Origin: Bacteroidota bacterium
GTDB lineage: Bacteria > Bacteroidota > Bacteroidia > Palsa-948
Assembly: GCA_016213405.1 (NCBI GenBank)
Contig: JACRAM010000066.1
Location: forward strand, 1-56,182
Length of the DNA: 56,182 bases
Reading direction: 5' to 3'
Below the pieces are notes generated by a model that did no database searches, was not told the DNA's origin, and saw only the letters and a program-made list of their open reading frames with translations. Positions 1-56,182 of this stretch are shown here, one piece after another. The position numbers and the translations under genes are program-made. How positions within the stretch are numbered: position 1 is the first letter of the stretch; each line of letters starts with the position of its first letter.

Positions 1-134
1 TTATCACTTGCTTTTGCCTTCGGCTTCCTCCGCACAATGCCTCGCAACATTGCACTTGCTTTCAGCTAACACTTCGCGTTATCAACGTGTGTTCGGGACT
101 TGCACCCTATAGTAAAAGAACATGGATGGCGCAC
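1..134. other. Non-coding left end, unrecognised repeat-like sequence
   Basis: No reading frame here looks like a gene. The stretch is richer in C and short self-complementary words than its surroundings and ends in a TTCGGGACTTGCACCC-like word followed by CATGGATGGCGCAC. It reads like a dispersed intergenic repeat or the edge of a mobile element, but I cannot name a family and the contig boundary cuts it off. Confidence 0.25.
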
Positions 135-172
135 AAAAAAAATGCCTCCCGGAAATCGGGAAGCATTTTTTT
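135..172 (-). terminator. Rho-independent terminator of the 203-1450 gene
   Basis: A short GC-rich inverted repeat (AATGCTTCCCG / CGGGAGGCATT, one bulged base) is bracketed by A and T runs, about 30 bases past the stop codon of the minus-strand gene. The flanking runs would let it work in either direction. Confidence 0.7.
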
Positions 173-202
173 GAGTTGTTCAGAAATACTCTGACAATCA
201 GA

Positions 203-1450
203 TTAGAAAACCTGATTATTAGCGCCTTTCAACTGAACGTGCGGAGTCACATGCATAACATTGCCTATGCTTGTTGTTTTAACATAGTAGTCGGAACGAT
301 TGAAATCAAACTGTCCTTCAAACACTGCATACTTGTTAAATGTTGTATGTGTGGCATTCCATGCTGTATTTACTCCCTGGAATTCAAAGTACATATCAAT
401 CTGCTTAGTGATTTTTTGACTCCATGGTCCTGCATACTGCGGACTTTTTCCGTTCCAGCTAACCGTATCGGCCGAGCAAGGAGTAATGCGTGGCGGTTCA
501 ATTTCACCTGCTGCGCTTTTGTAAAAGGCAGTCATGAAGCCATGAGCAAGATAACCTTTACCGTATTTTACAACAGAGCCACCAGGAGCATAATACCATG
601 CTGTGTCAGTTTTTGGAACTGCTCTTACAGTAGTTCTTGTACTGCCTGATGTATCCACCTGTAATGTTTTGGGCACGCAACCGCCATACAAACTGTCTCT
701 TACTGCTTCAAAGGTGGTAAGGTGAGAAAGCAACACATATCCTTTGATAGTATCATTTTGAGGATTGGCTTCATCAAAATAAAAGTTGGTAAGTCCCCAT
801 CCATATTCCGGTAAATTGTTTCCATACGTTGTAAAACCTCCCTGCAAAGTTGTTCCGTTCACTCCTCCATCATAACCCGCACCTGAATATTCTGTCCACC
901 ACTCGCATTTGCTGTGCGATTCAAACGGAACATATGCTTTTGTTCCCATGCTTCCGTTGGTATCTGCTTTGATGATGGTAAGAATTCGTGTTCCGGTTGG
1001 CGCCTCAGTAAGCAGGTCAAGGTTTTTAGTAACATTTGACGAACCCATGGTTATTGCATAAGAAGCATCAGTGGCATCCGTAAGAAAATTAATTCCGTTA
1101 ATAGGTTTATAATTTACGTTATTCGTATTATAGGTAGCAAATAAAAAGTAAGTATTAGGAAGCAGATAAGGCAATGAATAATTACCTGATGCATCTGCAT
1201 AAGCAGTAGCCACCGGAGAACCGGTCTTTGAAGAGCCTAAATAAAGAGAAACCACTGATCCGGGAGCAGCTACCATGGTTCCTGTATAATCCGGATATTT
1301 GCAGATACCGGAAATTGATTTGCCTTTTAGTGTGTCGTGCACCTGCACTACCACGATAATAGTATCTTTCTTACATTTTGAAAGAGTAAAAATAAATCCG
1401 AACACTGCGACTGCAGCGAAGGAGGTCAGTGTAATTCTAAGTGTTTTCAT
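203..1450 (-). CDS. Exported lipoprotein-like protein with carboxypeptidase-regulatory-like domain
   Basis: 415 residues. A hydrophobic N-terminus leads to a Cys at residue 26 followed by charged residues (KKD), which suits a Bacteroidota lipoprotein although the residue before the Cys is Lys, not the usual Gly/Ala/Ser. Residues about 45-110 look like a carboxypeptidase-regulatory-like Ig fold (GKSISGICKYPDYTG ... GNYSLPYLLP). The rest is a beta-rich region rich in Trp/Tyr, ending in a segment with F-E-G-Q-F-D-F and a final H-V-Q-L-K-G strand. I do not recognise that part. It lies downstream of a Crp/Fnr gene and a redox cluster on the same strand and has its own terminator. An envelope role is inferred from the export signal only. 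Confidence 0.8.
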   Translation of the reverse strand: MKTLRITLTSFAAVAVFGFIFTLSKCKKDTIIVVVQVHDTLKGKSISGICKYPDYTGTMVAAPGSVVSLYLGSSKTGSPVATAYADASGNYSLPYLLPNTYFLFATYNTNNVNYKPINGINFLTDATDASYAITMGSSNVTKNLDLLTEAPTGTRILTIIKADTNGSMGTKAYVPFESHSKCEWWTEYSGAGYDGGVNGTTLQGGFTTYGNNLPEYGWGLTNFYFDEANPQNDTIKGYVLLSHLTTFEAVRDSLYGGCVPKTLQVDTSGSTRTTVRAVPKTDTAWYYAPGGSVVKYGKGYLAHGFMTAFYKSAAGEIEPPRITPCSADTVSWNGKSPQYAGPWSQKITKQIDMYFEFQGVNTAWNATHTTFNKYAVFEGQFDFNRSDYYVKTTSIGNVMHVTPHVQLKGANNQVF

Positions 1451-1611
1451 AATATTGAGTTGTTAATTATTGGTTGTTTAGTTTTTTTTATTTATTAATT
1501 GTATTTCTCTTGCTCTACAAAACAAAAGTGAGAATTTATGGAAGGACAGACAATGACTTCGATTAGTTCAAAATATGCGATTTCGCAAAGTGGGAGGAAG
1601 ACCATCTCTTC

Positions 1612-1663
1612 CTTCCCGAAGGGAAGTAGAAAGTAATACAAATCCTCCCCAATGGGGAGGATT
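1612..1663. repeat. Two small palindromic elements
   Basis: CTTCCCGAAGGGAAG and then AATCCTCCCC-aat-GGGGAGGATT, 15 bases apart, just past the 3' end of the Crp/Fnr gene. No T-run follows on the minus strand, so they look more like the dispersed CCnTTC/GAAnGG palindromes found elsewhere in this window than like a classical terminator. Confidence 0.55.
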
Positions 1664-1681
1664 TAGGAGGGGCTTGAAGTT

Positions 1682-2386
1682 TCATGTATACTGCATAAAA
1701 TGCTTGCTGATAATTTTTTTTAATCCTTCTTTTTTTAATATCGCTATTTTTCTTCCGCGTTTCGCAATAAATCCTTCCTTTTCAAATTCGGTCAATTGCC
1801 TGGAAACCTGCTCGACATTCGTTCCTGCTGAACTTGCAATGTCTTCACGGGTGAGGGGAACATCCAATTCTTTTTCTTGATTCAAACCAAAGTTCTCAAA
1901 TAACAGCAATAAGGCCTCCGCAATTTTTTCTCTAAGGTTCATGTGAGCAATATTCTTCATTCTGATTTCAATTTTCCTCAGTTCACGGGAATAAAACATC
2001 ATCAATCCGGTAGAAAATTTCGGGTTAGCCATAAACATTTCATTCAGTATTTCATTTAAGACGAAACAAATAAGGGAGCTTTCCATAGCTTCAGCATTGA
2101 TCGGATATTTCTCATATCCTAATCCTCTGTGACCGAGTATATGCCCGTCATTGGCAAAACGAACAATTTGCTGCCTTCCATCTAAGCCCGTAGAGAATAC
2201 TTTCACCTTCCCTTGTTGAATGAAATAAATACCGAGAACAGGTTCCCCCTCACTGATGATTTTTTGATTTTGTTTATAAAAAACCTGGCTCTTGCTCAAA
2301 CTTATTTGATGAATCCATTCCGGAGAACAATACATCTTGATAAAACAATTAGTATTTGCACACAACTCGCAACTTGTTTTTTGCAT
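1682..2386 (-). CDS. Crp/Fnr-family regulator with FNR-like cysteines (copy 1)
   Basis: 234 residues, normal for the family. An N-terminal cysteine cluster (C6, C9, C14, C20) precedes a cyclic-nucleotide-binding-type beta-roll (about 30-120) containing a further Cys at 107. A long dimer helix (about 125-150) and a C-terminal winged helix-turn-helix with recognition segment near SSAGTNVEQVSRQL (about 185-200) follow. E. coli FNR binds its oxygen-sensitive 4Fe-4S cluster with three N-terminal cysteines plus Cys122. Here the distance from the first cysteine to Cys107 (101 residues) is almost the same as C20 to C122 in FNR. That favours an oxygen or NO sensor, but it could be cluster-free. A second copy lies at 10601-11299, and both sit in the redox cluster they probably control. 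Confidence 0.9.
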   Translation of the reverse strand: MQKTSCELCANTNCFIKMYCSPEWIHQISLSKSQVFYKQNQKIISEGEPVLGIYFIQQGKVKVFSTGLDGRQQIVRFANDGHILGHRGLGYEKYPINAEAMESSLICFVLNEILNEMFMANPKFSTGLMMFYSRELRKIEIRMKNIAHMNLREKIAEALLLLFENFGLNQEKELDVPLTREDIASSAGTNVEQVSRQLTEFEKEGFIAKRGRKIAILKKEGLKKIISKHFMQYT

Positions 2387-2436
2387 AAGTTAAAAATAAA
2401 TAGTGTTTTTATTATTTAACTACTTTATACTTTTGT

Positions 2437-2444
2437 CAAAAATA
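2437..2444 (-). promoter_or_regulatory. Bacteroidota -7 element TATTTTTG
   Basis: Matches TAnnTTTG on the minus strand about 50 bases upstream of the Crp/Fnr start. No clear TTTG -33 partner is present. Confidence 0.35.
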
Positions 2445-2485
2445 ATAAAAGATTCTCAACTTCGTGGATGATTTATCTTAAGTAA

Positions 2486-3400
2486 CTATTTACACACCAC
2501 CGTATCCAGCGCGGTTCCGTATCCGCACCATACTCCAAGCGCTTCTTTTTGAGGATAGATATTTGAGAGAACTGAAGCAGGAGCGGCAAACGGATTTCCC
2601 TCACTATTCGTAACCACTTCCATACTTCTGAAAAATTGATAAGAAGGATTATCAATGGCACAGAATTTTACAACAATGGTATCGCCTTTATTATAATACC
2701 CATATGATAAATTCAAGCTTTGTCCATTGATAAACTTATCGTCAAAAGCAGCACCGAAAGGCGGCAGGAAGGTAGGATCTTTGCCAATTTTTTTTGCCAT
2801 CCAGCGATATGTATTTCCTTCTGCTGCAGGTTCTGTAAGATGTGACCAGATGAACCCGAGCGTGTCGTCTTTATCAAGTCGCCACCATAAACTATCGAGC
2901 GGAACAGGAGGAAGAATTGAAGTGGAAGAAGTATATGTTTTTCCTTCTGCAACTATTGAAAGTGAGTATGTTTTTCCAACTTGTCCGAAAACAGAAGGAT
3001 CGAACGTAGAGTAGATGCAATAATTTATGTTCTTCAGCAGCAAGGTGTCTACCCCGGTAAATTCTGCCATGATTGCGAGTAAAGAATCCGGCAGTGACTT
3101 GGAACAAAATTCGGTGAGCGTAATTGTTTTGGTTCCGTTTGAAACTTTTATTACTGCATCATGAATAAACATATTCTGAATGTTGTTCTGATCCTGATGA
3201 CCAAAATATGCCATGTTGTGAGCGAGAATGACATAGGGTGGAAACCCCGGCTCAATGCGCCCGTCAACAACAATTTTATTTTTCAGAGGGGGAAGGTCTA
3301 TCGTAATTTCTTTTTGGCAGGAAGAGAAGAAGAAAGGAATAAGGTATGAGGAAATAAGATATAAGCAATATGGATATAGTGAATATGTGATTTTTTTCAT
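2486..3400 (-). CDS. DUF4249-family lipoprotein
   Basis: 304 residues. Residues 1-27 form a Tyr/Leu-rich signal peptide ending in FFFSSC, with the lipidated Cys at 28. The mature start (QKEITIDLPPLKNKIVVDGRI) and the following VILAHN and GTKTITLTE strands are typical of DUF4249, an outer-membrane lipoprotein family common in Bacteroidota and often found next to TonB-dependent receptors. A late Cys-rich stretch (GVWCGYGTALDTVVCK) closes the protein. No TonB receptor is adjacent; the nearest is 35 kb away. It is downstream of the cytochrome unit but separated from it by a terminator, so it is probably transcribed separately. Function unknown. Confidence 0.85.
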   Translation of the reverse strand: MKKITYSLYPYCLYLISSYLIPFFFSSCQKEITIDLPPLKNKIVVDGRIEPGFPPYVILAHNMAYFGHQDQNNIQNMFIHDAVIKVSNGTKTITLTEFCSKSLPDSLLAIMAEFTGVDTLLLKNINYCIYSTFDPSVFGQVGKTYSLSIVAEGKTYTSSTSILPPVPLDSLWWRLDKDDTLGFIWSHLTEPAAEGNTYRWMAKKIGKDPTFLPPFGAAFDDKFINGQSLNLSYGYYNKGDTIVVKFCAIDNPSYQFFRSMEVVTNSEGNPFAAPASVLSNIYPQKEALGVWCGYGTALDTVVCK

Positions 3401-3462
3401 CGGTTAAAATAAATCATTTAATCTGAAACAGCCATAACTTATTTCAGAGTTTTAAATAGCAT

Positions 3463-3494
3463 AAAAAATCCCCTGATTTCTCAGAGGATTTTTT
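3463..3494 (-). terminator. Terminator after the cytochrome c / -1 frame unit
   Basis: AATCCTCTGA-gaaa-TCAGGGGATT stem followed by a T run on the minus strand, 7 bases past the stop of the -1 reading frame at 3501. Its position suggests that frame is the true 3' end of the transcript. Confidence 0.75.
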
Positions 3495-3500
3495 CATTAG

Positions 3501-3908
3501 TTACCGATTATTTTTCTCTACTTCTGTCTCTTCTTTTATTTTTACGACCTCATCACTTATTGCTTTATCAAGAGCTGCTTTTAACTGAAGAAGTTCTGTT
3601 GCATCAAAATGATTTTTAGTATCACTTTGGTCATTTCCTTTACTGGCTTTTGCTATTTCAAAACTTCTTACTGTAACATCTCCGCCTTCTCCTTTCCTTT
3701 TATTTTCCCAAACGATAATTTTTGCAGAACCTATCTGGTAGGTTGTTATTAACTTTTGTGTTTGCTTTTGTTGCCCTGTTTTTGTCGTGTCTGTTTTAGC
3801 GGGAACTGTTACAGCTGTTCCCGTTTTAGTTGTTTCCGTCTTTGCAGTATCTGTGCCCGTTGTGCTTTTTTTCGGTTGTGATTGTATCGGTTCTACTTTT
3901 TTTTTGCA
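3501..3908 (-). CDS. Start-less reading frame continuing cytochrome c in the -1 frame
   Basis: This frame is open from 3908 to a TAA at 3501-3503 and contains no ATG, GTG or TTG. It begins inside the nine-A run at the end of the cytochrome c gene and sits exactly one base back from it. Past the run it encodes 131 residues: a Thr/Lys/Gln-rich linker, then a compact part with KIIVWENKRKGEGG and FDATELLQLKAALDKAI. The I-V-W-E-N pattern with a helix of Leu and Ala after it resembles small standalone domains seen in many bacteria, but I cannot name a function. It has coding character and ends 7 bases before a good terminator. Either the A run is miscounted and the cytochrome is really about 280 residues, or A-AAA-AAG slippage makes the fusion, or the gene is broken. 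Confidence 0.5.
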   Translation of the reverse strand, partial: CKKKVEPIQSQPKKSTTGTDTAKTETTKTGTAVTVPAKTDTTKTGQQKQTQKLITTYQIGSAKIIVWENKRKGEGGDVTVRSFEIAKASKGNDQSDTKNHFDATELLQLKAALDKAISDEVVKIKEETEVEKNNR

Positions 3909-4342
3909 TCATCTGCCAAGGTACGAATATAATTTACGATTGTCCAGATATCATCATCTTCAGGAAGTTTTTTCTTGAATGAGGGCATGTCATCCCTTCC
4001 TTCTTTTACTTTGAAAAAAACTTCTCCATCAGTTTGATCTTTTAAATCAACCGAAAGATCACCGCATGATGTTTCCAGTTCTTTTGATTTAGGCCCATCG
4101 CCCAATCCTTTAACTCCATGGCAGGATTTGCAATGCTTTGCGTACAAAGCTTTTCCGGAAGCAAGGGTTGCATCATCCGATTTCACCGTGCTCTTCATTG
4201 CTTTGGATTTTTCAGGAACCACCCATGGTTTTTTCTTTTTGTCATCCTGGGTATTGTTTACAAACGACATGCTGATCATGCCGGCAAAAACAAAAAGCAT
4301 GATGCTCGCTGCGATAAATTTGTTTTTTGATGTTGTTTTCAT
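3893..4342 (-). CDS. Monohaem c-type cytochrome
   Basis: 149 residues. Residues 8-27 are a signal peptide or anchor. A Lys-rich linker is followed by a class-I-like cytochrome c domain (about 58-145) with the haem motif CKSCH at 71-75 and a candidate axial Met at 119 (DDMPSFKKKL). The C-terminal helix is DIWTIVNYIRTLA. It is the last gene of a run with the NrfD-like, anchored and ferredoxin genes and could take electrons from them on the outer face of the inner membrane. The gene stops at AAA AAG TAG in a run of nine A, where a second frame continues (see 3501-3908). Start chosen at the ATG giving the complete signal peptide. Confidence 0.85.
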   Translation of the reverse strand: MKTTSKNKFIAASIMLFVFAGMISMSFVNNTQDDKKKKPWVVPEKSKAMKSTVKSDDATLASGKALYAKHCKSCHGVKGLGDGPKSKELETSCGDLSVDLKDQTDGEVFFKVKEGRDDMPSFKKKLPEDDDIWTIVNYIRTLADDAKKK

Positions 4343-4391
4343 AAATTGTTTTTTAAAGTGTTACTGTTAGTGATTGATTTGTATTTTGTTT

Positions 4392-5339
4392 TTACTGAGT
4401 TTGCTTGCCTAGTTTTTTAATTTTAACGAGTTGGAAAATAAGATAAAAAAGTGTTCCCCATATTACCGCGATGATTGAGCAACAGGCAATAACCAATGGA
4501 ATAGGCGCATTTCCTGCTGTTGACCAAAGCGTGCGCCCCATTGCTTCATTCATTTTTGGCAGCACATTCCATTCCACTTTCTTGGTGCTCTCCACCGTGC
4601 CGTACGTTTCATGATCGATTACGCTGGCAACAATGGTTATTGTTCCATCGGGATTACCAGGAATATCCAGAGGAAGTTCGGCTGACAGTTCTCCTTTACC
4701 GTCTGTTACAGCGCCTTCTTCTCCGATGGGAAACAAACTGAACGTCCGTTTGATGGATAGTTTCAGTTCTGCTTCGGGCACCGGCACAAAGGCACTGTCT
4801 TTCCATTCATATAGAATAGCAGAGGTGGTTTTAATGGAATCTTCACCGGAATATTTAATTTCAATTTTTGCATCTGAAATAGTAATTTCTTCTTCAGCGT
4901 CATCATAAACGGGGTCAGATTCTATTTTGGCAATGAAGGTAAACTCATGCAACGCGGAAGTGAGTTTATTAAATTTTTCGGGAAACTCAAACACGCCTTC
5001 TCCATCTTCGTTGAGCATTAAACTGCCTATCAAACCTGTGCCGTCAGCAGGATCGCTTTTTTTTACTTCGTTAAGATAAAGAGTTACGGGGGATTTTAAA
5101 TCTTCAACGGAAATGAGTTTTTTATTTTCTTTACGAGAAACCTGCACCTTCACGGTTTTTATTCCATCGGATATTTTACTGCTTACATTCATAATGACCG
5201 ATAGTTTTGAGGATTCTTCCTTTTTGTCCTGAGACATTGCTTTGTTATTCATCAGCACAAACACACTGACAAATAGCAAAACCAATGCCAAATAAAAATG
5301 CGATATGAACCGCCCCTGAAATGTTATACTGTTTTTCAT
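4392..5339 (-). CDS. Membrane-anchored partner of the NrfD-like subunit
   Basis: 315 residues with an N-terminal transmembrane or signal helix (about 12-36, ending in AMSQ), a long beta-rich extracytoplasmic part (about 45-270) and a C-terminal transmembrane helix (about 278-303) with a basic tail. The middle contains two Ig-like stretches with acidic loops, including DAEEEITISDAKIEIKYSGE. Its start overlaps the stop of the NrfD-like gene by four bases (ATGA), so the two are very probably translated together and belong to one complex. I recognise no cofactor motif, and its cysteines are only in the C-terminal helix (ACCSI). A structural or docking role is inference. Confidence 0.75.
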   Translation of the reverse strand: MKNSITFQGRFISHFYLALVLLFVSVFVLMNNKAMSQDKKEESSKLSVIMNVSSKISDGIKTVKVQVSRKENKKLISVEDLKSPVTLYLNEVKKSDPADGTGLIGSLMLNEDGEGVFEFPEKFNKLTSALHEFTFIAKIESDPVYDDAEEEITISDAKIEIKYSGEDSIKTTSAILYEWKDSAFVPVPEAELKLSIKRTFSLFPIGEEGAVTDGKGELSAELPLDIPGNPDGTITIVASVIDHETYGTVESTKKVEWNVLPKMNEAMGRTLWSTAGNAPIPLVIACCSIIAVIWGTLFYLIFQLVKIKKLGKQTQ

Positions 5340-6706
5340 TCTTTTTCGTTTAAGTGTTTGTAAATGGTATCGTGAGGAATTCCTCTTTCTTCAGCCACTT
5401 CCCAAATAGAAATGATAGGGAAAAAACGGACAAAAGCGGTAATGATTAATAAAGCTCCAGCGAGTGAACCCAGCGTGATGGACCATTCCTCCCACGTTGG
5501 AAGATAATGACTCCATGCTTCCGGTGTTTCCTGCATCGGTAAAAACGGATGTTCCATGGTGGGAATAACAATCAGAAAACGTTTGAACCATGCAGCAACA
5601 ATTACCATCAGCGCTATGACGAACATAGGAAAAGGGCGCCTTCCTTTTTTAAACAAGAGAACGATCATCGGAATTATCATTCCACAAATCTGCACTAACC
5701 AAAACATGGGAGCAAAATTGCCTGAAAACAAAGATTGAAGATGATGTGCTTCTTCGCCTTTCATCTTATAGGCGGGAATAAGATATTCGTTGATGGAGAA
5801 ATATAAATATACCATTGCAAGAAGTACCAGAAGTTTTCCCATCCTGTCGAAATGCTTGTCCGTGATGTATTGATCGTAATTTTTATAAAACCTTCTGAAA
5901 ACATACATGCCTGCGATTACTCCTCCGGCTCCAACCAGAAATGCACCTGAAACAAAGTAAGCGCCAAAGTTGGTGCTGTCCCATCCCGGTCGATAGGTAG
6001 TGGCAAACAACCAGGAAGTAACAGTGTGAATGCTGAGAGCGACAGGAATAATCAGCACCGATAAAATGGAGACTGCTTTTTTTACAATGGTATATTGTTC
6101 GGGTTTGTTTTTCCATCCTATAGCCATAAACTTATACATCCATTTCTGCCATTTGGGAATATTGGTCAGCCGATCGCGGCAAAAAGCAATTCCAGGCAAT
6201 AACGGAAAATAAAGAAGTAGCAAGCTAATTGTCATGTACGTCATTACCACAATCACATCCCACATAATGGGAGACTGGATTCTTCCGTAGATGAACATAT
6301 TAAGTACTCTGTCAGGACGACCCATGTCCACGATGATGATCAACCCGGCAAAAACGATAGCCGCTACAGCAATGATTTCAGAAATCCGTGTCAAAGGCGC
6401 CCGCCAGTTTACATTGAGCAGGTAAAGAACAGCTGTGACCAATGAACCCACCAGACTTATTGCAACAAAGAAAACAAAGTTGGATATATATATTCCCCAT
6501 GAAACATAATCCCTCATGCCGGTGATACCTAATCCATGCCGCAACTGCTTGATGTAACAATACAGTCCGATGACAATAACAATGCAGAGGAAACATGTCC
6601 AGACAGTTCCTCTGATGCCAAACTTTTGTGGCAGCAGGTCTTCATTATATTTATGAAGCATCTGAACTGCTTCTGCTTCGTTTGCTGGTTTTTTTATGTC
6701 TTCCAT
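5336..6706 (-). CDS. NrfD/HybB/PsrC-like quinone-interacting membrane subunit
   Basis: 456 residues with about ten hydrophobic helices, longer than short NrfD proteins and close to HybB/ActC-type members. Recognisable features are a cytoplasmic N-terminus rich in charged residues, a first helix followed by MRDYVSWGIYISNF, and the RPDRVLNMF loop typical of this family. Members oxidise or reduce menaquinone in the membrane and pass electrons to a partner 4Fe-4S subunit. That partner is encoded upstream at 6988-7938 and the next gene overlaps by four bases. No catalytic subunit (formate, sulfur, nitrite or other reductase) is encoded nearby. Function as a menaquinol dehydrogenase is inferred from family and context. 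Confidence 0.88.
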   Translation of the reverse strand: MEDIKKPANEAEAVQMLHKYNEDLLPQKFGIRGTVWTCFLCIVIVIGLYCYIKQLRHGLGITGMRDYVSWGIYISNFVFFVAISLVGSLVTAVLYLLNVNWRAPLTRISEIIAVAAIVFAGLIIIVDMGRPDRVLNMFIYGRIQSPIMWDVIVVMTYMTISLLLLYFPLLPGIAFCRDRLTNIPKWQKWMYKFMAIGWKNKPEQYTIVKKAVSILSVLIIPVALSIHTVTSWLFATTYRPGWDSTNFGAYFVSGAFLVGAGGVIAGMYVFRRFYKNYDQYITDKHFDRMGKLLVLLAMVYLYFSINEYLIPAYKMKGEEAHHLQSLFSGNFAPMFWLVQICGMIIPMIVLLFKKGRRPFPMFVIALMVIVAAWFKRFLIVIPTMEHPFLPMQETPEAWSHYLPTWEEWSITLGSLAGALLIITAFVRFFPIISIWEVAEERGIPHDTIYKHLNEKE

Positions 6707-6761
6707 AGATTTATAATCTTGAAATTTCGTGCATTTACCTTAGCTTTAAACTTCGATAACT

Positions 6762-6938
6762 AATCGTTTAACCTCTTAACCTAATCCATTAACTCGCCAA
6801 TCCAATCGTTTAATCTCTTAATCTAATCCATTAGCTCACCAATCCAATCGTTTAACCTCTTAACCTAATCCATTAACTCGCCAATCCAATCGTTTAACAT
6901 CTTAACCTAATCCATTAGCTCACCAACCTAATCGTTTA
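6762..6938. repeat. 42-bp tandem repeat, about 4.2 copies
   Basis: Four units of exactly 42 bases begin at 6762, 6804, 6846 and 6888 with a nine-base remnant at 6930. Each runs AATCGTTTAACCTCTTAACC and continues with TAATCCATTAACTCGCCAATCC. Units 1 and 3 are the same, while units 2 and 4 share the TTAGCTCACC variant, so an 84-bp doublet was probably duplicated. It fills the gap between the ferredoxin and NrfD-like genes. Confidence 0.9.
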
Positions 6939-6987
6939 GGTTATGGAGTTGGATATATGTTGTTTCATATTCTTTTATCACAGGGTA

Positions 6988-7938
6988 TTATTCCTTTTTC
7001 GCCTCTCCTTCCAACTCTGGCTCTCGGTCTTTAAACGGGAACAAGCGGTTAGCCGGAGGAAGATAATAAACACTGGGTTCTGTTCCAAGCGATTCAAATA
7101 ACCTGCTGCCTGCTTTATCTTTTATTAGCTGGCTGAACCTGAGTGTTTCATCCCCGTTGGTAACAACATCTTCATTGAAATCACCAAAGTAAAACACACC
7201 GTTCGGACAAGCTGTAACGCAATGAGGTAATTTTCCCTGCCTGAGCATATCGGGGCAGAAATCGCATTTATCCGGTGTTCCTTTTTTCCCCGGCACACTT
7301 GTTTCGGGGGAATAAGTTGTTTCAGAATCTTTGGCTGAAAATTTAGGTTCTTCCCAGTTAAATACTCTGGCGGAATAGGGACAGGCAGCCATGCAGAATC
7401 TGCAGCCGATGCAACGTTCATTGTCTATCAGTACAATACCATCGCTTCTTTTGTAAGTAGCATCCACAGGACAAACTTTTACGCAAGGCGGTTTGTCGCA
7501 ATGCATACAAGGTTTGGGCATCCAGTAGGGAGCTGTGCTTTCAGATTCCTGCATCTTTAACACTTTAAGCCATTTGCTTTGGTCGGAAAAATGATGGTGC
7601 TTCTGGCAGGACTTTTCGCATTTGAGTGCGTCTTTGCAGCGCGAAAGGTCAATCACCATCACATACTTTTTGTTGGGGATGCCTGTCCTTGCTTCTTTGG
7701 GGGATACACAACATGAAGCGGATTTTTTGATGTGTGCAGAATCTACCTCTACTAGTTGACCGTCTGTAGTAAGCACTTTTACTTTTTCACCGGAATCTTT
7801 TTCCTCTGAAAAAGCTTTTTGCAGTCCTGCACCGGCTACTGTAAACCCTGCTGCAAGAACACCTAACTTCAAAAAATCACGCCTGCCAGTTTCCTCTCCG
7901 CCTTTTTTTTCTTTATTGTCTTCAGATTTTTTTTCCAT
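6988..7938 (-). CDS. Tat-exported 4Fe-4S ferredoxin subunit (NrfC/HybA/DsrO-like)
   Basis: 316 residues. A twin-arginine signal (GRRDFLKLGVLAAGF, about 18-35) indicates folded export to the periplasm. Four cysteine groups suited to four cubane clusters follow: CKDALKCEKSC, CMHCDKPPCVKVC, CIGCRFCMAAC and CDFCPDMLRQGKLPHC with a last CPNG. This is the electron-transfer subunit that partners NrfD-type membrane proteins, as in Nrf, Hyb, Psr and Dsr complexes. A CC pair near residue 77 is extra. It is separated from the NrfD-like gene by the 42-bp repeat array and lies 21 bases downstream of the choice-of-anchor V gene, so one transcript is likely. Confidence 0.93.
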   Translation of the reverse strand: MEKKSEDNKEKKGGEETGRRDFLKLGVLAAGFTVAGAGLQKAFSEEKDSGEKVKVLTTDGQLVEVDSAHIKKSASCCVSPKEARTGIPNKKYVMVIDLSRCKDALKCEKSCQKHHHFSDQSKWLKVLKMQESESTAPYWMPKPCMHCDKPPCVKVCPVDATYKRSDGIVLIDNERCIGCRFCMAACPYSARVFNWEEPKFSAKDSETTYSPETSVPGKKGTPDKCDFCPDMLRQGKLPHCVTACPNGVFYFGDFNEDVVTNGDETLRFSQLIKDKAGSRLFESLGTEPSVYYLPPANRLFPFKDREPELEGEAKKE

Positions 7939-7959
7939 ACGGTAAGTATTATTTTTTTA

Positions 7960-8817
7960 TCACTCAATAATTATTTTTCTCAGTGATGAAGAGTTTTCAT
8001 CTTTTATTTTCAGAAAATAAACTCCTTTGGAATAAGAAGAAACATTAAACGTTTTATTGATGTCGCCCTTCATTCCGTTTGCAGAAATCAGGCTAGCAAC
8101 TTTATTTCCATTAATGTCCATCAAATCAACCGTAACAGAAGACGCTTCTTTTAATGTAAAGTGCACGTTCACATAATCAGAAGCAGGGTTTGGAGAAACA
8201 GAGAAGTTGAAGTTTGAAGCTGAACCTTCTGCAATGCCTACAAAACCTTCACAAACAACCAGTGTATCCCGGTAAACATGGTCTCCGCTTGTACCTCCGC
8301 TATTGTCAGCAGCAAGACCGGTTGTATAAAAAGTAACGCAACCAAGACCTGTTGCAGGGGCTGTCCAGTTGAATGAAAATGTTTGTGTGTTGGGTCCAAC
8401 ATTTCCGTTTCCGGTATGAACCACATTATTGCGAACATTTGCATTAACCGTTTTGGTTAGTATTTGCGTTAAAGTTGCATTAGTAATTGCTAACGTGCCT
8501 CCATTTGCACCTGAAGCAATTAATGCTTCAAAGTCAAATCCAAATAAAGCATTATTGGGAGCAACGCTTTCTGCAACCGTTACATCAACAGTGTACGTTG
8601 ATCCTGCGATGTATCCATTGGTTAGTGAAGGTGTTGTTGCAATGGAAACAGAACCGGGACCTCCGTTTAACGCAGTGCCTGTATGACAGCCAGTGATGCA
8701 AGTGTTTTCACCGGGAGAACCTGTTTTTCCGGCCTTGCCTCCACTGCTTAAAATGTCAAAGGACATGGCGCCAATCGCAATAATTCCTGCTAATGTGAGA
8801 GTAGTTGTTTTTTTCAT
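7960..8817 (-). CDS. T9SS-exported choice-of-anchor V protein with a CX3CH motif
   Basis: 285 residues: signal peptide (1-21), then TGSPGENTCITGCHTG with C40-x3-C44-H45, a beta-sandwich of choice-of-anchor V or Reeler type (about 55-185), and a C-terminal T9SS sorting domain (about 205-285: FSVSPNPASDYVNVHF ... KGVYFLKIKDENSSSLRKIIIE). T9SS domains send a protein through the outer membrane to the cell surface. Related proteins commonly carry a CxxCH-like haem motif at this place, whereas here one residue is inserted. Whether haem is attached is open. The 5' leader carries a hexamer repeat. Probably cotranscribed with the ferredoxin gene 21 bases downstream. Confidence 0.85.
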   Translation of the reverse strand: MKKTTTLTLAGIIAIGAMSFDILSSGGKAGKTGSPGENTCITGCHTGTALNGGPGSVSIATTPSLTNGYIAGSTYTVDVTVAESVAPNNALFGFDFEALIASGANGGTLAITNATLTQILTKTVNANVRNNVVHTGNGNVGPNTQTFSFNWTAPATGLGCVTFYTTGLAADNSGGTSGDHVYRDTLVVCEGFVGIAEGSASNFNFSVSPNPASDYVNVHFTLKEASSVTVDLMDINGNKVASLISANGMKGDINKTFNVSSYSKGVYFLKIKDENSSSLRKIIIE

Positions 8818-8837
8818 AATAGTTGTTTTTAGGTTAG

Positions 8838-8871
8838 GTTAGTGTTAGTGTTAGTGTTAGTGTTAGTGTTT
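8838..8871. repeat. GTTAGT hexamer microsatellite
   Basis: About five and a half copies of GTTAGT starting 21 bases upstream of the start codon of the 7960-8817 gene. A change in copy number would alter promoter or leader spacing. Confidence 0.85.
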
Positions 8872-8999
8872 AATAATCTTGTTTTCTATACAAATGTGCA
8901 AGTAAGAGAATTGCAGTGCTATGATATTTATCAGTATGGATTTTTTTATTTTTTACAAATTATTTATTAATGATTCTGCTGCTTTAAATTTATTTAAAA

Positions 9000-9917
9000 T
9001 TAAAAGTTCCAAAGCCGGGTTATATTAAAACTGATGGCAACTTCTTTTTTGGTGAAATCATTTTTATTATAGGCAACATCCCGCTGGTTCATAATGGATT
9101 GGTAAGGAGAAAGAAATATCTGGAATGCATGTGAGCCGGTGGACCACTCAACGCCTAAAGCCAGATTCGGCTTAATATCTTTTGCCGGTGTGAGCGGGTG
9201 ATCATAAGCAAACAGAACGGACATGGTAGCTGTTGTCTTTACGCGCCCGGCTAAACTTACTGCCAGATTATCATGTTTCAGATCCTGAATGCCTCCATTT
9301 GTTGTATCGTTATTAATTAAATTAAAATGAGAAAAAGAAGCACCTACTTGCAGTGAAAGCCAATCGTTGAATTTTCTTCCGATGATTAACTGGTTGAAAT
9401 AAGAAAAACGGCTGGCATCTTTATTGAATTTTCTGTCTACTATACTGTCTTTCCCACTAATATCCTTGATGGTCCAATTAATTTGGTTTTTCGTTCCTTC
9501 AATTACCATATTGCCATAATAGGTAACAAAAACCGGAATGCTGCCTGAACGGGTCTGCTGTAATATACTCCACTTGAGGTTTAAATCATTCATCATTGCC
9601 GCTTTTGTAATACCACCTCCAACTTGCAGATTCTTTATAGGAGTAAAAGTTACACCCAAACGAATATTGGATGGCGCATACATGCCAAGCATGTCGTCAA
9701 AGCCGTTCTCAATCGTACCAAAACGATGGTTAATGTCAAACTCCAGCGTTTTTGCAAAAGGAACAATCATGCTCTGGTTGTTCATCAGCCAGTTGCTTTC
9801 AAATGCATCTTTCACCGGCTTATTATCTTTTCCGGGTTTTTCTGTTGCGGTGCTGTCCTGCGCTACGGTTGTTCCTGCCCAGAGAAGAGAGAGCAGAAGA
9901 AATATTTTTGATTTCAT
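9000..9917 (-). CDS. DUF5777-family outer-membrane beta-barrel (copy 1)
   Basis: 305 residues with a signal peptide ending AQ at residue 20, then alternating beta strands and a terminal aromatic (FNITRLWNF), as in outer-membrane barrels. Diagnostic DUF5777 stretches are KTLEFDINHRFGTIENG, NIRLGVTFTPIKNLQVGGG and ALGVEWSTGSHAFQIFLSP. The family is widespread in Bacteroidota and usually sits next to YceI-like proteins and small cytochromes, as here. Its substrate is unknown. A second copy lies at 11420-12376. The gene follows the CX4CH lipoprotein gene by about 40 bases. Confidence 0.88.
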   Translation of the reverse strand: MKSKIFLLLSLLWAGTTVAQDSTATEKPGKDNKPVKDAFESNWLMNNQSMIVPFAKTLEFDINHRFGTIENGFDDMLGMYAPSNIRLGVTFTPIKNLQVGGGITKAAMMNDLNLKWSILQQTRSGSIPVFVTYYGNMVIEGTKNQINWTIKDISGKDSIVDRKFNKDASRFSYFNQLIIGRKFNDWLSLQVGASFSHFNLINNDTTNGGIQDLKHDNLAVSLAGRVKTTATMSVLFAYDHPLTPAKDIKPNLALGVEWSTGSHAFQIFLSPYQSIMNQRDVAYNKNDFTKKEVAISFNITRLWNF

Positions 9918-9956
9918 ATATATAATGTAATTAATCGTTATGGTTAAATTGTTGCA

Positions 9957-10394
9957 TTAGTTATTTTTTGCTCCGTCTTGAATCCATTTTAAAACTTTTG
10001 CTTGATAGTCAGCAGAAAGAGCACTTGCGCCCACAGGCATTTGATCGTCAGGGGTTGTTAAGTGAATCCTTCTATAGAAAACACTATTAGTTGGGTTAAC
10101 TGTATCACAATAAGCAGGACCGCCAGCTGATGATGATTGTATTGTACCCGTTTTTAGAGCTGTGTATGCAATACTTGGCGTAGATAAATCCGGTGGATTT
10201 ACTCCTGCATTGTGACAACTGGAGCCAAGGCAACCGCTAGTGGTTGCTGCGAATGCTGGTGCAATATCAAGCGAATAACTTACTGAAGTTGGAGGTGGAG
10301 TGGGCGGTTGCTTTTGCACATATTCTTTTTGGCAGGAACCAAGCACCATTGCTCCGATTATCAGCAGGTGATGAAGTTTTATTTTTATATTCAT
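9957..10394 (-). CDS. Cytochrome-c-like lipoprotein with a CX4CH motif
   Basis: About 145 residues from the ATG at 10394. A longer frame starts at 10475, but the chosen start gives a proper lipoprotein signal (LLIIGAMVLGSC, Cys 21). After a Pro-rich linker comes a domain like the small cytochrome c domains of planctomycete type: SLDIAPAFAATTSGC, the motif C55-LGSS-C60-H61, a possible axial Met in DDQMPVG, and a final KVLKWIQDGAKNN helix. The haem motif has four residues between the cysteines instead of two. It may carry haem attached by a tolerant maturation system. A close relative with CX5CH lies at 13348-13722. Confidence 0.8.
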   Translation of the reverse strand: MNIKIKLHHLLIIGAMVLGSCQKEYVQKQPPTPPPTSVSYSLDIAPAFAATTSGCLGSSCHNAGVNPPDLSTPSIAYTALKTGTIQSSSAGGPAYCDTVNPTNSVFYRRIHLTTPDDQMPVGASALSADYQAKVLKWIQDGAKNN

Positions 10395-10600
10395 AATGTA
10401 TGGTTTTAAAACTTTGATTTTTTTCCTACATAACGCAACAAATGTGTGTGGCTTTGTTTGTATAGCAAATGACATCGGTCATACGAATAGTTGTTTTTTA
10501 TCAATCTTTTGAATTTCAAATAAAGCGAAATATGGGAGAAAAAAAGGTGGCAGGAAATTCGCTGCACTGTTACCTGTCATACGCTTCGCCACTAAAATAA

Positions 10601-11299
10601 CTATCTGTACATTTCAATCATCTCCTGCAATTTTTTTTCGTTAGTGATTCTTATCTTGCGGACATCTTTAGCGATGAGTTTTTTTTCTTCCAATTCCGTT
10701 AAAGAACGAACCACTTCCTCTGCGCTGGTGCCGGACAATGCGGCAATATCCTTCCTGCGGATATTTACGTTGAGCACATTCTTCAACGTATATCCAAAAA
10801 TTTCTTTTAAGTAAAGCAGAGCGAAAACAACTCTTTCATGCACTGTCATCTGAGCCATGTACTTTATTCTGTTTTCCACTCCTCTCAGTTCCTGCGAATA
10901 AAACATCATCAGTTTGAAAGTAAGAGTAGGGTTTTTCATAAATGCTTCATAGAGGGTATTGTTGTCTATGAAACAAATGATGGAGTCATCCATAGCGGTT
11001 GCACCAATTGGATAGGACTCTGCCCCATAGCCCCTGTGCCCGAGAATGTGTCCGTCAGACGCCAGGCGCACTATTTGTTCTTTCCCTTTCGCATCGCTTG
11101 CCGTTACTTTTACTTTTCCGTTTTTAATAAAATACAATCCGAATATTGGATGACCTTCGGTTAGTATTTGCTGTCCTTTATGGTAAAAGGATTCTGATTT
11201 TTTTTCGCCAATCAGTTGAACCCATTCGGGCGAACAAAACCTGATAAAACAATTTACATTCGGGCATTGTTCGCAGGAAGTATTTTGAGGATGTGTCAT
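10601..11299 (-). CDS. Crp/Fnr-family regulator with FNR-like cysteines (copy 2)
   Basis: 232 residues and clearly paralogous to the 1682-2386 protein (shared SPEW, GHILGHRG and LMMFYSQEL blocks). Cysteines at 9, 12, 17 and 22 and another at 109 repeat the FNR-like layout, with C9 to C109 spanning 100 residues. Effector domain about 30-125, dimer helix about 130-155, winged helix-turn-helix about 185-210 (LSGTSAEEVVRSL). It stands alone between a DUF5777 gene and the CX4CH lipoprotein gene, with over 100 bases on either side, so it is probably autonomous. The recognition helix differs from copy 1, which suggests different sites or affinity. Confidence 0.9.
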   Translation of the reverse strand: MTHPQNTSCEQCPNVNCFIRFCSPEWVQLIGEKKSESFYHKGQQILTEGHPIFGLYFIKNGKVKVTASDAKGKEQIVRLASDGHILGHRGYGAESYPIGATAMDDSIICFIDNNTLYEAFMKNPTLTFKLMMFYSQELRGVENRIKYMAQMTVHERVVFALLYLKEIFGYTLKNVLNVNIRRKDIAALSGTSAEEVVRSLTELEEKKLIAKDVRKIRITNEKKLQEMIEMYR

Positions 11300-11419
11300 A
11301 ATTATTTACGAATGATTTAAAAACTGTTTGCGGCAAAGAAAAACATATTTCTCAATAACAAGAATGATTTTCGTTAGGTATTTACACACACCACCCTGCT
11401 TGCTCTGTCTGCCAGCGTT

Positions 11420-12376
11420 TTATTTTTTCAGCAAAGTAAATGTCCTCGAAATATTAAAGCCGAATTTATAGCCACCTTTGTTCCACGAATCCGGAGAATT
11501 TGGAATCATATAATTTTCTGTGATGCCGGCAGCGTTGGTGTAATTGATATGAAATACATGTCCACCTGTTTCGATTTCAATTCCTACTGCAAGTGGATTG
11601 TAATAAGGGTTAACCGTATTTTTCTTTCTGTAATCCGACTTCACATAAAAATAATCCGCGAGAACGGAAACACTTCGGCTCACTTTCAAACGTATTCCTG
11701 CTCCAACGGCAAATAAATCATTCTCATCTATAGCTCCATTAAATGGATTTTCGCTGGCAAGAACATAATTACGATGCGTATAAGAAGGAGTAATTGCTAC
11801 GGAAAGCCATGAGGCAAACTTGCGCGCAAAAATTAACTGGGTGGTATAAACCATTTTGTGCGCGAATTTTTTATTGTCTTCACTCCATGCAGAATCTGCT
11901 CCTGAATACAATTGGCTTGTAGACATAGGTGTAAGTGATGCAATGGTGTAAGCACAAATAGTAAGAGGAATTTTATTATCAATCGACTGCTCAAGAAATC
12001 TCCATTTCAGAGAGCCATCGAGGTTTTCATTTTTTTTGTTTCTCGCAACTCCTGCCTGAACGTTTTTTGTGATACCATAGTCAAAAGAAAACCGCACATC
12101 TGAAATAGCATCCCATCCGTAAAACGTGTGAACTCCTCCGTTGCTGGCACTACCCATATTTCCAAAGCGGTGCGTGATGCGAAAGTCGAGCGCTCCCTTA
12201 CCGACAGTTTGCGGAGTCTGCATACTGATTACCTTGGTGGTTTTAAATGTGGCAGTAACCTTATAGACATCTTTGTCTTTTACACCCAGTGTATCGAGCA
12301 TTTTCAATAAATCATCCTGTGCCTTCAAAACAGTAAACAGTAAACAGTAAACAGTAAACAGTAAAATTCTTTTCAT
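11420..12376 (-). CDS. DUF5777-family outer-membrane beta-barrel (copy 2)
   Basis: 318 residues. The signal peptide (LLFTVYCLLFTVLKAQ) is made largely of heptanucleotide repeats. The barrel shows the same blocks as copy 1: GALDFRITHRFGNMG, DVRFSFDYGITKNVQAG, LAVGIEIETGGHVFHINYTN and a terminal F-G-F-N-I-S-R-T-F strand. It follows the YceI-like gene by 7 bases, so the two are cotranscribed and probably act together in the envelope. Substrate unknown. Confidence 0.87.
   Translation of the reverse strand: MKRILLFTVYCLLFTVLKAQDDLLKMLDTLGVKDKDVYKVTATFKTTKVISMQTPQTVGKGALDFRITHRFGNMGSASNGGVHTFYGWDAISDVRFSFDYGITKNVQAGVARNKKNENLDGSLKWRFLEQSIDNKIPLTICAYTIASLTPMSTSQLYSGADSAWSEDNKKFAHKMVYTTQLIFARKFASWLSVAITPSYTHRNYVLASENPFNGAIDENDLFAVGAGIRLKVSRSVSVLADYFYVKSDYRKKNTVNPYYNPLAVGIEIETGGHVFHINYTNAAGITENYMIPNSPDSWNKGGYKFGFNISRTFTLLKK
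12330..12365. repeat. Heptanucleotide repeat in signal-peptide codons
   Basis: About five copies of ACAGTAA at the start of the DUF5777 copy 2 gene. Three copies make 21 bases, so the protein shows the seven-residue repeat FTVYCLL. The same repeat occurs at 53311-53345. A gain or loss of one copy shifts the reading frame. Confidence 0.85.
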
Positions 12377-12383
12377 ATAAAAT

Positions 12384-12932
12384 CTATTTCGTTTTGAATT
12401 CTGTTAATATTAATTTAATAGTAACCTCCACAATTTCTGCAATGTTTTGCGCAACAAGTGTAGGGATTTCGATATTGTGTTCTTTAAGAGCTACCATAAA
12501 TTTGCTGTCAATGGTTATTTCTTCACCTTTAATAGTAAGCGTACCTTGTATAGTGCGTTCTTTTTCCACACCGTGCAAGTTGAGTTTTCCGCCAACTGTC
12601 ACTTTATAAACTCCTTCCTTCATATAATCAATTGTGTCATTAATTTTCCCCGTAAACGTTGCGTATGGATATTTATCGCTCTCCATATATTTTTCATTGA
12701 AATGCTCTTGCATCAGCTTTTTCTCGAAATCAAATCCTTTGATGGTGACTTTTATGGCTATCTCGTTCTTTGCAGAATTCAGAATAACCTGTGCTGATTT
12801 GCTTGTAGCAGCAATGTCTTCAATGGGACCATCGGAGAAAAAACTTACCTCACAGGTTTTGCCAATATAAATCTGTGCATGAGAAGATACATAGAAAAAA
12901 GTGGTTGCAAGCAAAAGAAGTATTGTTTTCAT
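12384..12932 (-). CDS. YceI-like exported protein
   Basis: About 182 residues from the ATG at 12932, which opens directly into a signal peptide (MKTILLLLATTFFYVSSHAQ). A longer frame adds 12 residues that spoil this. The mature part has the YceI pattern: VSFFSDGPIEDIAATSKSAQ, FDFEKKLMQEHFNEKYME, KYPYATFTGKI and a GKLNLHGVEKERTI strand. YceI proteins are lipocalin-like barrels that bind polyisoprenoids such as quinones. Lying 7 bases ahead of a DUF5777 barrel and 22 bases behind a blue-copper gene, it fits a quinone or lipid-carrier role in the envelope, although that is inference. Confidence 0.87.
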   Translation of the reverse strand: MKTILLLLATTFFYVSSHAQIYIGKTCEVSFFSDGPIEDIAATSKSAQVILNSAKNEIAIKVTIKGFDFEKKLMQEHFNEKYMESDKYPYATFTGKINDTIDYMKEGVYKVTVGGKLNLHGVEKERTIQGTLTIKGEEITIDSKFMVALKEHNIEIPTLVAQNIAEIVEVTIKLILTEFKTK

Positions 12933-12954
12933 AGTGATGTTTTTTTTTCGTATT

Positions 12955-13329
12955 TCATTTAGAAACATTTATGGTTCCAGTCATTCCCGGAAGATGATAG
13001 ATACATTCATAATTATACACTCCATCAATTTGCAAAATATAAATAAGAGAATCGGAAGAAGATTGTATCGGGTCTATACCAAAAATAACACCGGAAGGAA
13101 CCGAAGTGGATGTTACCGAATGAAAACCGCTTTGCCAGCGCCATACAATCGTGTCGCCAACCTTAGCATCAACGCTGGAAGGGAAAAACATATTTCCGCT
13201 TGCGCCAACCATAATTACTACTTTTCCTTTTGATACACGAGGCAGTGCCCCCTTATCTTTCACGCATGAATTTAAAAAAACTACTCCGGCAAATAAGAAT
13301 AAAATGAATAATGTTGTTCCTTTTACCAT
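12955..13329 (-). CDS. Blue-copper (plastocyanin-like) lipoprotein
   Basis: 124 residues. Lipoprotein signal with Cys 22 (VVFLNSC), then a cupredoxin fold of about 90 residues. The type 1 copper ligands are all visible: H70 in WQSGFHSVTS, C109, H112 and M116 in YECIYHLPGM. The length is normal for a small plastocyanin domain. It is a soluble-side, membrane-tethered one-electron carrier. Gaps of about 20 bases to the CX5CH cytochrome-like gene upstream and the YceI gene downstream put it in one operon with them. A natural role is electron transfer between the quinone-side complex and the small cytochromes, which the sequence alone does not prove. Confidence 0.9.
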   Translation of the reverse strand: MVKGTTLFILFLFAGVVFLNSCVKDKGALPRVSKGKVVIMVGASGNMFFPSSVDAKVGDTIVWRWQSGFHSVTSTSVPSGVIFGIDPIQSSSDSLIYILQIDGVYNYECIYHLPGMTGTINVSK

Positions 13330-13347
13330 AAAACTGTTTTGGCAAAG

Positions 13348-13722
13348 TTAATTATTTGGCGCTCCATCTTTCAACCAGCAATCTATTTTCTGCCGCATCA
13401 GTTTCGGTAACATTCCGGATGGCGGCATAAAAGACGGATCACCGTACATCACACGTTTGCGAAGCGAATGGTCATCGGCTCTCGCTTTAACAGCATTGTA
13501 AGTGGTGTATTCGCGTGAAGAACCCGCACCATGGCAACTGGCACTGGTGGCGCAATAGGTTTGTATGATTGGCAGAATATCTGTAGAGTATTTTATATTT
13601 AAACTGTCGCATATTCTATAATCTGTTATGGAAACAAATCCTTTATCTTTTTTACATGAATAATAACATACCAGCGCTGCAACTAATAAAAATACAACTC
13701 GCCAAACAGATTTTTTTTTCAT
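13348..13722 (-). CDS. Cytochrome-c-like lipoprotein with a CX5CH motif
   Basis: 124 residues. Lipoprotein signal with Cys 23 (YYSC). The small cytochrome-like domain contains STDILPIIQTYC, then C57-ATSAS-C63-H64, a candidate Met ligand in DPSFMPPSG, and a closing KIDCWLKDGAPNN helix nearly identical in pattern to the 9957-10394 protein. Five residues separate the two motif cysteines. First gene of the operon with the cupredoxin, YceI and DUF5777 genes, with a -7 promoter element 15 bases upstream. Haem attachment is unproven. Confidence 0.82.
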   Translation of the reverse strand: MKKKSVWRVVFLLVAALVCYYSCKKDKGFVSITDYRICDSLNIKYSTDILPIIQTYCATSASCHGAGSSREYTTYNAVKARADDHSLRKRVMYGDPSFMPPSGMLPKLMRQKIDCWLKDGAPNN

Positions 13723-13736
13723 ACTACAATGGTTTG

Positions 13737-13744
13737 CAAAGATA
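13737..13744 (-). promoter_or_regulatory. Bacteroidota -7 element TATCTTTG
   Basis: Exact TAnnTTTG match 15 bases upstream of the CX5CH lipoprotein gene, implying a leader under ten bases. No TTTG sits at the usual -33 distance. Confidence 0.5.
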
Positions 13745-13811
13745 GAAACTAATTATACAAATTTCGTTCCCTGCATATTGAAAGAGCATTTTTTCTATTT
13801 TAGCACCCGTT

Positions 13812-15014
13812 ATGGCAGCAGACCTTTTTCAAGCATCCGATTATTTTCTCGTTGATGAATTGCTCAGCGATGAACATAAATTAGTGCGCGACACCACACG
13901 CGCTTTCGTTAAAAAAGAAATTTCTCCCATCATTGAAGAATGTGCTCAGCGTGCTGAGTTCCCGAAACAAGTGATAAAAGGACTTGCGGAAATCGGTGCA
14001 TTCGGTCCGTTCATTCCTCATGAATACGGAGGAGCGGGATTGGATTATATGTCTTACGGGCTCATGATGCAGGAACTGGAGCGGGGCGATTCGGGAATTC
14101 GCTCAACAGCTTCTGTTCAGGGTTCGCTGGTGATGTTTCCCATTTATGCGTTCGGCAGTGAAGTGCAAAAGAAAAAATATTTACCCAAACTCGCCAGTGG
14201 AGAATGGATGGGATGTTTCGGGTTGACAGAACCCGACCATGGTTCCAATCCAAATGGAATGATTACCAACTTCAAAGACCCCGATGGGAAAGACGGGGCA
14301 GGCAAAGGCGACCATGTGATTCTGAATGGAGCAAAAATGTGGATTTCAAATTCTCCTTTTGCAGATGTTGCTGTTGTATGGGCGAAAAATGAGCAGGGAG
14401 AAATTCAAGGATTGATTGTGGAGCGCGGCATGAAAGGATTCACCACTCCTGAAACTCATAACAAATGGTCGCTTCGTGCAAGCGCAACCGGAGAATTGGT
14501 TTTTGATAATGTAAAAGTTCCGAAAGAAAATATTCTGCCGGGCGTGAAGGGTTTGAAAGGACCTCTCAACTGCCTTAACTCCGCGCGCTATGGAATTGCG
14601 TGGGGAGCCATTGGCGCAGCGATGGATTGCTATGATTCTGCTTTAAGATATTCTAAAGAAAGAATTCAGTTTGGAAAACCAATTGCATCGTTCCAATTAA
14701 CTCAGAAGAAATTGGCAGAGATGATTACCGAAATCACCAAAGCGCAATTGCTCTGCTGGAGATTAGGAACTTTGAAAAATGAAAATAAGGCAACGCCACA
14801 GCAGATCTCTATGGCGAAAAGAAATAACGTGAACATGGCATTACAAATTGCGCGCGAAGCACGGCAGATTCATGGAGCGATGGGCATCACAGGAGAATAT
14901 CCCATCATGCGCCACATGATGAATCTGGAATCCGTCATCACTTACGAAGGCACGCATGATATTCATTTGCTCATTACGGGCTATGATATTACGGGGATAA
15001 ATGCGTTTGAGTGA
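13812..15014 (+). CDS. Acyl-CoA dehydrogenase, glutaryl-CoA dehydrogenase type
   Basis: 400 residues, the usual size for this flavoprotein family. N-terminal helical domain (1-130), middle beta domain with MGCFGLTEPDHGSNP and KMWISNSPFADVAVVWAK, and C-terminal helical domain. The catalytic base lies in VITYEGTHDIHLLITGYDITG, the arrangement of glutaryl-CoA dehydrogenase, where the Glu removes the alpha proton. That enzyme oxidatively decarboxylates glutaryl-CoA to crotonyl-CoA in lysine and tryptophan breakdown, passing electrons to electron-transfer flavoprotein. It is monocistronic, divergent from the redox operon. A different short-chain acyl-CoA substrate is possible. Confidence 0.9.
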   Translation: MAADLFQASDYFLVDELLSDEHKLVRDTTRAFVKKEISPIIEECAQRAEFPKQVIKGLAEIGAFGPFIPHEYGGAGLDYMSYGLMMQELERGDSGIRSTASVQGSLVMFPIYAFGSEVQKKKYLPKLASGEWMGCFGLTEPDHGSNPNGMITNFKDPDGKDGAGKGDHVILNGAKMWISNSPFADVAVVWAKNEQGEIQGLIVERGMKGFTTPETHNKWSLRASATGELVFDNVKVPKENILPGVKGLKGPLNCLNSARYGIAWGAIGAAMDCYDSALRYSKERIQFGKPIASFQLTQKKLAEMITEITKAQLLCWRLGTLKNENKATPQQISMAKRNNVNMALQIAREARQIHGAMGITGEYPIMRHMMNLESVITYEGTHDIHLLITGYDITGINAFE

Positions 15015-15037
15015 TTTTTTCTTTTCCTGCTTTTATC

Positions 15038-15045
15038 TACCTTTG
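15038..15045 (+). promoter_or_regulatory. Bacteroidota -7 element TACCTTTG
   Basis: Exact TAnnTTTG match 22 bases upstream of the TPR-phosphatase start codon. No convincing -33 element. Confidence 0.45.
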
Positions 15046-15067
15046 CCTTTAATAAAATCATTTCATA

Positions 15068-17170
15068 ATGAGATATTTTTTCTCTCTGTTTATTTTTCTT
15101 TTTACTATTTCTTTTTCCTTTTCACAAGAAAACGAAATTGATTCGCTTAATCTATTACTGAAAAATGCCAAACACGATACCACTAAACTGCGTTTACTGG
15201 TTGATTTAAGTGAAAAATGTGAACTCACTGACATTTTAAAATATGCACAGTCTGCAGCAGAACTGGCAGATGTCATTCTTAACGAAACGGAGAATCTTTC
15301 CGTTCAGCAGAAAGTAAAAAAACTAAAAGCTCAGGCAATTAACAACATCGGCTACAATTACAATATTCAGGGCGATAGTCACAAGGCGCTGGAGTATTAT
15401 CAGAAAGGTCTGCGGATACAAGAGGAAACCAATGACAAAACTGGCGCAGCCCTCTCGCTGAACAACATGGCTTCGATTTATAATAGCCAGGGTGAAATTT
15501 CAAAATCGCTGGAGTATCATCTTAAAAGTTTAAAAATAAGTGAAGATATCAACGACAAAAAAGGCATTTCCATCTCACTGAACAACATCGGCAATAATTA
15601 TAGAAATCAAGGGGACACTCCCAAGGCGCTGGAATATTATAAGAAAAGTTTAAAAATAAGAGAAGAAATAAAAGACAAGCAAGGCATTGCTCTCCTGATG
15701 AATAATATCGGAACAATTTACATCAGTCAGGGCGACAATAAAAAGGCGCTGGAATGTTTCCTGAAGAGTTTAAAAATTAATGAAGAGGCAAATGATAAAC
15801 AAGGAATTGCCTACACGCTGAAAAATATAGGCCACAATTATAATAATCAAGGAGACTTTTCTAAGGCGCTGGAATACTATCAGAAAAGTCTGGACATAAG
15901 TGAAAAAATTAAAGACGTAGAAGGCGTTGTCATATCGCTGAACAGCATCGGAAGCATGTATCTCAAACAAAAAAAACATTCCCTTGCCCTTGATTATGCT
16001 AACCGTTCCATGTCAATGGCAAAAGAACTGGGCTTCCCTGTTCGCCTGCGCAATGCGGCAGAATTGCTCTATAAAATTTATCGCCAGCAAAATAAATGGC
16101 AGGACGCTCTTGCCATGCACGAACTTTTTGTACAGATGCGCGACAGTATTTTTAATCAGGAGACTCAGAAATCCACTTTCAAGCAACAGGCAAAATATGA
16201 ATATGAAAAACAACAAGCCATTTCAGAAGCAGAACACCAAAAAGAACTGGCTATAGCTGCGGAAGAAAAAAAACGTCAGCAGATTATTACTTACTCAATC
16301 GGCTTTGGTTTGCTGATGGTAGTTTTGTTTTCTATTTTTATTTTTACTCGCCTGCGGATTACGCACAGGCAAAAGCAAATCATCGAACAGCAGAAAAAAA
16401 TTGTTGACCAGAAAAACAAGCACATCACCGACAGCATTAATTACGCCAAGCGGATACAGGATTCCATTCTTCCATCAAAAGAAGAATTATCAAACTGTTT
16501 TTCAGGTTACTTCATTTTTTTTCAACCCAGAGAAATTGTGAGCGGTGATTTTTACTGGCTGTCTAATCAAAACGGAAAAACCATTCTTGCTGTTGCCGAC
16601 TGCACAGGACATGGAGTTCCTGGCGCGTTCATGAGTATGATAGGGAATACTTTATTGAATGAAATTGTGAATGAAAAAAGAATCTTTCAGCCAGCCGAAA
16701 TTTTAAATCACCTGAACGAGGGAATTGTACACGCTCTTCATCAGGAATCCCGTTCGCAGGATGATGGAATGGATATTTCTGTTTGCCTTTTTGATAATGA
16801 GAAAAACAAAATCACTTTTGCGGGAGCCAATCATTCGATGTATGTTGTGCAGAATAATTCCATCGAAGAGATTAAAGGTGATATCTTTTCTATCGGAAGC
16901 ATGTTCGGAAAGAAAAACTTTTCTTTCACTCAACAGGAAATCGCTCTGCTGAAAAATTCTTCAGTTTATTTTTCGACAGATGGTTTCGCTGACCAGGTGG
17001 GGGGAAAGAGTGGAAAGAAATTTCTCGTAAAACAAATGCAGGAACTCCTTGTAAACATTTCTTCACTCAACATAAAAGAGCAGGAAGAAAAAATTAAAAA
17101 TGCGTTTGAAGAATGGAAAGGAAACTATTCGCAGTTAGATGACGTGCTGGTTGCAGGAATAAAAATTTAA
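15068..17170 (+). CDS. TPR-containing PP2C/SpoIIE-type protein phosphatase
   Basis: 700 residues. Signal peptide (1-22), about six 40-residue TPR units (about 95-340, with recurring GDxxKALEYYxKSLKI and LNNIG words), a coiled coil, one transmembrane helix (about 413-432), a second coiled coil, then a SpoIIE-type PP2C domain (about 470-700) with metal-binding Asp residues in SGDFYWLS, VADCTGHGVPGAFMS and DDGMDISVCLF. So it is an envelope sensor with outside TPRs and a cytoplasmic serine/threonine phosphatase. The gene meets a SiaC-like gene tail to tail with a four-base overlap. In Pseudomonas, the SiaA phosphatase acts on SiaC, and this pair may do the same. Confidence 0.92.
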   Translation: MRYFFSLFIFLFTISFSFSQENEIDSLNLLLKNAKHDTTKLRLLVDLSEKCELTDILKYAQSAAELADVILNETENLSVQQKVKKLKAQAINNIGYNYNIQGDSHKALEYYQKGLRIQEETNDKTGAALSLNNMASIYNSQGEISKSLEYHLKSLKISEDINDKKGISISLNNIGNNYRNQGDTPKALEYYKKSLKIREEIKDKQGIALLMNNIGTIYISQGDNKKALECFLKSLKINEEANDKQGIAYTLKNIGHNYNNQGDFSKALEYYQKSLDISEKIKDVEGVVISLNSIGSMYLKQKKHSLALDYANRSMSMAKELGFPVRLRNAAELLYKIYRQQNKWQDALAMHELFVQMRDSIFNQETQKSTFKQQAKYEYEKQQAISEAEHQKELAIAAEEKKRQQIITYSIGFGLLMVVLFSIFIFTRLRITHRQKQIIEQQKKIVDQKNKHITDSINYAKRIQDSILPSKEELSNCFSGYFIFFQPREIVSGDFYWLSNQNGKTILAVADCTGHGVPGAFMSMIGNTLLNEIVNEKRIFQPAEILNHLNEGIVHALHQESRSQDDGMDISVCLFDNEKNKITFAGANHSMYVVQNNSIEEIKGDIFSIGSMFGKKNFSFTQQEIALLKNSSVYFSTDGFADQVGGKSGKKFLVKQMQELLVNISSLNIKEQEEKIKNAFEEWKGNYSQLDDVLVAGIKI

Positions 17171-17541
17171 TGCGAAACAAATTCAAACGGCACCGTGCTC
17201 ATCTTTGAAAACCGCTCGCCCGAAGAGAGCATATCCGTATCCTCGCTGTCATAATGCCAATGAATTTTCACTTTGCTTTTCTGAGCAACATCTTCCAGCG
17301 AGGAAATTAATCTGAATATCTGCTTTGCCGAAGCTGTATTATAGTATTGAAACCTGAAGTGAAATTCCGTTTGCGCGTTAGGAGCTTTTTCATATTGATT
17401 CAGCCATTCGAGAACAGGCGTGTAAAAAGCAATGGCATCTTCGGGGTGCGACCAGCCGGAAATTTCAAGAACATTCTTCGAACTGTCTAAAGTAACAGCG
17501 GGAGTGATGTCGTCTTCTGCTTCTATGATCAGGGGATTCAT
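17167..17541 (-). CDS. SiaC-family (DUF1987) regulatory phosphoprotein
   Basis: 124 residues, typical for the family. Key words are VLEISGWSHPEDAIAFYTPVLEWL and FRFQYYNTASAKQIF. In P. aeruginosa SiaC the threonine at position 68 is phosphorylated and controls binding to a diguanylate cyclase. The equivalent threonine here is residue 69 (YYNTASAK). The neighbouring PP2C phosphatase is the likely partner. No SiaB-like kinase or GGDEF protein is encoded in this window, so the downstream target is unknown. Convergent overlap of four bases with the phosphatase gene. Confidence 0.87.
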   Translation of the reverse strand: MNPLIIEAEDDITPAVTLDSSKNVLEISGWSHPEDAIAFYTPVLEWLNQYEKAPNAQTEFHFRFQYYNTASAKQIFRLISSLEDVAQKSKVKIHWHYDSEDTDMLSSGERFSKMSTVPFEFVSH

Positions 17542-17553
17542 GTTGCTTCTTAA

Positions 17554-18192
17554 TTACTTACAATTCTTTTTGATGGTATCATAAATTTTAAAATAGCCCA
17601 GCTCACCCGCTTTACTCCAGTCAGAACAAGCTCCTTTTTTATCTCCTGCCTGAAGTTTTGCAGACCCTCTCTGTGCATATGCCTGATAATCTTTGGGATT
17701 GATTTTTATCACTTCCGAAAAATCAACTGCAGCTGATTTATAATCTTTCAGGTTCAGGTAGGACAGCCCCCGGTTAAAGTATGCGTCAGCATAATTCTTA
17801 TCCAACTCTATCGCTTTCGAAAAATCTTCTATTGAACCAAGAAAGTCTTCAAACTTCGCCTTGAGTTTACCCCTTCCTTTATATGCCTTTGGGTTTTTCG
17901 GATTCAGCTCTATCGACTTATTGTAATTCTCCATCGCTTTCTTGTTTTCATTCTGGAGAGCAGAAACTTCCGCTAAATAAAAAAACGCTTCTGGATTTTT
18001 CGGATTGAGTTCAACTGCTTTATTCAATTCAACTTCCGCGCCTTCAAAATTGCCTTCGTTAAATTGTGTTATGCCGCTTTTCAGAGAGCCGGCTGAATCA
18101 AGTATCTGAGAAATGACGAATGATGAATTACAAATGAAGAATAATGCAGCGAGAATAAATTTGCCTTTTGTATTGAACTCGTACTTCGTCAT
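17554..18192 (-). CDS. Secreted TPR protein
   Basis: 212 residues. Signal peptide of about 29 residues (ending VISQ) and four to five TPR units, each with NPKNPEAFFYLAE-type A helices (about 37-190). The last part, KKGACSDWSKAGELGYF, is common at the end of short Bacteroidota TPR proteins. No enzymatic motif; TPRs bind peptides or partner proteins. It is followed 12 bases later by the SiaC-like gene, so they share a transcript and perhaps a pathway. Confidence 0.85.
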   Translation of the reverse strand: MTKYEFNTKGKFILAALFFICNSSFVISQILDSAGSLKSGITQFNEGNFEGAEVELNKAVELNPKNPEAFFYLAEVSALQNENKKAMENYNKSIELNPKNPKAYKGRGKLKAKFEDFLGSIEDFSKAIELDKNYADAYFNRGLSYLNLKDYKSAAVDFSEVIKINPKDYQAYAQRGSAKLQAGDKKGACSDWSKAGELGYFKIYDTIKKNCK

Positions 18193-18213
18193 TCGTAATT
18201 CGTAATTCGTAAT
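18191..18213. repeat. ATTCGTA heptanucleotide repeat
   Basis: Three copies of ATTCGTA fill the gap between the DUF3127 gene stop and the TPR gene start. The same word, in both orientations, forms the hairpin at 52412-52483. Confidence 0.8.
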
Positions 18214-18579
18214 TTAAAACGGCAGATCATCATCAGGAGTTGGCACCAGTGTTTCATTATTGAAACTTGGCTCTGAAACATTTTCTGCTGAAGAATTATT
18301 TTTTGATTTTTCAATCTTGAAAACATCCAGCGAGTTGAAAAATTTAGTTTCTCCCTGCGGGTTTTTCCATTCTCTTCCTTTCAATCCAAAGTGAACGGTG
18401 ATTTCGTCTCCCACATTTGCATTTTCAATGAGCGAGCATCTGTCCTGTGTAAGCTGAAATAAAATAGTTTGCGGGTAGCTTGCAGCATTATCCGTGAGAA
18501 CAAATTCTCTTTTTCTGAACCGGTCGGAAACTTTTTGTTCGTTTCCTTTTACTTTGATGGTGCCTGTGTAGGTAAGCAT
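18214..18579 (-). CDS. DUF3127 protein with an SSB-like acidic C-terminal tip
   Basis: 121 residues. A small beta-barrel-like domain (1-92: LTYTGTIKVKGNEQKVS, REFVLTDNAASYPQTILFQLTQDRC, VGDEITVHFGLKGREW) followed by a flexible tail ending PTPDDDLPF. DUF3127 is a short family found mainly in Bacteroidota and phages. Its strand order and the acidic tip match single-stranded DNA-binding proteins, whose last residues (DDDIPF in E. coli) recruit repair enzymes. So an SSB-like or OB-fold DNA-binding role is a reasonable inference. A TATTGAG repeat lies upstream of the start. Confidence 0.82.
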   Translation of the reverse strand: MLTYTGTIKVKGNEQKVSDRFRKREFVLTDNAASYPQTILFQLTQDRCSLIENANVGDEITVHFGLKGREWKNPQGETKFFNSLDVFKIEKSKNNSSAENVSEPSFNNETLVPTPDDDLPF

Positions 18580-18612
18580 GAGTATTGAGTATTGAGATGT
18601 GAGTATTGAGAT

Positions 18613-19476
18613 TTAATTGTCAAGTGAAAGTAATGTTTTCCATCCATCTTCTACCCGCCCTTCATCCAAAAGTTTTTTGGCGATGAAATGAATTTCTTTT
18701 TCCGAAGATATGTTTTTTAGGTGTTCGTTTTTATACGATATAATTTCTTCTTTGTTCGGCATTTTTTCAACATTCCCCAATTGCCCGAGATTATTCCCTG
18801 TGAGCACGGTGCTGTTTCGGATTTTTTCAGGCAGCGCTTCCACGCCCATTCCCATTCCGGCAGGTTTTATCACTTCAAACAACGCATTGCCCGATGCGCG
18901 CACATACCAGTGGGCGCCTAGTCTTCCAACCAAATCAAGTTTTTGCTGGTCAATAAATTCTTTTTCATTCAGCACAGATTCGCTCACATGAATGAGAACC
19001 ACTTCGCATACCACCAGATTTCCGGCACCGGCATTTTTTCCAAGTTCAATCACTTCTTTCACCTTACATTCCATCTGCACGGGCGATTCTTTCACGCGGG
19101 GCGGTTTCACCTGTTCGGACTTGATCATTGTGAATCCGGCTTTCACAAATTCATTTACCCCTTTTGGAAACTCGCTGCTTGAAAGAGATGTTTGATGAAC
19201 CATATCATACGTCACCACATTAATCACCGCTTCCGGCACTTCCATCACATTGTCGTGCGTGTGTTTGGTGGTATTTGTTCTTCCGCTTCGCGCAGGGGAA
19301 AAAACCACCACCGGAGGATTGGTGCTGAACGCATTAAAAAAACTGAAAGGGCTGAGATTTACATTTCCGTTTTTATCCACCGTGCTTACAAACGCAACAG
19401 GGCGCGGTGCAATGGCATGAACCAAATATGCCTGCAAGGCAGGAACAGAAATTTCTTTGGGATGAATGGTAAGCAT
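18613..19476 (-). CDS. Flavin reductase-like FMN-binding split-barrel protein
   Basis: 287 residues, longer than the usual 160-200. The split-barrel flavin domain covers about 12-200: YLVHAIAPRPVAFVSTVDKNG, NLSPFSFFNAFSTNPPVVVFS and FKAGFTMIKSEQVKPPRVKESPVQME (shown here only in part as AGFTMIKSEQVKPPRV). The family reduces free flavin with NAD(P)H or binds FMN for other redox work. The extra C-terminal part (about 205-287) is helical and unrecognised. It is in line with the DUF3127 gene but 33 bases of repeat-rich DNA separate them. Confidence 0.87.
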   Translation of the reverse strand: MLTIHPKEISVPALQAYLVHAIAPRPVAFVSTVDKNGNVNLSPFSFFNAFSTNPPVVVFSPARSGRTNTTKHTHDNVMEVPEAVINVVTYDMVHQTSLSSSEFPKGVNEFVKAGFTMIKSEQVKPPRVKESPVQMECKVKEVIELGKNAGAGNLVVCEVVLIHVSESVLNEKEFIDQQKLDLVGRLGAHWYVRASGNALFEVIKPAGMGMGVEALPEKIRNSTVLTGNNLGQLGNVEKMPNKEEIISYKNEHLKNISSEKEIHFIAKKLLDEGRVEDGWKTLLSLDN

Positions 19477-19572
19477 TGGTAAAAAAGCAGGAACGAAAAT
19501 AAGAAAAAAGCATTGTGCTTTTTCGACATTTGAAAAAAGAAAACCATGAAAAATAAGGCGGACTCCTGCTGG

Positions 19573-20898
19573 CTACTGTATCACCACTTTTTGAACGTTA
19601 CAACATCTTCCTTCAGAAGTAGTAACCTCCACCAAAAACAATCCCTTGCCGAAACCAGAAACATCCACCTCAATTCTTTTCTCAAACTTTTTCTCTGCAA
19701 CTTTTTGTCCGAGTGGGTTGGTAATACGTGCAATAAAGTTTTTGTTCTCTTCTGTTTCTATAGTGATGTTGTTTTTGGCGGGGTTGGGAAAAACTTTGAA
19801 TTTGATTTGCCCCGTTATTTCATTCACCCCTGAATTAGGGCAAAGATTCCCTGACCATTTTACAATATGGCGGGCAGGTATTGTCGCTACCGTATCAAAA
19901 TATCCTCCTATATAAAGTTCTCCATTGTAAACTTCCATTGACTTAACTGTGCTGTTGGGACCCGGTATTATTGCGCACCAATAAGTGCCATCCCATGTTG
20001 CTAAAATTGTATCTGTATTAGAACCGGTAGTCCAAAATCCACCAACTACCAGTTTATTTTGATACATTGCCATTCCGTTAGCACCATTAGTAATTCCCAT
20101 GCCCGGAGCAGATAAATTAATGCCATCCCATTTTGCAACAGACCAGCAGGGAATTCCAGCCACATCGGTAATTCCCCCCCCCATGTATAGCACATCATTT
20201 ATTGAATCTACCACAAGGGAAGAAACCTGACCTCCTATTTTTCCACCTGTGGAATCCCATTTCGTTCCATTCCATCTTACGAGGTTGTAATAATTATTTG
20301 GCCCCCCGGGCAATCCAAGCATTCCTCCGACATATAATTCTCCTTTGTATACCGTCATGCAATATACGTCTTCATTATTGGGGAACCCTGTTCCAACATT
20401 TTTCCATTGTGTTCCATCCCAGCGTGCAATGCTTGCTGCATTTACACCTCCCATGTTTTGGAATTTGCCTCCCACATATAACTCTCCGTTATAAACAGCC
20501 ATAGCATTGATCTCCCAAATGTCATTAGGACCTCCTGCTCCCACGCATGACCAACTTGTGTCATTCCATTTAGCAATGTTGAAGGAACAGGGTATTTGTG
20601 GTGGTGGTCCCAATGATTGTCCACCTCCTGCAAATAATTCATTATTATAAACCGCTAATGAAAATGGACTTCCATTATTGTCAAATCCAGATCCAAGGGA
20701 ATCTATATTTGTTCCATCATAAGAGCAAATACCACCATAATTATATCCCCACATATCCAGTGTTATATACAATTTTCCATTCCATTCCTGAAAATCATAA
20801 ATGGGATAGCCAACGGATCCGCTGCCGATTGCGGACCACTGGGCAAAAGAGGTAAAAGGTAATAGGTAACAGGTAAGAATTATAGTTATCTTTTTCAT
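19573..20898 (-). CDS. T9SS-secreted beta-propeller protein
   Basis: 441 residues. Signal peptide to AQ at 20, then about seven blade-like repeats of roughly 50 residues (AVYNGELYVGGKF, SIARWDGTQWKNVG, YKGELYVGG) forming a propeller (about 25-350), and a C-terminal T9SS type A sorting domain (about 365-441: FKVFPNPAKNNITIETEENK ... GLFLVEVTTSEGRC). Exported through the outer membrane and probably held at the surface. Its gene is downstream of the huge 20909-26455 gene by ten bases, so both are likely made together. Ligand unknown. Confidence 0.87.
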   Translation of the reverse strand: MKKITIILTCYLLPFTSFAQWSAIGSGSVGYPIYDFQEWNGKLYITLDMWGYNYGGICSYDGTNIDSLGSGFDNNGSPFSLAVYNNELFAGGGQSLGPPPQIPCSFNIAKWNDTSWSCVGAGGPNDIWEINAMAVYNGELYVGGKFQNMGGVNAASIARWDGTQWKNVGTGFPNNEDVYCMTVYKGELYVGGMLGLPGGPNNYYNLVRWNGTKWDSTGGKIGGQVSSLVVDSINDVLYMGGGITDVAGIPCWSVAKWDGINLSAPGMGITNGANGMAMYQNKLVVGGFWTTGSNTDTILATWDGTYWCAIIPGPNSTVKSMEVYNGELYIGGYFDTVATIPARHIVKWSGNLCPNSGVNEITGQIKFKVFPNPAKNNITIETEENKNFIARITNPLGQKVAEKKFEKRIEVDVSGFGKGLFLVEVTTSEGRCCNVQKVVIQ

Positions 20899-20908
20899 TT
20901 CACTTGCT

Positions 20909-23900
20909 TTATTTATTATTGATTAACACCATTTTTTTATTCTGTACCCTTATTCCGTCCATTTCCATACTATAATAATAAACTCCGCTTGCCCAGTTTT
21001 CTGTTTTCACTTCTATAAAGTTAAAGCCCTCTTTCAATAAATAAGTGTTTAGCAATGTGCCTTTCACATCATATATTTTTATGTACCCACCGCTGTTCCC
21101 GGGTAAATTGTACGGGATAATAGTGAGATTTGAAAAAGGATTAGGATAATTTTCTCCGAGATAAGAATCTGATTCGACAACATTATGCACTGCTTCTGCC
21201 GATGAAGAAATTCCTTGTTCGCGGAAAGAAGAAGGACAGGTTTCGTTAAAAACCAATTGCAGAATGGAACAGGCATTAGCGCGTGCAAGAGAAGCGGACA
21301 TGCCTGCAATGTTTCTCACCAATTGCTCCTGTGCAGAATCCATATCAAACACGGATAAACTATCCATCTCCAGTTCAAGAAGCATTCGGTGCAAATCAAT
21401 AAATGCCTGTTCTTCGGGTATGGAAGCAGTCATGCTGTTTAATTTGGTTTCCGCTTCAGTTAACATTCCCTCATTTAAGTAAGTTGCAACAAGAGTTTGG
21501 TCTGCATCCAGTGTATGTTCGGCTTCAAGCAGAGTAATTGCAGTATTTGCTGAATCTGCCTGAACGTAATAAGAAACTAAATCATTCAATGCCAACTGGC
21601 GCTGGTTATCGGATGAAGCAAGTTCGCGGCTGATGGCAGTAAGTGTGCGAAACGCCTGACTTCCCTGTGCGTCTTTTATCTGTTTTGAAATCCCTGATGG
21701 CATTGAGGCAAGTTTTGCCAGCAAGGCAGGGCGCACATCATCCGATACCGGAGAATTGGGAATAATTACCTCCTTGAAAATTCCGTGTGCAGTATTTTTT
21801 CGGTTAATGAAAGCAATAAGCACCTGATCTGATAGGAAAGAATTATTCAGCAGCATATTTTTCAAATTTCCATCGGAAGTGTTTCCGCTGATGGCTGAAA
21901 GCAATTGGGCTGTCTGACCTTTATCAAGATTAGCAAACACATTAGTAAATTCAAGTTGCAAACTGCTGATGCGATTGGACAAATTACTCAACTGTGCAAT
22001 GCGACAGGCGGGATTGCCAGAGCATGGGTCATTGCAGGAAGTTTGAGTATGTGTAAACGGCTGGGGGCTTACACTAATTAATGCAGGGCTGTTTGTTACA
22101 TCCGGCTCAATACAAAGCCCGCATCCTGGAACAGTAGAATTAATATGCCTGTAATAAATAAATGAATTAGTGACAGAACCGATTTGTTTTTTAGGTATAG
22201 ACGCTCCTAAATCAAATATGTTTCCTGCCGGATCATAGGCAGATAAAACAGGAAGATAGCCCTGATTGGCAAGCAGACTATTTATGCTGTTGCTCCAATT
22301 AATAAGATAATTTGCAGATACAGGATTATTAAATTTATTGCAGCGAATCTGTAACTTGGAATTATTCTGATTAAGATTGATGCTCGTCTGGCACTCGGTA
22401 AAAATATTTCCGGTTTGCTCCCATCCAATCAGAGATCCTCCTCCCTGCCACGAATGATCTGCATTTATGCCCACCTGCCAGCGGAAAAAATCATTGTCCA
22501 AAACCTTGTAATTAGAAGCCGCAGCCATTGTAAGAGCATAGAGATTCATGGCTTGAGAGGAAAAATTTGAAGGGTCGTGAAACTTATTCCTTTTTATCTG
22601 GTCATATTTACCTGCATGCATCTCTACTGCAGCGCCAATAATATCATTAAATGTATTGCTTTGTATCAGGTTACCAAAAAATCCTGAATTGTAATAAAAT
22701 CCACGAATACAAAAAACCAGATTTGTAAAGGAATTGCCGTTACCAGGAATATTTTTTTTAATCTCGCTTTGCGCGTCATATAGTAGTATTCCGTCTCCGG
22801 CAGTATTGAAAGTATTATCCCAGAACTTTACATTTTTTACTCCCCACAGGTATCCAAACCATGGGGTGCGTCCAATTGAATTTGCAGGGGCATAATAAGG
22901 ATTATTTACGTTTGGATAAAAGGGGTTGGAAATAGAATAATTATACCTTGGATCAATTAAAGTACCACCAGTAAAAGAACATTGCTTAATTAAACTGCTA
23001 TTTAATTTGTTATAAGGAAGAAAGTGAACGCTTTCAGCATTTTTATTAAACACACTTTGATTAGCGATAATTATTCCACCGCTGCGGGTAATATCCCAAG
23101 GACTTTTTTTGCAAAGAGTATTCTGAAACGGGAAACAAATTCTTGTTTTTCCAAGCAGCACACCTATATGCGCGTTTTCTATTGTTGCTCCTGCATTCAT
23201 AGTAATTTTTCCTTGTCCTAAAGAATTAGAACTATTATTTGTTGGCACACCCCATACTTCTACACCTTGCCACATCACGGGACAAGGTATGGAAGTTAAT
23301 TTTGAATTTGTCTGCAAGACAAGTTGCGCTCCATTGATTGAGGTGCTGCCATTCTCAATAATTATTTTCCCCATCGGACCGAATTGTATGATAACTCCGG
23401 GTTTTACCGTAAGTGTAGCAGGCGCTTTTACAATTACCGGAGCAGCAATTACTAAATTACTTGCCCATACTGTATTTGAAGTATAAGTAACTGTAGTAGT
23501 AAAACCGGGAGTGTAATTTGTATTCGTTGTGTTTGCACAGCAATCAGGACCGATATAAATTACTTGCTGTATGGATGTTGTTCCACATGCATTTGTTGCA
23601 GTGAGAATGACAGGATAAAATCCCGGAGAGGAATAAGTATGTGAAGGATTTTTCTGAGAAGATATATTATTAGCACCAGATGCTGGGTCTCCGAAATTCC
23701 ATTGCCAGCCGGTTGCTAATGAGCCAGTGAAAGTAAAACTAACGGGACTTGTTACACATAAATTAACTGCTAAAGGAGAAAAATTAAAATTAACAACAGG
23801 AGGTAAATTGTTTGAGCCAATAGTTGTATTTGCTGTTTTCGTACAACCAGCCGCATCTGTAACGGTTACAATATAAGATGAACCTGCACAGAGTCCAATT

Positions 23901-26455
23901 ACTGTTGGTCCAGTTTGTACAGGAACTGTATTCCAAGAAAATGTAAATGGTGCAGTGCCACCACTTGTTACACTTGCTGTTGCTGTTCCATCGCAAAAAC
24001 CTGCACAAGAAGCATTAGAACTAGTAATACCAATTGTAAAACAACCACCATTGTATTCCCAAAAATCGTTTTTGCTACCACTATAACCCCACCCAGTTCC
24101 AATATATCCTTTATTCCCTATAGAAAATCCTGATGCATCTAGTCGAGGTACTCCACCAAAATTTGCCTTTTGTATCCATACATTTATTGAAGGGTCATAT
24201 TCCCAGAAATCGTTTGTATAAATATTATCATTATACCCCGCTCCAATGTAGCCTTTATTGCATACTGGAATCGAAAAACCAATTGCACCTTGTCTATTAC
24301 CACCACCAAAATTTGCTTTTTGTGTCCAGACATTTGTTGAAGGGTTATATTCCCAGAAATCGTCATAACCCGGAGCAGTCGGATACGTGTTGTGAGGTGT
24401 ACCTGTTCCTATATATCCTTTTGCTCCTATCGAAAAGCCAACAGAAGCCCATCGTGCTGTTCCACCAAAATTTGCTTTTTGTGTCCAAGTATTTGTTGAA
24501 GGGTCATATTCCCAAAAATCGTTTTTTATAGCTAGTTGACCAGCTCCCGTTCCAATATACCCTTTATTGCCTATTGAAAATCCTACTGCCTTAAATCTTC
24601 CATCTCCACCAAAATTTGCTTTTTGTGTCCATGTATTTGTTGAAGGATCATATTCCCAGAAGTCGTTATTAAAACTAGTACTAGCATCCCATCCCGTTCC
24701 AATATACCCTTTGTTACCTATGGAAAATCCTACAGCAGCCAATCTTCCTGTTCCACCAAAATTTGCTTTCTGAGTCCATGTATCAGTTACCTGATCCCAT
24801 TCCCAGAAATCATTATAATATGTAAGTGTACTCCACAAGGATCCCGTCCCGATATATCCTTTATTGCCAATTGAAAAACCAACAGCATAACTCCTGACAC
24901 TAGCACCAAAATTTGCTTTTTGTGTCCAGTTATCACAAGCGGAATTCGCTTTGATGGATGAATTGGGGAGGTTTTGAGTACAAATAGAAACAACTGAAAA
25001 GTTTGTTGAAAATGATTCGAGTTTTATGTAATATGTATTGCCAATAGCAAGACCTTCTCCAAATAACTCTAAAATATTATCTGTTGTGAAAATAATATAA
25101 TCACTGGCTATTTGAAAAGAACTAACACAGTCATTGTATAAAAATGCCTTTTGTATATGCGAGCTAACTGATAATGTAATAGAAATTTTCACAAACTGTG
25201 AATCCGCCACAAACCTAAACCACATCACGCTGTCGCTCATCGTAATATTATTTGCGCAAGTATCGCTACTCCCCAAATCCACCGCATTTGCGCAGGAAGA
25301 GCCGGTAGGAGTACAAAGCCCAATAACCTGCACGGGAGTAGTTCTGTCAGTAGTTGTTCCATCGCCTAATTGACCATAAAAATTCCATCCCCAAGCCCAC
25401 ATCGTGCCGTCATTTTTCAAGGCGGCAGAATGAAGCCATCCTGCTGCAATGGCAGCAATGCCTGTGAGCCCGCTCACTTGCACAGGAGTGGTTCTGTTAG
25501 TGGTAGTGCCATCGCCTAATTGACCATTGCTGTTTCTTCCCCAAGTCCATATCGTTCCGTCATTTTTCAGAGCAAGCGAATGATAATCACCGCCATTAAC
25601 GGCAGCAACTCCTGTGAGCCCGCTCACTTGCACAGGAGTGGTTCTGTTAATGGCAGTGCCATCGCCTAATTGACCTTCCAAATTATATCCCCATGCCCAA
25701 ACGGTGCCGTCAGTTTGCAGGGCAAGAGAAAAATAACCTCCGCCTTTAACAGAGGTGACGCCTGTGAGCCCGCTCACCTGCACCGGAATATTACTATTAG
25801 TGGTGGTGCCATCACCTAATGCGCCATAGGTGTTCCTTCCCCATGCCCAAACAGTTCCATCATTTTTCAAGGCAAGAGAATGATACGCTTCCGTTGATAT
25901 TGCAATGATTCCTGTAAGCCCGCTTACCTGCACCGGAGTAAGCCTGTCTGTGTTAGTGCCATCGCCTAACGCCCCGTCTCCATTATATCCCCACGCCCAA
26001 ACGGTGCCGTCATTTTTCAGCGCCATAGAATGATATCCTCCACCTGCAACAGCGGGTGCAACAGCGGATGCAATAAAGCTGATGCCTGTGAGTCCGATTA
26101 CCTGTACAGGAGTAGTTCTATCGGTGGTAGTGCCATCTCCTAATTGACCATATGCGTTCCATCCCCAAGCCCATACCGTGCCGTTATTTTTCAGGGCGAG
26201 TGATTGTTGAAATCCTGTTTCAATGGAAGTAATTCCTGTAAGTCCGCTCACCTGCACCGGAATATTACTATTAGTTGTAGTACCATCGCCTAACTGACCG
26301 CTTCCATTATATCCCCATGCCATAACTGTTCCATCGCTGCATAACTTCATGGAGTGAACATCGCCTGCTGCAATTTTTTGTGCAAATGAATAAACCGGCA
26401 GCAGGGTAATTGCAACGAAAATTTCTGCGATGACTAAATAGTAGATTCTTTTCAT
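20909..26455 (-). CDS. Giant T9SS cargo: RCC1 and kelch propellers, PKD, beta-helix
   Basis: 1848 residues. Signal peptide (1-25); seven RCC1 repeats (about 28-390, each with WAWGxNxxGQLGDGT and PVQVSGLTG), enough for one closed propeller; a linker domain with SSCANAVDLGSSDTC; six kelch repeats (about 515-850, GFSIGNKGYIGTG and NDFWEYDPSTNTWTQKANFGG); a SprB-like repeat (about 855-925); a PKD domain (about 930-1010, WNFGDPASG); a right-handed beta-helix-like region (about 1040-1450); a helical part; and a T9SS sorting tail (about 1765-1848, ENYPNPFSNLTIIPYNLP). Likely surface-bound. The kelch units are near-identical at DNA level, a sign of recent duplication. Confidence 0.92.
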   Translation of the reverse strand: MKRIYYLVIAEIFVAITLLPVYSFAQKIAAGDVHSMKLCSDGTVMAWGYNGSGQLGDGTTTNSNIPVQVSGLTGITSIETGFQQSLALKNNGTVWAWGWNAYGQLGDGTTTDRTTPVQVIGLTGISFIASAVAPAVAGGGYHSMALKNDGTVWAWGYNGDGALGDGTNTDRLTPVQVSGLTGIIAISTEAYHSLALKNDGTVWAWGRNTYGALGDGTTTNSNIPVQVSGLTGVTSVKGGGYFSLALQTDGTVWAWGYNLEGQLGDGTAINRTTPVQVSGLTGVAAVNGGDYHSLALKNDGTIWTWGRNSNGQLGDGTTTNRTTPVQVSGLTGIAAIAAGWLHSAALKNDGTMWAWGWNFYGQLGDGTTTDRTTPVQVIGLCTPTGSSCANAVDLGSSDTCANNITMSDSVMWFRFVADSQFVKISITLSVSSHIQKAFLYNDCVSSFQIASDYIIFTTDNILELFGEGLAIGNTYYIKLESFSTNFSVVSICTQNLPNSSIKANSACDNWTQKANFGASVRSYAVGFSIGNKGYIGTGSLWSTLTYYNDFWEWDQVTDTWTQKANFGGTGRLAAVGFSIGNKGYIGTGWDASTSFNNDFWEYDPSTNTWTQKANFGGDGRFKAVGFSIGNKGYIGTGAGQLAIKNDFWEYDPSTNTWTQKANFGGTARWASVGFSIGAKGYIGTGTPHNTYPTAPGYDDFWEYNPSTNVWTQKANFGGGNRQGAIGFSIPVCNKGYIGAGYNDNIYTNDFWEYDPSINVWIQKANFGGVPRLDASGFSIGNKGYIGTGWGYSGSKNDFWEYNGGCFTIGITSSNASCAGFCDGTATASVTSGGTAPFTFSWNTVPVQTGPTVIGLCAGSSYIVTVTDAAGCTKTANTTIGSNNLPPVVNFNFSPLAVNLCVTSPVSFTFTGSLATGWQWNFGDPASGANNISSQKNPSHTYSSPGFYPVILTATNACGTTSIQQVIYIGPDCCANTTNTNYTPGFTTTVTYTSNTVWASNLVIAAPVIVKAPATLTVKPGVIIQFGPMGKIIIENGSTSINGAQLVLQTNSKLTSIPCPVMWQGVEVWGVPTNNSSNSLGQGKITMNAGATIENAHIGVLLGKTRICFPFQNTLCKKSPWDITRSGGIIIANQSVFNKNAESVHFLPYNKLNSSLIKQCSFTGGTLIDPRYNYSISNPFYPNVNNPYYAPANSIGRTPWFGYLWGVKNVKFWDNTFNTAGDGILLYDAQSEIKKNIPGNGNSFTNLVFCIRGFYYNSGFFGNLIQSNTFNDIIGAAVEMHAGKYDQIKRNKFHDPSNFSSQAMNLYALTMAAASNYKVLDNDFFRWQVGINADHSWQGGGSLIGWEQTGNIFTECQTSINLNQNNSKLQIRCNKFNNPVSANYLINWSNSINSLLANQGYLPVLSAYDPAGNIFDLGASIPKKQIGSVTNSFIYYRHINSTVPGCGLCIEPDVTNSPALISVSPQPFTHTQTSCNDPCSGNPACRIAQLSNLSNRISSLQLEFTNVFANLDKGQTAQLLSAISGNTSDGNLKNMLLNNSFLSDQVLIAFINRKNTAHGIFKEVIIPNSPVSDDVRPALLAKLASMPSGISKQIKDAQGSQAFRTLTAISRELASSDNQRQLALNDLVSYYVQADSANTAITLLEAEHTLDADQTLVATYLNEGMLTEAETKLNSMTASIPEEQAFIDLHRMLLELEMDSLSVFDMDSAQEQLVRNIAGMSASLARANACSILQLVFNETCPSSFREQGISSSAEAVHNVVESDSYLGENYPNPFSNLTIIPYNLPGNSGGYIKIYDVKGTLLNTYLLKEGFNFIEVKTENWASGVYYYSMEMDGIRVQNKKMVLINNK

Positions 26456-26616
26456 GGCGGTAAGAATTGGTTTTTAGAAAAGAAGAAAGCAATGTGTCGG
26501 TTGATACGTTGATGTTAAAGAAATGTTACGATTAGCAGGGCTTTTTTCTCAACATATAAGAAAAAAATCTCCGAAGGAGCGTCTTTTGGCGCCTTGCGCC
26601 ATGGCGCGCCTGCCCC

Positions 26617-26709
26617 GCCAAAGGCATCTACTTCATAAAAGTAACCAGCGGAGACCCTGCGCAAAACGGTGCAGGTAAAATTTTCACAGAGAAAGTGGTG
26701 CTGCAGTAA
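26617..26709 (+). pseudogene. Relic C-terminal tail of a T9SS cargo gene
   Basis: A plus-strand frame reads AKGIYFIKVTSGDPAQ and, after NGAGKIF, TEKVVLQ-stop. This is the classic end of a type A T9SS sorting domain. It is isolated: a stop lies about 25 codons upstream, no start exists, and the preceding codons are replaced by a palindromic GGCGCCTTGCGCC-type segment. The rest of this 528-base gap (26456-26983) holds no gene I can support. An intact parent gene was probably lost here. Confidence 0.6.
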
Positions 26710-26983
26710 GTGTAAATATCGGACCATCTCTGACTTATCAACAGGCATTCTTCTTTTTTCGGGTTTCAAATTATTTTTCCCGGGCAATTTTTCATAGCGC
26801 CAACGCCCGCGCTGAAAAAATATTTTTGGTGTTAAAATATTTTTTATGGTTAATAAGCCCGGCAATTGCGGCATTGATTTTGCACGTTATACAACTGAAA
26901 TAAAAAATAAATAGTAACGCCTCTGACCTTCGGTCGCAACCAATGGTTGTCTTTAGGGCAGGGGTCAAAAAACAAAAAAAATT

Positions 26984-27493
26984 ATGTACGGAAACATTAC
27001 GGCTACGCTGTCAGCAGCTGACAAAGCGGCCATCAAGCAAAAAGTGCAGGACATTCTTGTCCTTCTTCAGGCAAGCGGCACCACCCTTATCAACCTCACG
27101 CAGGACGAGCGCAAATCGCTTCCTAAAATGGGAAACAAGCGCTACGCCTTTGTGAAGCGTTTGATTCAGGCGGTGAAAGAAAATCCAGCTGAACTTCCTT
27201 CTTCTTACAATGTGGCGGCAATGGAACAGGATTTCACCGGGTTTGACGACCTGAATGAAATCCGTATCCCCATCATGCAGTTGATGGAAAAAATTTCAGA
27301 CACGCAATTGGGCGCGGGCGTTGAAGCGCACAAAGCGGCATTGAAAGGAAAAGAACTTTTAGAAGCCGCCAACCGCGATAATCCCGGGCTGGATGACGTG
27401 GTGAGTGAACTTCAGGAGTTTTTTGACCGGGCAGAACAAGACACTGTTGAAGAACTGCCTCCGCCTCCTCCACCGGTTAAACCCGCTTCGTAA
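26984..27493 (+). CDS. Conserved hypothetical protein, helical, proline-rich tail
   Basis: 169 residues, no signal peptide or membrane segment. Largely helical: a first part with SAADKAAIKQKVQDILVLL, a middle block INLTQDERKSLPKMGNKRYAFV (only part quoted) and GFDDLNEIRIPIMQLMEKISDTQ, and a tail ending EELPPPPPPVKPAS. I have the impression of a family of similar 160-180 residue proteins in Bacteroidota with the LT-x-EER-x-SLPKMG block, function unknown. Cytoplasmic. It has its own terminator and is followed by the 21-bp operator-like array and the HTH gene. G+C is higher than in most neighbours. Confidence 0.8.
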   Translation: MYGNITATLSAADKAAIKQKVQDILVLLQASGTTLINLTQDERKSLPKMGNKRYAFVKRLIQAVKENPAELPSSYNVAAMEQDFTGFDDLNEIRIPIMQLMEKISDTQLGAGVEAHKAALKGKELLEAANRDNPGLDDVVSELQEFFDRAEQDTVEELPPPPPPVKPAS

Positions 27494-27514
27494 TTGAAGC
27501 GAAAACAAAGAAAG

Positions 27515-27537
27515 TCCCGATAGATCGGGATTTTTTT
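27515..27537 (+). terminator. Terminator of the 26984-27493 gene
   Basis: TCCCGAT-AG-ATCGGGA stem followed by seven T, 22 bases after the stop codon. It separates this gene from the repeat array and the HTH gene. Confidence 0.85.
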
Positions 27538-27552
27538 GTTGCTCAAAACATA

Positions 27553-27720
27553 AAATTTCCAGATAAAATCTGGAAAGTTCAAGATAAAAGCTGGAAAACT
27601 CCAGATAGCATCTGGAAAATTCAAGAAACAATCAGGAAAGTTTCAGATAAAATCAGGAAGATTCAAAATAATATCAGGAAATCTCAAGAGTAAATCAGAA
27701 AATTTCCAGATAATATCAGC
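27553..27720 (+). promoter_or_regulatory. Eight exact-length 21-bp repeats with palindromic cores
   Basis: Eight consecutive units of exactly 21 bases start at 27553, 27574, 27595, 27616, 27637, 27658, 27679 and 27700. Each follows the pattern AAAnTTCnAGATnnnATCnGG. Units 1 and 3 contain the perfect palindrome CCAGAT-N3-ATCTGG (27559-27573 and 27601-27615); the others are degenerate. The array ends four bases before the start codon of a helix-turn-helix gene, and 21 bases is two DNA turns, so all sites face the same side. Cooperative binding by the adjacent protein is the natural guess. Confidence 0.7.
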
Positions 27721-27724
27721 AGCC

Positions 27725-28039
27725 ATGAAGCACATAGGAAAAACACTCAGGCAAATTTTACGGCAGAAAAACCTTTCGGCAGAATCCTTCGCGCAACTCA
27801 TCGGCAGAAGCAACCAAACCGTGTACGATATGTTCCGAAGAGAACACATTCACCCGAAACTGCTGGAGAAAATTTCTGCCGCGCTGGAGCACGATATGTT
27901 TCAATACCTGCGCGAAAACGGAGATTCTCCCGCTGAAAAAAAACTCATGGAAAAAATTTCTCGGTTGGAAAAAGAAAACGAACAACTGAAAAATGAAAAT
28001 GCTTATCTGAAGGAAATTGTGCGGCTGAAAGGAAAATAA
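27725..28039 (+). CDS. Small XRE-type HTH protein with leucine-zipper tail
   Basis: 104 residues. The first 60 form an XRE/Cro-like helix-turn-helix (TLRQILRQKNLSAESFAQLI ... SNQTVYDMFRREHIHPKLLEKIS), followed by about 35 residues of heptad-patterned coiled coil (KKLMEKISRLEKENEQLKNE ...), which should make a dimer. A short body plus zipper is unusual for XRE proteins, which often have a sensor domain. The eight 21-bp repeats end four bases before the ATG, so the transcript leader would be inside or just before the array. Autoregulation is inferred. It ends 11 bases from the convergent permease gene. Confidence 0.85.
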   Translation: MKHIGKTLRQILRQKNLSAESFAQLIGRSNQTVYDMFRREHIHPKLLEKISAALEHDMFQYLRENGDSPAEKKLMEKISRLEKENEQLKNENAYLKEIVRLKGK

Positions 28040-28050
28040 GTTTCTTTTCC

Positions 28051-29310
28051 TTAATACCCCAGCACCTGTTCTTTCTGTGCGGCTTTCACATCAATGGCAT
28101 CGCGCAAACCATTGCCGAGAATCACAAAGGCAAGCACCATGAGCATGATGGCAAGCCCGGGAATGATGGCGAGATAGGCGGCATCAGTTGTAATATAGGG
28201 TCGGTGTTCGCTGATCATTGCTCCCCAGCTGGGAGTGGGCGGCTGCGCACCCAATCCGAGAAAACTTAATCCTGCTTCAATCAGAATGGCGTTGGCAAAA
28301 TTATCAGCGCAAATTACGATGACCGGTCCGAGAATGTTCGGAAGCACATGGCGGAAGATCAGGCGGACATTCGTGAAGCCAAGCGCTCTGCCCGCTTCAA
28401 TGAATTCCTGTTCGCGGATACCAAGTGTTTGCCCCCGCACCACGCGCGCCACATCCACCCACATGGTTAAGCCCACCGCAATGAATACCTGCACCAATCC
28501 TTTTCCGAGCACCAGCGTGATGGCGATAACTAAAAGTAAAGTCGGAATGGACCACACCACGTTGATGAGCCACATGATAATGTTATCCACCCATCCGCGG
28601 AAAAATCCGCCTGTGGCTCCAATAGCCACTCCAATAAAAAGAGAAATCAAAACTGAAACTAATCCGACCGTAAGCGATACTCTTGTGCCAAGCATCAAAC
28701 GGCTGAGCATGTCTCTTCCTAATCTGTCGGTGCCGAGCCAGTATTTTCTTTCCACTATGTAATTTGCTTCCACTTCATGCCTCAATTCTTCAATGGGAAG
28801 ACTGATGAGAGAAGAGTCACCGACTTTATAAAATTCCATGATGCCGCGATTGGGATAACTGTGAAACGGCTGGTTCAGGTCCATGGCATAAATCACATCC
28901 GCCACATTAAACCGAATCTCGGCTCCGTTGTTATGTTCAGCGCCCGTATATTCCTCCACCACAATATCGTTTCCTTCAAAATAATAATCGTAGAGCGGAA
29001 TCATCTGCCAGATGTTGGGCTCTCCGTTTTGCATCTTGGAAAAAAAACCCACGTTGGCAGTATTATCATTTTTTCTCACCTTCAGAAACCGCATCTTAAA
29101 TCCCGGCTTTTTGATGTTCAGTTCGGGGAATTGTAAATTTCCGTAGGGTGTGGAATCAGGAGTGATGGAGTAGCCGAGCAATGCAATGATGATAGAAATT
29201 CCTATGACGACCATTCCGAATATGGCAGAATTATTTCTGCGCAGGCGATGCCACATCATTGCAGAGAATGAATAAGACGAACGCTTGCGCTTTATGATCC
29301 TGCCGAACAT
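28051..29310 (-). CDS. ABC transporter permease, OppC/DppC type
   Basis: 419 residues, longer than the usual 290-300 because of a roughly 130-residue extracytoplasmic insert between the first and second helices (about 60-190). The permease core is at 195-405 with six helices, the ABC-contact motif near EAGRALGFTNVRLIFRHVLPN, and an ending of LGNGLRDAIDVK. This subunit forms part of a di/oligopeptide or nickel importer. Neither the partner OppB, the ATPases nor a binding protein is in this window, so its partners are elsewhere. It lies three bases after the glycosyltransferase stop codon and is probably cotranscribed with it. Confidence 0.9.
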   Translation of the reverse strand: MFGRIIKRKRSSYSFSAMMWHRLRRNNSAIFGMVVIGISIIIALLGYSITPDSTPYGNLQFPELNIKKPGFKMRFLKVRKNDNTANVGFFSKMQNGEPNIWQMIPLYDYYFEGNDIVVEEYTGAEHNNGAEIRFNVADVIYAMDLNQPFHSYPNRGIMEFYKVGDSSLISLPIEELRHEVEANYIVERKYWLGTDRLGRDMLSRLMLGTRVSLTVGLVSVLISLFIGVAIGATGGFFRGWVDNIIMWLINVVWSIPTLLLVIAITLVLGKGLVQVFIAVGLTMWVDVARVVRGQTLGIREQEFIEAGRALGFTNVRLIFRHVLPNILGPVIVICADNFANAILIEAGLSFLGLGAQPPTPSWGAMISEHRPYITTDAAYLAIIPGLAIMLMVLAFVILGNGLRDAIDVKAAQKEQVLGY

Positions 29311-29313
29311 ATT

Positions 29314-30489
<1,176 letters not shown>

Positions 30490-30513
30490 CAATAAAAACT
30501 TTATAATCCGCTT

Positions 30514-30521
30514 TACATTTG
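30514..30521 (+). promoter_or_regulatory. Bacteroidota -7 element TACATTTG for ruvC
   Basis: Exact TAnnTTTG 62 bases upstream of the ruvC start codon on the plus strand. No clear -33. Confidence 0.4.
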
Positions 30522-30528
30522 TTATCGG

Positions 30529-30536
30529 CAAAGATA
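30529..30536 (-). promoter_or_regulatory. Bacteroidota -7 element TATCTTTG for glycosyltransferase
   Basis: Exact TAnnTTTG on the minus strand, 39 bases upstream of the chosen glycosyltransferase start, beside the ruvC promoter element. This supports the shorter start. Confidence 0.45.
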
Positions 30537-30583
30537 AGCAGAGGAAATCGGTGTAATCAAAAATAATCGGTGTAATCTTTTCA

Positions 30584-31231
30584 ATGAAGAACGACAAGGT
30601 AATATTAGGCATAGACCCTGGCACCAACATAATGGGCTACGGAGCCATTCATCTGGTAGGGAAAGAAATCAAACTATTGGGTGCAGGAATCATCTCCATG
30701 CAAAAGCTGAAAGACCAGCCGCTGAAAATGAAAAGGATTTTTGAAGGAACCGTTGAACTCATAGAACAGTTCAAGCCCGATGAACTCGCTATTGAAGCGC
30801 CTTTCTTCGGAAAGAATGTTCAGAGCATGCTGAAGCTCGGGCGGGCGCAGGGAATTGCCATTGCTGCAGCGCTCGTCAGAGAAGTTCCTATTTTTGAATA
30901 TGCACCGAAAAAAATAAAACACTCCATAACAGGAAACGGAAACGCATCGAAAGAACAAGTGGCGGCAATGCTTCAGAAAATATTAGCCCCTCCTACCTGT
31001 CCGTCCGGCAGGCGGGAATCCTCTCCTTCGGGGAGAACCTTTGATTTCTCCCAGCTTCATTATTTAGATGCAACGGATGCGTTGGGTGCTGCCCTGTGTC
31101 ATTACTTCCAATACAACATGCAGGCACTTCAAAATAATTCATCAAAAGTTCAAAAGAAATTTTCAGGATGGAAATCTTTTCTGGCGGAAAACCCGGAAAG
31201 AAAAATCAGCGCAGGGAAAAAATCATTATAA
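30584..31231 (+). CDS. ruvC: RuvC Holliday-junction resolvase with an internal insert
   Basis: 215 residues; standard RuvC is about 170-190. Cleaves Holliday junctions at the end of recombination, with RuvAB. Catalytic acids are all present: D11 (GIDPGTN), E71 (LAIEAPFFG), D162 and D165 (LDATDAL). The extra residues (about 135-157) come from a palindrome-rich segment (30985-31050) and lie just before the final catalytic pair, where most RuvC proteins have only a few residues. Because all catalytic acids remain and the frame is kept, the protein may still work. The last six bases overlap the convergent HIT gene. Confidence 0.93.
   Translation: MKNDKVILGIDPGTNIMGYGAIHLVGKEIKLLGAGIISMQKLKDQPLKMKRIFEGTVELIEQFKPDELAIEAPFFGKNVQSMLKLGRAQGIAIAAALVREVPIFEYAPKKIKHSITGNGNASKEQVAAMLQKILAPPTCPSGRRESSPSGRTFDFSQLHYLDATDALGAALCHYFQYNMQALQNNSSKVQKKFSGWKSFLAENPERKISAGKKSL
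30985..31050. repeat. Palindromic element inserted in ruvC
   Basis: Two short palindromes, CCTGTCCGTCCGGCAGGCGG and TCTCCTTCGGGGAGA, lie in frame in the ruvC coding region, making the residues PPTCPSGRRESSPSGRT that are foreign to the family. The G+C of this stretch is well above that of the gene. Confidence 0.75.
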
Positions 31232-31618
31232 CTGTTCACGAATCTTTTTTGCTATCTCTTCCATTTCTTCTTTCGGAATACTCAGCTTGGGGCGGGAAAA
31301 ATTAATGTCACTCACATGGTTGATCGGAATCAAATGAATGTGCGCGTGCGGGACTTCCAGCCCAATCACTGCCACGCCAATTCGTTTGCAGGGAATTGCT
31401 TTCTCAATTGCCCCGGCAACTTTCTTGGAGAATAATTGCAATCCTGTAAACTCTTCATCGCCAATGTCAAAAACATAATCGGTTTCTTTTTTAGGAATCA
31501 CAAGCGTGTGTCCTTTTGCAAGAGGAAACACATCCAGAAAAGCAAGACAGCTATCCGATTCGGCAATTTTATAACAGGGAATTTCTCCAGCGACAATCTT
31601 AGAAAAAATGGTCGGCAT
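31226..31618 (-). CDS. HIT-family nucleotide hydrolase
   Basis: 130 residues. The catalytic histidine triad appears as PHAHIHLIPI near residue 100, preceded by the fold's FLDVFPLAKGHTLVIPKKE stretch. HIT proteins of this size are HINT-like hydrolases acting on adenosine phosphoramidates or dinucleoside phosphates. The start overlaps the greA stop by one base, so it is translated from the same message. A nucleotide-clearance function is inferred. Confidence 0.92.
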   Translation of the reverse strand: MPTIFSKIVAGEIPCYKIAESDSCLAFLDVFPLAKGHTLVIPKKETDYVFDIGDEEFTGLQLFSKKVAGAIEKAIPCKRIGVAVIGLEVPHAHIHLIPINHVSDINFSRPKLSIPKEEMEEIAKKIREQL

Positions 31619-32088
31619 TATTTTCCTATTTCAATGATTTCAAATGTCAGTTTGCCTGCTGGTGCATAAACTTCTGCTTTGTCTTTTACTTTTTTCCCGA
31701 GCAGTCCTTTTGCAATGGGAGAATCAACAGAAATTTTTCCTTCCTTGAGGTTGGCTTCTGTTTCAGGAACAATGTGATAGGTCATCAGCTTTCCGTTGGC
31801 TGTGTTTTTAATTTTAACTTTTGAAAGGATCGAGACCTTTGAGTTGTCCATCTTGGAACCGTCCACCACTTTTGAATTGCGTACGATTTCCTGCAGCTTG
31901 GAAATCTTCATCTCCAACATGCCCTGCGCTTCCTTGGCAGCTTCGTATTCCGCATTCTCGGATAAATCACCTTTATCGCGGGCTTCGGCAATCTGCTTTG
32001 AAATGGAGGGGCGTTCCTTGGTCTTTAACTGAAGAAGTTCTTCCTTCAATTTTTTAAGTCCTTCTTCCGTAACGTAACTGGTTGACAT
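31618..32088 (-). CDS. greA: Transcription elongation factor GreA
   Basis: 156 residues, the expected size. N-terminal coiled coil (about 8-75) with the tip acidic residues in ARDKGDLSENAEYEAAKE, then the C-terminal FKBP-like domain (about 80-156, SPIAKGLLGKKVKDKAEV). The tip acids help RNA polymerase cleave backtracked transcripts. First gene of a two-gene unit with the HIT gene. Confidence 0.96.
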   Translation of the reverse strand: MSTSYVTEEGLKKLKEELLQLKTKERPSISKQIAEARDKGDLSENAEYEAAKEAQGMLEMKISKLQEIVRNSKVVDGSKMDNSKVSILSKVKIKNTANGKLMTYHIVPETEANLKEGKISVDSPIAKGLLGKKVKDKAEVYAPAGKLTFEIIEIGK

Positions 32089-32124
32089 GATAAAATGGTA
32101 TTGCTTTGTGTAGTAATTAAAAAA

Positions 32125-32156
32125 GATTATCCAGACGAATCGGTGTCTGGATAATC
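32125..32156 (-). terminator. Terminator of the PorV-like gene
   Basis: Twelve-base perfect stem GATTATCCAGAC / GTCTGGATAATC with an eight-base loop, followed by a T run on the minus strand. It ends the TonB receptor-PorV operon before greA. Confidence 0.88.
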
Positions 32157-32186
32157 CATGAACAAAGGTAAGAAAATCTCTGTGTC

Positions 32187-33299
32187 TTACAAATTCATTC
32201 TAACTCCAATGCTGTGTGTTCCGTCAAACGGTGATGTGGCGCGATACGAATAATCCAGCCCGAATGTTGAACCCTTTTCTTTGTTAAGAGGCAGTTCGAT
32301 GGTGAAACCGGCACTGAGCCCTTTTTGCGCTGTAGTGCGGTAGTTGTCTTTTGTATCATCATCGGTGCCGATTCCTTTTTCAAAGCCGTATCCTGCGCGA
32401 AGCATAAGAAAAGATTTGAAACCGTATTCTACACCAAGTCTGAATTCATCTTTGGTGAATGAATTGGAAATGAACGCCCCTGCTAAAGTGACTCTGTGCG
32501 TTTTATTTGCAGTATCTCCGCCTACATAATAATCGTAAGCACCGCCAATGTTTACCTGAGAGGGCAATTCAAATGACTCTGAGCGCTGGTCAACGGTCAT
32601 TGAAGAACCGGTTGTGGTTCCGTTATCAATCAAGGTGCGGAAAGAAAGCCCATCACCGGTGAATTGCATTTTGGGTCCTACATTTTTAAGTGAGATTCCG
32701 AAGTGAACATTGTTGCTTTTCCCGGCTACGTATTGAATGCCTGCATCCAATGCCATTCCCCCCGCCCTTGCATCCGGAATCTGCTGGTTGATGACTCTTA
32801 CACACATGCCGCCAAAAATATGGTCGGTGAATCCTTTTGCATAAGACAATCCGATATTCATAAAATTGATGGAATAAGTTCCTAAGCCACCCTCAGGCAA
32901 TTCAGTGGTAGTAACTTCCACATCGCCAAAGTTCATAGCAGCTATGCTAAGCGCCAATACGCCTGAGGCTCCGACTTTTTGAGAAAAGCCAAAAGCATTA
33001 ATATTAATGTCGCTTCCTTTCAGATAGTTGGTGCGGGCAAAAAGCAATTCTGTTTTTTTAGTAAAGGCAGTTCCTGCAACGTTCAGAAACTGTCCTTCTA
33101 AGCCACGAACACCAGCAATGTTTGCTCCCGCCCATCCTGAAGTTCTTGCCCATGGATTGATGAGCAGTTCGGGCGCTCCTGCCTGGCCGGAGCGATCCTG
33201 ATTTCCTGCAAATACATTTCCTGACAGGATGATGCCTGCAAGAACTGTTGTCAGAATCCCGAAACGAGTGGGGGACAAGTTTTTTGTTGTATGCTTCAT
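32187..33299 (-). CDS. PorV/PorQ-family outer-membrane barrel
   Basis: 370 residues. Signal peptide about 1-31 (ending VFAG) then a barrel starting with the family signature LLINPWARTSGWAGANIAG and GLEGQFLNVAGTAF. Repeated glycine-rich strands such as FGISLKNVGPKMQF and RAGYGFEKG and a terminal GTHSIGVRMNL follow. PorV proteins carry T9SS cargo to the attachment machinery, while relatives of unknown function sit next to large cargo genes. It is the last gene of the trio with the TonB receptor and the 1534-residue secreted protein, so it may serve that cargo specifically. Confidence 0.88.
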   Translation of the reverse strand: MKHTTKNLSPTRFGILTTVLAGIILSGNVFAGNQDRSGQAGAPELLINPWARTSGWAGANIAGVRGLEGQFLNVAGTAFTKKTELLFARTNYLKGSDININAFGFSQKVGASGVLALSIAAMNFGDVEVTTTELPEGGLGTYSINFMNIGLSYAKGFTDHIFGGMCVRVINQQIPDARAGGMALDAGIQYVAGKSNNVHFGISLKNVGPKMQFTGDGLSFRTLIDNGTTTGSSMTVDQRSESFELPSQVNIGGAYDYYVGGDTANKTHRVTLAGAFISNSFTKDEFRLGVEYGFKSFLMLRAGYGFEKGIGTDDDTKDNYRTTAQKGLSAGFTIELPLNKEKGSTFGLDYSYRATSPFDGTHSIGVRMNL

Positions 33300-33359
33300 A
33301 TTATAAAAGATTACACTGATTATTTTCTTGTTGTTGCTTTTCGTTTTTCGATGATTTGT

Positions 33360-36300
33360 TTAGAACGAATCAAGATCAATCGGCCGCATGATGCCAAACC
33401 ATTTAACTATTTTCTCGCCTACATCGGGAACTTCCACATGAATGATGTAAACACCGCTTGCTATGGGAATGCCGGCAGTATTTTTCAAATCCCAATCCAG
33501 CGAGCCGTCATGAGTAGGTTCCGGGTTACCGTTGCTGTCATATCCATAGGGTTCATGATTGGTAACTTCTGCTGCTTTCTTGAATGTGCGAATAAGTGTT
33601 CCGCTCAAATTGTAAATTGATACTGTGCATTTTGCAGGCAGGTTGGTAATTTTAACGCGGTTATCCAACGAATTCTTTTCATACAAAGAATACGCATAAT
33701 AAGGATTAGGAACAACCTTGATGTAATCGAGCGCAGTAACCGGATCAAGTGCATCCGTATGATCTAATAGATGAGGTGCTTCCAAAACGCCCATGCTAAA
33801 CGTGTACATAGGGTAGTTGTTGTTTTGAGCAGCGGCTGTGTATGTAGAAATAACAGCTTTAGCGCCACTGGTCGCGCCTGTGATAGTATCTCCAACACTA
33901 AATGTACGAGAAGTGGATTTAATCCACATGGTGGAACTGTTAACGGTATCGATAACTCCCTTTGCAAGAGGATTTCCTCCTGTAACTGTTTCCTTGATGA
34001 ATGTCCCCGACAATGTGTTGTAACCAATTACTTCCTCATATGTGTCCCCATAAACAGTATCTGCAGTCGCAGGTACGCCAAGACTGTATGCAGGTGAATA
34101 TCCTTTTTTATACGGCTTGGCTACATGAAGGCGAACAGTGACATCGCTTTCGAGAATGCTGTGACCGGTTGCAAGAATCGGAATGTTCACCCACATAGCA
34201 TCTTTAAATACTTTTTTCTTAGGCGTGTCCGTTGGCTGCCCATTATTTATGCTTAACATAGAATCCATTTTGAATCCTGCATCATAGCGGGGAATGTTAA
34301 TATCATATACAGCGCCTGAACTTTTCTCACGGTTATGGCCAAAAACATATATGTAATGCATACCGCCCAATACGGGACCTGTTCCTGAAGCATCCCATGG
34401 ATTTGCCGCATATTTTACAGAAGTAGGATTCCATATCATGTCTCTGCCATTCTGCTCAAAGGTGGTATATGTAGAAACAACAGCAGTATCACCACCTGAT
34501 CCTGTGATGGTTTCTCCAATACTGAATGTACCTGTAATATTTTTAATTCTCATCGTAGTATCGTTATCGGTAACAATAACTCCCGTTGCACCGGAGGTCA
34601 TTCCTGTAACTATATCTGCGGCTTGAAATGTACCTCCTAACCCAAGCGTATCATAACTAATGGCTCCCACTGATTGCGTGAGTGCAGAGTTTTCTCCAAA
34701 GCAGACGTTGAGGCGTTCGCCAGTTTCCAGATTGACAGCATAACCGGGGAACCAGCCCATGCCCACAGTATCAATATAATTAGCATCACTTGGGTTGGTA
34801 GAAACAACGTTAGATGGATTTGTATTTCCGTTTTTATCTACTGATCTTGCTTTTCTCTTATCTAATTTTCGTTGTCCTCCTTCAGCAAATGCCACATCAT
34901 CGCAGATTTCAAGCACTACGCAGCGAGTCCATTTGGTTTTATCGCTTGTGAAAACCACATTTACGCTGGCAAGATCATACATTTTTGTTTGAGTCATCCA
35001 GTTGCTTTTCCAAGCGGGACCTCCGTAGTATTTTGCAGATGATAAAGGAGTGGTTTGACTGGTTGCACAAAGGCGGTAAGGCGCCCAGGTTCCTCCAATT
35101 ACTTTTTCGTAGTCTGATCCATCGTCATAGCCAACATAATCACCAGAAAAACCTGTGCCTGTTGCTGCACCAGAGCGTATCCAGTTGGTATAATCAGCAG
35201 TATCTCCATCGGCAAATCCTGTCAGCCAGCTATTTGATGACATGCTTGCATTTAAGAATCCATTATTTTTAGAATCCACAGAGCCGCAGTTGGCTATCTG
35301 TTCAATGGTAAGGGACAAGCCCCAGTTAGTAAACAAGTATTTTATGCCCGTTTTAATCACATGCTCTGAACTAATAGTAACACCAGTGGTATTGTTTTTT
35401 AATTTCCATTTTGAGTTTGCAATATTTACTGTAGTGGAAGCGGAAGTGCTATCCGGAATAAACCAAAGTGTGAAAGTAGTGCCGGCAGGTAAATTAACAT
35501 TAAGCGGGTCAATAACTTCAAAATCGCTTAACGGACCTTTTCCAGATTCGTACTCAGGTTTTTCATAAAGAGCATTATTGGGGTTTGTATAAGAGTAAAC
35601 ACCGCTTGCGAGTATGGAATCTACTGTGGCAGTTGTGAAGTCAAGCACATTACCTCCGTTTCCGTTTCCTTCAATGCGGGTAATTTTAACAGGAAGCGTG
35701 TCTCCATATTCGGTATGCATATCTGTATCGCCTGAACCGCTTACCGGAATGTGTGGTATGGCGGAATATAATTTTACATTTCTGCGCCCCTCCACATAAG
35801 GGAGGTTATAACCCGGAGGGTTACTTGGATCAGTAGTTAATTCCCCCTTGTTATATCCATAAGCAACCGCCATGTAGTAATAAGTTTTATGATTGATTAA
35901 GGTGGGATTGCCAGTGGCAAAAAGATCGGTTGTGATAGGAATGGAATGTATAAGACCACCATCGGTAGCTCCTTCATCCACCATTCCGTGCGGCTGCCAG
36001 TAATTGAGGGCCGGATCCTGTCCAATGTAGTAATTGACAATTTGAGTCACTCCATTATTTATATCATACACTCCGACAGGGCGCACTTTGTTGGGATCCC
36101 AGTTGCCATTGTTGCTGTGCAAATCGCCAGCACTTACTGTAGCATCTTTTAACTGGTATAATTTGTAACCCTCAAATATCCAGGCGGTATCTGAACCTGC
36201 AGTAATGTATGGATCTTTTTCTATTTGACCGGGAACGTACGGATAATTTTCCGCGTAATTATTAGAACCAAAGGGATTATAAAGATAAATCATCAACTTC

Positions 36301-37964
36301 TTGTCCAATTCCTGAATGGTTAATTCGGGAGCATCGGGTCCGTTAGTAATCTTGAAACAGTTGTCAAAGAGCGCCTGAGCTTTAGTGTCGGCAAATTTCA
36401 GAAGTTCAACAGACGCAGCGGCTCCGCCAGAAGTGGCTCTTGCCCATACCACACCAGTGGTAATTACATTAAGAGCGCCCGGCATCAGTGTGAAGGGACC
36501 TGCTGATTCAAGCATCCTGCGGTCGTCAGGAACGTTTCCGGCAGTTACTTCATCCCATGGGGGTAAAATAGGCGTAGTGGAGCAAGTTCCTCCAATTCCA
36601 AAATCATGTTTATCGGTTGATGGATTGCCAGGGAACATAAAAGAGCATGGTGTGGTTCCACCATATCCATTACCTCCATAAGTTACAGGAGTGCCGTCCT
36701 TCCATTTTCCGCTCAGATAGTTATACCAATCTTGGGGGACACCAGCAGCAGGCTCGCCAGTTACCGTAGCATTGTTATTATAGTAATGGAATCTTGACAT
36801 GAGGATTTGCTCGCAACCTTCATCCACTGTGCAATTTCGGTTGTTATCTTTTCCATCGCCAGCATCTGCAATCGGTCCGCGGAAAAAATCAATTCCTATG
36901 GCGGGCGGATTAAGACCATATCCCGGAGAGGTACAGGCAACCTCATCATTGTTATCTCCATTGTAAGTGTATCCGAATCCTTTTTCTACATTGCATCCAA
37001 CATAGTCATCGGTATAACAGCCAAGGTCGGCATCGCACCAAACTCCAAAATAAGTTTTGTTCAACTGAAATGTGGAGCGGTTGTAAATTCGGTAATTGTA
37101 GAACGTCATATTATTGACTTCATCATTTGTGGAGAAGCCGAATGCCTGTGCGCGAATCTCCAATCCGATGGGCGTGCCTCCTGTTGCACCGTGAATGTTA
37201 CCCATATCGTTAAACACCCACCAAAGTGATTGGTCTCCATATAACCCGTCATTAGGAATACAACCGGTAGATGTGCAGCCAACGCCTTTTATATCAAACC
37301 CGGGATAATCATACGGCTTTGTAATTCCATCTAATGCATCCACAAAAGTTAAAGTGGGGTCATATACGCCATCCATATTTCCGTCATAGAATGGTGCAAG
37401 ATATTTTGCCTGACCTATAGAAGTATTTCCATTTCCGGGCCAGTTAAGAATAACAGGGGTGGCGGGTGCAATACCGTTAGCAAAATCTTCCACTTCTTTT
37501 CGGGTGATTTTGTAGTGTTTGTCATATTGCGCGCAAACCAAATCATTAATTGATGCATTGCTGGTATCAAGCGGACCTGGCCAAAAGTCATTACCATTCT
37601 GCCGGTAATTTTGTGCGGCTACTTTCAGGTTATTGCCAGCATCAATCCCGCCAATCCACAGCGCTCCGGCAAAGATGGACATAACTCCTCCATTCTTTGG
37701 AATTTCATATTGCCCGTTGGCAAGGTCCCACCACATATCTCCACCGTTCAGGATACGTGCGCGAACATTGTTCACATCCAAATCGGTTTGCGCAGTTGCT
37801 GCCGCACAGGGAGCAGACAGGAAAATTGCAGGCGCTGGTTTAATAACCTTTCCGCTATTTACATTTTCTCGGGCTGACCCTTCGACCGCGCTCAGGGTGA
37901 CAAGGGAAGCAGTGATTGCTGCAATCAATGCGGGGATGATTAACAGGTTGCCTTTGTGTTTCAT
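33360..37964 (-). CDS. Giant secreted protein paired with a TonB receptor
   Basis: About 1534 residues from the ATG at 37964 (a frame from 37988 adds eight residues). The signal peptide contains the odd stretch LVTLSAVEGSA, encoded by a palindromic repeat. The N-terminal region (about 60-560) is a Trp/Gly-rich conserved block (MSIFAGALWIGGIDAGNNLK, DKHYKITRKEVEDF). Two similar 60-residue segments with TFSIGETITGSGGD and TFSVGDTITGATSG lie at about 1135 and 1355. The C-terminus is a FlgD-like Ig/sorting domain (VPNPYYAYSLYEKNSLDNRV ... SGVYIIHVEV). Fifty bases after the receptor gene, sixty before the PorV-like gene. Export by T9SS is inferred. Confidence 0.88.
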   Translation of the reverse strand: MKHKGNLLIIPALIAAITASLVTLSAVEGSARENVNSGKVIKPAPAIFLSAPCAAATAQTDLDVNNVRARILNGGDMWWDLANGQYEIPKNGGVMSIFAGALWIGGIDAGNNLKVAAQNYRQNGNDFWPGPLDTSNASINDLVCAQYDKHYKITRKEVEDFANGIAPATPVILNWPGNGNTSIGQAKYLAPFYDGNMDGVYDPTLTFVDALDGITKPYDYPGFDIKGVGCTSTGCIPNDGLYGDQSLWWVFNDMGNIHGATGGTPIGLEIRAQAFGFSTNDEVNNMTFYNYRIYNRSTFQLNKTYFGVWCDADLGCYTDDYVGCNVEKGFGYTYNGDNNDEVACTSPGYGLNPPAIGIDFFRGPIADAGDGKDNNRNCTVDEGCEQILMSRFHYYNNNATVTGEPAAGVPQDWYNYLSGKWKDGTPVTYGGNGYGGTTPCSFMFPGNPSTDKHDFGIGGTCSTTPILPPWDEVTAGNVPDDRRMLESAGPFTLMPGALNVITTGVVWARATSGGAAASVELLKFADTKAQALFDNCFKITNGPDAPELTIQELDKKLMIYLYNPFGSNNYAENYPYVPGQIEKDPYITAGSDTAWIFEGYKLYQLKDATVSAGDLHSNNGNWDPNKVRPVGVYDINNGVTQIVNYYIGQDPALNYWQPHGMVDEGATDGGLIHSIPITTDLFATGNPTLINHKTYYYMAVAYGYNKGELTTDPSNPPGYNLPYVEGRRNVKLYSAIPHIPVSGSGDTDMHTEYGDTLPVKITRIEGNGNGGNVLDFTTATVDSILASGVYSYTNPNNALYEKPEYESGKGPLSDFEVIDPLNVNLPAGTTFTLWFIPDSTSASTTVNIANSKWKLKNNTTGVTISSEHVIKTGIKYLFTNWGLSLTIEQIANCGSVDSKNNGFLNASMSSNSWLTGFADGDTADYTNWIRSGAATGTGFSGDYVGYDDGSDYEKVIGGTWAPYRLCATSQTTPLSSAKYYGGPAWKSNWMTQTKMYDLASVNVVFTSDKTKWTRCVVLEICDDVAFAEGGQRKLDKRKARSVDKNGNTNPSNVVSTNPSDANYIDTVGMGWFPGYAVNLETGERLNVCFGENSALTQSVGAISYDTLGLGGTFQAADIVTGMTSGATGVIVTDNDTTMRIKNITGTFSIGETITGSGGDTAVVSTYTTFEQNGRDMIWNPTSVKYAANPWDASGTGPVLGGMHYIYVFGHNREKSSGAVYDINIPRYDAGFKMDSMLSINNGQPTDTPKKKVFKDAMWVNIPILATGHSILESDVTVRLHVAKPYKKGYSPAYSLGVPATADTVYGDTYEEVIGYNTLSGTFIKETVTGGNPLAKGVIDTVNSSTMWIKSTSRTFSVGDTITGATSGAKAVISTYTAAAQNNNYPMYTFSMGVLEAPHLLDHTDALDPVTALDYIKVVPNPYYAYSLYEKNSLDNRVKITNLPAKCTVSIYNLSGTLIRTFKKAAEVTNHEPYGYDSNGNPEPTHDGSLDWDLKNTAGIPIASGVYIIHVEVPDVGEKIVKWFGIMRPIDLDSF
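37871..37902. repeat. Dispersed palindrome in signal-peptide codons
   Basis: GTCACCCTGAGCGCGGTCG followed by AAGGGTCAG on the minus strand, a well-spread intergenic repeat of this type, here in frame inside the signal peptide of the giant secreted protein and read as VTLSAVEGSA. Confidence 0.8.
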
Positions 37965-38014
37965 ATTTACAGTTATTTTAGAATTCATTTTTAATGTTCT
38001 TTATTCTATCTTCA

Positions 38015-41000
38015 TTAAAAGTCAAGTGTTATTCCTATGCGAATCCGTCTTGGAATGCTGTAATGTGTAGGATTAGCCATTTTTATATTATAAAGGTCTT
38101 TAAAGGATTGCGGGTCGGTAGCTGCCGCTATGCTGTTTTGATTTTCTGGCGCCTGAAGATAACCGTCATCCATTGGGTCTCCTGTGTAACGGTAGAGGTT
38201 CATTACATTTTGTGTATTGAGCACATTAAACACCAGCACATACACATTCAGATTGGATATTCTGGCTTTGTCTCCTTCTCCACCCCATTTGAGCGGAATG
38301 TTTTTGTCAAGGCGCAAATCAACGCGGTTCTGCCAGGGAAGATTAGAGCCGTTGATATTGCCTTTCAGGGAAGTGCGTTGATTAATAGTGAATAATACTG
38401 CGCTGCTGTTATCGCCATTGCCACTGGTTACATTTTTCTGTCGGGTATAGGGCAATCCTGATCCGGCACGAAACACAAGGTTGCCTCCAAAGTTTTCAAA
38501 AATCATCTTTGCCCATTTGGCGTTGGGACCGCGATAGTCCTTGCCGCTGCCAAAGCGATAATCGGCATTCAATACAATGGCATGGCGCTGGTCAAAATCC
38601 AACGGCATGGTGGTACGCAGGTTGGGCTGACCTGATTCAAGAATGCCACCGGCAGTGTTAGACGCTGAACCGGTTCCTTCTGCAAACTGCAGCGTATAGG
38701 AAGCAGTCATCTGAACGCCTCCTGTTCTGCGCAGGTCGTAAGCCACTGTAAATCCTTTTACAGTTCCGAAATCAATGTTGCCAAATGTATTGTATGATTT
38801 CGGGTATGCATCAATAAGTTTGATTTGTTGAATCATATCGCGCATTTCGCGGTAGAAGGCAGAAAGAGAGAGGGAAGAAGTTTGCCGTTCATCCAGCACC
38901 TGGGTAAAGCCCACTTCATAGTCGGTGGTGCGCTCAGGTTTCAGCCCTGGATTGTTAAGAAGTCCGCCTACTGTTTGTATATAAAGATAGTCGGTTGGGT
39001 CAAAACGAAGGTAAGCGGGCGGACGCTGGGCGAGTACATCATAATGCGCGAAGAAATTTGCCTTATCAGAAATGGGGAATGCAAATGCCACGCGGGGCAT
39101 AAATGTATTTTGTGCATCATACATTTTAAATACTTTATTCACTGCTGAGGAATCCAAAAATTTCTCATTTGGATATTTTAACATGGGCTGAATAGTTCCG
39201 GTAGAAGATGGCGTAGCAATCACAACATCCGGATCAGAAATGAGAACGCCCTGAGCATTGTACCACTGGTCTCCAGCGCGATAGCCAAGAACTGCAGTAG
39301 GATTTTTTGCGTCATCCACATATACTACAGCATCAGCAGGAAGATTGGCGGGATGACTGCTCATATTAGCAGGGAAAACAGATTTGTCTTCTGAAATAGT
39401 ATAGGCTTCATTAAGAAGATACTTATCTGCAAGCACCGGCTGATTGGCATTAAAGTGGTCTATGCGAATGCCCACATTTATTTTCATGTCTTTGATGTCA
39501 AACTTATCTTGTATATACCCTGCAGTATAAACGGGCTGAAAGGATGGAATAGTGCGAACATGATTGCCATCGCCATCTTTTTCCTTGTAGAAATTTTCCA
39601 GAGCAGCCATGTCAAATGCGGACTTGCCGGAAAGTTTCTCTCCTTTGTAATCATATCCATAATAAGTAACATAAGGAGATCCATCGTTAAGGAGTTCATC
39701 TGCGCTGAACATATCAATGGAATAAGTGCCGGGGTCATACGAATCAATATCAATCCATTTTTGATTATCAGTAATGCCAAGTTCTTTTCTCAATGATTTG
39801 TCAAACTGTGACTGAGATGCGAGATCAACAATATAAGGATGGGTATATACAGGATAGGCAGGATTAATAACGGAACCGCTTGTCAGCATAATAGAAGGGT
39901 CATTATTCTGAACAAGGAGGGTATCAAGTTGTGTAATCTGCTTGTTTGCTAATTGCCTCATCAAGCCCCATAGTCCGATTGGCGCTACTGACCAATATTT
40001 GTCATCTCTTTTTTCCCATTCAAAACCAACTTGTATTGCATGATTTTTTACATCGGCAGAAAAGTTGCCTGTTACACGAAGTTGGGAATTATCCATGTTG
40101 TAATAACCGTTGTACTGTCTTCCCGAATTATACCATATACCATATACATTACGCGGACGCTCTCCGTTTTGAAGACCATAACCCGCAGTAATGTCAGTAA
40201 GGGTTTTGGGGTTGCCTGGCACAAGGTCATAATATTGAGATGTGAAGTTAGAAGAGAGTGGGTTTAAATCTCCATAGGTACTTGTGGAAAAATCAACAAG
40301 TGTATCAGACCATGCAACTTGCTCATATATAGTATCCATACCTGGCGCTGCAGTTGTATCTATCACTTTAGAATACAGAGGTACCTTGTGGGTGATAAAT
40401 TGTCCGATATAGCCATAATTAAACAATTTGTCTTTATGAGTATCATCTTGTCTTGTTTGTTTGAATTTGGTATAATCAACCTGCAGGGTGTAGTATGCAT
40501 TTTGAATCAGAGAAGTTGATTTATCATCCTTTGAAACAGCATGACCGAGTTTATGAGTCAGCTTTCCATACACCCTATTTGTATTATAAATATATTGCGG
40601 ATTGTTTGATGGATTAAGCAACGCGTATTCAAGTGTAAAGTCATGGTAATTTCCATAGTCCATAGAACCGCCAACTGTGAGTGTAATATTATTAGTTGCT
40701 TTAAAATCCAATTTTCCATCAAGTCGGAAGGAGTTCTTTTTCACATTCTGTCTGGCTTTAATATGCTCAAGATCACCCATTCTCAAATATTCTGAATTTA
40801 ATAATGTGCCGCCTGATTCAGAAAGTTTAAGAGGATTTTCTTCCAATTCTTTTAATTTATCGTCCTTTACTTTATATATGCCAACGGCAGATGGGCTAGG
40901 ATCTTTCTCAGAAGTTACTTCACCTGATAAAAAGAAACCAACCTTTGCATTTTTATTGCCCGCGCTGTCTTTCTTCGCCATCAACGGGCCGCCAATATTT

Positions 41001-41797
41001 AATCCTGCAAAGTTGTAGCCATAGGCATCTGTAAACTGTGAAGAAATTAATTCCACTCCGCCAAAATATTCCGGGCGAATACCTCCGCGCGTGGTAATGT
41101 TTATGACTCCGCCAGTAGCATCGCCATACTGTGCAGGAACCCCGCCTGTAATAACCGATACCTGCTCGATACTTGATTGTGGAAGCCCCGCAGTTCCGCG
41201 CACTTTCTGTCCGTCAATATAATAAACAGTGCCTGATAAATCACCTGCATTCACATCATTTTTGTTAGGATCAGTGGACCGTCCGCCTCTAACATTCAAC
41301 TTACTACCCTCATCTTTTTGAAACACGCCCGCAGTTGTTGCAGCAACTGAGTTAATGTTTTTAGAAGGCATCGCCTGAAATTCCTCGCGGGTAACTGTTC
41401 CGCCAGATTTTGTATCCGGGTCAATAAGAGGTTCGGTGTATTCTATCTTCACAAATTCAGGAAGTTCGCTTGAAGTGGTTTTTACCTTCATGTCCTGATA
41501 GGTGGTTTTATCACTTCCGATAATCAGCCCATCAATAATGAGGGTTTGAAATCCAACAGCAGCTGCCTTCAGGTCGTATTTCCCAGGGGGAAGGGGTTTG
41601 ATGGTGAAGTTGCCATCAATGTCGGCAATGGTTTTCGCCACCGCGTTTCCGCCTTGTTCCAGTTGAACGTTGGCAAAGGAAATGCCTTCTCCGTTTCCTT
41701 CATCCACCACTTTTCCTTTCAGGGTTCCTGATTGCGCCATGGCAACTGTGCCTGCGGTAAGTGCCACTAATAAAGCAGCGTAGAATTTTTTAAGCAT
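38015..41797 (-). CDS. TonB-dependent receptor with carboxypeptidase-regulatory domain
   Basis: 1260 residues. Signal peptide (1-21), carboxypeptidase-regulatory-like domain (about 25-110, LKGKVVDEGNGEGISFANVQL), plug (about 125-260, SVAATTAGVFQKDEGSKLNVRGGR, QVSVITGGVPAQYGDATGGVINI), then a 22-strand barrel to the final RRIRIGITLDF. Outer-membrane import of a large ligand, powered by TonB. Unlike SusC it has no SusD gene next door; the partners are a large secreted protein and a PorV-like barrel. The 437-base upstream region holds two promoter-like elements and a LytTR-type direct repeat, and the LytTR regulator gene is immediately beyond it. Confidence 0.92.
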   Translation of the reverse strand: MLKKFYAALLVALTAGTVAMAQSGTLKGKVVDEGNGEGISFANVQLEQGGNAVAKTIADIDGNFTIKPLPPGKYDLKAAAVGFQTLIIDGLIIGSDKTTYQDMKVKTTSSELPEFVKIEYTEPLIDPDTKSGGTVTREEFQAMPSKNINSVAATTAGVFQKDEGSKLNVRGGRSTDPNKNDVNAGDLSGTVYYIDGQKVRGTAGLPQSSIEQVSVITGGVPAQYGDATGGVINITTRGGIRPEYFGGVELISSQFTDAYGYNFAGLNIGGPLMAKKDSAGNKNAKVGFFLSGEVTSEKDPSPSAVGIYKVKDDKLKELEENPLKLSESGGTLLNSEYLRMGDLEHIKARQNVKKNSFRLDGKLDFKATNNITLTVGGSMDYGNYHDFTLEYALLNPSNNPQYIYNTNRVYGKLTHKLGHAVSKDDKSTSLIQNAYYTLQVDYTKFKQTRQDDTHKDKLFNYGYIGQFITHKVPLYSKVIDTTAAPGMDTIYEQVAWSDTLVDFSTSTYGDLNPLSSNFTSQYYDLVPGNPKTLTDITAGYGLQNGERPRNVYGIWYNSGRQYNGYYNMDNSQLRVTGNFSADVKNHAIQVGFEWEKRDDKYWSVAPIGLWGLMRQLANKQITQLDTLLVQNNDPSIMLTSGSVINPAYPVYTHPYIVDLASQSQFDKSLRKELGITDNQKWIDIDSYDPGTYSIDMFSADELLNDGSPYVTYYGYDYKGEKLSGKSAFDMAALENFYKEKDGDGNHVRTIPSFQPVYTAGYIQDKFDIKDMKINVGIRIDHFNANQPVLADKYLLNEAYTISEDKSVFPANMSSHPANLPADAVVYVDDAKNPTAVLGYRAGDQWYNAQGVLISDPDVVIATPSSTGTIQPMLKYPNEKFLDSSAVNKVFKMYDAQNTFMPRVAFAFPISDKANFFAHYDVLAQRPPAYLRFDPTDYLYIQTVGGLLNNPGLKPERTTDYEVGFTQVLDERQTSSLSLSAFYREMRDMIQQIKLIDAYPKSYNTFGNIDFGTVKGFTVAYDLRRTGGVQMTASYTLQFAEGTGSASNTAGGILESGQPNLRTTMPLDFDQRHAIVLNADYRFGSGKDYRGPNAKWAKMIFENFGGNLVFRAGSGLPYTRQKNVTSGNGDNSSAVLFTINQRTSLKGNINGSNLPWQNRVDLRLDKNIPLKWGGEGDKARISNLNVYVLVFNVLNTQNVMNLYRYTGDPMDDGYLQAPENQNSIAAATDPQSFKDLYNIKMANPTHYSIPRRIRIGITLDF

Positions 41798-41965
41798 ATT
41801 CTAAATGTTTAAAAGATTAAGTTCTGAAGTTTGTAAAAAAGTAAAATGCCCGCTATGAAAAAGGCATGGATTGAATATCTGGCGATTCAATTTCAATTCT
41901 AAAAAATTTGTGCCTTCTCGATCGGGGACATGGGGAAAGAGAATGGCGGTTAAATAAAGAGCGGG

Positions 41966-41998
41966 CAAATGTATAAATAAATAAATGTCATCACCAAA
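41966..41998 (-). promoter_or_regulatory. Bacteroidota promoter TTTG-N21-TACATTTG
   Basis: Full consensus on the minus strand: TTTG at 41998-41995, 21 bases, TACATTTG at 41973-41966. It would give a leader of about 160 bases for the TonB receptor operon. Confidence 0.7.
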
Positions 41999-42093
41999 TA
42001 TTTTTTTGGCTCCTTGGCGCGAAACGCGCCATTTCGCGCTCATTATATTTTTTTTTGAAGTTCCCATTGATGCAGCTTTTATTCTTTCACAAG

Positions 42094-42101
42094 CAAATGT
42101 A
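42094..42101 (-). promoter_or_regulatory. Second -7 element TACATTTG, activator-dependent position
   Basis: TACATTTG with no TTTG -33. A LytTR-type direct repeat begins 34 bases upstream, where a class II activator would sit. Leader would be about 290 bases. A perfect GGCGCG-AAA-CGCGCC hairpin (42016-42030) lies between the two promoters. Confidence 0.55.
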
Positions 42102-42135
42102 CGCTCCCTTTTCAGAAGTTGTTAGGGAAATTTAG

Positions 42136-42164
42136 TAAGTGGTAGGATTTTTTTAGTAAGTGGT
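42136..42164 (-). promoter_or_regulatory. LytTR-type direct repeat ACCACTTA-N13-ACCACTTA
   Basis: Two identical half-sites on the minus strand (42164-42157 and 42143-42136), start to start 21 bases. This matches the ACCRCTYA-N13-ACCRCTYA site of the LytTR regulator BtsR/YehT. The flanking 14-base word TACCACTTACTAAA is identical in both copies. It lies upstream of the TACATTTG at 42094 and directly downstream of the LytTR gene. Confidence 0.65.
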
Positions 42165-42234
42165 ATACTATCCAGAGCAATACCCCTACCTAAAGGGGAA
42201 AAAACCTCTTCAGGGATTCAGTATGACATTTTTT

Positions 42235-43014
42235 CTATTTCAATTTTTTTAGAAACTCTTCTCTCTTTCTTCTTGAAACTTCCACTTTGGTACCATCGCT
42301 CATCACGGCATATCCGCCATCTTCTTTGAGAAAGCGGATCATGTGTTCCTTATTAATAAGGTGAGAATGATGCACGCGGATAAAATCTTTTTCAGGAAGC
42401 AGTTCTTCATAATGCTTGAGCGTTCCCGATACAAGAAATTTTTTCCCGCTCCGATAAAATTCTGAATCCTTACTTTTTGTCGGATCTGCGAGATAAACAT
42501 TGGTGTAATTATCATTGGCTTCGCAACGAATAATGTCTTTCACCAACACCACTTCGAATACATTGCCGGTCGGCAAAGTGATTTTACTGAATTGCTCATC
42601 GCTTTTTTTTATGTTTTCAAGAAGCGCTGCCATGTTCTGTTCTGAAAAAGTGTTGCTTTTTCTGTCGGTCACTTTTTTCACAGCGGTTTTCAGTTCTTCC
42701 TCATCAATCGGCTTGAGAAGATAATCCAGCGCGCTGTACCTGATTGCCTTCACTGCAAATTTTTCTGAAGCCGTGGCGAAGATGACATCAAACTTTAAGT
42801 CGTTGACCTTTTCCAGCACATCAAATCCGCTTCCATCGGGGAGCATTACATCCAGAAAAATAAGTTCGGGTTTCTGATTGTGGACAACTTCAATTCCTTC
42901 TTTCACGGTTTCTGCAACACCGATGATAGAAATGTCCGGGCAATTTTTCTGAAGCAGATGCGCTAGAGCCTCCCTGCTTTTCTTTTCATCTTCTACAATA
43001 ACTGCCTTAATCAT
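42235..43014 (-). CDS. LytTR response regulator
   Basis: 259 residues. Receiver domain (1-125) with the acidic pocket VEDE at 7-10, phospho-acceptor D55 (LIFLDVMLPDGSG) and Lys in LLKPIDEEEL, then a linker and a LytTR DNA-binding domain (about 150-259: DIIRCEANDNYTNVYL, FIRVHHSHLINKEHM, VEVSRRKREEFLKKL). LytTR proteins bind direct repeats about two helical turns apart, which fits the site found upstream of the TonB receptor. The gene follows its sensor kinase by 22 bases. Confidence 0.95.
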   Translation of the reverse strand: MIKAVIVEDEKKSREALAHLLQKNCPDISIIGVAETVKEGIEVVHNQKPELIFLDVMLPDGSGFDVLEKVNDLKFDVIFATASEKFAVKAIRYSALDYLLKPIDEEELKTAVKKVTDRKSNTFSEQNMAALLENIKKSDEQFSKITLPTGNVFEVVLVKDIIRCEANDNYTNVYLADPTKSKDSEFYRSGKKFLVSGTLKHYEELLPEKDFIRVHHSHLINKEHMIRFLKEDGGYAVMSDGTKVEVSRRKREEFLKKLK

Positions 43015-43036
43015 TATTCAAAAGTACTATTTGAAA

Positions 43037-46000
43037 TTAAATCGGAATAAATATTTTCACTTTTGTTCCGAGTCCATTTCCTTTTTCATCTTCCATGTCA
43101 ATTAAATTAGCGCTGAGGTTTGAATGGTGAATTTTATTCAGCACCTCCAGGCGTTCGTTCGTTATTTTCATTCCCATGGATTCGTGCAATGATTCATTTG
43201 TTTTTGTTCTGAACTCCTGAGATTTTTTTCTACCGATTCCGTTATCCTGAATCATACATATTATATGTGTGTCGGTTTGGGAGAAGCTGACTTCAATTTT
43301 TCCTTTTCCATCGGTTTTCGGAATCACTCCGTGAATGATGGCGTTTTCTACATAGGGCTGAATGAGCATGGTAGGTATTTTATAGTCGTCCAATTCCACT
43401 TTTGAATCCACTTCCACTGAATAGTCAAATTTGTTGTCCCACCTGAGCGCTTCCAGTTCCATGTATAATTTCAATGAATCGATTTCTTCGCAAAGCGTGA
43501 TGGAAGATTTTTCGCTGTTGGAAAGTATCATGCGCATGAGCTTTGCAAATTTGCTGAGATAGCGAAGCGCGGAATCTTCATCCTTGGTCATAATAAAACT
43601 CTGAATGGAGCTGAGCGAATTAAAAATAAAATGCGGGTCCATCTGCGCGCGCAATGCCTTGAGTTCGTTGTTCGCGAGTTGAATTTCGCGTGAAAGTTTC
43701 TCTCCTTCTTTTCTACGGATGGCTTCTGCGCGAACGCGTGAAAAAATCACAATGAGAATAAGTGCCGCTACCGACATGGAAATTCTGAACCACCATGTTT
43801 TCCATACAGGCGGAAGAATTACAAAAGAAAAAACTGCCGGCTCTTTATTCCACAATCCTTCGTTATTGCAACTCATCACTTTAAAAACATATTTTCCCGG
43901 AGAAAGATTCGGATAGCGGGCGCTGGTTTCTTTTGTTTCGGGCGACCAGATTTTGTCAATTCCTTCCAAACGAAATTTATATCTTACTTTTTCAGGATTC
44001 GTCAGGCAAATGCCGATATACTCAAAAGAAATGTTGTTTAGATAATACGGGAGTTCTGAATTGTCAGGAAGAATTGTATCATTATAAAATATGCGGATGT
44101 TCGTAATGCTTGTCTTGGATTCAATGTGATTGTGATGAAGCGAATACGGATTAAAATGAATGAGCCCGTTCACCGTGCCGAACCAGAGTGTTCCGTCATC
44201 ATCGCGCCAGATTCCGTTCGAATTGGTTTCCAGGCTGGAAAAGCCTTCTTCCTGTCCATATTGTTTCAGAATTATTTTTCCTGACTTTGCATATTCTTTC
44301 GCGTCAAATTTATTTACGCCCTGATTGGTGCCGATGTACAGATTTTCATAGGAGGAATCAAACGCCATCACATAAATCAAATCAGAACTCAATCCGTCTT
44401 TCTCACTGATGTTTGAAATGTTGCCTGACTCCGTATTGTAAATGTAAACCCCGTCAAAACTTCCGATATAAATATTTCCATCACGGCCTTCATCAATGGC
44501 GAGATACGTTTTGCTTTTCAGGTTTAGTTTTTTTGTCATGTCTTCCGTTGCTTTTTCGACTGAGCCCATGTCATTTTTCGGGTTGTACCTGAAAACTCCT
44601 CCCAGATAGGTTCCGAACCAGATATTTCCCTTGCTGTCTTCAAACTCATACCATACATCAAAGTTTTGCCCGCCCGATTCAAAATCAAATGTTTTGAATT
44701 TTCCATTGGAAAAAATCGTTCCTCCTTTATTTCCACCTAGCCAAATTCTTCCTTTCCTATCCTGAATAATTGAAGTGACTGAATCGCCATGCAAGCCATC
44801 TTTTCTTCCATGAAAATTTTTAAATCCATTTCCATTATAAATGGATAATCCTTTATTTGTTCCCATCAGAATAAATCCTTCTTTGTCCTCAATTCCTGCA
44901 TTCATCTGCGTTCCGATAAGTCCATCCGATTCAGTAAAATTTTTAAATATTTTCTCATCGTATTTATAGAATCCGTTCTCAAAAGTTCCCACCCAAAGAT
45001 TTTTTTTATGATCTCGGAAAATCGGGAAGATGAAAGGATTAATCAATCCATCTTTATCTGAAAAAGTGGCGAGCGATGGGTCTCTGAACCGGTAAAGCCC
45101 GTTGGAAGTTCCGAGCCAGAGGTTTCCTTCTTCATCTACAAAAAGCTTTCCGACTTTATTGCCGTTCTGCACACTGCTCACGCGGAAGGCAGAAATTTTC
45201 TCGTCTTCAGCAATCTTATTCAGCCCTTTCAGCGTTCCAACCCAAACATCATTGGTATGTTCGTCTTTTATCACAGCCTGAATCGCGTTGTCTGACAATC
45301 CGTTCTGAGTTGTGAAAATTGTTGCTTTCACTCCGTCATATTTCACAACTCCATTATTTGTTCCAAACCATAAATTTCCGTTTCCGTCTTCGGTAATGGA
45401 AGTAATGGTTGAATCGTAAATTCCGTTCACGATGGAATAATTATCAAACGATTTGTCTTGTTGGTTTTTATTCGTGAAAACTATTTTACTCACACCGCTG
45501 TCCGTGTTCATCCAAAGATTTCCATTTCTATCCGCGTAAATCAGGGAAATATTATCAGAACTTAATCCGTTTTTTTTCGTGAGCGATGAAAAACTTTTTC
45601 CATCGTAAATCGTAATTCCATTTGTTGTTGCAATCCAGAGGTTTCCGTTTTTGTCAGCGGTCAAAGAATTAATGTAATCTCCTGAAAGCCCGTGCGATTT
45701 GGTAAAGGTTGTAAATGATTTTCCATCGTACTTCGTCAGTCCGCTGATAGTTCCTATCCAGATATTTCCCTGTGCATCTTCCGCAATCGAAGTCACCCAA
45801 TGGTTTGCCAAACCATTTTTCGGAGAATAGTTGGTGAACGTTTTTCCGTCAAACTTACTGAGCCCTCCATAACCACCCGTCCATAAATTTCCTTTGCTGT
45901 CCTGAAAAATCGCATACACCTGCACATACGGAAGTCCCTGTTCGGCAGAATAATTTTTGAAATTATAAGACTGTGCCCATCCCCTGCCCTTCCCCAAGGG

Positions 46001-46060
46001 AAGGGAGAATATCAAAATGAGAAAAAGAAAAAAATAATTTCTATGTGAATGGATTTGCAT
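43037..46060 (-). CDS. Two-component sensor: propeller, Y_Y_Y and LytS-type kinase
   Basis: 1007 residues. Signal peptide ending WAQ at about 30, in which a palindromic repeat encodes LPLGKGRGWA. Some fourteen regulator-propeller blades (about 35-650: GNLWIGTNNGVVKYDG, VTSITEDGNGN), enough for two propellers; a Y_Y_Y domain (about 660-745); a transmembrane helix (about 765-785); a short coiled coil; then a LytS/YehU-type kinase with DPHFIFNSLSSIQSF (phosphorylated His near residue 808) and a C-terminal ATPase (about 870-1007: PYVENAIIHGV, IQDNGIGR). Such hybrid-free sensors typically read extracellular polymers. Cotranscribed with the LytTR regulator. Confidence 0.94.
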   Translation of the reverse strand: MQIHSHRNYFFLFLILIFSLPLGKGRGWAQSYNFKNYSAEQGLPYVQVYAIFQDSKGNLWTGGYGGLSKFDGKTFTNYSPKNGLANHWVTSIAEDAQGNIWIGTISGLTKYDGKSFTTFTKSHGLSGDYINSLTADKNGNLWIATTNGITIYDGKSFSSLTKKNGLSSDNISLIYADRNGNLWMNTDSGVSKIVFTNKNQQDKSFDNYSIVNGIYDSTITSITEDGNGNLWFGTNNGVVKYDGVKATIFTTQNGLSDNAIQAVIKDEHTNDVWVGTLKGLNKIAEDEKISAFRVSSVQNGNKVGKLFVDEEGNLWLGTSNGLYRFRDPSLATFSDKDGLINPFIFPIFRDHKKNLWVGTFENGFYKYDEKIFKNFTESDGLIGTQMNAGIEDKEGFILMGTNKGLSIYNGNGFKNFHGRKDGLHGDSVTSIIQDRKGRIWLGGNKGGTIFSNGKFKTFDFESGGQNFDVWYEFEDSKGNIWFGTYLGGVFRYNPKNDMGSVEKATEDMTKKLNLKSKTYLAIDEGRDGNIYIGSFDGVYIYNTESGNISNISEKDGLSSDLIYVMAFDSSYENLYIGTNQGVNKFDAKEYAKSGKIILKQYGQEEGFSSLETNSNGIWRDDDGTLWFGTVNGLIHFNPYSLHHNHIESKTSITNIRIFYNDTILPDNSELPYYLNNISFEYIGICLTNPEKVRYKFRLEGIDKIWSPETKETSARYPNLSPGKYVFKVMSCNNEGLWNKEPAVFSFVILPPVWKTWWFRISMSVAALILIVIFSRVRAEAIRRKEGEKLSREIQLANNELKALRAQMDPHFIFNSLSSIQSFIMTKDEDSALRYLSKFAKLMRMILSNSEKSSITLCEEIDSLKLYMELEALRWDNKFDYSVEVDSKVELDDYKIPTMLIQPYVENAIIHGVIPKTDGKGKIEVSFSQTDTHIICMIQDNGIGRKKSQEFRTKTNESLHESMGMKITNERLEVLNKIHHSNLSANLIDMEDEKGNGLGTKVKIFIPI
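45986..46005. repeat. CCCTTCCC palindrome in kinase signal codons
   Basis: GCCCTTCCCC-AAGGGAAGGG near-perfect palindrome inside the signal-peptide codons of the sensor kinase, read as LPLGKG. Confidence 0.75.
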
Positions 46061-46067
46061 ATTGGTT

Positions 46068-46098
46068 CCCTCTCCTTGGGAGAGGGTTAGGGAGAGGC
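46068..46098. repeat. CCCTCTCC palindrome upstream of the kinase gene
   Basis: CCCTCTCC-TTG-GGAGAGGG followed by TTAGGGAGAGG, eight bases upstream of the kinase start codon and just after the 46102 gene stop. Same class as the other dispersed palindromes. Confidence 0.7.
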
Positions 46099-46101
46099 TT
46101 T

Positions 46102-46632
46102 TTAGTACTGTGGTCTCTTCAGGATTTCAGAATAGATAATCGCCTGACGAATATCAAAATCAACTACCGATTCTTCTTCCGCTTCAGATTCCAAAAAAAC
46201 TTTCTTTGAAGAAGCAAGTTGTTCTCCTGTTAAAAAAGATTGTGCTGCTGTCTTGTGGGTTTTTGAAGGGACGTGAGATGGAATTGTTTTTTCTTTTATA
46301 GAATGTGTAGTAATTTTTGAGGGCTGTGGTTTTATGGAAACTGGCTGATGCTTTACTTTGTCCCGATAGCTATCAGGATGCTTCTCAGGAATTTTTACTT
46401 CAGGATTTCTTCCCAGCAAATCTTCCAGCATTTTTTTCATATCATCTCCATGATTCGGAATGGGAGATGCTTCTGGCGGCTGAACGGGCTTGAACTCGTC
46501 TTTCTTTTGAGAAGATGAATTAGGAATGGTGGTTGGACGATTTTTTGTTACTTTTTTTCCAGCTTTGATAATGCTGTAAATAATATAGATTACAGCAAAA
46601 ACAATGTATATATAATTCTGCGCTGCGTGCAT
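46102..46632 (-). CDS. Small membrane protein, disordered cytoplasmic part
   Basis: About 176 residues from the ATG at 46632, which avoids overlap with the upstream lipoprotein gene and begins right at a membrane helix (YIYIVFAVIYIIYSII, about 7-22). The rest is Pro/Lys/Ser-rich and probably unfolded, ending in a conserved-looking VVDFDIRQAIIYSEILKRPQY (part quoted). That last motif recurs in small Bacteroidota membrane proteins of unknown function. Just downstream of a lipoprotein gene by 29 bases. No function assigned. Confidence 0.65.
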   Translation of the reverse strand: MHAAQNYIYIVFAVIYIIYSIIKAGKKVTKNRPTTIPNSSSQKKDEFKPVQPPEASPIPNHGDDMKKMLEDLLGRNPEVKIPEKHPDSYRDKVKHQPVSIKPQPSKITTHSIKEKTIPSHVPSKTHKTAAQSFLTGEQLASSKKVFLESEAEEESVVDFDIRQAIIYSEILKRPQY

Positions 46633-46661
46633 TAAAAATATTTTTGCTAAACGTGAAAAAA

Positions 46662-47165
46662 TTAATACATCTTTTTTTCCAAAGTAAATCCCCATTTATC
46701 CGCAAACCTTTCCTGCTCGGCAATGAAGTTTTTATTAAGCAAGTCAAGTGAAGTATTTATTTTGGCGGCAAGTTCTTTTTGTTTCGCCTCATCTTCTGCG
46801 CTATATTCTTCGCTGGGGATGCTGTAAAGCCGCGCGTATTCTGTAAACTCCACATCCAGCATGCCTTTATACGCCTTTATTAAATTAACGGCACTCTGTT
46901 TATACGCATCAAAATCCTTGTGCGCTTCTGTTTTCTCAACCTTTTCCGCGCAGGCAGTTACATTGCTTTTGAAATCCGCTAAAGCTTTCTTTATATCGTC
47001 AGTATTTAATTTATCGCATATATCATAAAAACTTCCCTCCGCAGCGAGGCACATTTTCTGAATAGAGACTATGCGGTCGTTAAAAGTTATGGCATCATCC
47101 TTCGTTGGTCCGCAAGACACAAGAAGAAATAGGATGCCGGTAAAGGGTAAAATAAATTTTTTCAT
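46662..47165 (-). CDS. Helical lipoprotein of unknown function
   Basis: 167 residues. Lipoprotein signal with Cys 18 (LFLLVSC), then an all-helical body with a few Cys (CLAAEGSFYDIC and TACAEKVEK) and a conserved-looking NKNFIAEQERFADKWGFTL end. It resembles small LIC11966-type surface lipoproteins but I cannot assign a function. A possible -7 element TAAGTTTG lies at 47199-47206. Probably with the 46102 gene in one transcript. Confidence 0.78.
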   Translation of the reverse strand: MKKFILPFTGILFLLVSCGPTKDDAITFNDRIVSIQKMCLAAEGSFYDICDKLNTDDIKKALADFKSNVTACAEKVEKTEAHKDFDAYKQSAVNLIKAYKGMLDVEFTEYARLYSIPSEEYSAEDEAKQKELAAKINTSLDLLNKNFIAEQERFADKWGFTLEKKMY

Positions 47166-47203
47166 TTTGATTATGATTGGTGATTATGAAATATTATGCA
47201 AAC

Positions 47204-48349
47204 TTACAAAGTTCCTCTTTGTTCCTGTTCTCTTTCAATCGCCTCAAACAATGCTTTGAAATTTCCTTTGCCGAAACTTTTCGCTCCTTTGCGCTGAATG
47301 ATCTCATAAAAAACTGTTGGGCGATCTTCCACCGGTTTTGTGAATAGCTGAAGCAAATATCCTTCTTCATCACGGTCAACGAGAATGTTTAGTTTTTTTA
47401 TCTGTTCAACGTCTTCGTCAATTTTTCCCACGCGCGCGAATAAATCGTCATAATAGGTTTCGGGTACATAGAGGAAATCCACTCCGCGTTTGCGAAGTTC
47501 GGTTACGGTTGAAATAATATCTTCCGTGAGAAGTGCAATGTGCTGCACGCCCGAACCTTTATAAAACTCAAGGTACTCATCAATCTGAGATTTCTTTTTT
47601 CCTTTTGCGGGCTCGTTGATGGGGAATTTCACATAGCCGTTTCCGTTTGAAACCACTTTGCTCATCAGTGCGGTGAATTCTGTAGAAATATCTTTATCAT
47701 CAAACGTGATGAGAAGTTTGAAGCCCATTGCCTCTTCATAAAATTTCACCCACTCGTTCATTTGTCCGAGTTCAACATTTCCCACGCAATGATCCACCAC
47801 TTTCAATCCGACAGGAGAAGTTTTCAAAATTGATTTCGCGGGTTTATATCCCGGAAGAAATGCTCCTTTATAATTTTTTCTTTCAACGAATGTGTGCAGG
47901 GTTTCACCATAAGTATGAATACTGGCAACTTTCACTTCTCCGAATTCGTCCTTCATTGTTTGCGGAGGAGAAAATGGTTTTGCTCCGCGCTTCACTGTTT
48001 CGTTAAAAGATTTTTCGGCATCATCCACCCATAGCGCAAGCACTTTCACTCCATCGCCATGGGTTGCAACATGCTTGGTGATTTCGCTGTTCGGGTCAAA
48101 GGAAGTAGTGAGCACTAATCGGATTTTTCCCTGCTGAAGCACATACGAAGCGCGGTCTTTCACGCCTGTTTCCAATCCAGCGTAAGCCACGAGTTCAAAT
48201 CCCCATGCCGATTGGTAGTAATAAGCCGACTGCTTTGCATTGCCTACATAAAATTCTACGTAATCGGTTCCATTTAAAGGAAGAAAATCCGGAAAACCAT
48301 TTTTATGAAGTTCCTGAAGTTTATTGATTGGCTCTGTGTGGGTTGTCAT
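47204..48349 (-). CDS. hpd: 4-Hydroxyphenylpyruvate dioxygenase
   Basis: 381 residues, expected size. Two vicinal-oxygen-chelate halves (about 20-170 and 180-360). The iron ligands are His in KVVDHCVGNV, His in GVQHIALLTEDI, and Glu in VFYEIIQRKG. The end KSFGKGNFKALFEAIEREQE is typical. Converts 4-hydroxyphenylpyruvate to homogentisate in tyrosine breakdown, with oxygen. No homogentisate dioxygenase or fumarylacetoacetase is in this window. Divergent from the M28 peptidase gene. It also implies aerobic growth at least part of the time. Confidence 0.95.
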   Translation of the reverse strand: MTTHTEPINKLQELHKNGFPDFLPLNGTDYVEFYVGNAKQSAYYYQSAWGFELVAYAGLETGVKDRASYVLQQGKIRLVLTTSFDPNSEITKHVATHGDGVKVLALWVDDAEKSFNETVKRGAKPFSPPQTMKDEFGEVKVASIHTYGETLHTFVERKNYKGAFLPGYKPAKSILKTSPVGLKVVDHCVGNVELGQMNEWVKFYEEAMGFKLLITFDDKDISTEFTALMSKVVSNGNGYVKFPINEPAKGKKKSQIDEYLEFYKGSGVQHIALLTEDIISTVTELRKRGVDFLYVPETYYDDLFARVGKIDEDVEQIKKLNILVDRDEEGYLLQLFTKPVEDRPTVFYEIIQRKGAKSFGKGNFKALFEAIEREQEQRGTL

Positions 48350-48426
48350 TATTTTAAATTTGAAGATTGATGAGTTGTCGCTGAACTTGTTTCATCGTTG
48401 TAAAGATAGAAAAAAGAAATATTTGT

Positions 48427-48434
48427 TAGGTTTG
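48427..48434 (+). promoter_or_regulatory. Bacteroidota -7 element TAGGTTTG
   Basis: Exact TAnnTTTG twelve bases upstream of the chosen M28 peptidase ATG (48447). It argues against the longer frame that starts at 48324. Confidence 0.5.
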
Positions 48435-48446
48435 TACCTTATATAT

Positions 48447-50141
48447 ATGTACACGAGAAAAACCATCTGCCCCTTACCTAAAGGAAGCTGGAAAACGATC
48501 TTCCCCTTTGCATGCAAAGAATTTTTTGGGTGTTTTTTCACTTTAGGGATGGTGATTCTTCTTTTTCTTATCCCTTCAGGGAAGGGACTTCTTTCTCAAT
48601 CACTGGACAAAACCGCAATGAAGTTCGCGCAAACGATTACTGCAGAAGACGCGAAGAAACATCTTTCTATTCTCGCCTCAGATGAATATGAAGGACGTGA
48701 AACGGGAAAGGAAGGACAAAAGAAAGCGGCAAAATACATTGCAGATGATTTCAAAAAGATCGGATTGAAATCCGTTACCGATTCAACTTATCTCCAGAAA
48801 TTTCCGCTTACACTCAATACTCCTGAAGGTGCAGATTTGAAAATAGGAGGAAAAAAATATGAAAACTACAACGACTTTTATGTTTTTCCTTTAGGGCATG
48901 ATTTGAACCTTGAATCGAAGAGTATTCTTTTTCTCGGATATGGCATTTCAGATAAAAAATATGATGATTACAAAAACGCAGATGTGAAAGATAAAATTCT
49001 GCTTGTGCTTGGTGGAGAGCCAATCCGTGAGGATTCCATTTCTTTCCTGACAGGCACAAAAGAACTTTCCGACTGGACCAGTGACTTCCGGAAAAAATCC
49101 CGCTTCGCGAAAAGCAAGGGAGCCAGCGCACTTGTGGTCATTAACATGAACTTTGAAGCAAACATACAATTCCTGAAAAATTTTCTGGAATCTCCCACTT
49201 TAAAACTGAACTCTGATAAATCCGAAGAGAAACTATCTGACAAAAAAGAAGAAAGAAAAAAAATTCCACAAATCGGGCTTTCCATCCAAACCGCAAATGA
49301 AATTCTCTCTTCAGAAAAAATGAATGTGGATGACATCAAGAACAAAATCCGCACTTCAAAACAACCACTTTCCTTTGAAATAAAAAATTATTTTGAAATT
49401 GAAATCAAAAACAGGGAGGATAAAATCTATTCAGAAAATGTTCTGGGAATGATTCAGGGAAACGAGTTCAAAGATGAAGTTGTTTTTGTCACCGCTCATT
49501 ACGACCATTTGGGGGTGCGTGACGGAAAAGTTTTTAACGGTGCGGATGATGACGGCTCGGGAACGGTGGGTGTTATGGAAATTGCTGAAGCATTTTCTTT
49601 GGCGAAAGAAGCAGGCTTCACCCCCAAACGCACAATGGTATTCATGACAGTCGCGGGCGAAGAAAAGGGATTGCTTGGCTCATCCTACTATACTGACAAC
49701 CCGGTTTTTCCTATAGCGAACACCGTCTGCGACCTGAACATTGATATGATTGGCAGAACAGATGACAGCCACAAAGACAGCATTAATTATTTATACATCA
49801 TCGGCTCCGATAAAATCAGCACTGACCTTCACAGGATAAATGAAAATGCAAATTCAACCTACACAAAACTGAAGCTTGATTACAAATACAACGACCTTAA
49901 CGACCCGAACCGTTTTTATTACCGTTCTGACCACTACAATTTCGCAGAGAAAGGAGTACCCATTATTTTTTATTTCAACGGCACGCACGAAGATTACCAC
50001 CAGGAAACAGATGAGGTTTCAAAAATAAATTTTGATTTGCTGGCTAAACGGGCGCAATTGGTTTTCTACACTGCCTGGGAAGTGGCAAACCGAACGAACA
50101 GGATAGTATCAGATGTTCCGCAAGAGAAAGAAAAAAAATAG
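48447..50141 (+). CDS. M28-family zinc metallopeptidase
   Basis: About 564 residues from the ATG at 48447; the longer frame from 48324 would overlap the opposite gene's start and its promoter. An N-terminal signal or anchor segment (about 25-50) is flanked by two palindrome-derived runs (CPLPKGSW, IPSGKG). A PA-like insert covers about 120-330. The catalytic domain shows TAHYDHLG (zinc His), NGADDDGSGT (bridging Asp), AGEEKGLLGS (catalytic Glu and ligand), NIDMIGR, and a final His in SDHYNFAEKG. It cleaves N-terminal residues from peptides in the periplasm or outside. A terminal Lys-rich tail follows. Confidence 0.9.
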   Translation: MYTRKTICPLPKGSWKTIFPFACKEFFGCFFTLGMVILLFLIPSGKGLLSQSLDKTAMKFAQTITAEDAKKHLSILASDEYEGRETGKEGQKKAAKYIADDFKKIGLKSVTDSTYLQKFPLTLNTPEGADLKIGGKKYENYNDFYVFPLGHDLNLESKSILFLGYGISDKKYDDYKNADVKDKILLVLGGEPIREDSISFLTGTKELSDWTSDFRKKSRFAKSKGASALVVINMNFEANIQFLKNFLESPTLKLNSDKSEEKLSDKKEERKKIPQIGLSIQTANEILSSEKMNVDDIKNKIRTSKQPLSFEIKNYFEIEIKNREDKIYSENVLGMIQGNEFKDEVVFVTAHYDHLGVRDGKVFNGADDDGSGTVGVMEIAEAFSLAKEAGFTPKRTMVFMTVAGEEKGLLGSSYYTDNPVFPIANTVCDLNIDMIGRTDDSHKDSINYLYIIGSDKISTDLHRINENANSTYTKLKLDYKYNDLNDPNRFYYRSDHYNFAEKGVPIIFYFNGTHEDYHQETDEVSKINFDLLAKRAQLVFYTAWEVANRTNRIVSDVPQEKEKK

Positions 50142-50196
50142 TTGGTCGTTGGCGGTAAAAAAAATCCAACTCCCTAATCCTTAATTACTGTTCTCT

Positions 50197-50853
50197 TTAG
50201 AGAAATGCCTTTACAACTCTTCCAATCATAATTATTCCTGAAATTACCAGAATGATTCCCGCAATGCGGTTGATCCAGTGAAGAATGTTCGGACTTAGGA
50301 AACTAGTGATTTTATTTGCACCTATTGCTTTCAAAATATCTGTTCCGAGAACTGTAAGAAGCGTTGTAGCAAAAAGAGTAATAATATCGAATTGAGAAAA
50401 ATCAGAATGTGTGCTTACTGTACCAACAACCCCAAGCCAAAAAATTATCACAAAAGGATTAATGAGGTTAATAGCAAATCCTTTGAGAGCGATCATAGGT
50501 AAAGTAGTTTTTTTCGAAAGAAGTTTTTCCATATCTCCCTCTCGTGTTTCCATTTCAAGTGGATGTTTTTGAAACGTATTAAAAATGCCAAACATAATGA
50601 GAATGGTTCCGCCAATAATTCCTATGATGAAATTATTTTTCGGATCATTGAAAAGTCGAAGGGCACCGAGATAAGAAAGCGAAATAATTATTGTATCACT
50701 AATAAAAACACCTATGGCGAAAGCTATTCCTGATTTGTATCCGTTGCGTATGCTCGTCTGCAGAAGCGCAAAAAAGGCAGGACCAGTAAGAATTGCGAGT
50801 GTAAATCCCAATAATATTCCATCTAAAATTGCATTTGTTAACGAATTAAACAT
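50197..50853 (-). CDS. LysE-family amino-acid exporter
   Basis: 218 residues with six hydrophobic helices, normal for the family. The N-terminal GFTLAILTGPAFFALLQTSIRNG contains the family's GP-x-x-F motif (part quoted), and the middle has FAINLINPFVIIFWLGVVG. Exports amino acids or related small molecules. Substrate cannot be told. Downstream of the GH3-like gene by eight bases, so cotranscribed with it. Confidence 0.9.
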   Translation of the reverse strand: MFNSLTNAILDGILLGFTLAILTGPAFFALLQTSIRNGYKSGIAFAIGVFISDTIIISLSYLGALRLFNDPKNNFIIGIIGGTILIMFGIFNTFQKHPLEMETREGDMEKLLSKKTTLPMIALKGFAINLINPFVIIFWLGVVGTVSTHSDFSQFDIITLFATTLLTVLGTDILKAIGANKITSFLSPNILHWINRIAGIILVISGIIMIGRVVKAFL

Positions 50854-50861
50854 TACATAAA

Positions 50862-52400
50862 CTAAATTTTAACTGCATGTTTTTGTTTCAGAAATTCTTC
50901 CCACTCTGCAAGGTGCTTGTTTTTCATCACGCGGGGAAATTTATTTTGAGCCCCCATTTTTCCTTTCTTCTCCATGTATTCATAAAATACAGAGGAAGGA
51001 AGTATTTCCACAATCACATCTTTCAGCGCGGCTATTCGTTCAACACGATAATCATCGTTCAGCGTTTTTAAATATTCGTCAAGTTTTTCTTTCAGGATTT
51101 TTTTATCGGCAACATCATCTGTTCCGATATACCATTTATGGGCGAAGAGCGAGCCGTATGGAATTCCCACAACAGAAAATTCTTTTATCTCAATGTTCAA
51201 ATCGTGCGATACGAGTTCAATCGCACGGTTCATGTTGTCCTGAGAAAGATGCTCTCCGCATAAACTCAGAAAATGCTTTGTTCTTCCGGTAATGATTATT
51301 TCCTGGTTCTTCAGCGAAGTAAATTTTATTGTGTCGCCAATCAAATATCTCCATGCACCGGAACAGTTGGACAGCAGCAGGGCATACTCAACACCTTCTC
51401 CCACTTCTCCAATGGAAAGTGTTTCAGGATTTTCTTTAAGATTTCCATCCGCTCCGAAATTATTTTCATTGAATGGAATAAATTCAAAAAAAATTCCATT
51501 ATCCAGCACCATTCTCATTCCTTCGCGATTCGGATTATCATCGTAGGCAATAAATCCTTCACTGGCTAAATATGTTTCCATAAAGATGAGCGGACGGGCG
51601 GTTAGTTTTTCAAAACCTTTTTTGTAAGGCGAAAGCGCAACTCCTCCATGAACATAAATATTCAGGTTGGGCCAGATGTCGTGAATGGTTTTTACTTTAT
51701 AATGTTCGATGATGCGCTCGAACAGAATGGTTACCCAGGCGGGAACTCCGCAGATAGTTGACAAATCCCAGCTCTTCGCTGAGAGAACAATCTCTTCCAG
51801 TTTTGCGTTCCAGTCTCGCTCTCGGGAAATCCGTCTGCCGGGTTTATAAAAATGCTGAAACCAGAAGGGAAGGTTGCTTCCTGTAATTCCGCTGAGGTCT
51901 CCTTCAAAATAAGTTCCATTAAAGTTCAGGTGGGTGCTTCCTCCAAGCATGAGAATTCCTCTTTCAAAATGTTCTTTCGGAAGATTGTAATACGACAGAG
52001 CGAGAAGTTGTTTCATGCTCGCCCTTCGTATGGCGCGAATCATATCCTTCGTAACAGGAATCTGCTTGCTCGATGCTTCCGAAGTGCCGGAACTCAATGC
52101 AAAGTATTTTACTTTTCCGGGCCAGCAAATGAACGGCTCTCCGTTCAGCGAACGATACCACCATCTGCGGAAAATTTTATTATAGTCATGCGTAGGTACA
52201 GAACTTTGAAACGCCTGCACCAATTCTTTTTCATTCAGGATTTTTGAAAAATTGTATTGTTCGCCAAAAGCGGTGTACTCAGCCCTGGAAAGCAACCTTC
52301 TCAAAGTACGCTGCTGAATGCGAAAACCATTTTTGGGTGAACGCGGCATTGCTTTGCTAAGCCCGATTGCCTGCTTGATTATATTTCCGAGAAGTGCCAT
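50862..52400 (-). CDS. GH3-like acyl-adenylate-forming enzyme
   Basis: 512 residues. The GH3 family conjugates amino acids to carboxylic acids through an adenylate; plant members act on auxin, and bacterial roles are largely unknown. ATP-binding elements are visible: ALSSGTSEASSKQIPVT, VMIFMETYLASEGFI (Y-x-x-S-E), and YLIGDTIKFT followed by EIIITGRTKHFLSLCGEHLS. The C-terminal part ends ARVMKNKHLAEWEEFL-like (K-N-K-H-L-A-E-W). It precedes a LysE exporter by eight bases, so the pair might produce and export an amide-type amino-acid conjugate, an inference from adjacency. Confidence 0.9.
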   Translation of the reverse strand: MALLGNIIKQAIGLSKAMPRSPKNGFRIQQRTLRRLLSRAEYTAFGEQYNFSKILNEKELVQAFQSSVPTHDYNKIFRRWWYRSLNGEPFICWPGKVKYFALSSGTSEASSKQIPVTKDMIRAIRRASMKQLLALSYYNLPKEHFERGILMLGGSTHLNFNGTYFEGDLSGITGSNLPFWFQHFYKPGRRISRERDWNAKLEEIVLSAKSWDLSTICGVPAWVTILFERIIEHYKVKTIHDIWPNLNIYVHGGVALSPYKKGFEKLTARPLIFMETYLASEGFIAYDDNPNREGMRMVLDNGIFFEFIPFNENNFGADGNLKENPETLSIGEVGEGVEYALLLSNCSGAWRYLIGDTIKFTSLKNQEIIITGRTKHFLSLCGEHLSQDNMNRAIELVSHDLNIEIKEFSVVGIPYGSLFAHKWYIGTDDVADKKILKEKLDEYLKTLNDDYRVERIAALKDVIVEILPSSVFYEYMEKKGKMGAQNKFPRVMKNKHLAEWEEFLKQKHAVKI

Positions 52401-52411
52401 CTCCTGCTAAT

Positions 52412-52483
52412 TACGAATTATAACGAATTACGAATGTACAAAATAGAATAACTCTATTCATCATTCGTAATTCGTTATTCGTA
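52412..52483. repeat. Long inverted repeat of ACGAATT heptamers
   Basis: Arms 52412-52436 and 52462-52483 are near-complementary (22 pairs, one three-base gap), each built from ATTCGTA/ACGAATT heptamers. The 25-base loop contains its own GAATA-ACTC-TATTC hairpin. It fills the gap between the GH3-like gene start and the next lipoprotein stop. Confidence 0.8.
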
Positions 52484-52495
52484 GGGAAGAAAAAA

Positions 52496-53362
52496 TTAAT
52501 GCGCGATTATTTTCGCTCTTACTTCCCCGACTTTTTGCGCCAGAGATGCAACTTCTGTTTCGTTGATGTCGGACTTTACAGAAAGCCCGTCATAAATGGA
52601 TTTTATTCCATTGAGGTCAGTAACCAGAGAAACATAATTCACATCCTCATTGAACTGCGAAAGAAGTTCAATAATCATGTTGAGATGATTTTTCTGCTCC
52701 CATATTTTTTTGTAAAGCACCTGGGATTTTTCGGTGCGCGGAATGGTGCCGAGCGAAGTAAGCGTGGCGTATATTCCTTCCAGCCATCCGCCCGTGACCA
52801 CCAATGAAGCAAGTCCTATGCGCTCGTTTGATTTCAATGTATTATCCACTTCGCTGTAAGAAGCAAACACAATTTTTTCAAGACTGTCTTTATTCGTTCC
52901 GTATTTTTTGTACGTGCCAAGCGCCTGCTGGTCAAACGCAAGCGGAATTCCTAAATCATCTGCCAGTTTTTTCGCGCACTTCAGGTATTTCCCCATGTCT
53001 TCAAATTTTTCATACGTGATGCTGTACGCTAAATCTCCACCGTAAATTCCGAGATTCAGCGCTTTGGAAATACTGGACGAATAATAAGGAAGATTGGAAG
53101 TTGGATTTACTGCACCAGCATTATATATCAAGGGCACTTCAGCATGAACACGCAAAATATCAAACGGGATTGGAATGTTGCTGATGAGTTTGTCATATTT
53201 GAACTGAGTGAGATCATCCACTTTTCCTGTATCATTGGCAGAGGAAGCAGTGGCGGTATCTGTAGAAGAAGTTTGCTGATCGTTATTTCCGTTTCCGCAG
53301 GAAGAAAGAAAAACAGTAAACAGCAAACAGTAAACAGTAAACAAAAATATTTTTTTCAGCAT
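52496..53362 (-). CDS. Helical lipoprotein of unknown function
   Basis: 288 residues. Signal peptide LFTVYCLLFTVFLSSC with Cys 22, encoded partly by the 7-bp repeat. A Ser/Thr/Asp-rich linker (25-50) is followed by a helical body (about 55-288) with YNAGAVNPTSNLPYYSSSIS, LGIYGGDLAYSITYEKFEDM, and VVTGGWLEGIYATLTS. Looks like a family of Bacteroidota lipoproteins with no known role. Own promoter just upstream. The repeat in the signal codons could switch it off by frameshift. Confidence 0.8.
   Translation of the reverse strand: MLKKIFLFTVYCLLFTVFLSSCGNGNNDQQTSSTDTATASSANDTGKVDDLTQFKYDKLISNIPIPFDILRVHAEVPLIYNAGAVNPTSNLPYYSSSISKALNLGIYGGDLAYSITYEKFEDMGKYLKCAKKLADDLGIPLAFDQQALGTYKKYGTNKDSLEKIVFASYSEVDNTLKSNERIGLASLVVTGGWLEGIYATLTSLGTIPRTEKSQVLYKKIWEQKNHLNMIIELLSQFNEDVNYVSLVTDLNGIKSIYDGLSVKSDINETEVASLAQKVGEVRAKIIAH
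53311..53345. repeat. ACAGTAA heptamer repeat in lipoprotein signal codons
   Basis: About four to five copies, one with a point change (CAGCAAA). Same seven-base word and same encoded FTVYCLL as at 12330-12365, 41 kb away. Confidence 0.85.
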
Positions 53363-53384
53363 GATGATTTAATTATTGTCTGTA

Positions 53385-53414
53385 CAAATGTAAATATAAA
53401 ATTCAGAGGGCAAA
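53385..53414 (-). promoter_or_regulatory. Promoter TTTG-N18-TACATTTG
   Basis: TTTG at 53414-53411 and TACATTTG at 53392-53385 on the minus strand, 22 bases before the start codon of the 52496 lipoprotein gene. Confidence 0.6.
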
Positions 53415-53423
53415 AAATAAAAA

Positions 53424-53476
53424 TGGAATGTTGGAATGTTGGAAGAATGGAAGAATGGAAGAATGGAAGAATGGAA
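53424..53476. repeat. GGAAGAAT 8-bp tandem repeat
   Basis: Two copies of TTGGAATG followed by about four of GGAAGAAT, in the gap between the M42 peptidase stop and the lipoprotein promoter. Inverted matches (ATTCC words) follow at 53487-53510. Confidence 0.75.
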
Positions 53477-53512
53477 ACAGCCCATCATTCCGCTATTCCA
53501 TCATTCCCTTGT

Positions 53513-54646
53513 TTACAAGTAGTTGAACTTCTGATTTCGCTTGATGCCCCGCAGCGTTTCATAAATAAGTTTGATTACGCTTTCCACATCCTCTTTGTGA
53601 ACTGATTCCACCGTGGTGTGCATGTAACGAAGCGGAAGTGAAATCAGTGCCGATGCAATTCCGCTTCCTGAATAGGCAAAGGCATCGGTATCTGTTCCGG
53701 TGGAACGCGAAACCACTTCGCGCTGGAATGGGATTTTATTCTTGCTTGCGGTTTGAATTATCTGGTCGAGAAATTTGTTGTGCACCGCAGGACCGTAGGT
53801 AAGCGCGGGACCTTTTCCGCAGGCAACATTGCCTTGCTGAATTTTGTTCATCATCGGTGTCTGCGTGTCATGCGTAACATCGGTGATGAGAGCGGCAGCG
53901 GGCTTAATGTTGCTGGCAATCATCTTGGCTCCGTTCAAGCCCACTTCTTCCTGAACCGAATTTACACTATATAATCCGAAAGGGAGTTTTGTTTTGTTTT
54001 CTTTTATCAATCTGGCAACCTGTGCAATCATAAATCCGCCCATCCGGTTATCGAGCGCACGACCGACATAAAAATTATTGTTCAGCACCATGAATTCATC
54101 GGGATAAGTTACCACGCATCCCACATGCACTCCGAGTTTCTCCAATTCCTTATCCGATTTAACTCCGCAATCGAGAAAAAGATTTTTCTGTGAAGGATTT
54201 TCTTCCTTGCCCGGCTCGCGCACATGGATGGCGGGCCATCCGAACACCGCGCGTACTATTCCTTTTTCGGTGTGAATGTTCACGCGCTTGGAAGGAGCAA
54301 TCTGATGGTCGCTTCCGCCATTGCGCTTGAGATAAATGAATCCGTCTTTGGTGATGTAATGCACGAACCAGGATATTTCATCGGCATGGGCTTCAATCAC
54401 AATTTTATATTCTTCTTTCGGATTGATGATGCCCACTGCGGTGCCGTAGGTATCCACAAAAAAATCATCGGAGTATTGTTTCATGTACTCCACCCACAAT
54501 TGCTGACCGGTTTTTCCGCCATGAGGCAAACGGCATTCAAAGCCGGTGGGAGAGGGTGTGTTGATATAATTGCGGAGAAACTCTAACGCGGCAGGAGTTA
54601 AAATGGAGGTCCGAAGGACTCCTTTCGGAGAAGATTTTTTTGCCAT
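53513..54646 (-). CDS. M42-family aminopeptidase
   Basis: 377 residues, expected size for this tetrahedral dodecameric zinc/cobalt aminopeptidase family. Metal ligands are visible in EAHADEISW (His), GRALDNRMGG (bridging Asp), SVQEEVGLNGA (catalytic Glu and ligand), LITDVTHD (Asp) and RYMHTTVESVHKED (His). A PA-like dimer domain is at about 95-180. It trims peptides in the cytoplasm. There is no signal peptide. Its start is in the GA-rich repeat region, so any promoter lies inside or beyond that array. Confidence 0.93.
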   Translation of the reverse strand: MAKKSSPKGVLRTSILTPAALEFLRNYINTPSPTGFECRLPHGGKTGQQLWVEYMKQYSDDFFVDTYGTAVGIINPKEEYKIVIEAHADEISWFVHYITKDGFIYLKRNGGSDHQIAPSKRVNIHTEKGIVRAVFGWPAIHVREPGKEENPSQKNLFLDCGVKSDKELEKLGVHVGCVVTYPDEFMVLNNNFYVGRALDNRMGGFMIAQVARLIKENKTKLPFGLYSVNSVQEEVGLNGAKMIASNIKPAAALITDVTHDTQTPMMNKIQQGNVACGKGPALTYGPAVHNKFLDQIIQTASKNKIPFQREVVSRSTGTDTDAFAYSGSGIASALISLPLRYMHTTVESVHKEDVESVIKLIYETLRGIKRNQKFNYL

Positions 54647-54689
54647 AAGAAATTATAGAAGTTCAAAGATATGAGTATTTGGGAACTAC

Positions 54690-54962
54690 GAATTGGGTGG
54701 GAGGGCATAGGAATCGGGAGGGAGTGTGTAGGAATCGGGAGGGAGTGTGTAGGAATCGGGAGGGAGTGTGTAGGAATCGGGAGGGAGTGTGTAGGAATCG
54801 GGAGGGAGTGTGTAGGAATCGGGAGGGAGTGTGTAGGAATCGAATGGAAGTGTATAGGAATCGAACGGAGGGGTGTAGGAATCGGGCGGAGGGGTATCGG
54901 AATCGAATGGAAGGGTGTAGGAATCGAGCGGAGTGGAATAGGAATTGAGCGGGAAGTCAGAG
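54690..54962. repeat. 21-bp GA-rich tandem array, about 12 to 13 copies
   Basis: Units of exactly 21 bases begin at 54690 and every 21 bases to 54942. The core is GAATCGGGAGGGAGTGTGTAG; the first six complete copies from 54711 are identical, and the later ones diverge (GAATCGAATGGAAG ...). It occupies the shared upstream region of the M42 peptidase and the 55033 gene. The plus strand has repeated GGGAGGG runs that could form G-quadruplexes. The gap 54647-55032 contains no gene: several frames through it stay open only because 21 is a multiple of three. Confidence 0.92.
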
Positions 54963-55032
54963 GGATTGGGTTTTGTGGCATGATGTTTGGATGTGAGCTA
55001 TTAAACAATCAAAAGAATTAACAATTAAAAAG

Positions 55033-55968
55033 ATGAAAGACGAACAAGAAGATAAGCTGAGCATGGCGCTTGCCACGCAGAAGGTGATGAATGACAACAG
55101 CGGTTTGTGGAGCGGGATACCCGCCATGGTTACTGTTGTGAGCGGATTTGGAAACAACATTGCAGCGATACAGAGTGTGCGTGGGATACAGGAACAGGAT
55201 CGGAGGGGGATACCGATTGACAAGGGAGACAAAAAACAGGATGCGATTAAGAAGGCGCTGCCTGTGATAGGCGGGATGAAGGCGTTTGCAAGGGCGAACA
55301 AGAACAACGAGCTTCTGAAAAAAATTGATTACAGCCGTACGGAATTAGACAAAGTGAGGGATACGGTTACTCTTGACCGATTGAAAATTGTGAGGGATGA
55401 GGTTCTCTTGATTATTGGTTTGCTGGGACCTTATAATATAACAGTTACTGAAGTGAACGCGCTGAACGGAGCGATTGCCGCCTACGAGGTGATGATACCG
55501 AAGCCGAGGGTGGCTCTGAATATCAGCAAGAGCGCTACGGAGGCGCTGAAGAGATTGCTGAAGGAAATGGATGAGCCGCTTAAGATTATGGATGGGCTGA
55601 TGGACACGTTGAAAACGAGCCAGGAGACTTTTTGGAAAATCTATAAGAATGCGCGGATTATAGTGGACAGCGGCAGAGGCGGAAGCGGTGTGAAGGGGAC
55701 TATAAAGGATAAACTTACGGGCGCAGGGCTTGAGGGGGCGCTGGTAAGCGTTAATGCTCCTTTGCACAGAACCAGAACGAATGCGCGAGGCGCAACGCGA
55801 ACGATGACTACTAGGACCAATACGGAGGGGAATTATGAGATAAGGAAGTTACGCGAAGGGAAGTATGTGGTTACGATACAGATGGCGGGTTACAAGGATT
55901 TGCAGATTGCTGTAACGATTGAGAAAGGGAAGATTACGGACGCGGACGGGGAGATGGAGAGGGTATAG
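55033..55968 (+). CDS. Hypothetical protein with a carboxypeptidase-regulatory-like end
   Basis: 311 residues, no signal peptide. Residues 1-210 are helical and start with LSMALATQKVMNDNSGLWSG and ALPVIGGMKAFARANKNN, unrecognised. Residues about 222-311 look like a carboxypeptidase-regulatory-like Ig fold: GVKGTIKDKLTGAGLEGALV, NTEGNYEIRKLREGKYVVTI and MAGYKDLQIAVTIEKG. The codons are clearly richer in G and C than in most genes here. It is followed by a palindrome and stands downstream of the GA-rich 21-bp array. Confidence 0.82.
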   Translation: MKDEQEDKLSMALATQKVMNDNSGLWSGIPAMVTVVSGFGNNIAAIQSVRGIQEQDRRGIPIDKGDKKQDAIKKALPVIGGMKAFARANKNNELLKKIDYSRTELDKVRDTVTLDRLKIVRDEVLLIIGLLGPYNITVTEVNALNGAIAAYEVMIPKPRVALNISKSATEALKRLLKEMDEPLKIMDGLMDTLKTSQETFWKIYKNARIIVDSGRGGSGVKGTIKDKLTGAGLEGALVSVNAPLHRTRTNARGATRTMTTRTNTEGNYEIRKLREGKYVVTIQMAGYKDLQIAVTIEKGKITDADGEMERV

Positions 55969-55995
55969 CCCAAGAGCCACCAAGCCCCCTCCTGA

Positions 55996-56018
55996 CCTCC
56001 CCCATCGGGGGGGGAGGG
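55996..56018. repeat. CCTCCCCC palindrome after the 55033 gene
   Basis: CCTCCCCC-AT-CGGGGGGGGAGG inverted repeat, a possible transcription stop for the 55033 gene though without a T run. Same class as the other dispersed palindromes. Confidence 0.65.
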
Positions 56019-56058
56019 AAAAGTTCCGAAGGGAAGGGAGATAAAATTAAAGTAGGAA

Positions 56059-56123
56059 GCGAAGGTACAAAGTAACTTCGCCACCTCTCACACCACTGTA
56101 CATGCTTAGACGCATACAGCGGT
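56059..56123 (+). other. Structured RNA-like right end
   Basis: Two strong hairpins in series: GCGAAG (56059-56064) with CTTCGC (56076-56081), and ACCACTGTACATGC (56092-56105) with GCATACAGCGGT (56112-56123). The CACACCACTGTAC ... ACAGCGGTTTCA layout is reminiscent of sequence beside group II intron reverse transcriptase genes. No reverse transcriptase is seen because the window ends. Confidence 0.3.
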
Positions 56124-56182
56124 TTCATAAAGTTTTAATCGTTTGTAGTTTGCCGATAAACTGTAGTAACCTTCTTTTGCAA

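Follow-up and report, generated by a model that had tools for sequence, protein, structure and literature searches.

The gene of a 104-residue helix-turn-helix (HTH) protein is directly preceded by eight tandem 21-bp units with palindromic cores, and this layout recurs at paralogues in the same genome and at relatives across the class. From the sequence comparisons set out below, we lean towards the reading that the protein binds its array as phased dimers, cooperatively, and covers its own promoter, so that it would autoregulate. The array lies in a 56,182-nucleotide stretch of DNA (the window), which corresponds to contig C66 of a draft genome of 3.65 Mb, judged to be Bacteroidota from the proteins that it encodes. 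As the first-pass annotation had described, positions 27553–27720 hold eight 21-nt units in exact register with a constant spacing of 21, ending four bases (27721–27724) before the ATG at 27725. The lag-21 match score of the array is 68, while shuffled sequences reach a maximum of 12–15. The palindrome CCAGAT-N3-ATCTGG noted there is indeed intact in unit 1 (27559–27573) and unit 3 (27601–27615) and degraded in the other units, and the dyad symmetry of the unit consensus exceeds that of column-permuted controls (p = 0.002–0.003). The array is flanked by the start codon of the HTH gene on its 3′ side and by a hairpin on its 5′ side, which folds as a 13-pair stem (stem 27515–27530, listed on the minus strand) and whose T run ends 11 bp before the array. 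The features of the locus are collected in Table 1.

Table 1. Features of the array locus, in positions of the window
Feature	Position	Strand	Basis or remark
HBP, gene of a 169-aa predicted all-helical protein, function unknown	26984..27493	+	ORF; conserved 5′ neighbour of the array
Hairpin then T run, terminator-like	27513..27541	+	Between HBP and array; AAGTCCCGATAGATCGGGATTTTTTTG
Tandem array	27553..27720	.	8 x 21 bp; consensus approximately TTCmAGATAAAATCwGGAA plus 2-bp joint
Unit 1	27557..27575	.	Perfect palindrome TTCCAGAT-AAA-ATCTGGAA; putative dimer site
Unit 3	27599..27617	.	Near-perfect palindrome cTCCAGAT-AGC-ATCTGGAA; putative dimer site
104-aa Cro/CI (XRE)-type HTH and coiled-coil protein, putative array binder	27725..28039	+	HTH_3 match
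HTH domain, residues 8–54	27746..27886	+	Pfam HTH_3 match
C-terminal helix / leucine zipper, residues 69–102	27929..28030	+	AlphaFold model; weak coiled-coil profile matches

The 104-residue product had been proposed to be an XRE protein with a dimerising zipper, and this assignment is in line with our predictions. The protein scores 25.3 bits against Pfam HTH_3 (curated cut-off 23), and a single-sequence AlphaFold model predicts a helix at residues 69–102 with block means of 62–94, within a model of low overall confidence. Its matches are XRE regulators, its family profile shows weak similarity to SinR and the 434 repressor, and a search of named genomes gave matches confined to the zipper part. 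Since neither the viral contigs nor the plasmid collection that we queried contained relatives of the HTH protein or of HBP, a phage or plasmid origin was rejected.

The operator sequence is close to unique to this locus. Genome-wide, all sites with at most one mismatch lie in the array except two, and with up to two mismatches we counted three sites outside the array against 2.2 expected, i.e. no enrichment, in an 843-kb sample of the genome (G000: L052–L091 and L112–L131). An apparent excess of the operator elsewhere, suggested by a reversed-pattern control, vanished with permuted-arm controls. The lack of enrichment speaks against a regulon of this operator elsewhere in the sampled DNA, and it leaves the earlier suggestion of a titrating sink over a wider regulon unsupported.

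The pairing of array and HTH gene recurs well beyond this locus. Six paralogues of the 104-residue protein are encoded in the same genome, each with its own array just 5′ of the start codon and with a different unit sequence at each. We searched the family in 30 relatives and then in 295 genomes of the class, 94 of which contain it, and scored an array when a period of 21, 42, 22 or 44 was detected within 450 bp 5′ of the gene. Upstream DNA could be read for 109 members, and 33 of these passed this score. The earlier proposal turned on whether orthologous HTH genes in other genomes are also preceded by an array; this is so for 7/7 members in this genome and for 26/102 (about a quarter) elsewhere, compared with 4.4% and 2.2%, respectively, of the other genes in the same DNA, and the proposal was not refuted. 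The array-less members are numerous and belong to separate sequence groups, e.g. with the recognition regions SKQNVYGIFKR.SIDT or HPGSISRIFNY, so that only part of the family shows the pairing. A separate period scan of the 33 array-positive members gave a best period of 21 in 30 and of 22 in two cases, while the remaining one (L044, best period 15) was judged spurious; the same scan recovered two weaker period-21 arrays (L046 and G212:C65), which brings the total to about 34. The 22-bp period is found only in one HTH subclade that spans two families (G270:C97, G068:C61 and G091:C2, the array of the last being degenerate).

The units of these arrays are frequently symmetric, and their sequence varies with that of the protein. 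Significant dyad symmetry (p < 0.05) is present in 18 of 35 HTH arrays, where about two would be expected, and is missing in about half of them. In orthologues from three species (G015, G157 and G059) the core CTATG-N7-CATAG is kept in 9–11 units each, while the non-core positions drift and the 21-bp spacing stays constant. Across the family, unit similarity grows with HTH identity (Mantel r = 0.55, p = 0.0005), a correlation that is partly due to shared ancestry of whole loci; the mean z of unit similarity is 5.3 at more than 60% HTH identity and near zero below 30%. Discordant close pairs also occur, namely L001/L002 (58% HTH identity, z = 0.7) and L025/G091:C1 (63%, z = −0.6). The order HBP, hairpin with T run, palindromic array and HTH gene is common to L001, L002 and G087, and the cores at these three loci all differ (TTCmAGAT..ATCwGGAA, TTCTA..TAGAA and GTG..CAC). 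Column-wise constraint within the arrays did not set those at HTH genes apart from the rest and was dropped as a mark of binding.

In our reading, the arrays may fall into two types according to their distance from the gene. Palindromic arrays, including the one described here, mostly end 0–25 bp before the start codon, whereas arrays set back by about 45–150 bp are mostly non-palindromic. The promoter motif TAnnTTTG is matched between array and gene at six arrays, with 0.7 expected by shuffling; within or beside the array at 27553–27720 we found no such match, nor did we find a sigma-70-like site. The start-proximal palindromic type suggests promoter overlap and repression, and the set-back type could act in upstream activation.

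We propose the following mechanism for the locus. A dimer of the HTH-zipper protein would occupy the palindromic core of each 21-bp unit, and up to eight dimers, aligned along one face of the DNA, would bind cooperatively. With a hairpin ahead of the array and a start codon 4 bp behind it, the promoter of the HTH gene probably lies within the array or at its edge, and occupancy of the array would then repress the gene, resulting in autoregulation with a steep threshold. The array would act as a cluster of operators private to its own protein and evolving together with it, and other family members would do likewise with other site sequences. Cooperative autorepression on one DNA face had already been suggested in the first-pass annotation: the phasing part is strengthened by the exact 21-bp pitch and by the 22-bp subclade, and the autoregulatory part is our best inference.

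The array might, however, belong primarily to the gene upstream of it. The gene at 26984 had been suspected to be part of the same unit, and its linkage argues for this: HBP homologues lie 5′ of 9 of the 34 array-bearing HTH genes as opposed to 2 of 75 array-less ones, and a 21-, 22- or 44-bp array directly follows the HBP homologue in 17 of 30 loci (L209–L238, across the class) while preceding it in only two. In this genome, four of five HBP genes have such a 3′ array, two of them at sites that lack an HTH-zipper gene. As arrays of the HBP family often lie 3′ of the gene and at loci devoid of an HTH gene, HBP and array form a recurrent unit as well, and the array may have a role for HBP that is not limited to the HTH gene. 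A stronger version takes HBP and its 3′ array as the conserved element, for instance a nucleoprotein site or one that marks the locus, which the HTH gene joined later as a dispensable partner or regulator; it accommodates the HBP loci that have no HTH gene behind the array. We regard it as unlikely, although it is the most serious alternative. Against it, an HBP homologue is missing upstream of about 25 of the 34 array-bearing HTH genes, so that HTH gene and array also exist alone, and a terminator-like hairpin parts HBP from the array in the three loci inspected (L001, L002 and G087). HBP itself matches no Pfam family and has no PADLOC match, and its single-sequence structure model (pLDDT 43.6) was too poor for a structure search. 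Behind the HBP gene of two loci (L201, 974–1222; L233, 1031–1240) we observed a second small protein family with no Pfam match, characterized by the motifs GEGLLISREEW and GEGIVILFTDW; in L201 an array lies between HBP and this gene.

Arrays of this period are abundant in the genome. In the 843-kb sample, 27 of 42 arrays with at least three copies have a period of 21 or 42, one of which (in L122) looks coding. Extrapolation gives about 115–120 21-bp arrays per genome, mostly with unrelated units and away from HTH genes, in mixed positions: some are intergenic, some within operons, and others 5′ or 3′ of a gene. One motif shared by all of them was not found (630 pairs, mean z 0.07, with a few pairs related). 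These numbers, and the arrays within operons or 3′ of genes, would suit an origin of the array as one of many 21-bp minisatellites that arise by mutation and duplication, with the adjacency to the HTH gene incidental or co-opted later. We give this account somewhat less credence than an array owned by HBP. Genomes with few 21-bp arrays still carry them at HTH genes, cores are conserved across species while the rest of the unit drifts, one HTH subclade has units of 22 bp, and mutation alone would not lead one to expect dyads that differ from protein to protein.

The window itself contains two further arrays of 21/42-bp period that the first-pass annotation had missed. The one at 54687–54968 has a 21-bp unit (GAATCGGGAGGGAGTGTGTAG) in about 13 copies, of which six are identical, and lies 64 bp 5′ of the gene of a 311-aa protein (55033–55968) with a C-terminal CarboxypepD_reg domain; there is no HTH-zipper gene at the site. 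The other, at 6762–6938, has a 42-bp period made of two 21-bp halves and is located between two minus-strand genes, whose products look from their sequences like an iron-sulphur protein and an NrfD-like one; the unit of this array resembles that of the HTH array L003 (z = 4.5 among the 630 pairs). Short arrays of 7-bp units, a third of 21 bp, are found at 12328–12365, 18179–18214, 29974–30003, 30362–30393 and 53311–53343, with units AAACAGT, TCGTAAT, CTCCTGA and GTTTCAG. Elsewhere in the genome, 21-bp arrays often stand beside genes of helical proteins, some with beta-sandwich tails. A palindromic 21-bp array in L117 (5495–5670; TTTGGTGG..CCACCAA; dyad p = 0.002) lies 242 bp 5′ of a small HTH gene that appears by eye LuxR/GerE-like, i.e. 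of a different DNA-binding family.

We also considered whether the palindromes work at the RNA level, as hairpins in the 5′ leader of the HTH transcript, instead of as DNA sites. The region does fold better than shuffled sequences (z = −6.66), but most of this stability is contributed by the palindromes themselves and by the terminator-like hairpin. Arrays without palindromes share the period, the fixed pitch of 21 or 22 bp would stay unexplained, and no Rfam match was obtained in the window, which makes this explanation improbable. That the units encode seven-codon repeats of a translated peptide has next to no likelihood and is refuted as a general account: 21 is divisible by three and an open frame runs through 17 of 35 HTH arrays, but the other 18 are closed in all six frames and one subclade repeats at 22 bp.

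The preferred reading, a private operator cluster bound by the adjacent protein, has counterparts among autoregulatory repressors of the Cro/CI type with operator clusters, such as phage lambda and 434 CI and SinR. These share with the locus an HTH_3-class domain, palindromic sites beside the repressor's own gene and, as predicted here, a dimerising C-terminal part. They differ in that they use two or three operators, whereas 8–13 sites are arranged head to tail at 21 or 22 bp here, in that a short coiled coil follows the HTH domain here, and in that the site sequence here differs in nearly every paralogue. Plasmid iterons and the initiators that bind them, such as RepE of the F plasmid, likewise combine tandem repeats of about two helical turns with an autoregulated DNA-binding protein (cf. 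PMC13028717). The present array is, in contrast, located on a chromosomal contig, where no Rep-type protein or origin features were seen; no replication initiator is apparent beside the array in the ORF list of the window, and neither of the two proteins queried has a relative in the plasmid collection. An iteron-like, origin-adjacent array, as had been put forward earlier, hence finds no support.

Within the Bacteroidota, the closest precedent is BrickBuilt of Porphyromonas gingivalis, a minisatellite/MITE with a 23-nt unit that forms an intergenic tandem array with promoter activity, is repeated as one unit at 19 loci and has leader and tail subunits with inverted-repeat ends (PMC4596501). 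Both are intergenic arrays of units of about two turns; here, however, every array is built from a unit of its own and is linked to an HTH gene, whereas the abstract on BrickBuilt gives no matched HTH gene (PMC4596501). One unit at many loci is not what we find, the operator being nearly confined to its array. In the PubMed Central full text that we searched, BrickBuilt was the nearest case to turn up, and arrays like the present ones were not described. As regards a type II toxin–antitoxin operon, HBP has no Pfam or PADLOC match, often occurs in places that lack the HTH gene, and is separated from it here by a terminator-like hairpin. For a parC/tubC-like partition system, no cytomotive NTPase is apparent among the neighbours in the ORF list.

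A wider interpretation, which we hold to be doubtful yet worth stating, is that HBP, phased array and HTH-zipper gene together form an undescribed modular nucleoprotein element distributed across the class. The arrays would then be private addresses with co-diverging matching readers and would serve further functions besides local autoregulation, for example silencing, bridging or the marking of loci, and the 21-bp pitch would have spread to more than 100 loci in this genome.

If the adjacent protein reads the array, the family would amount to a naturally occurring set of matched HTH/operator pairs, with over 30 found here, and such pairs would be useful for studying Cro/CI specificity and for orthogonal repressors. 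The fixed pitch of 21 bp, and of 22 bp in one subclade, makes it possible to test directly whether operator spacing is set by the geometry of assembly. The finding would, if true, also provide an entry point to a widespread family of helical proteins, HBP, and to the numerous 21-bp arrays that such genomes contain.
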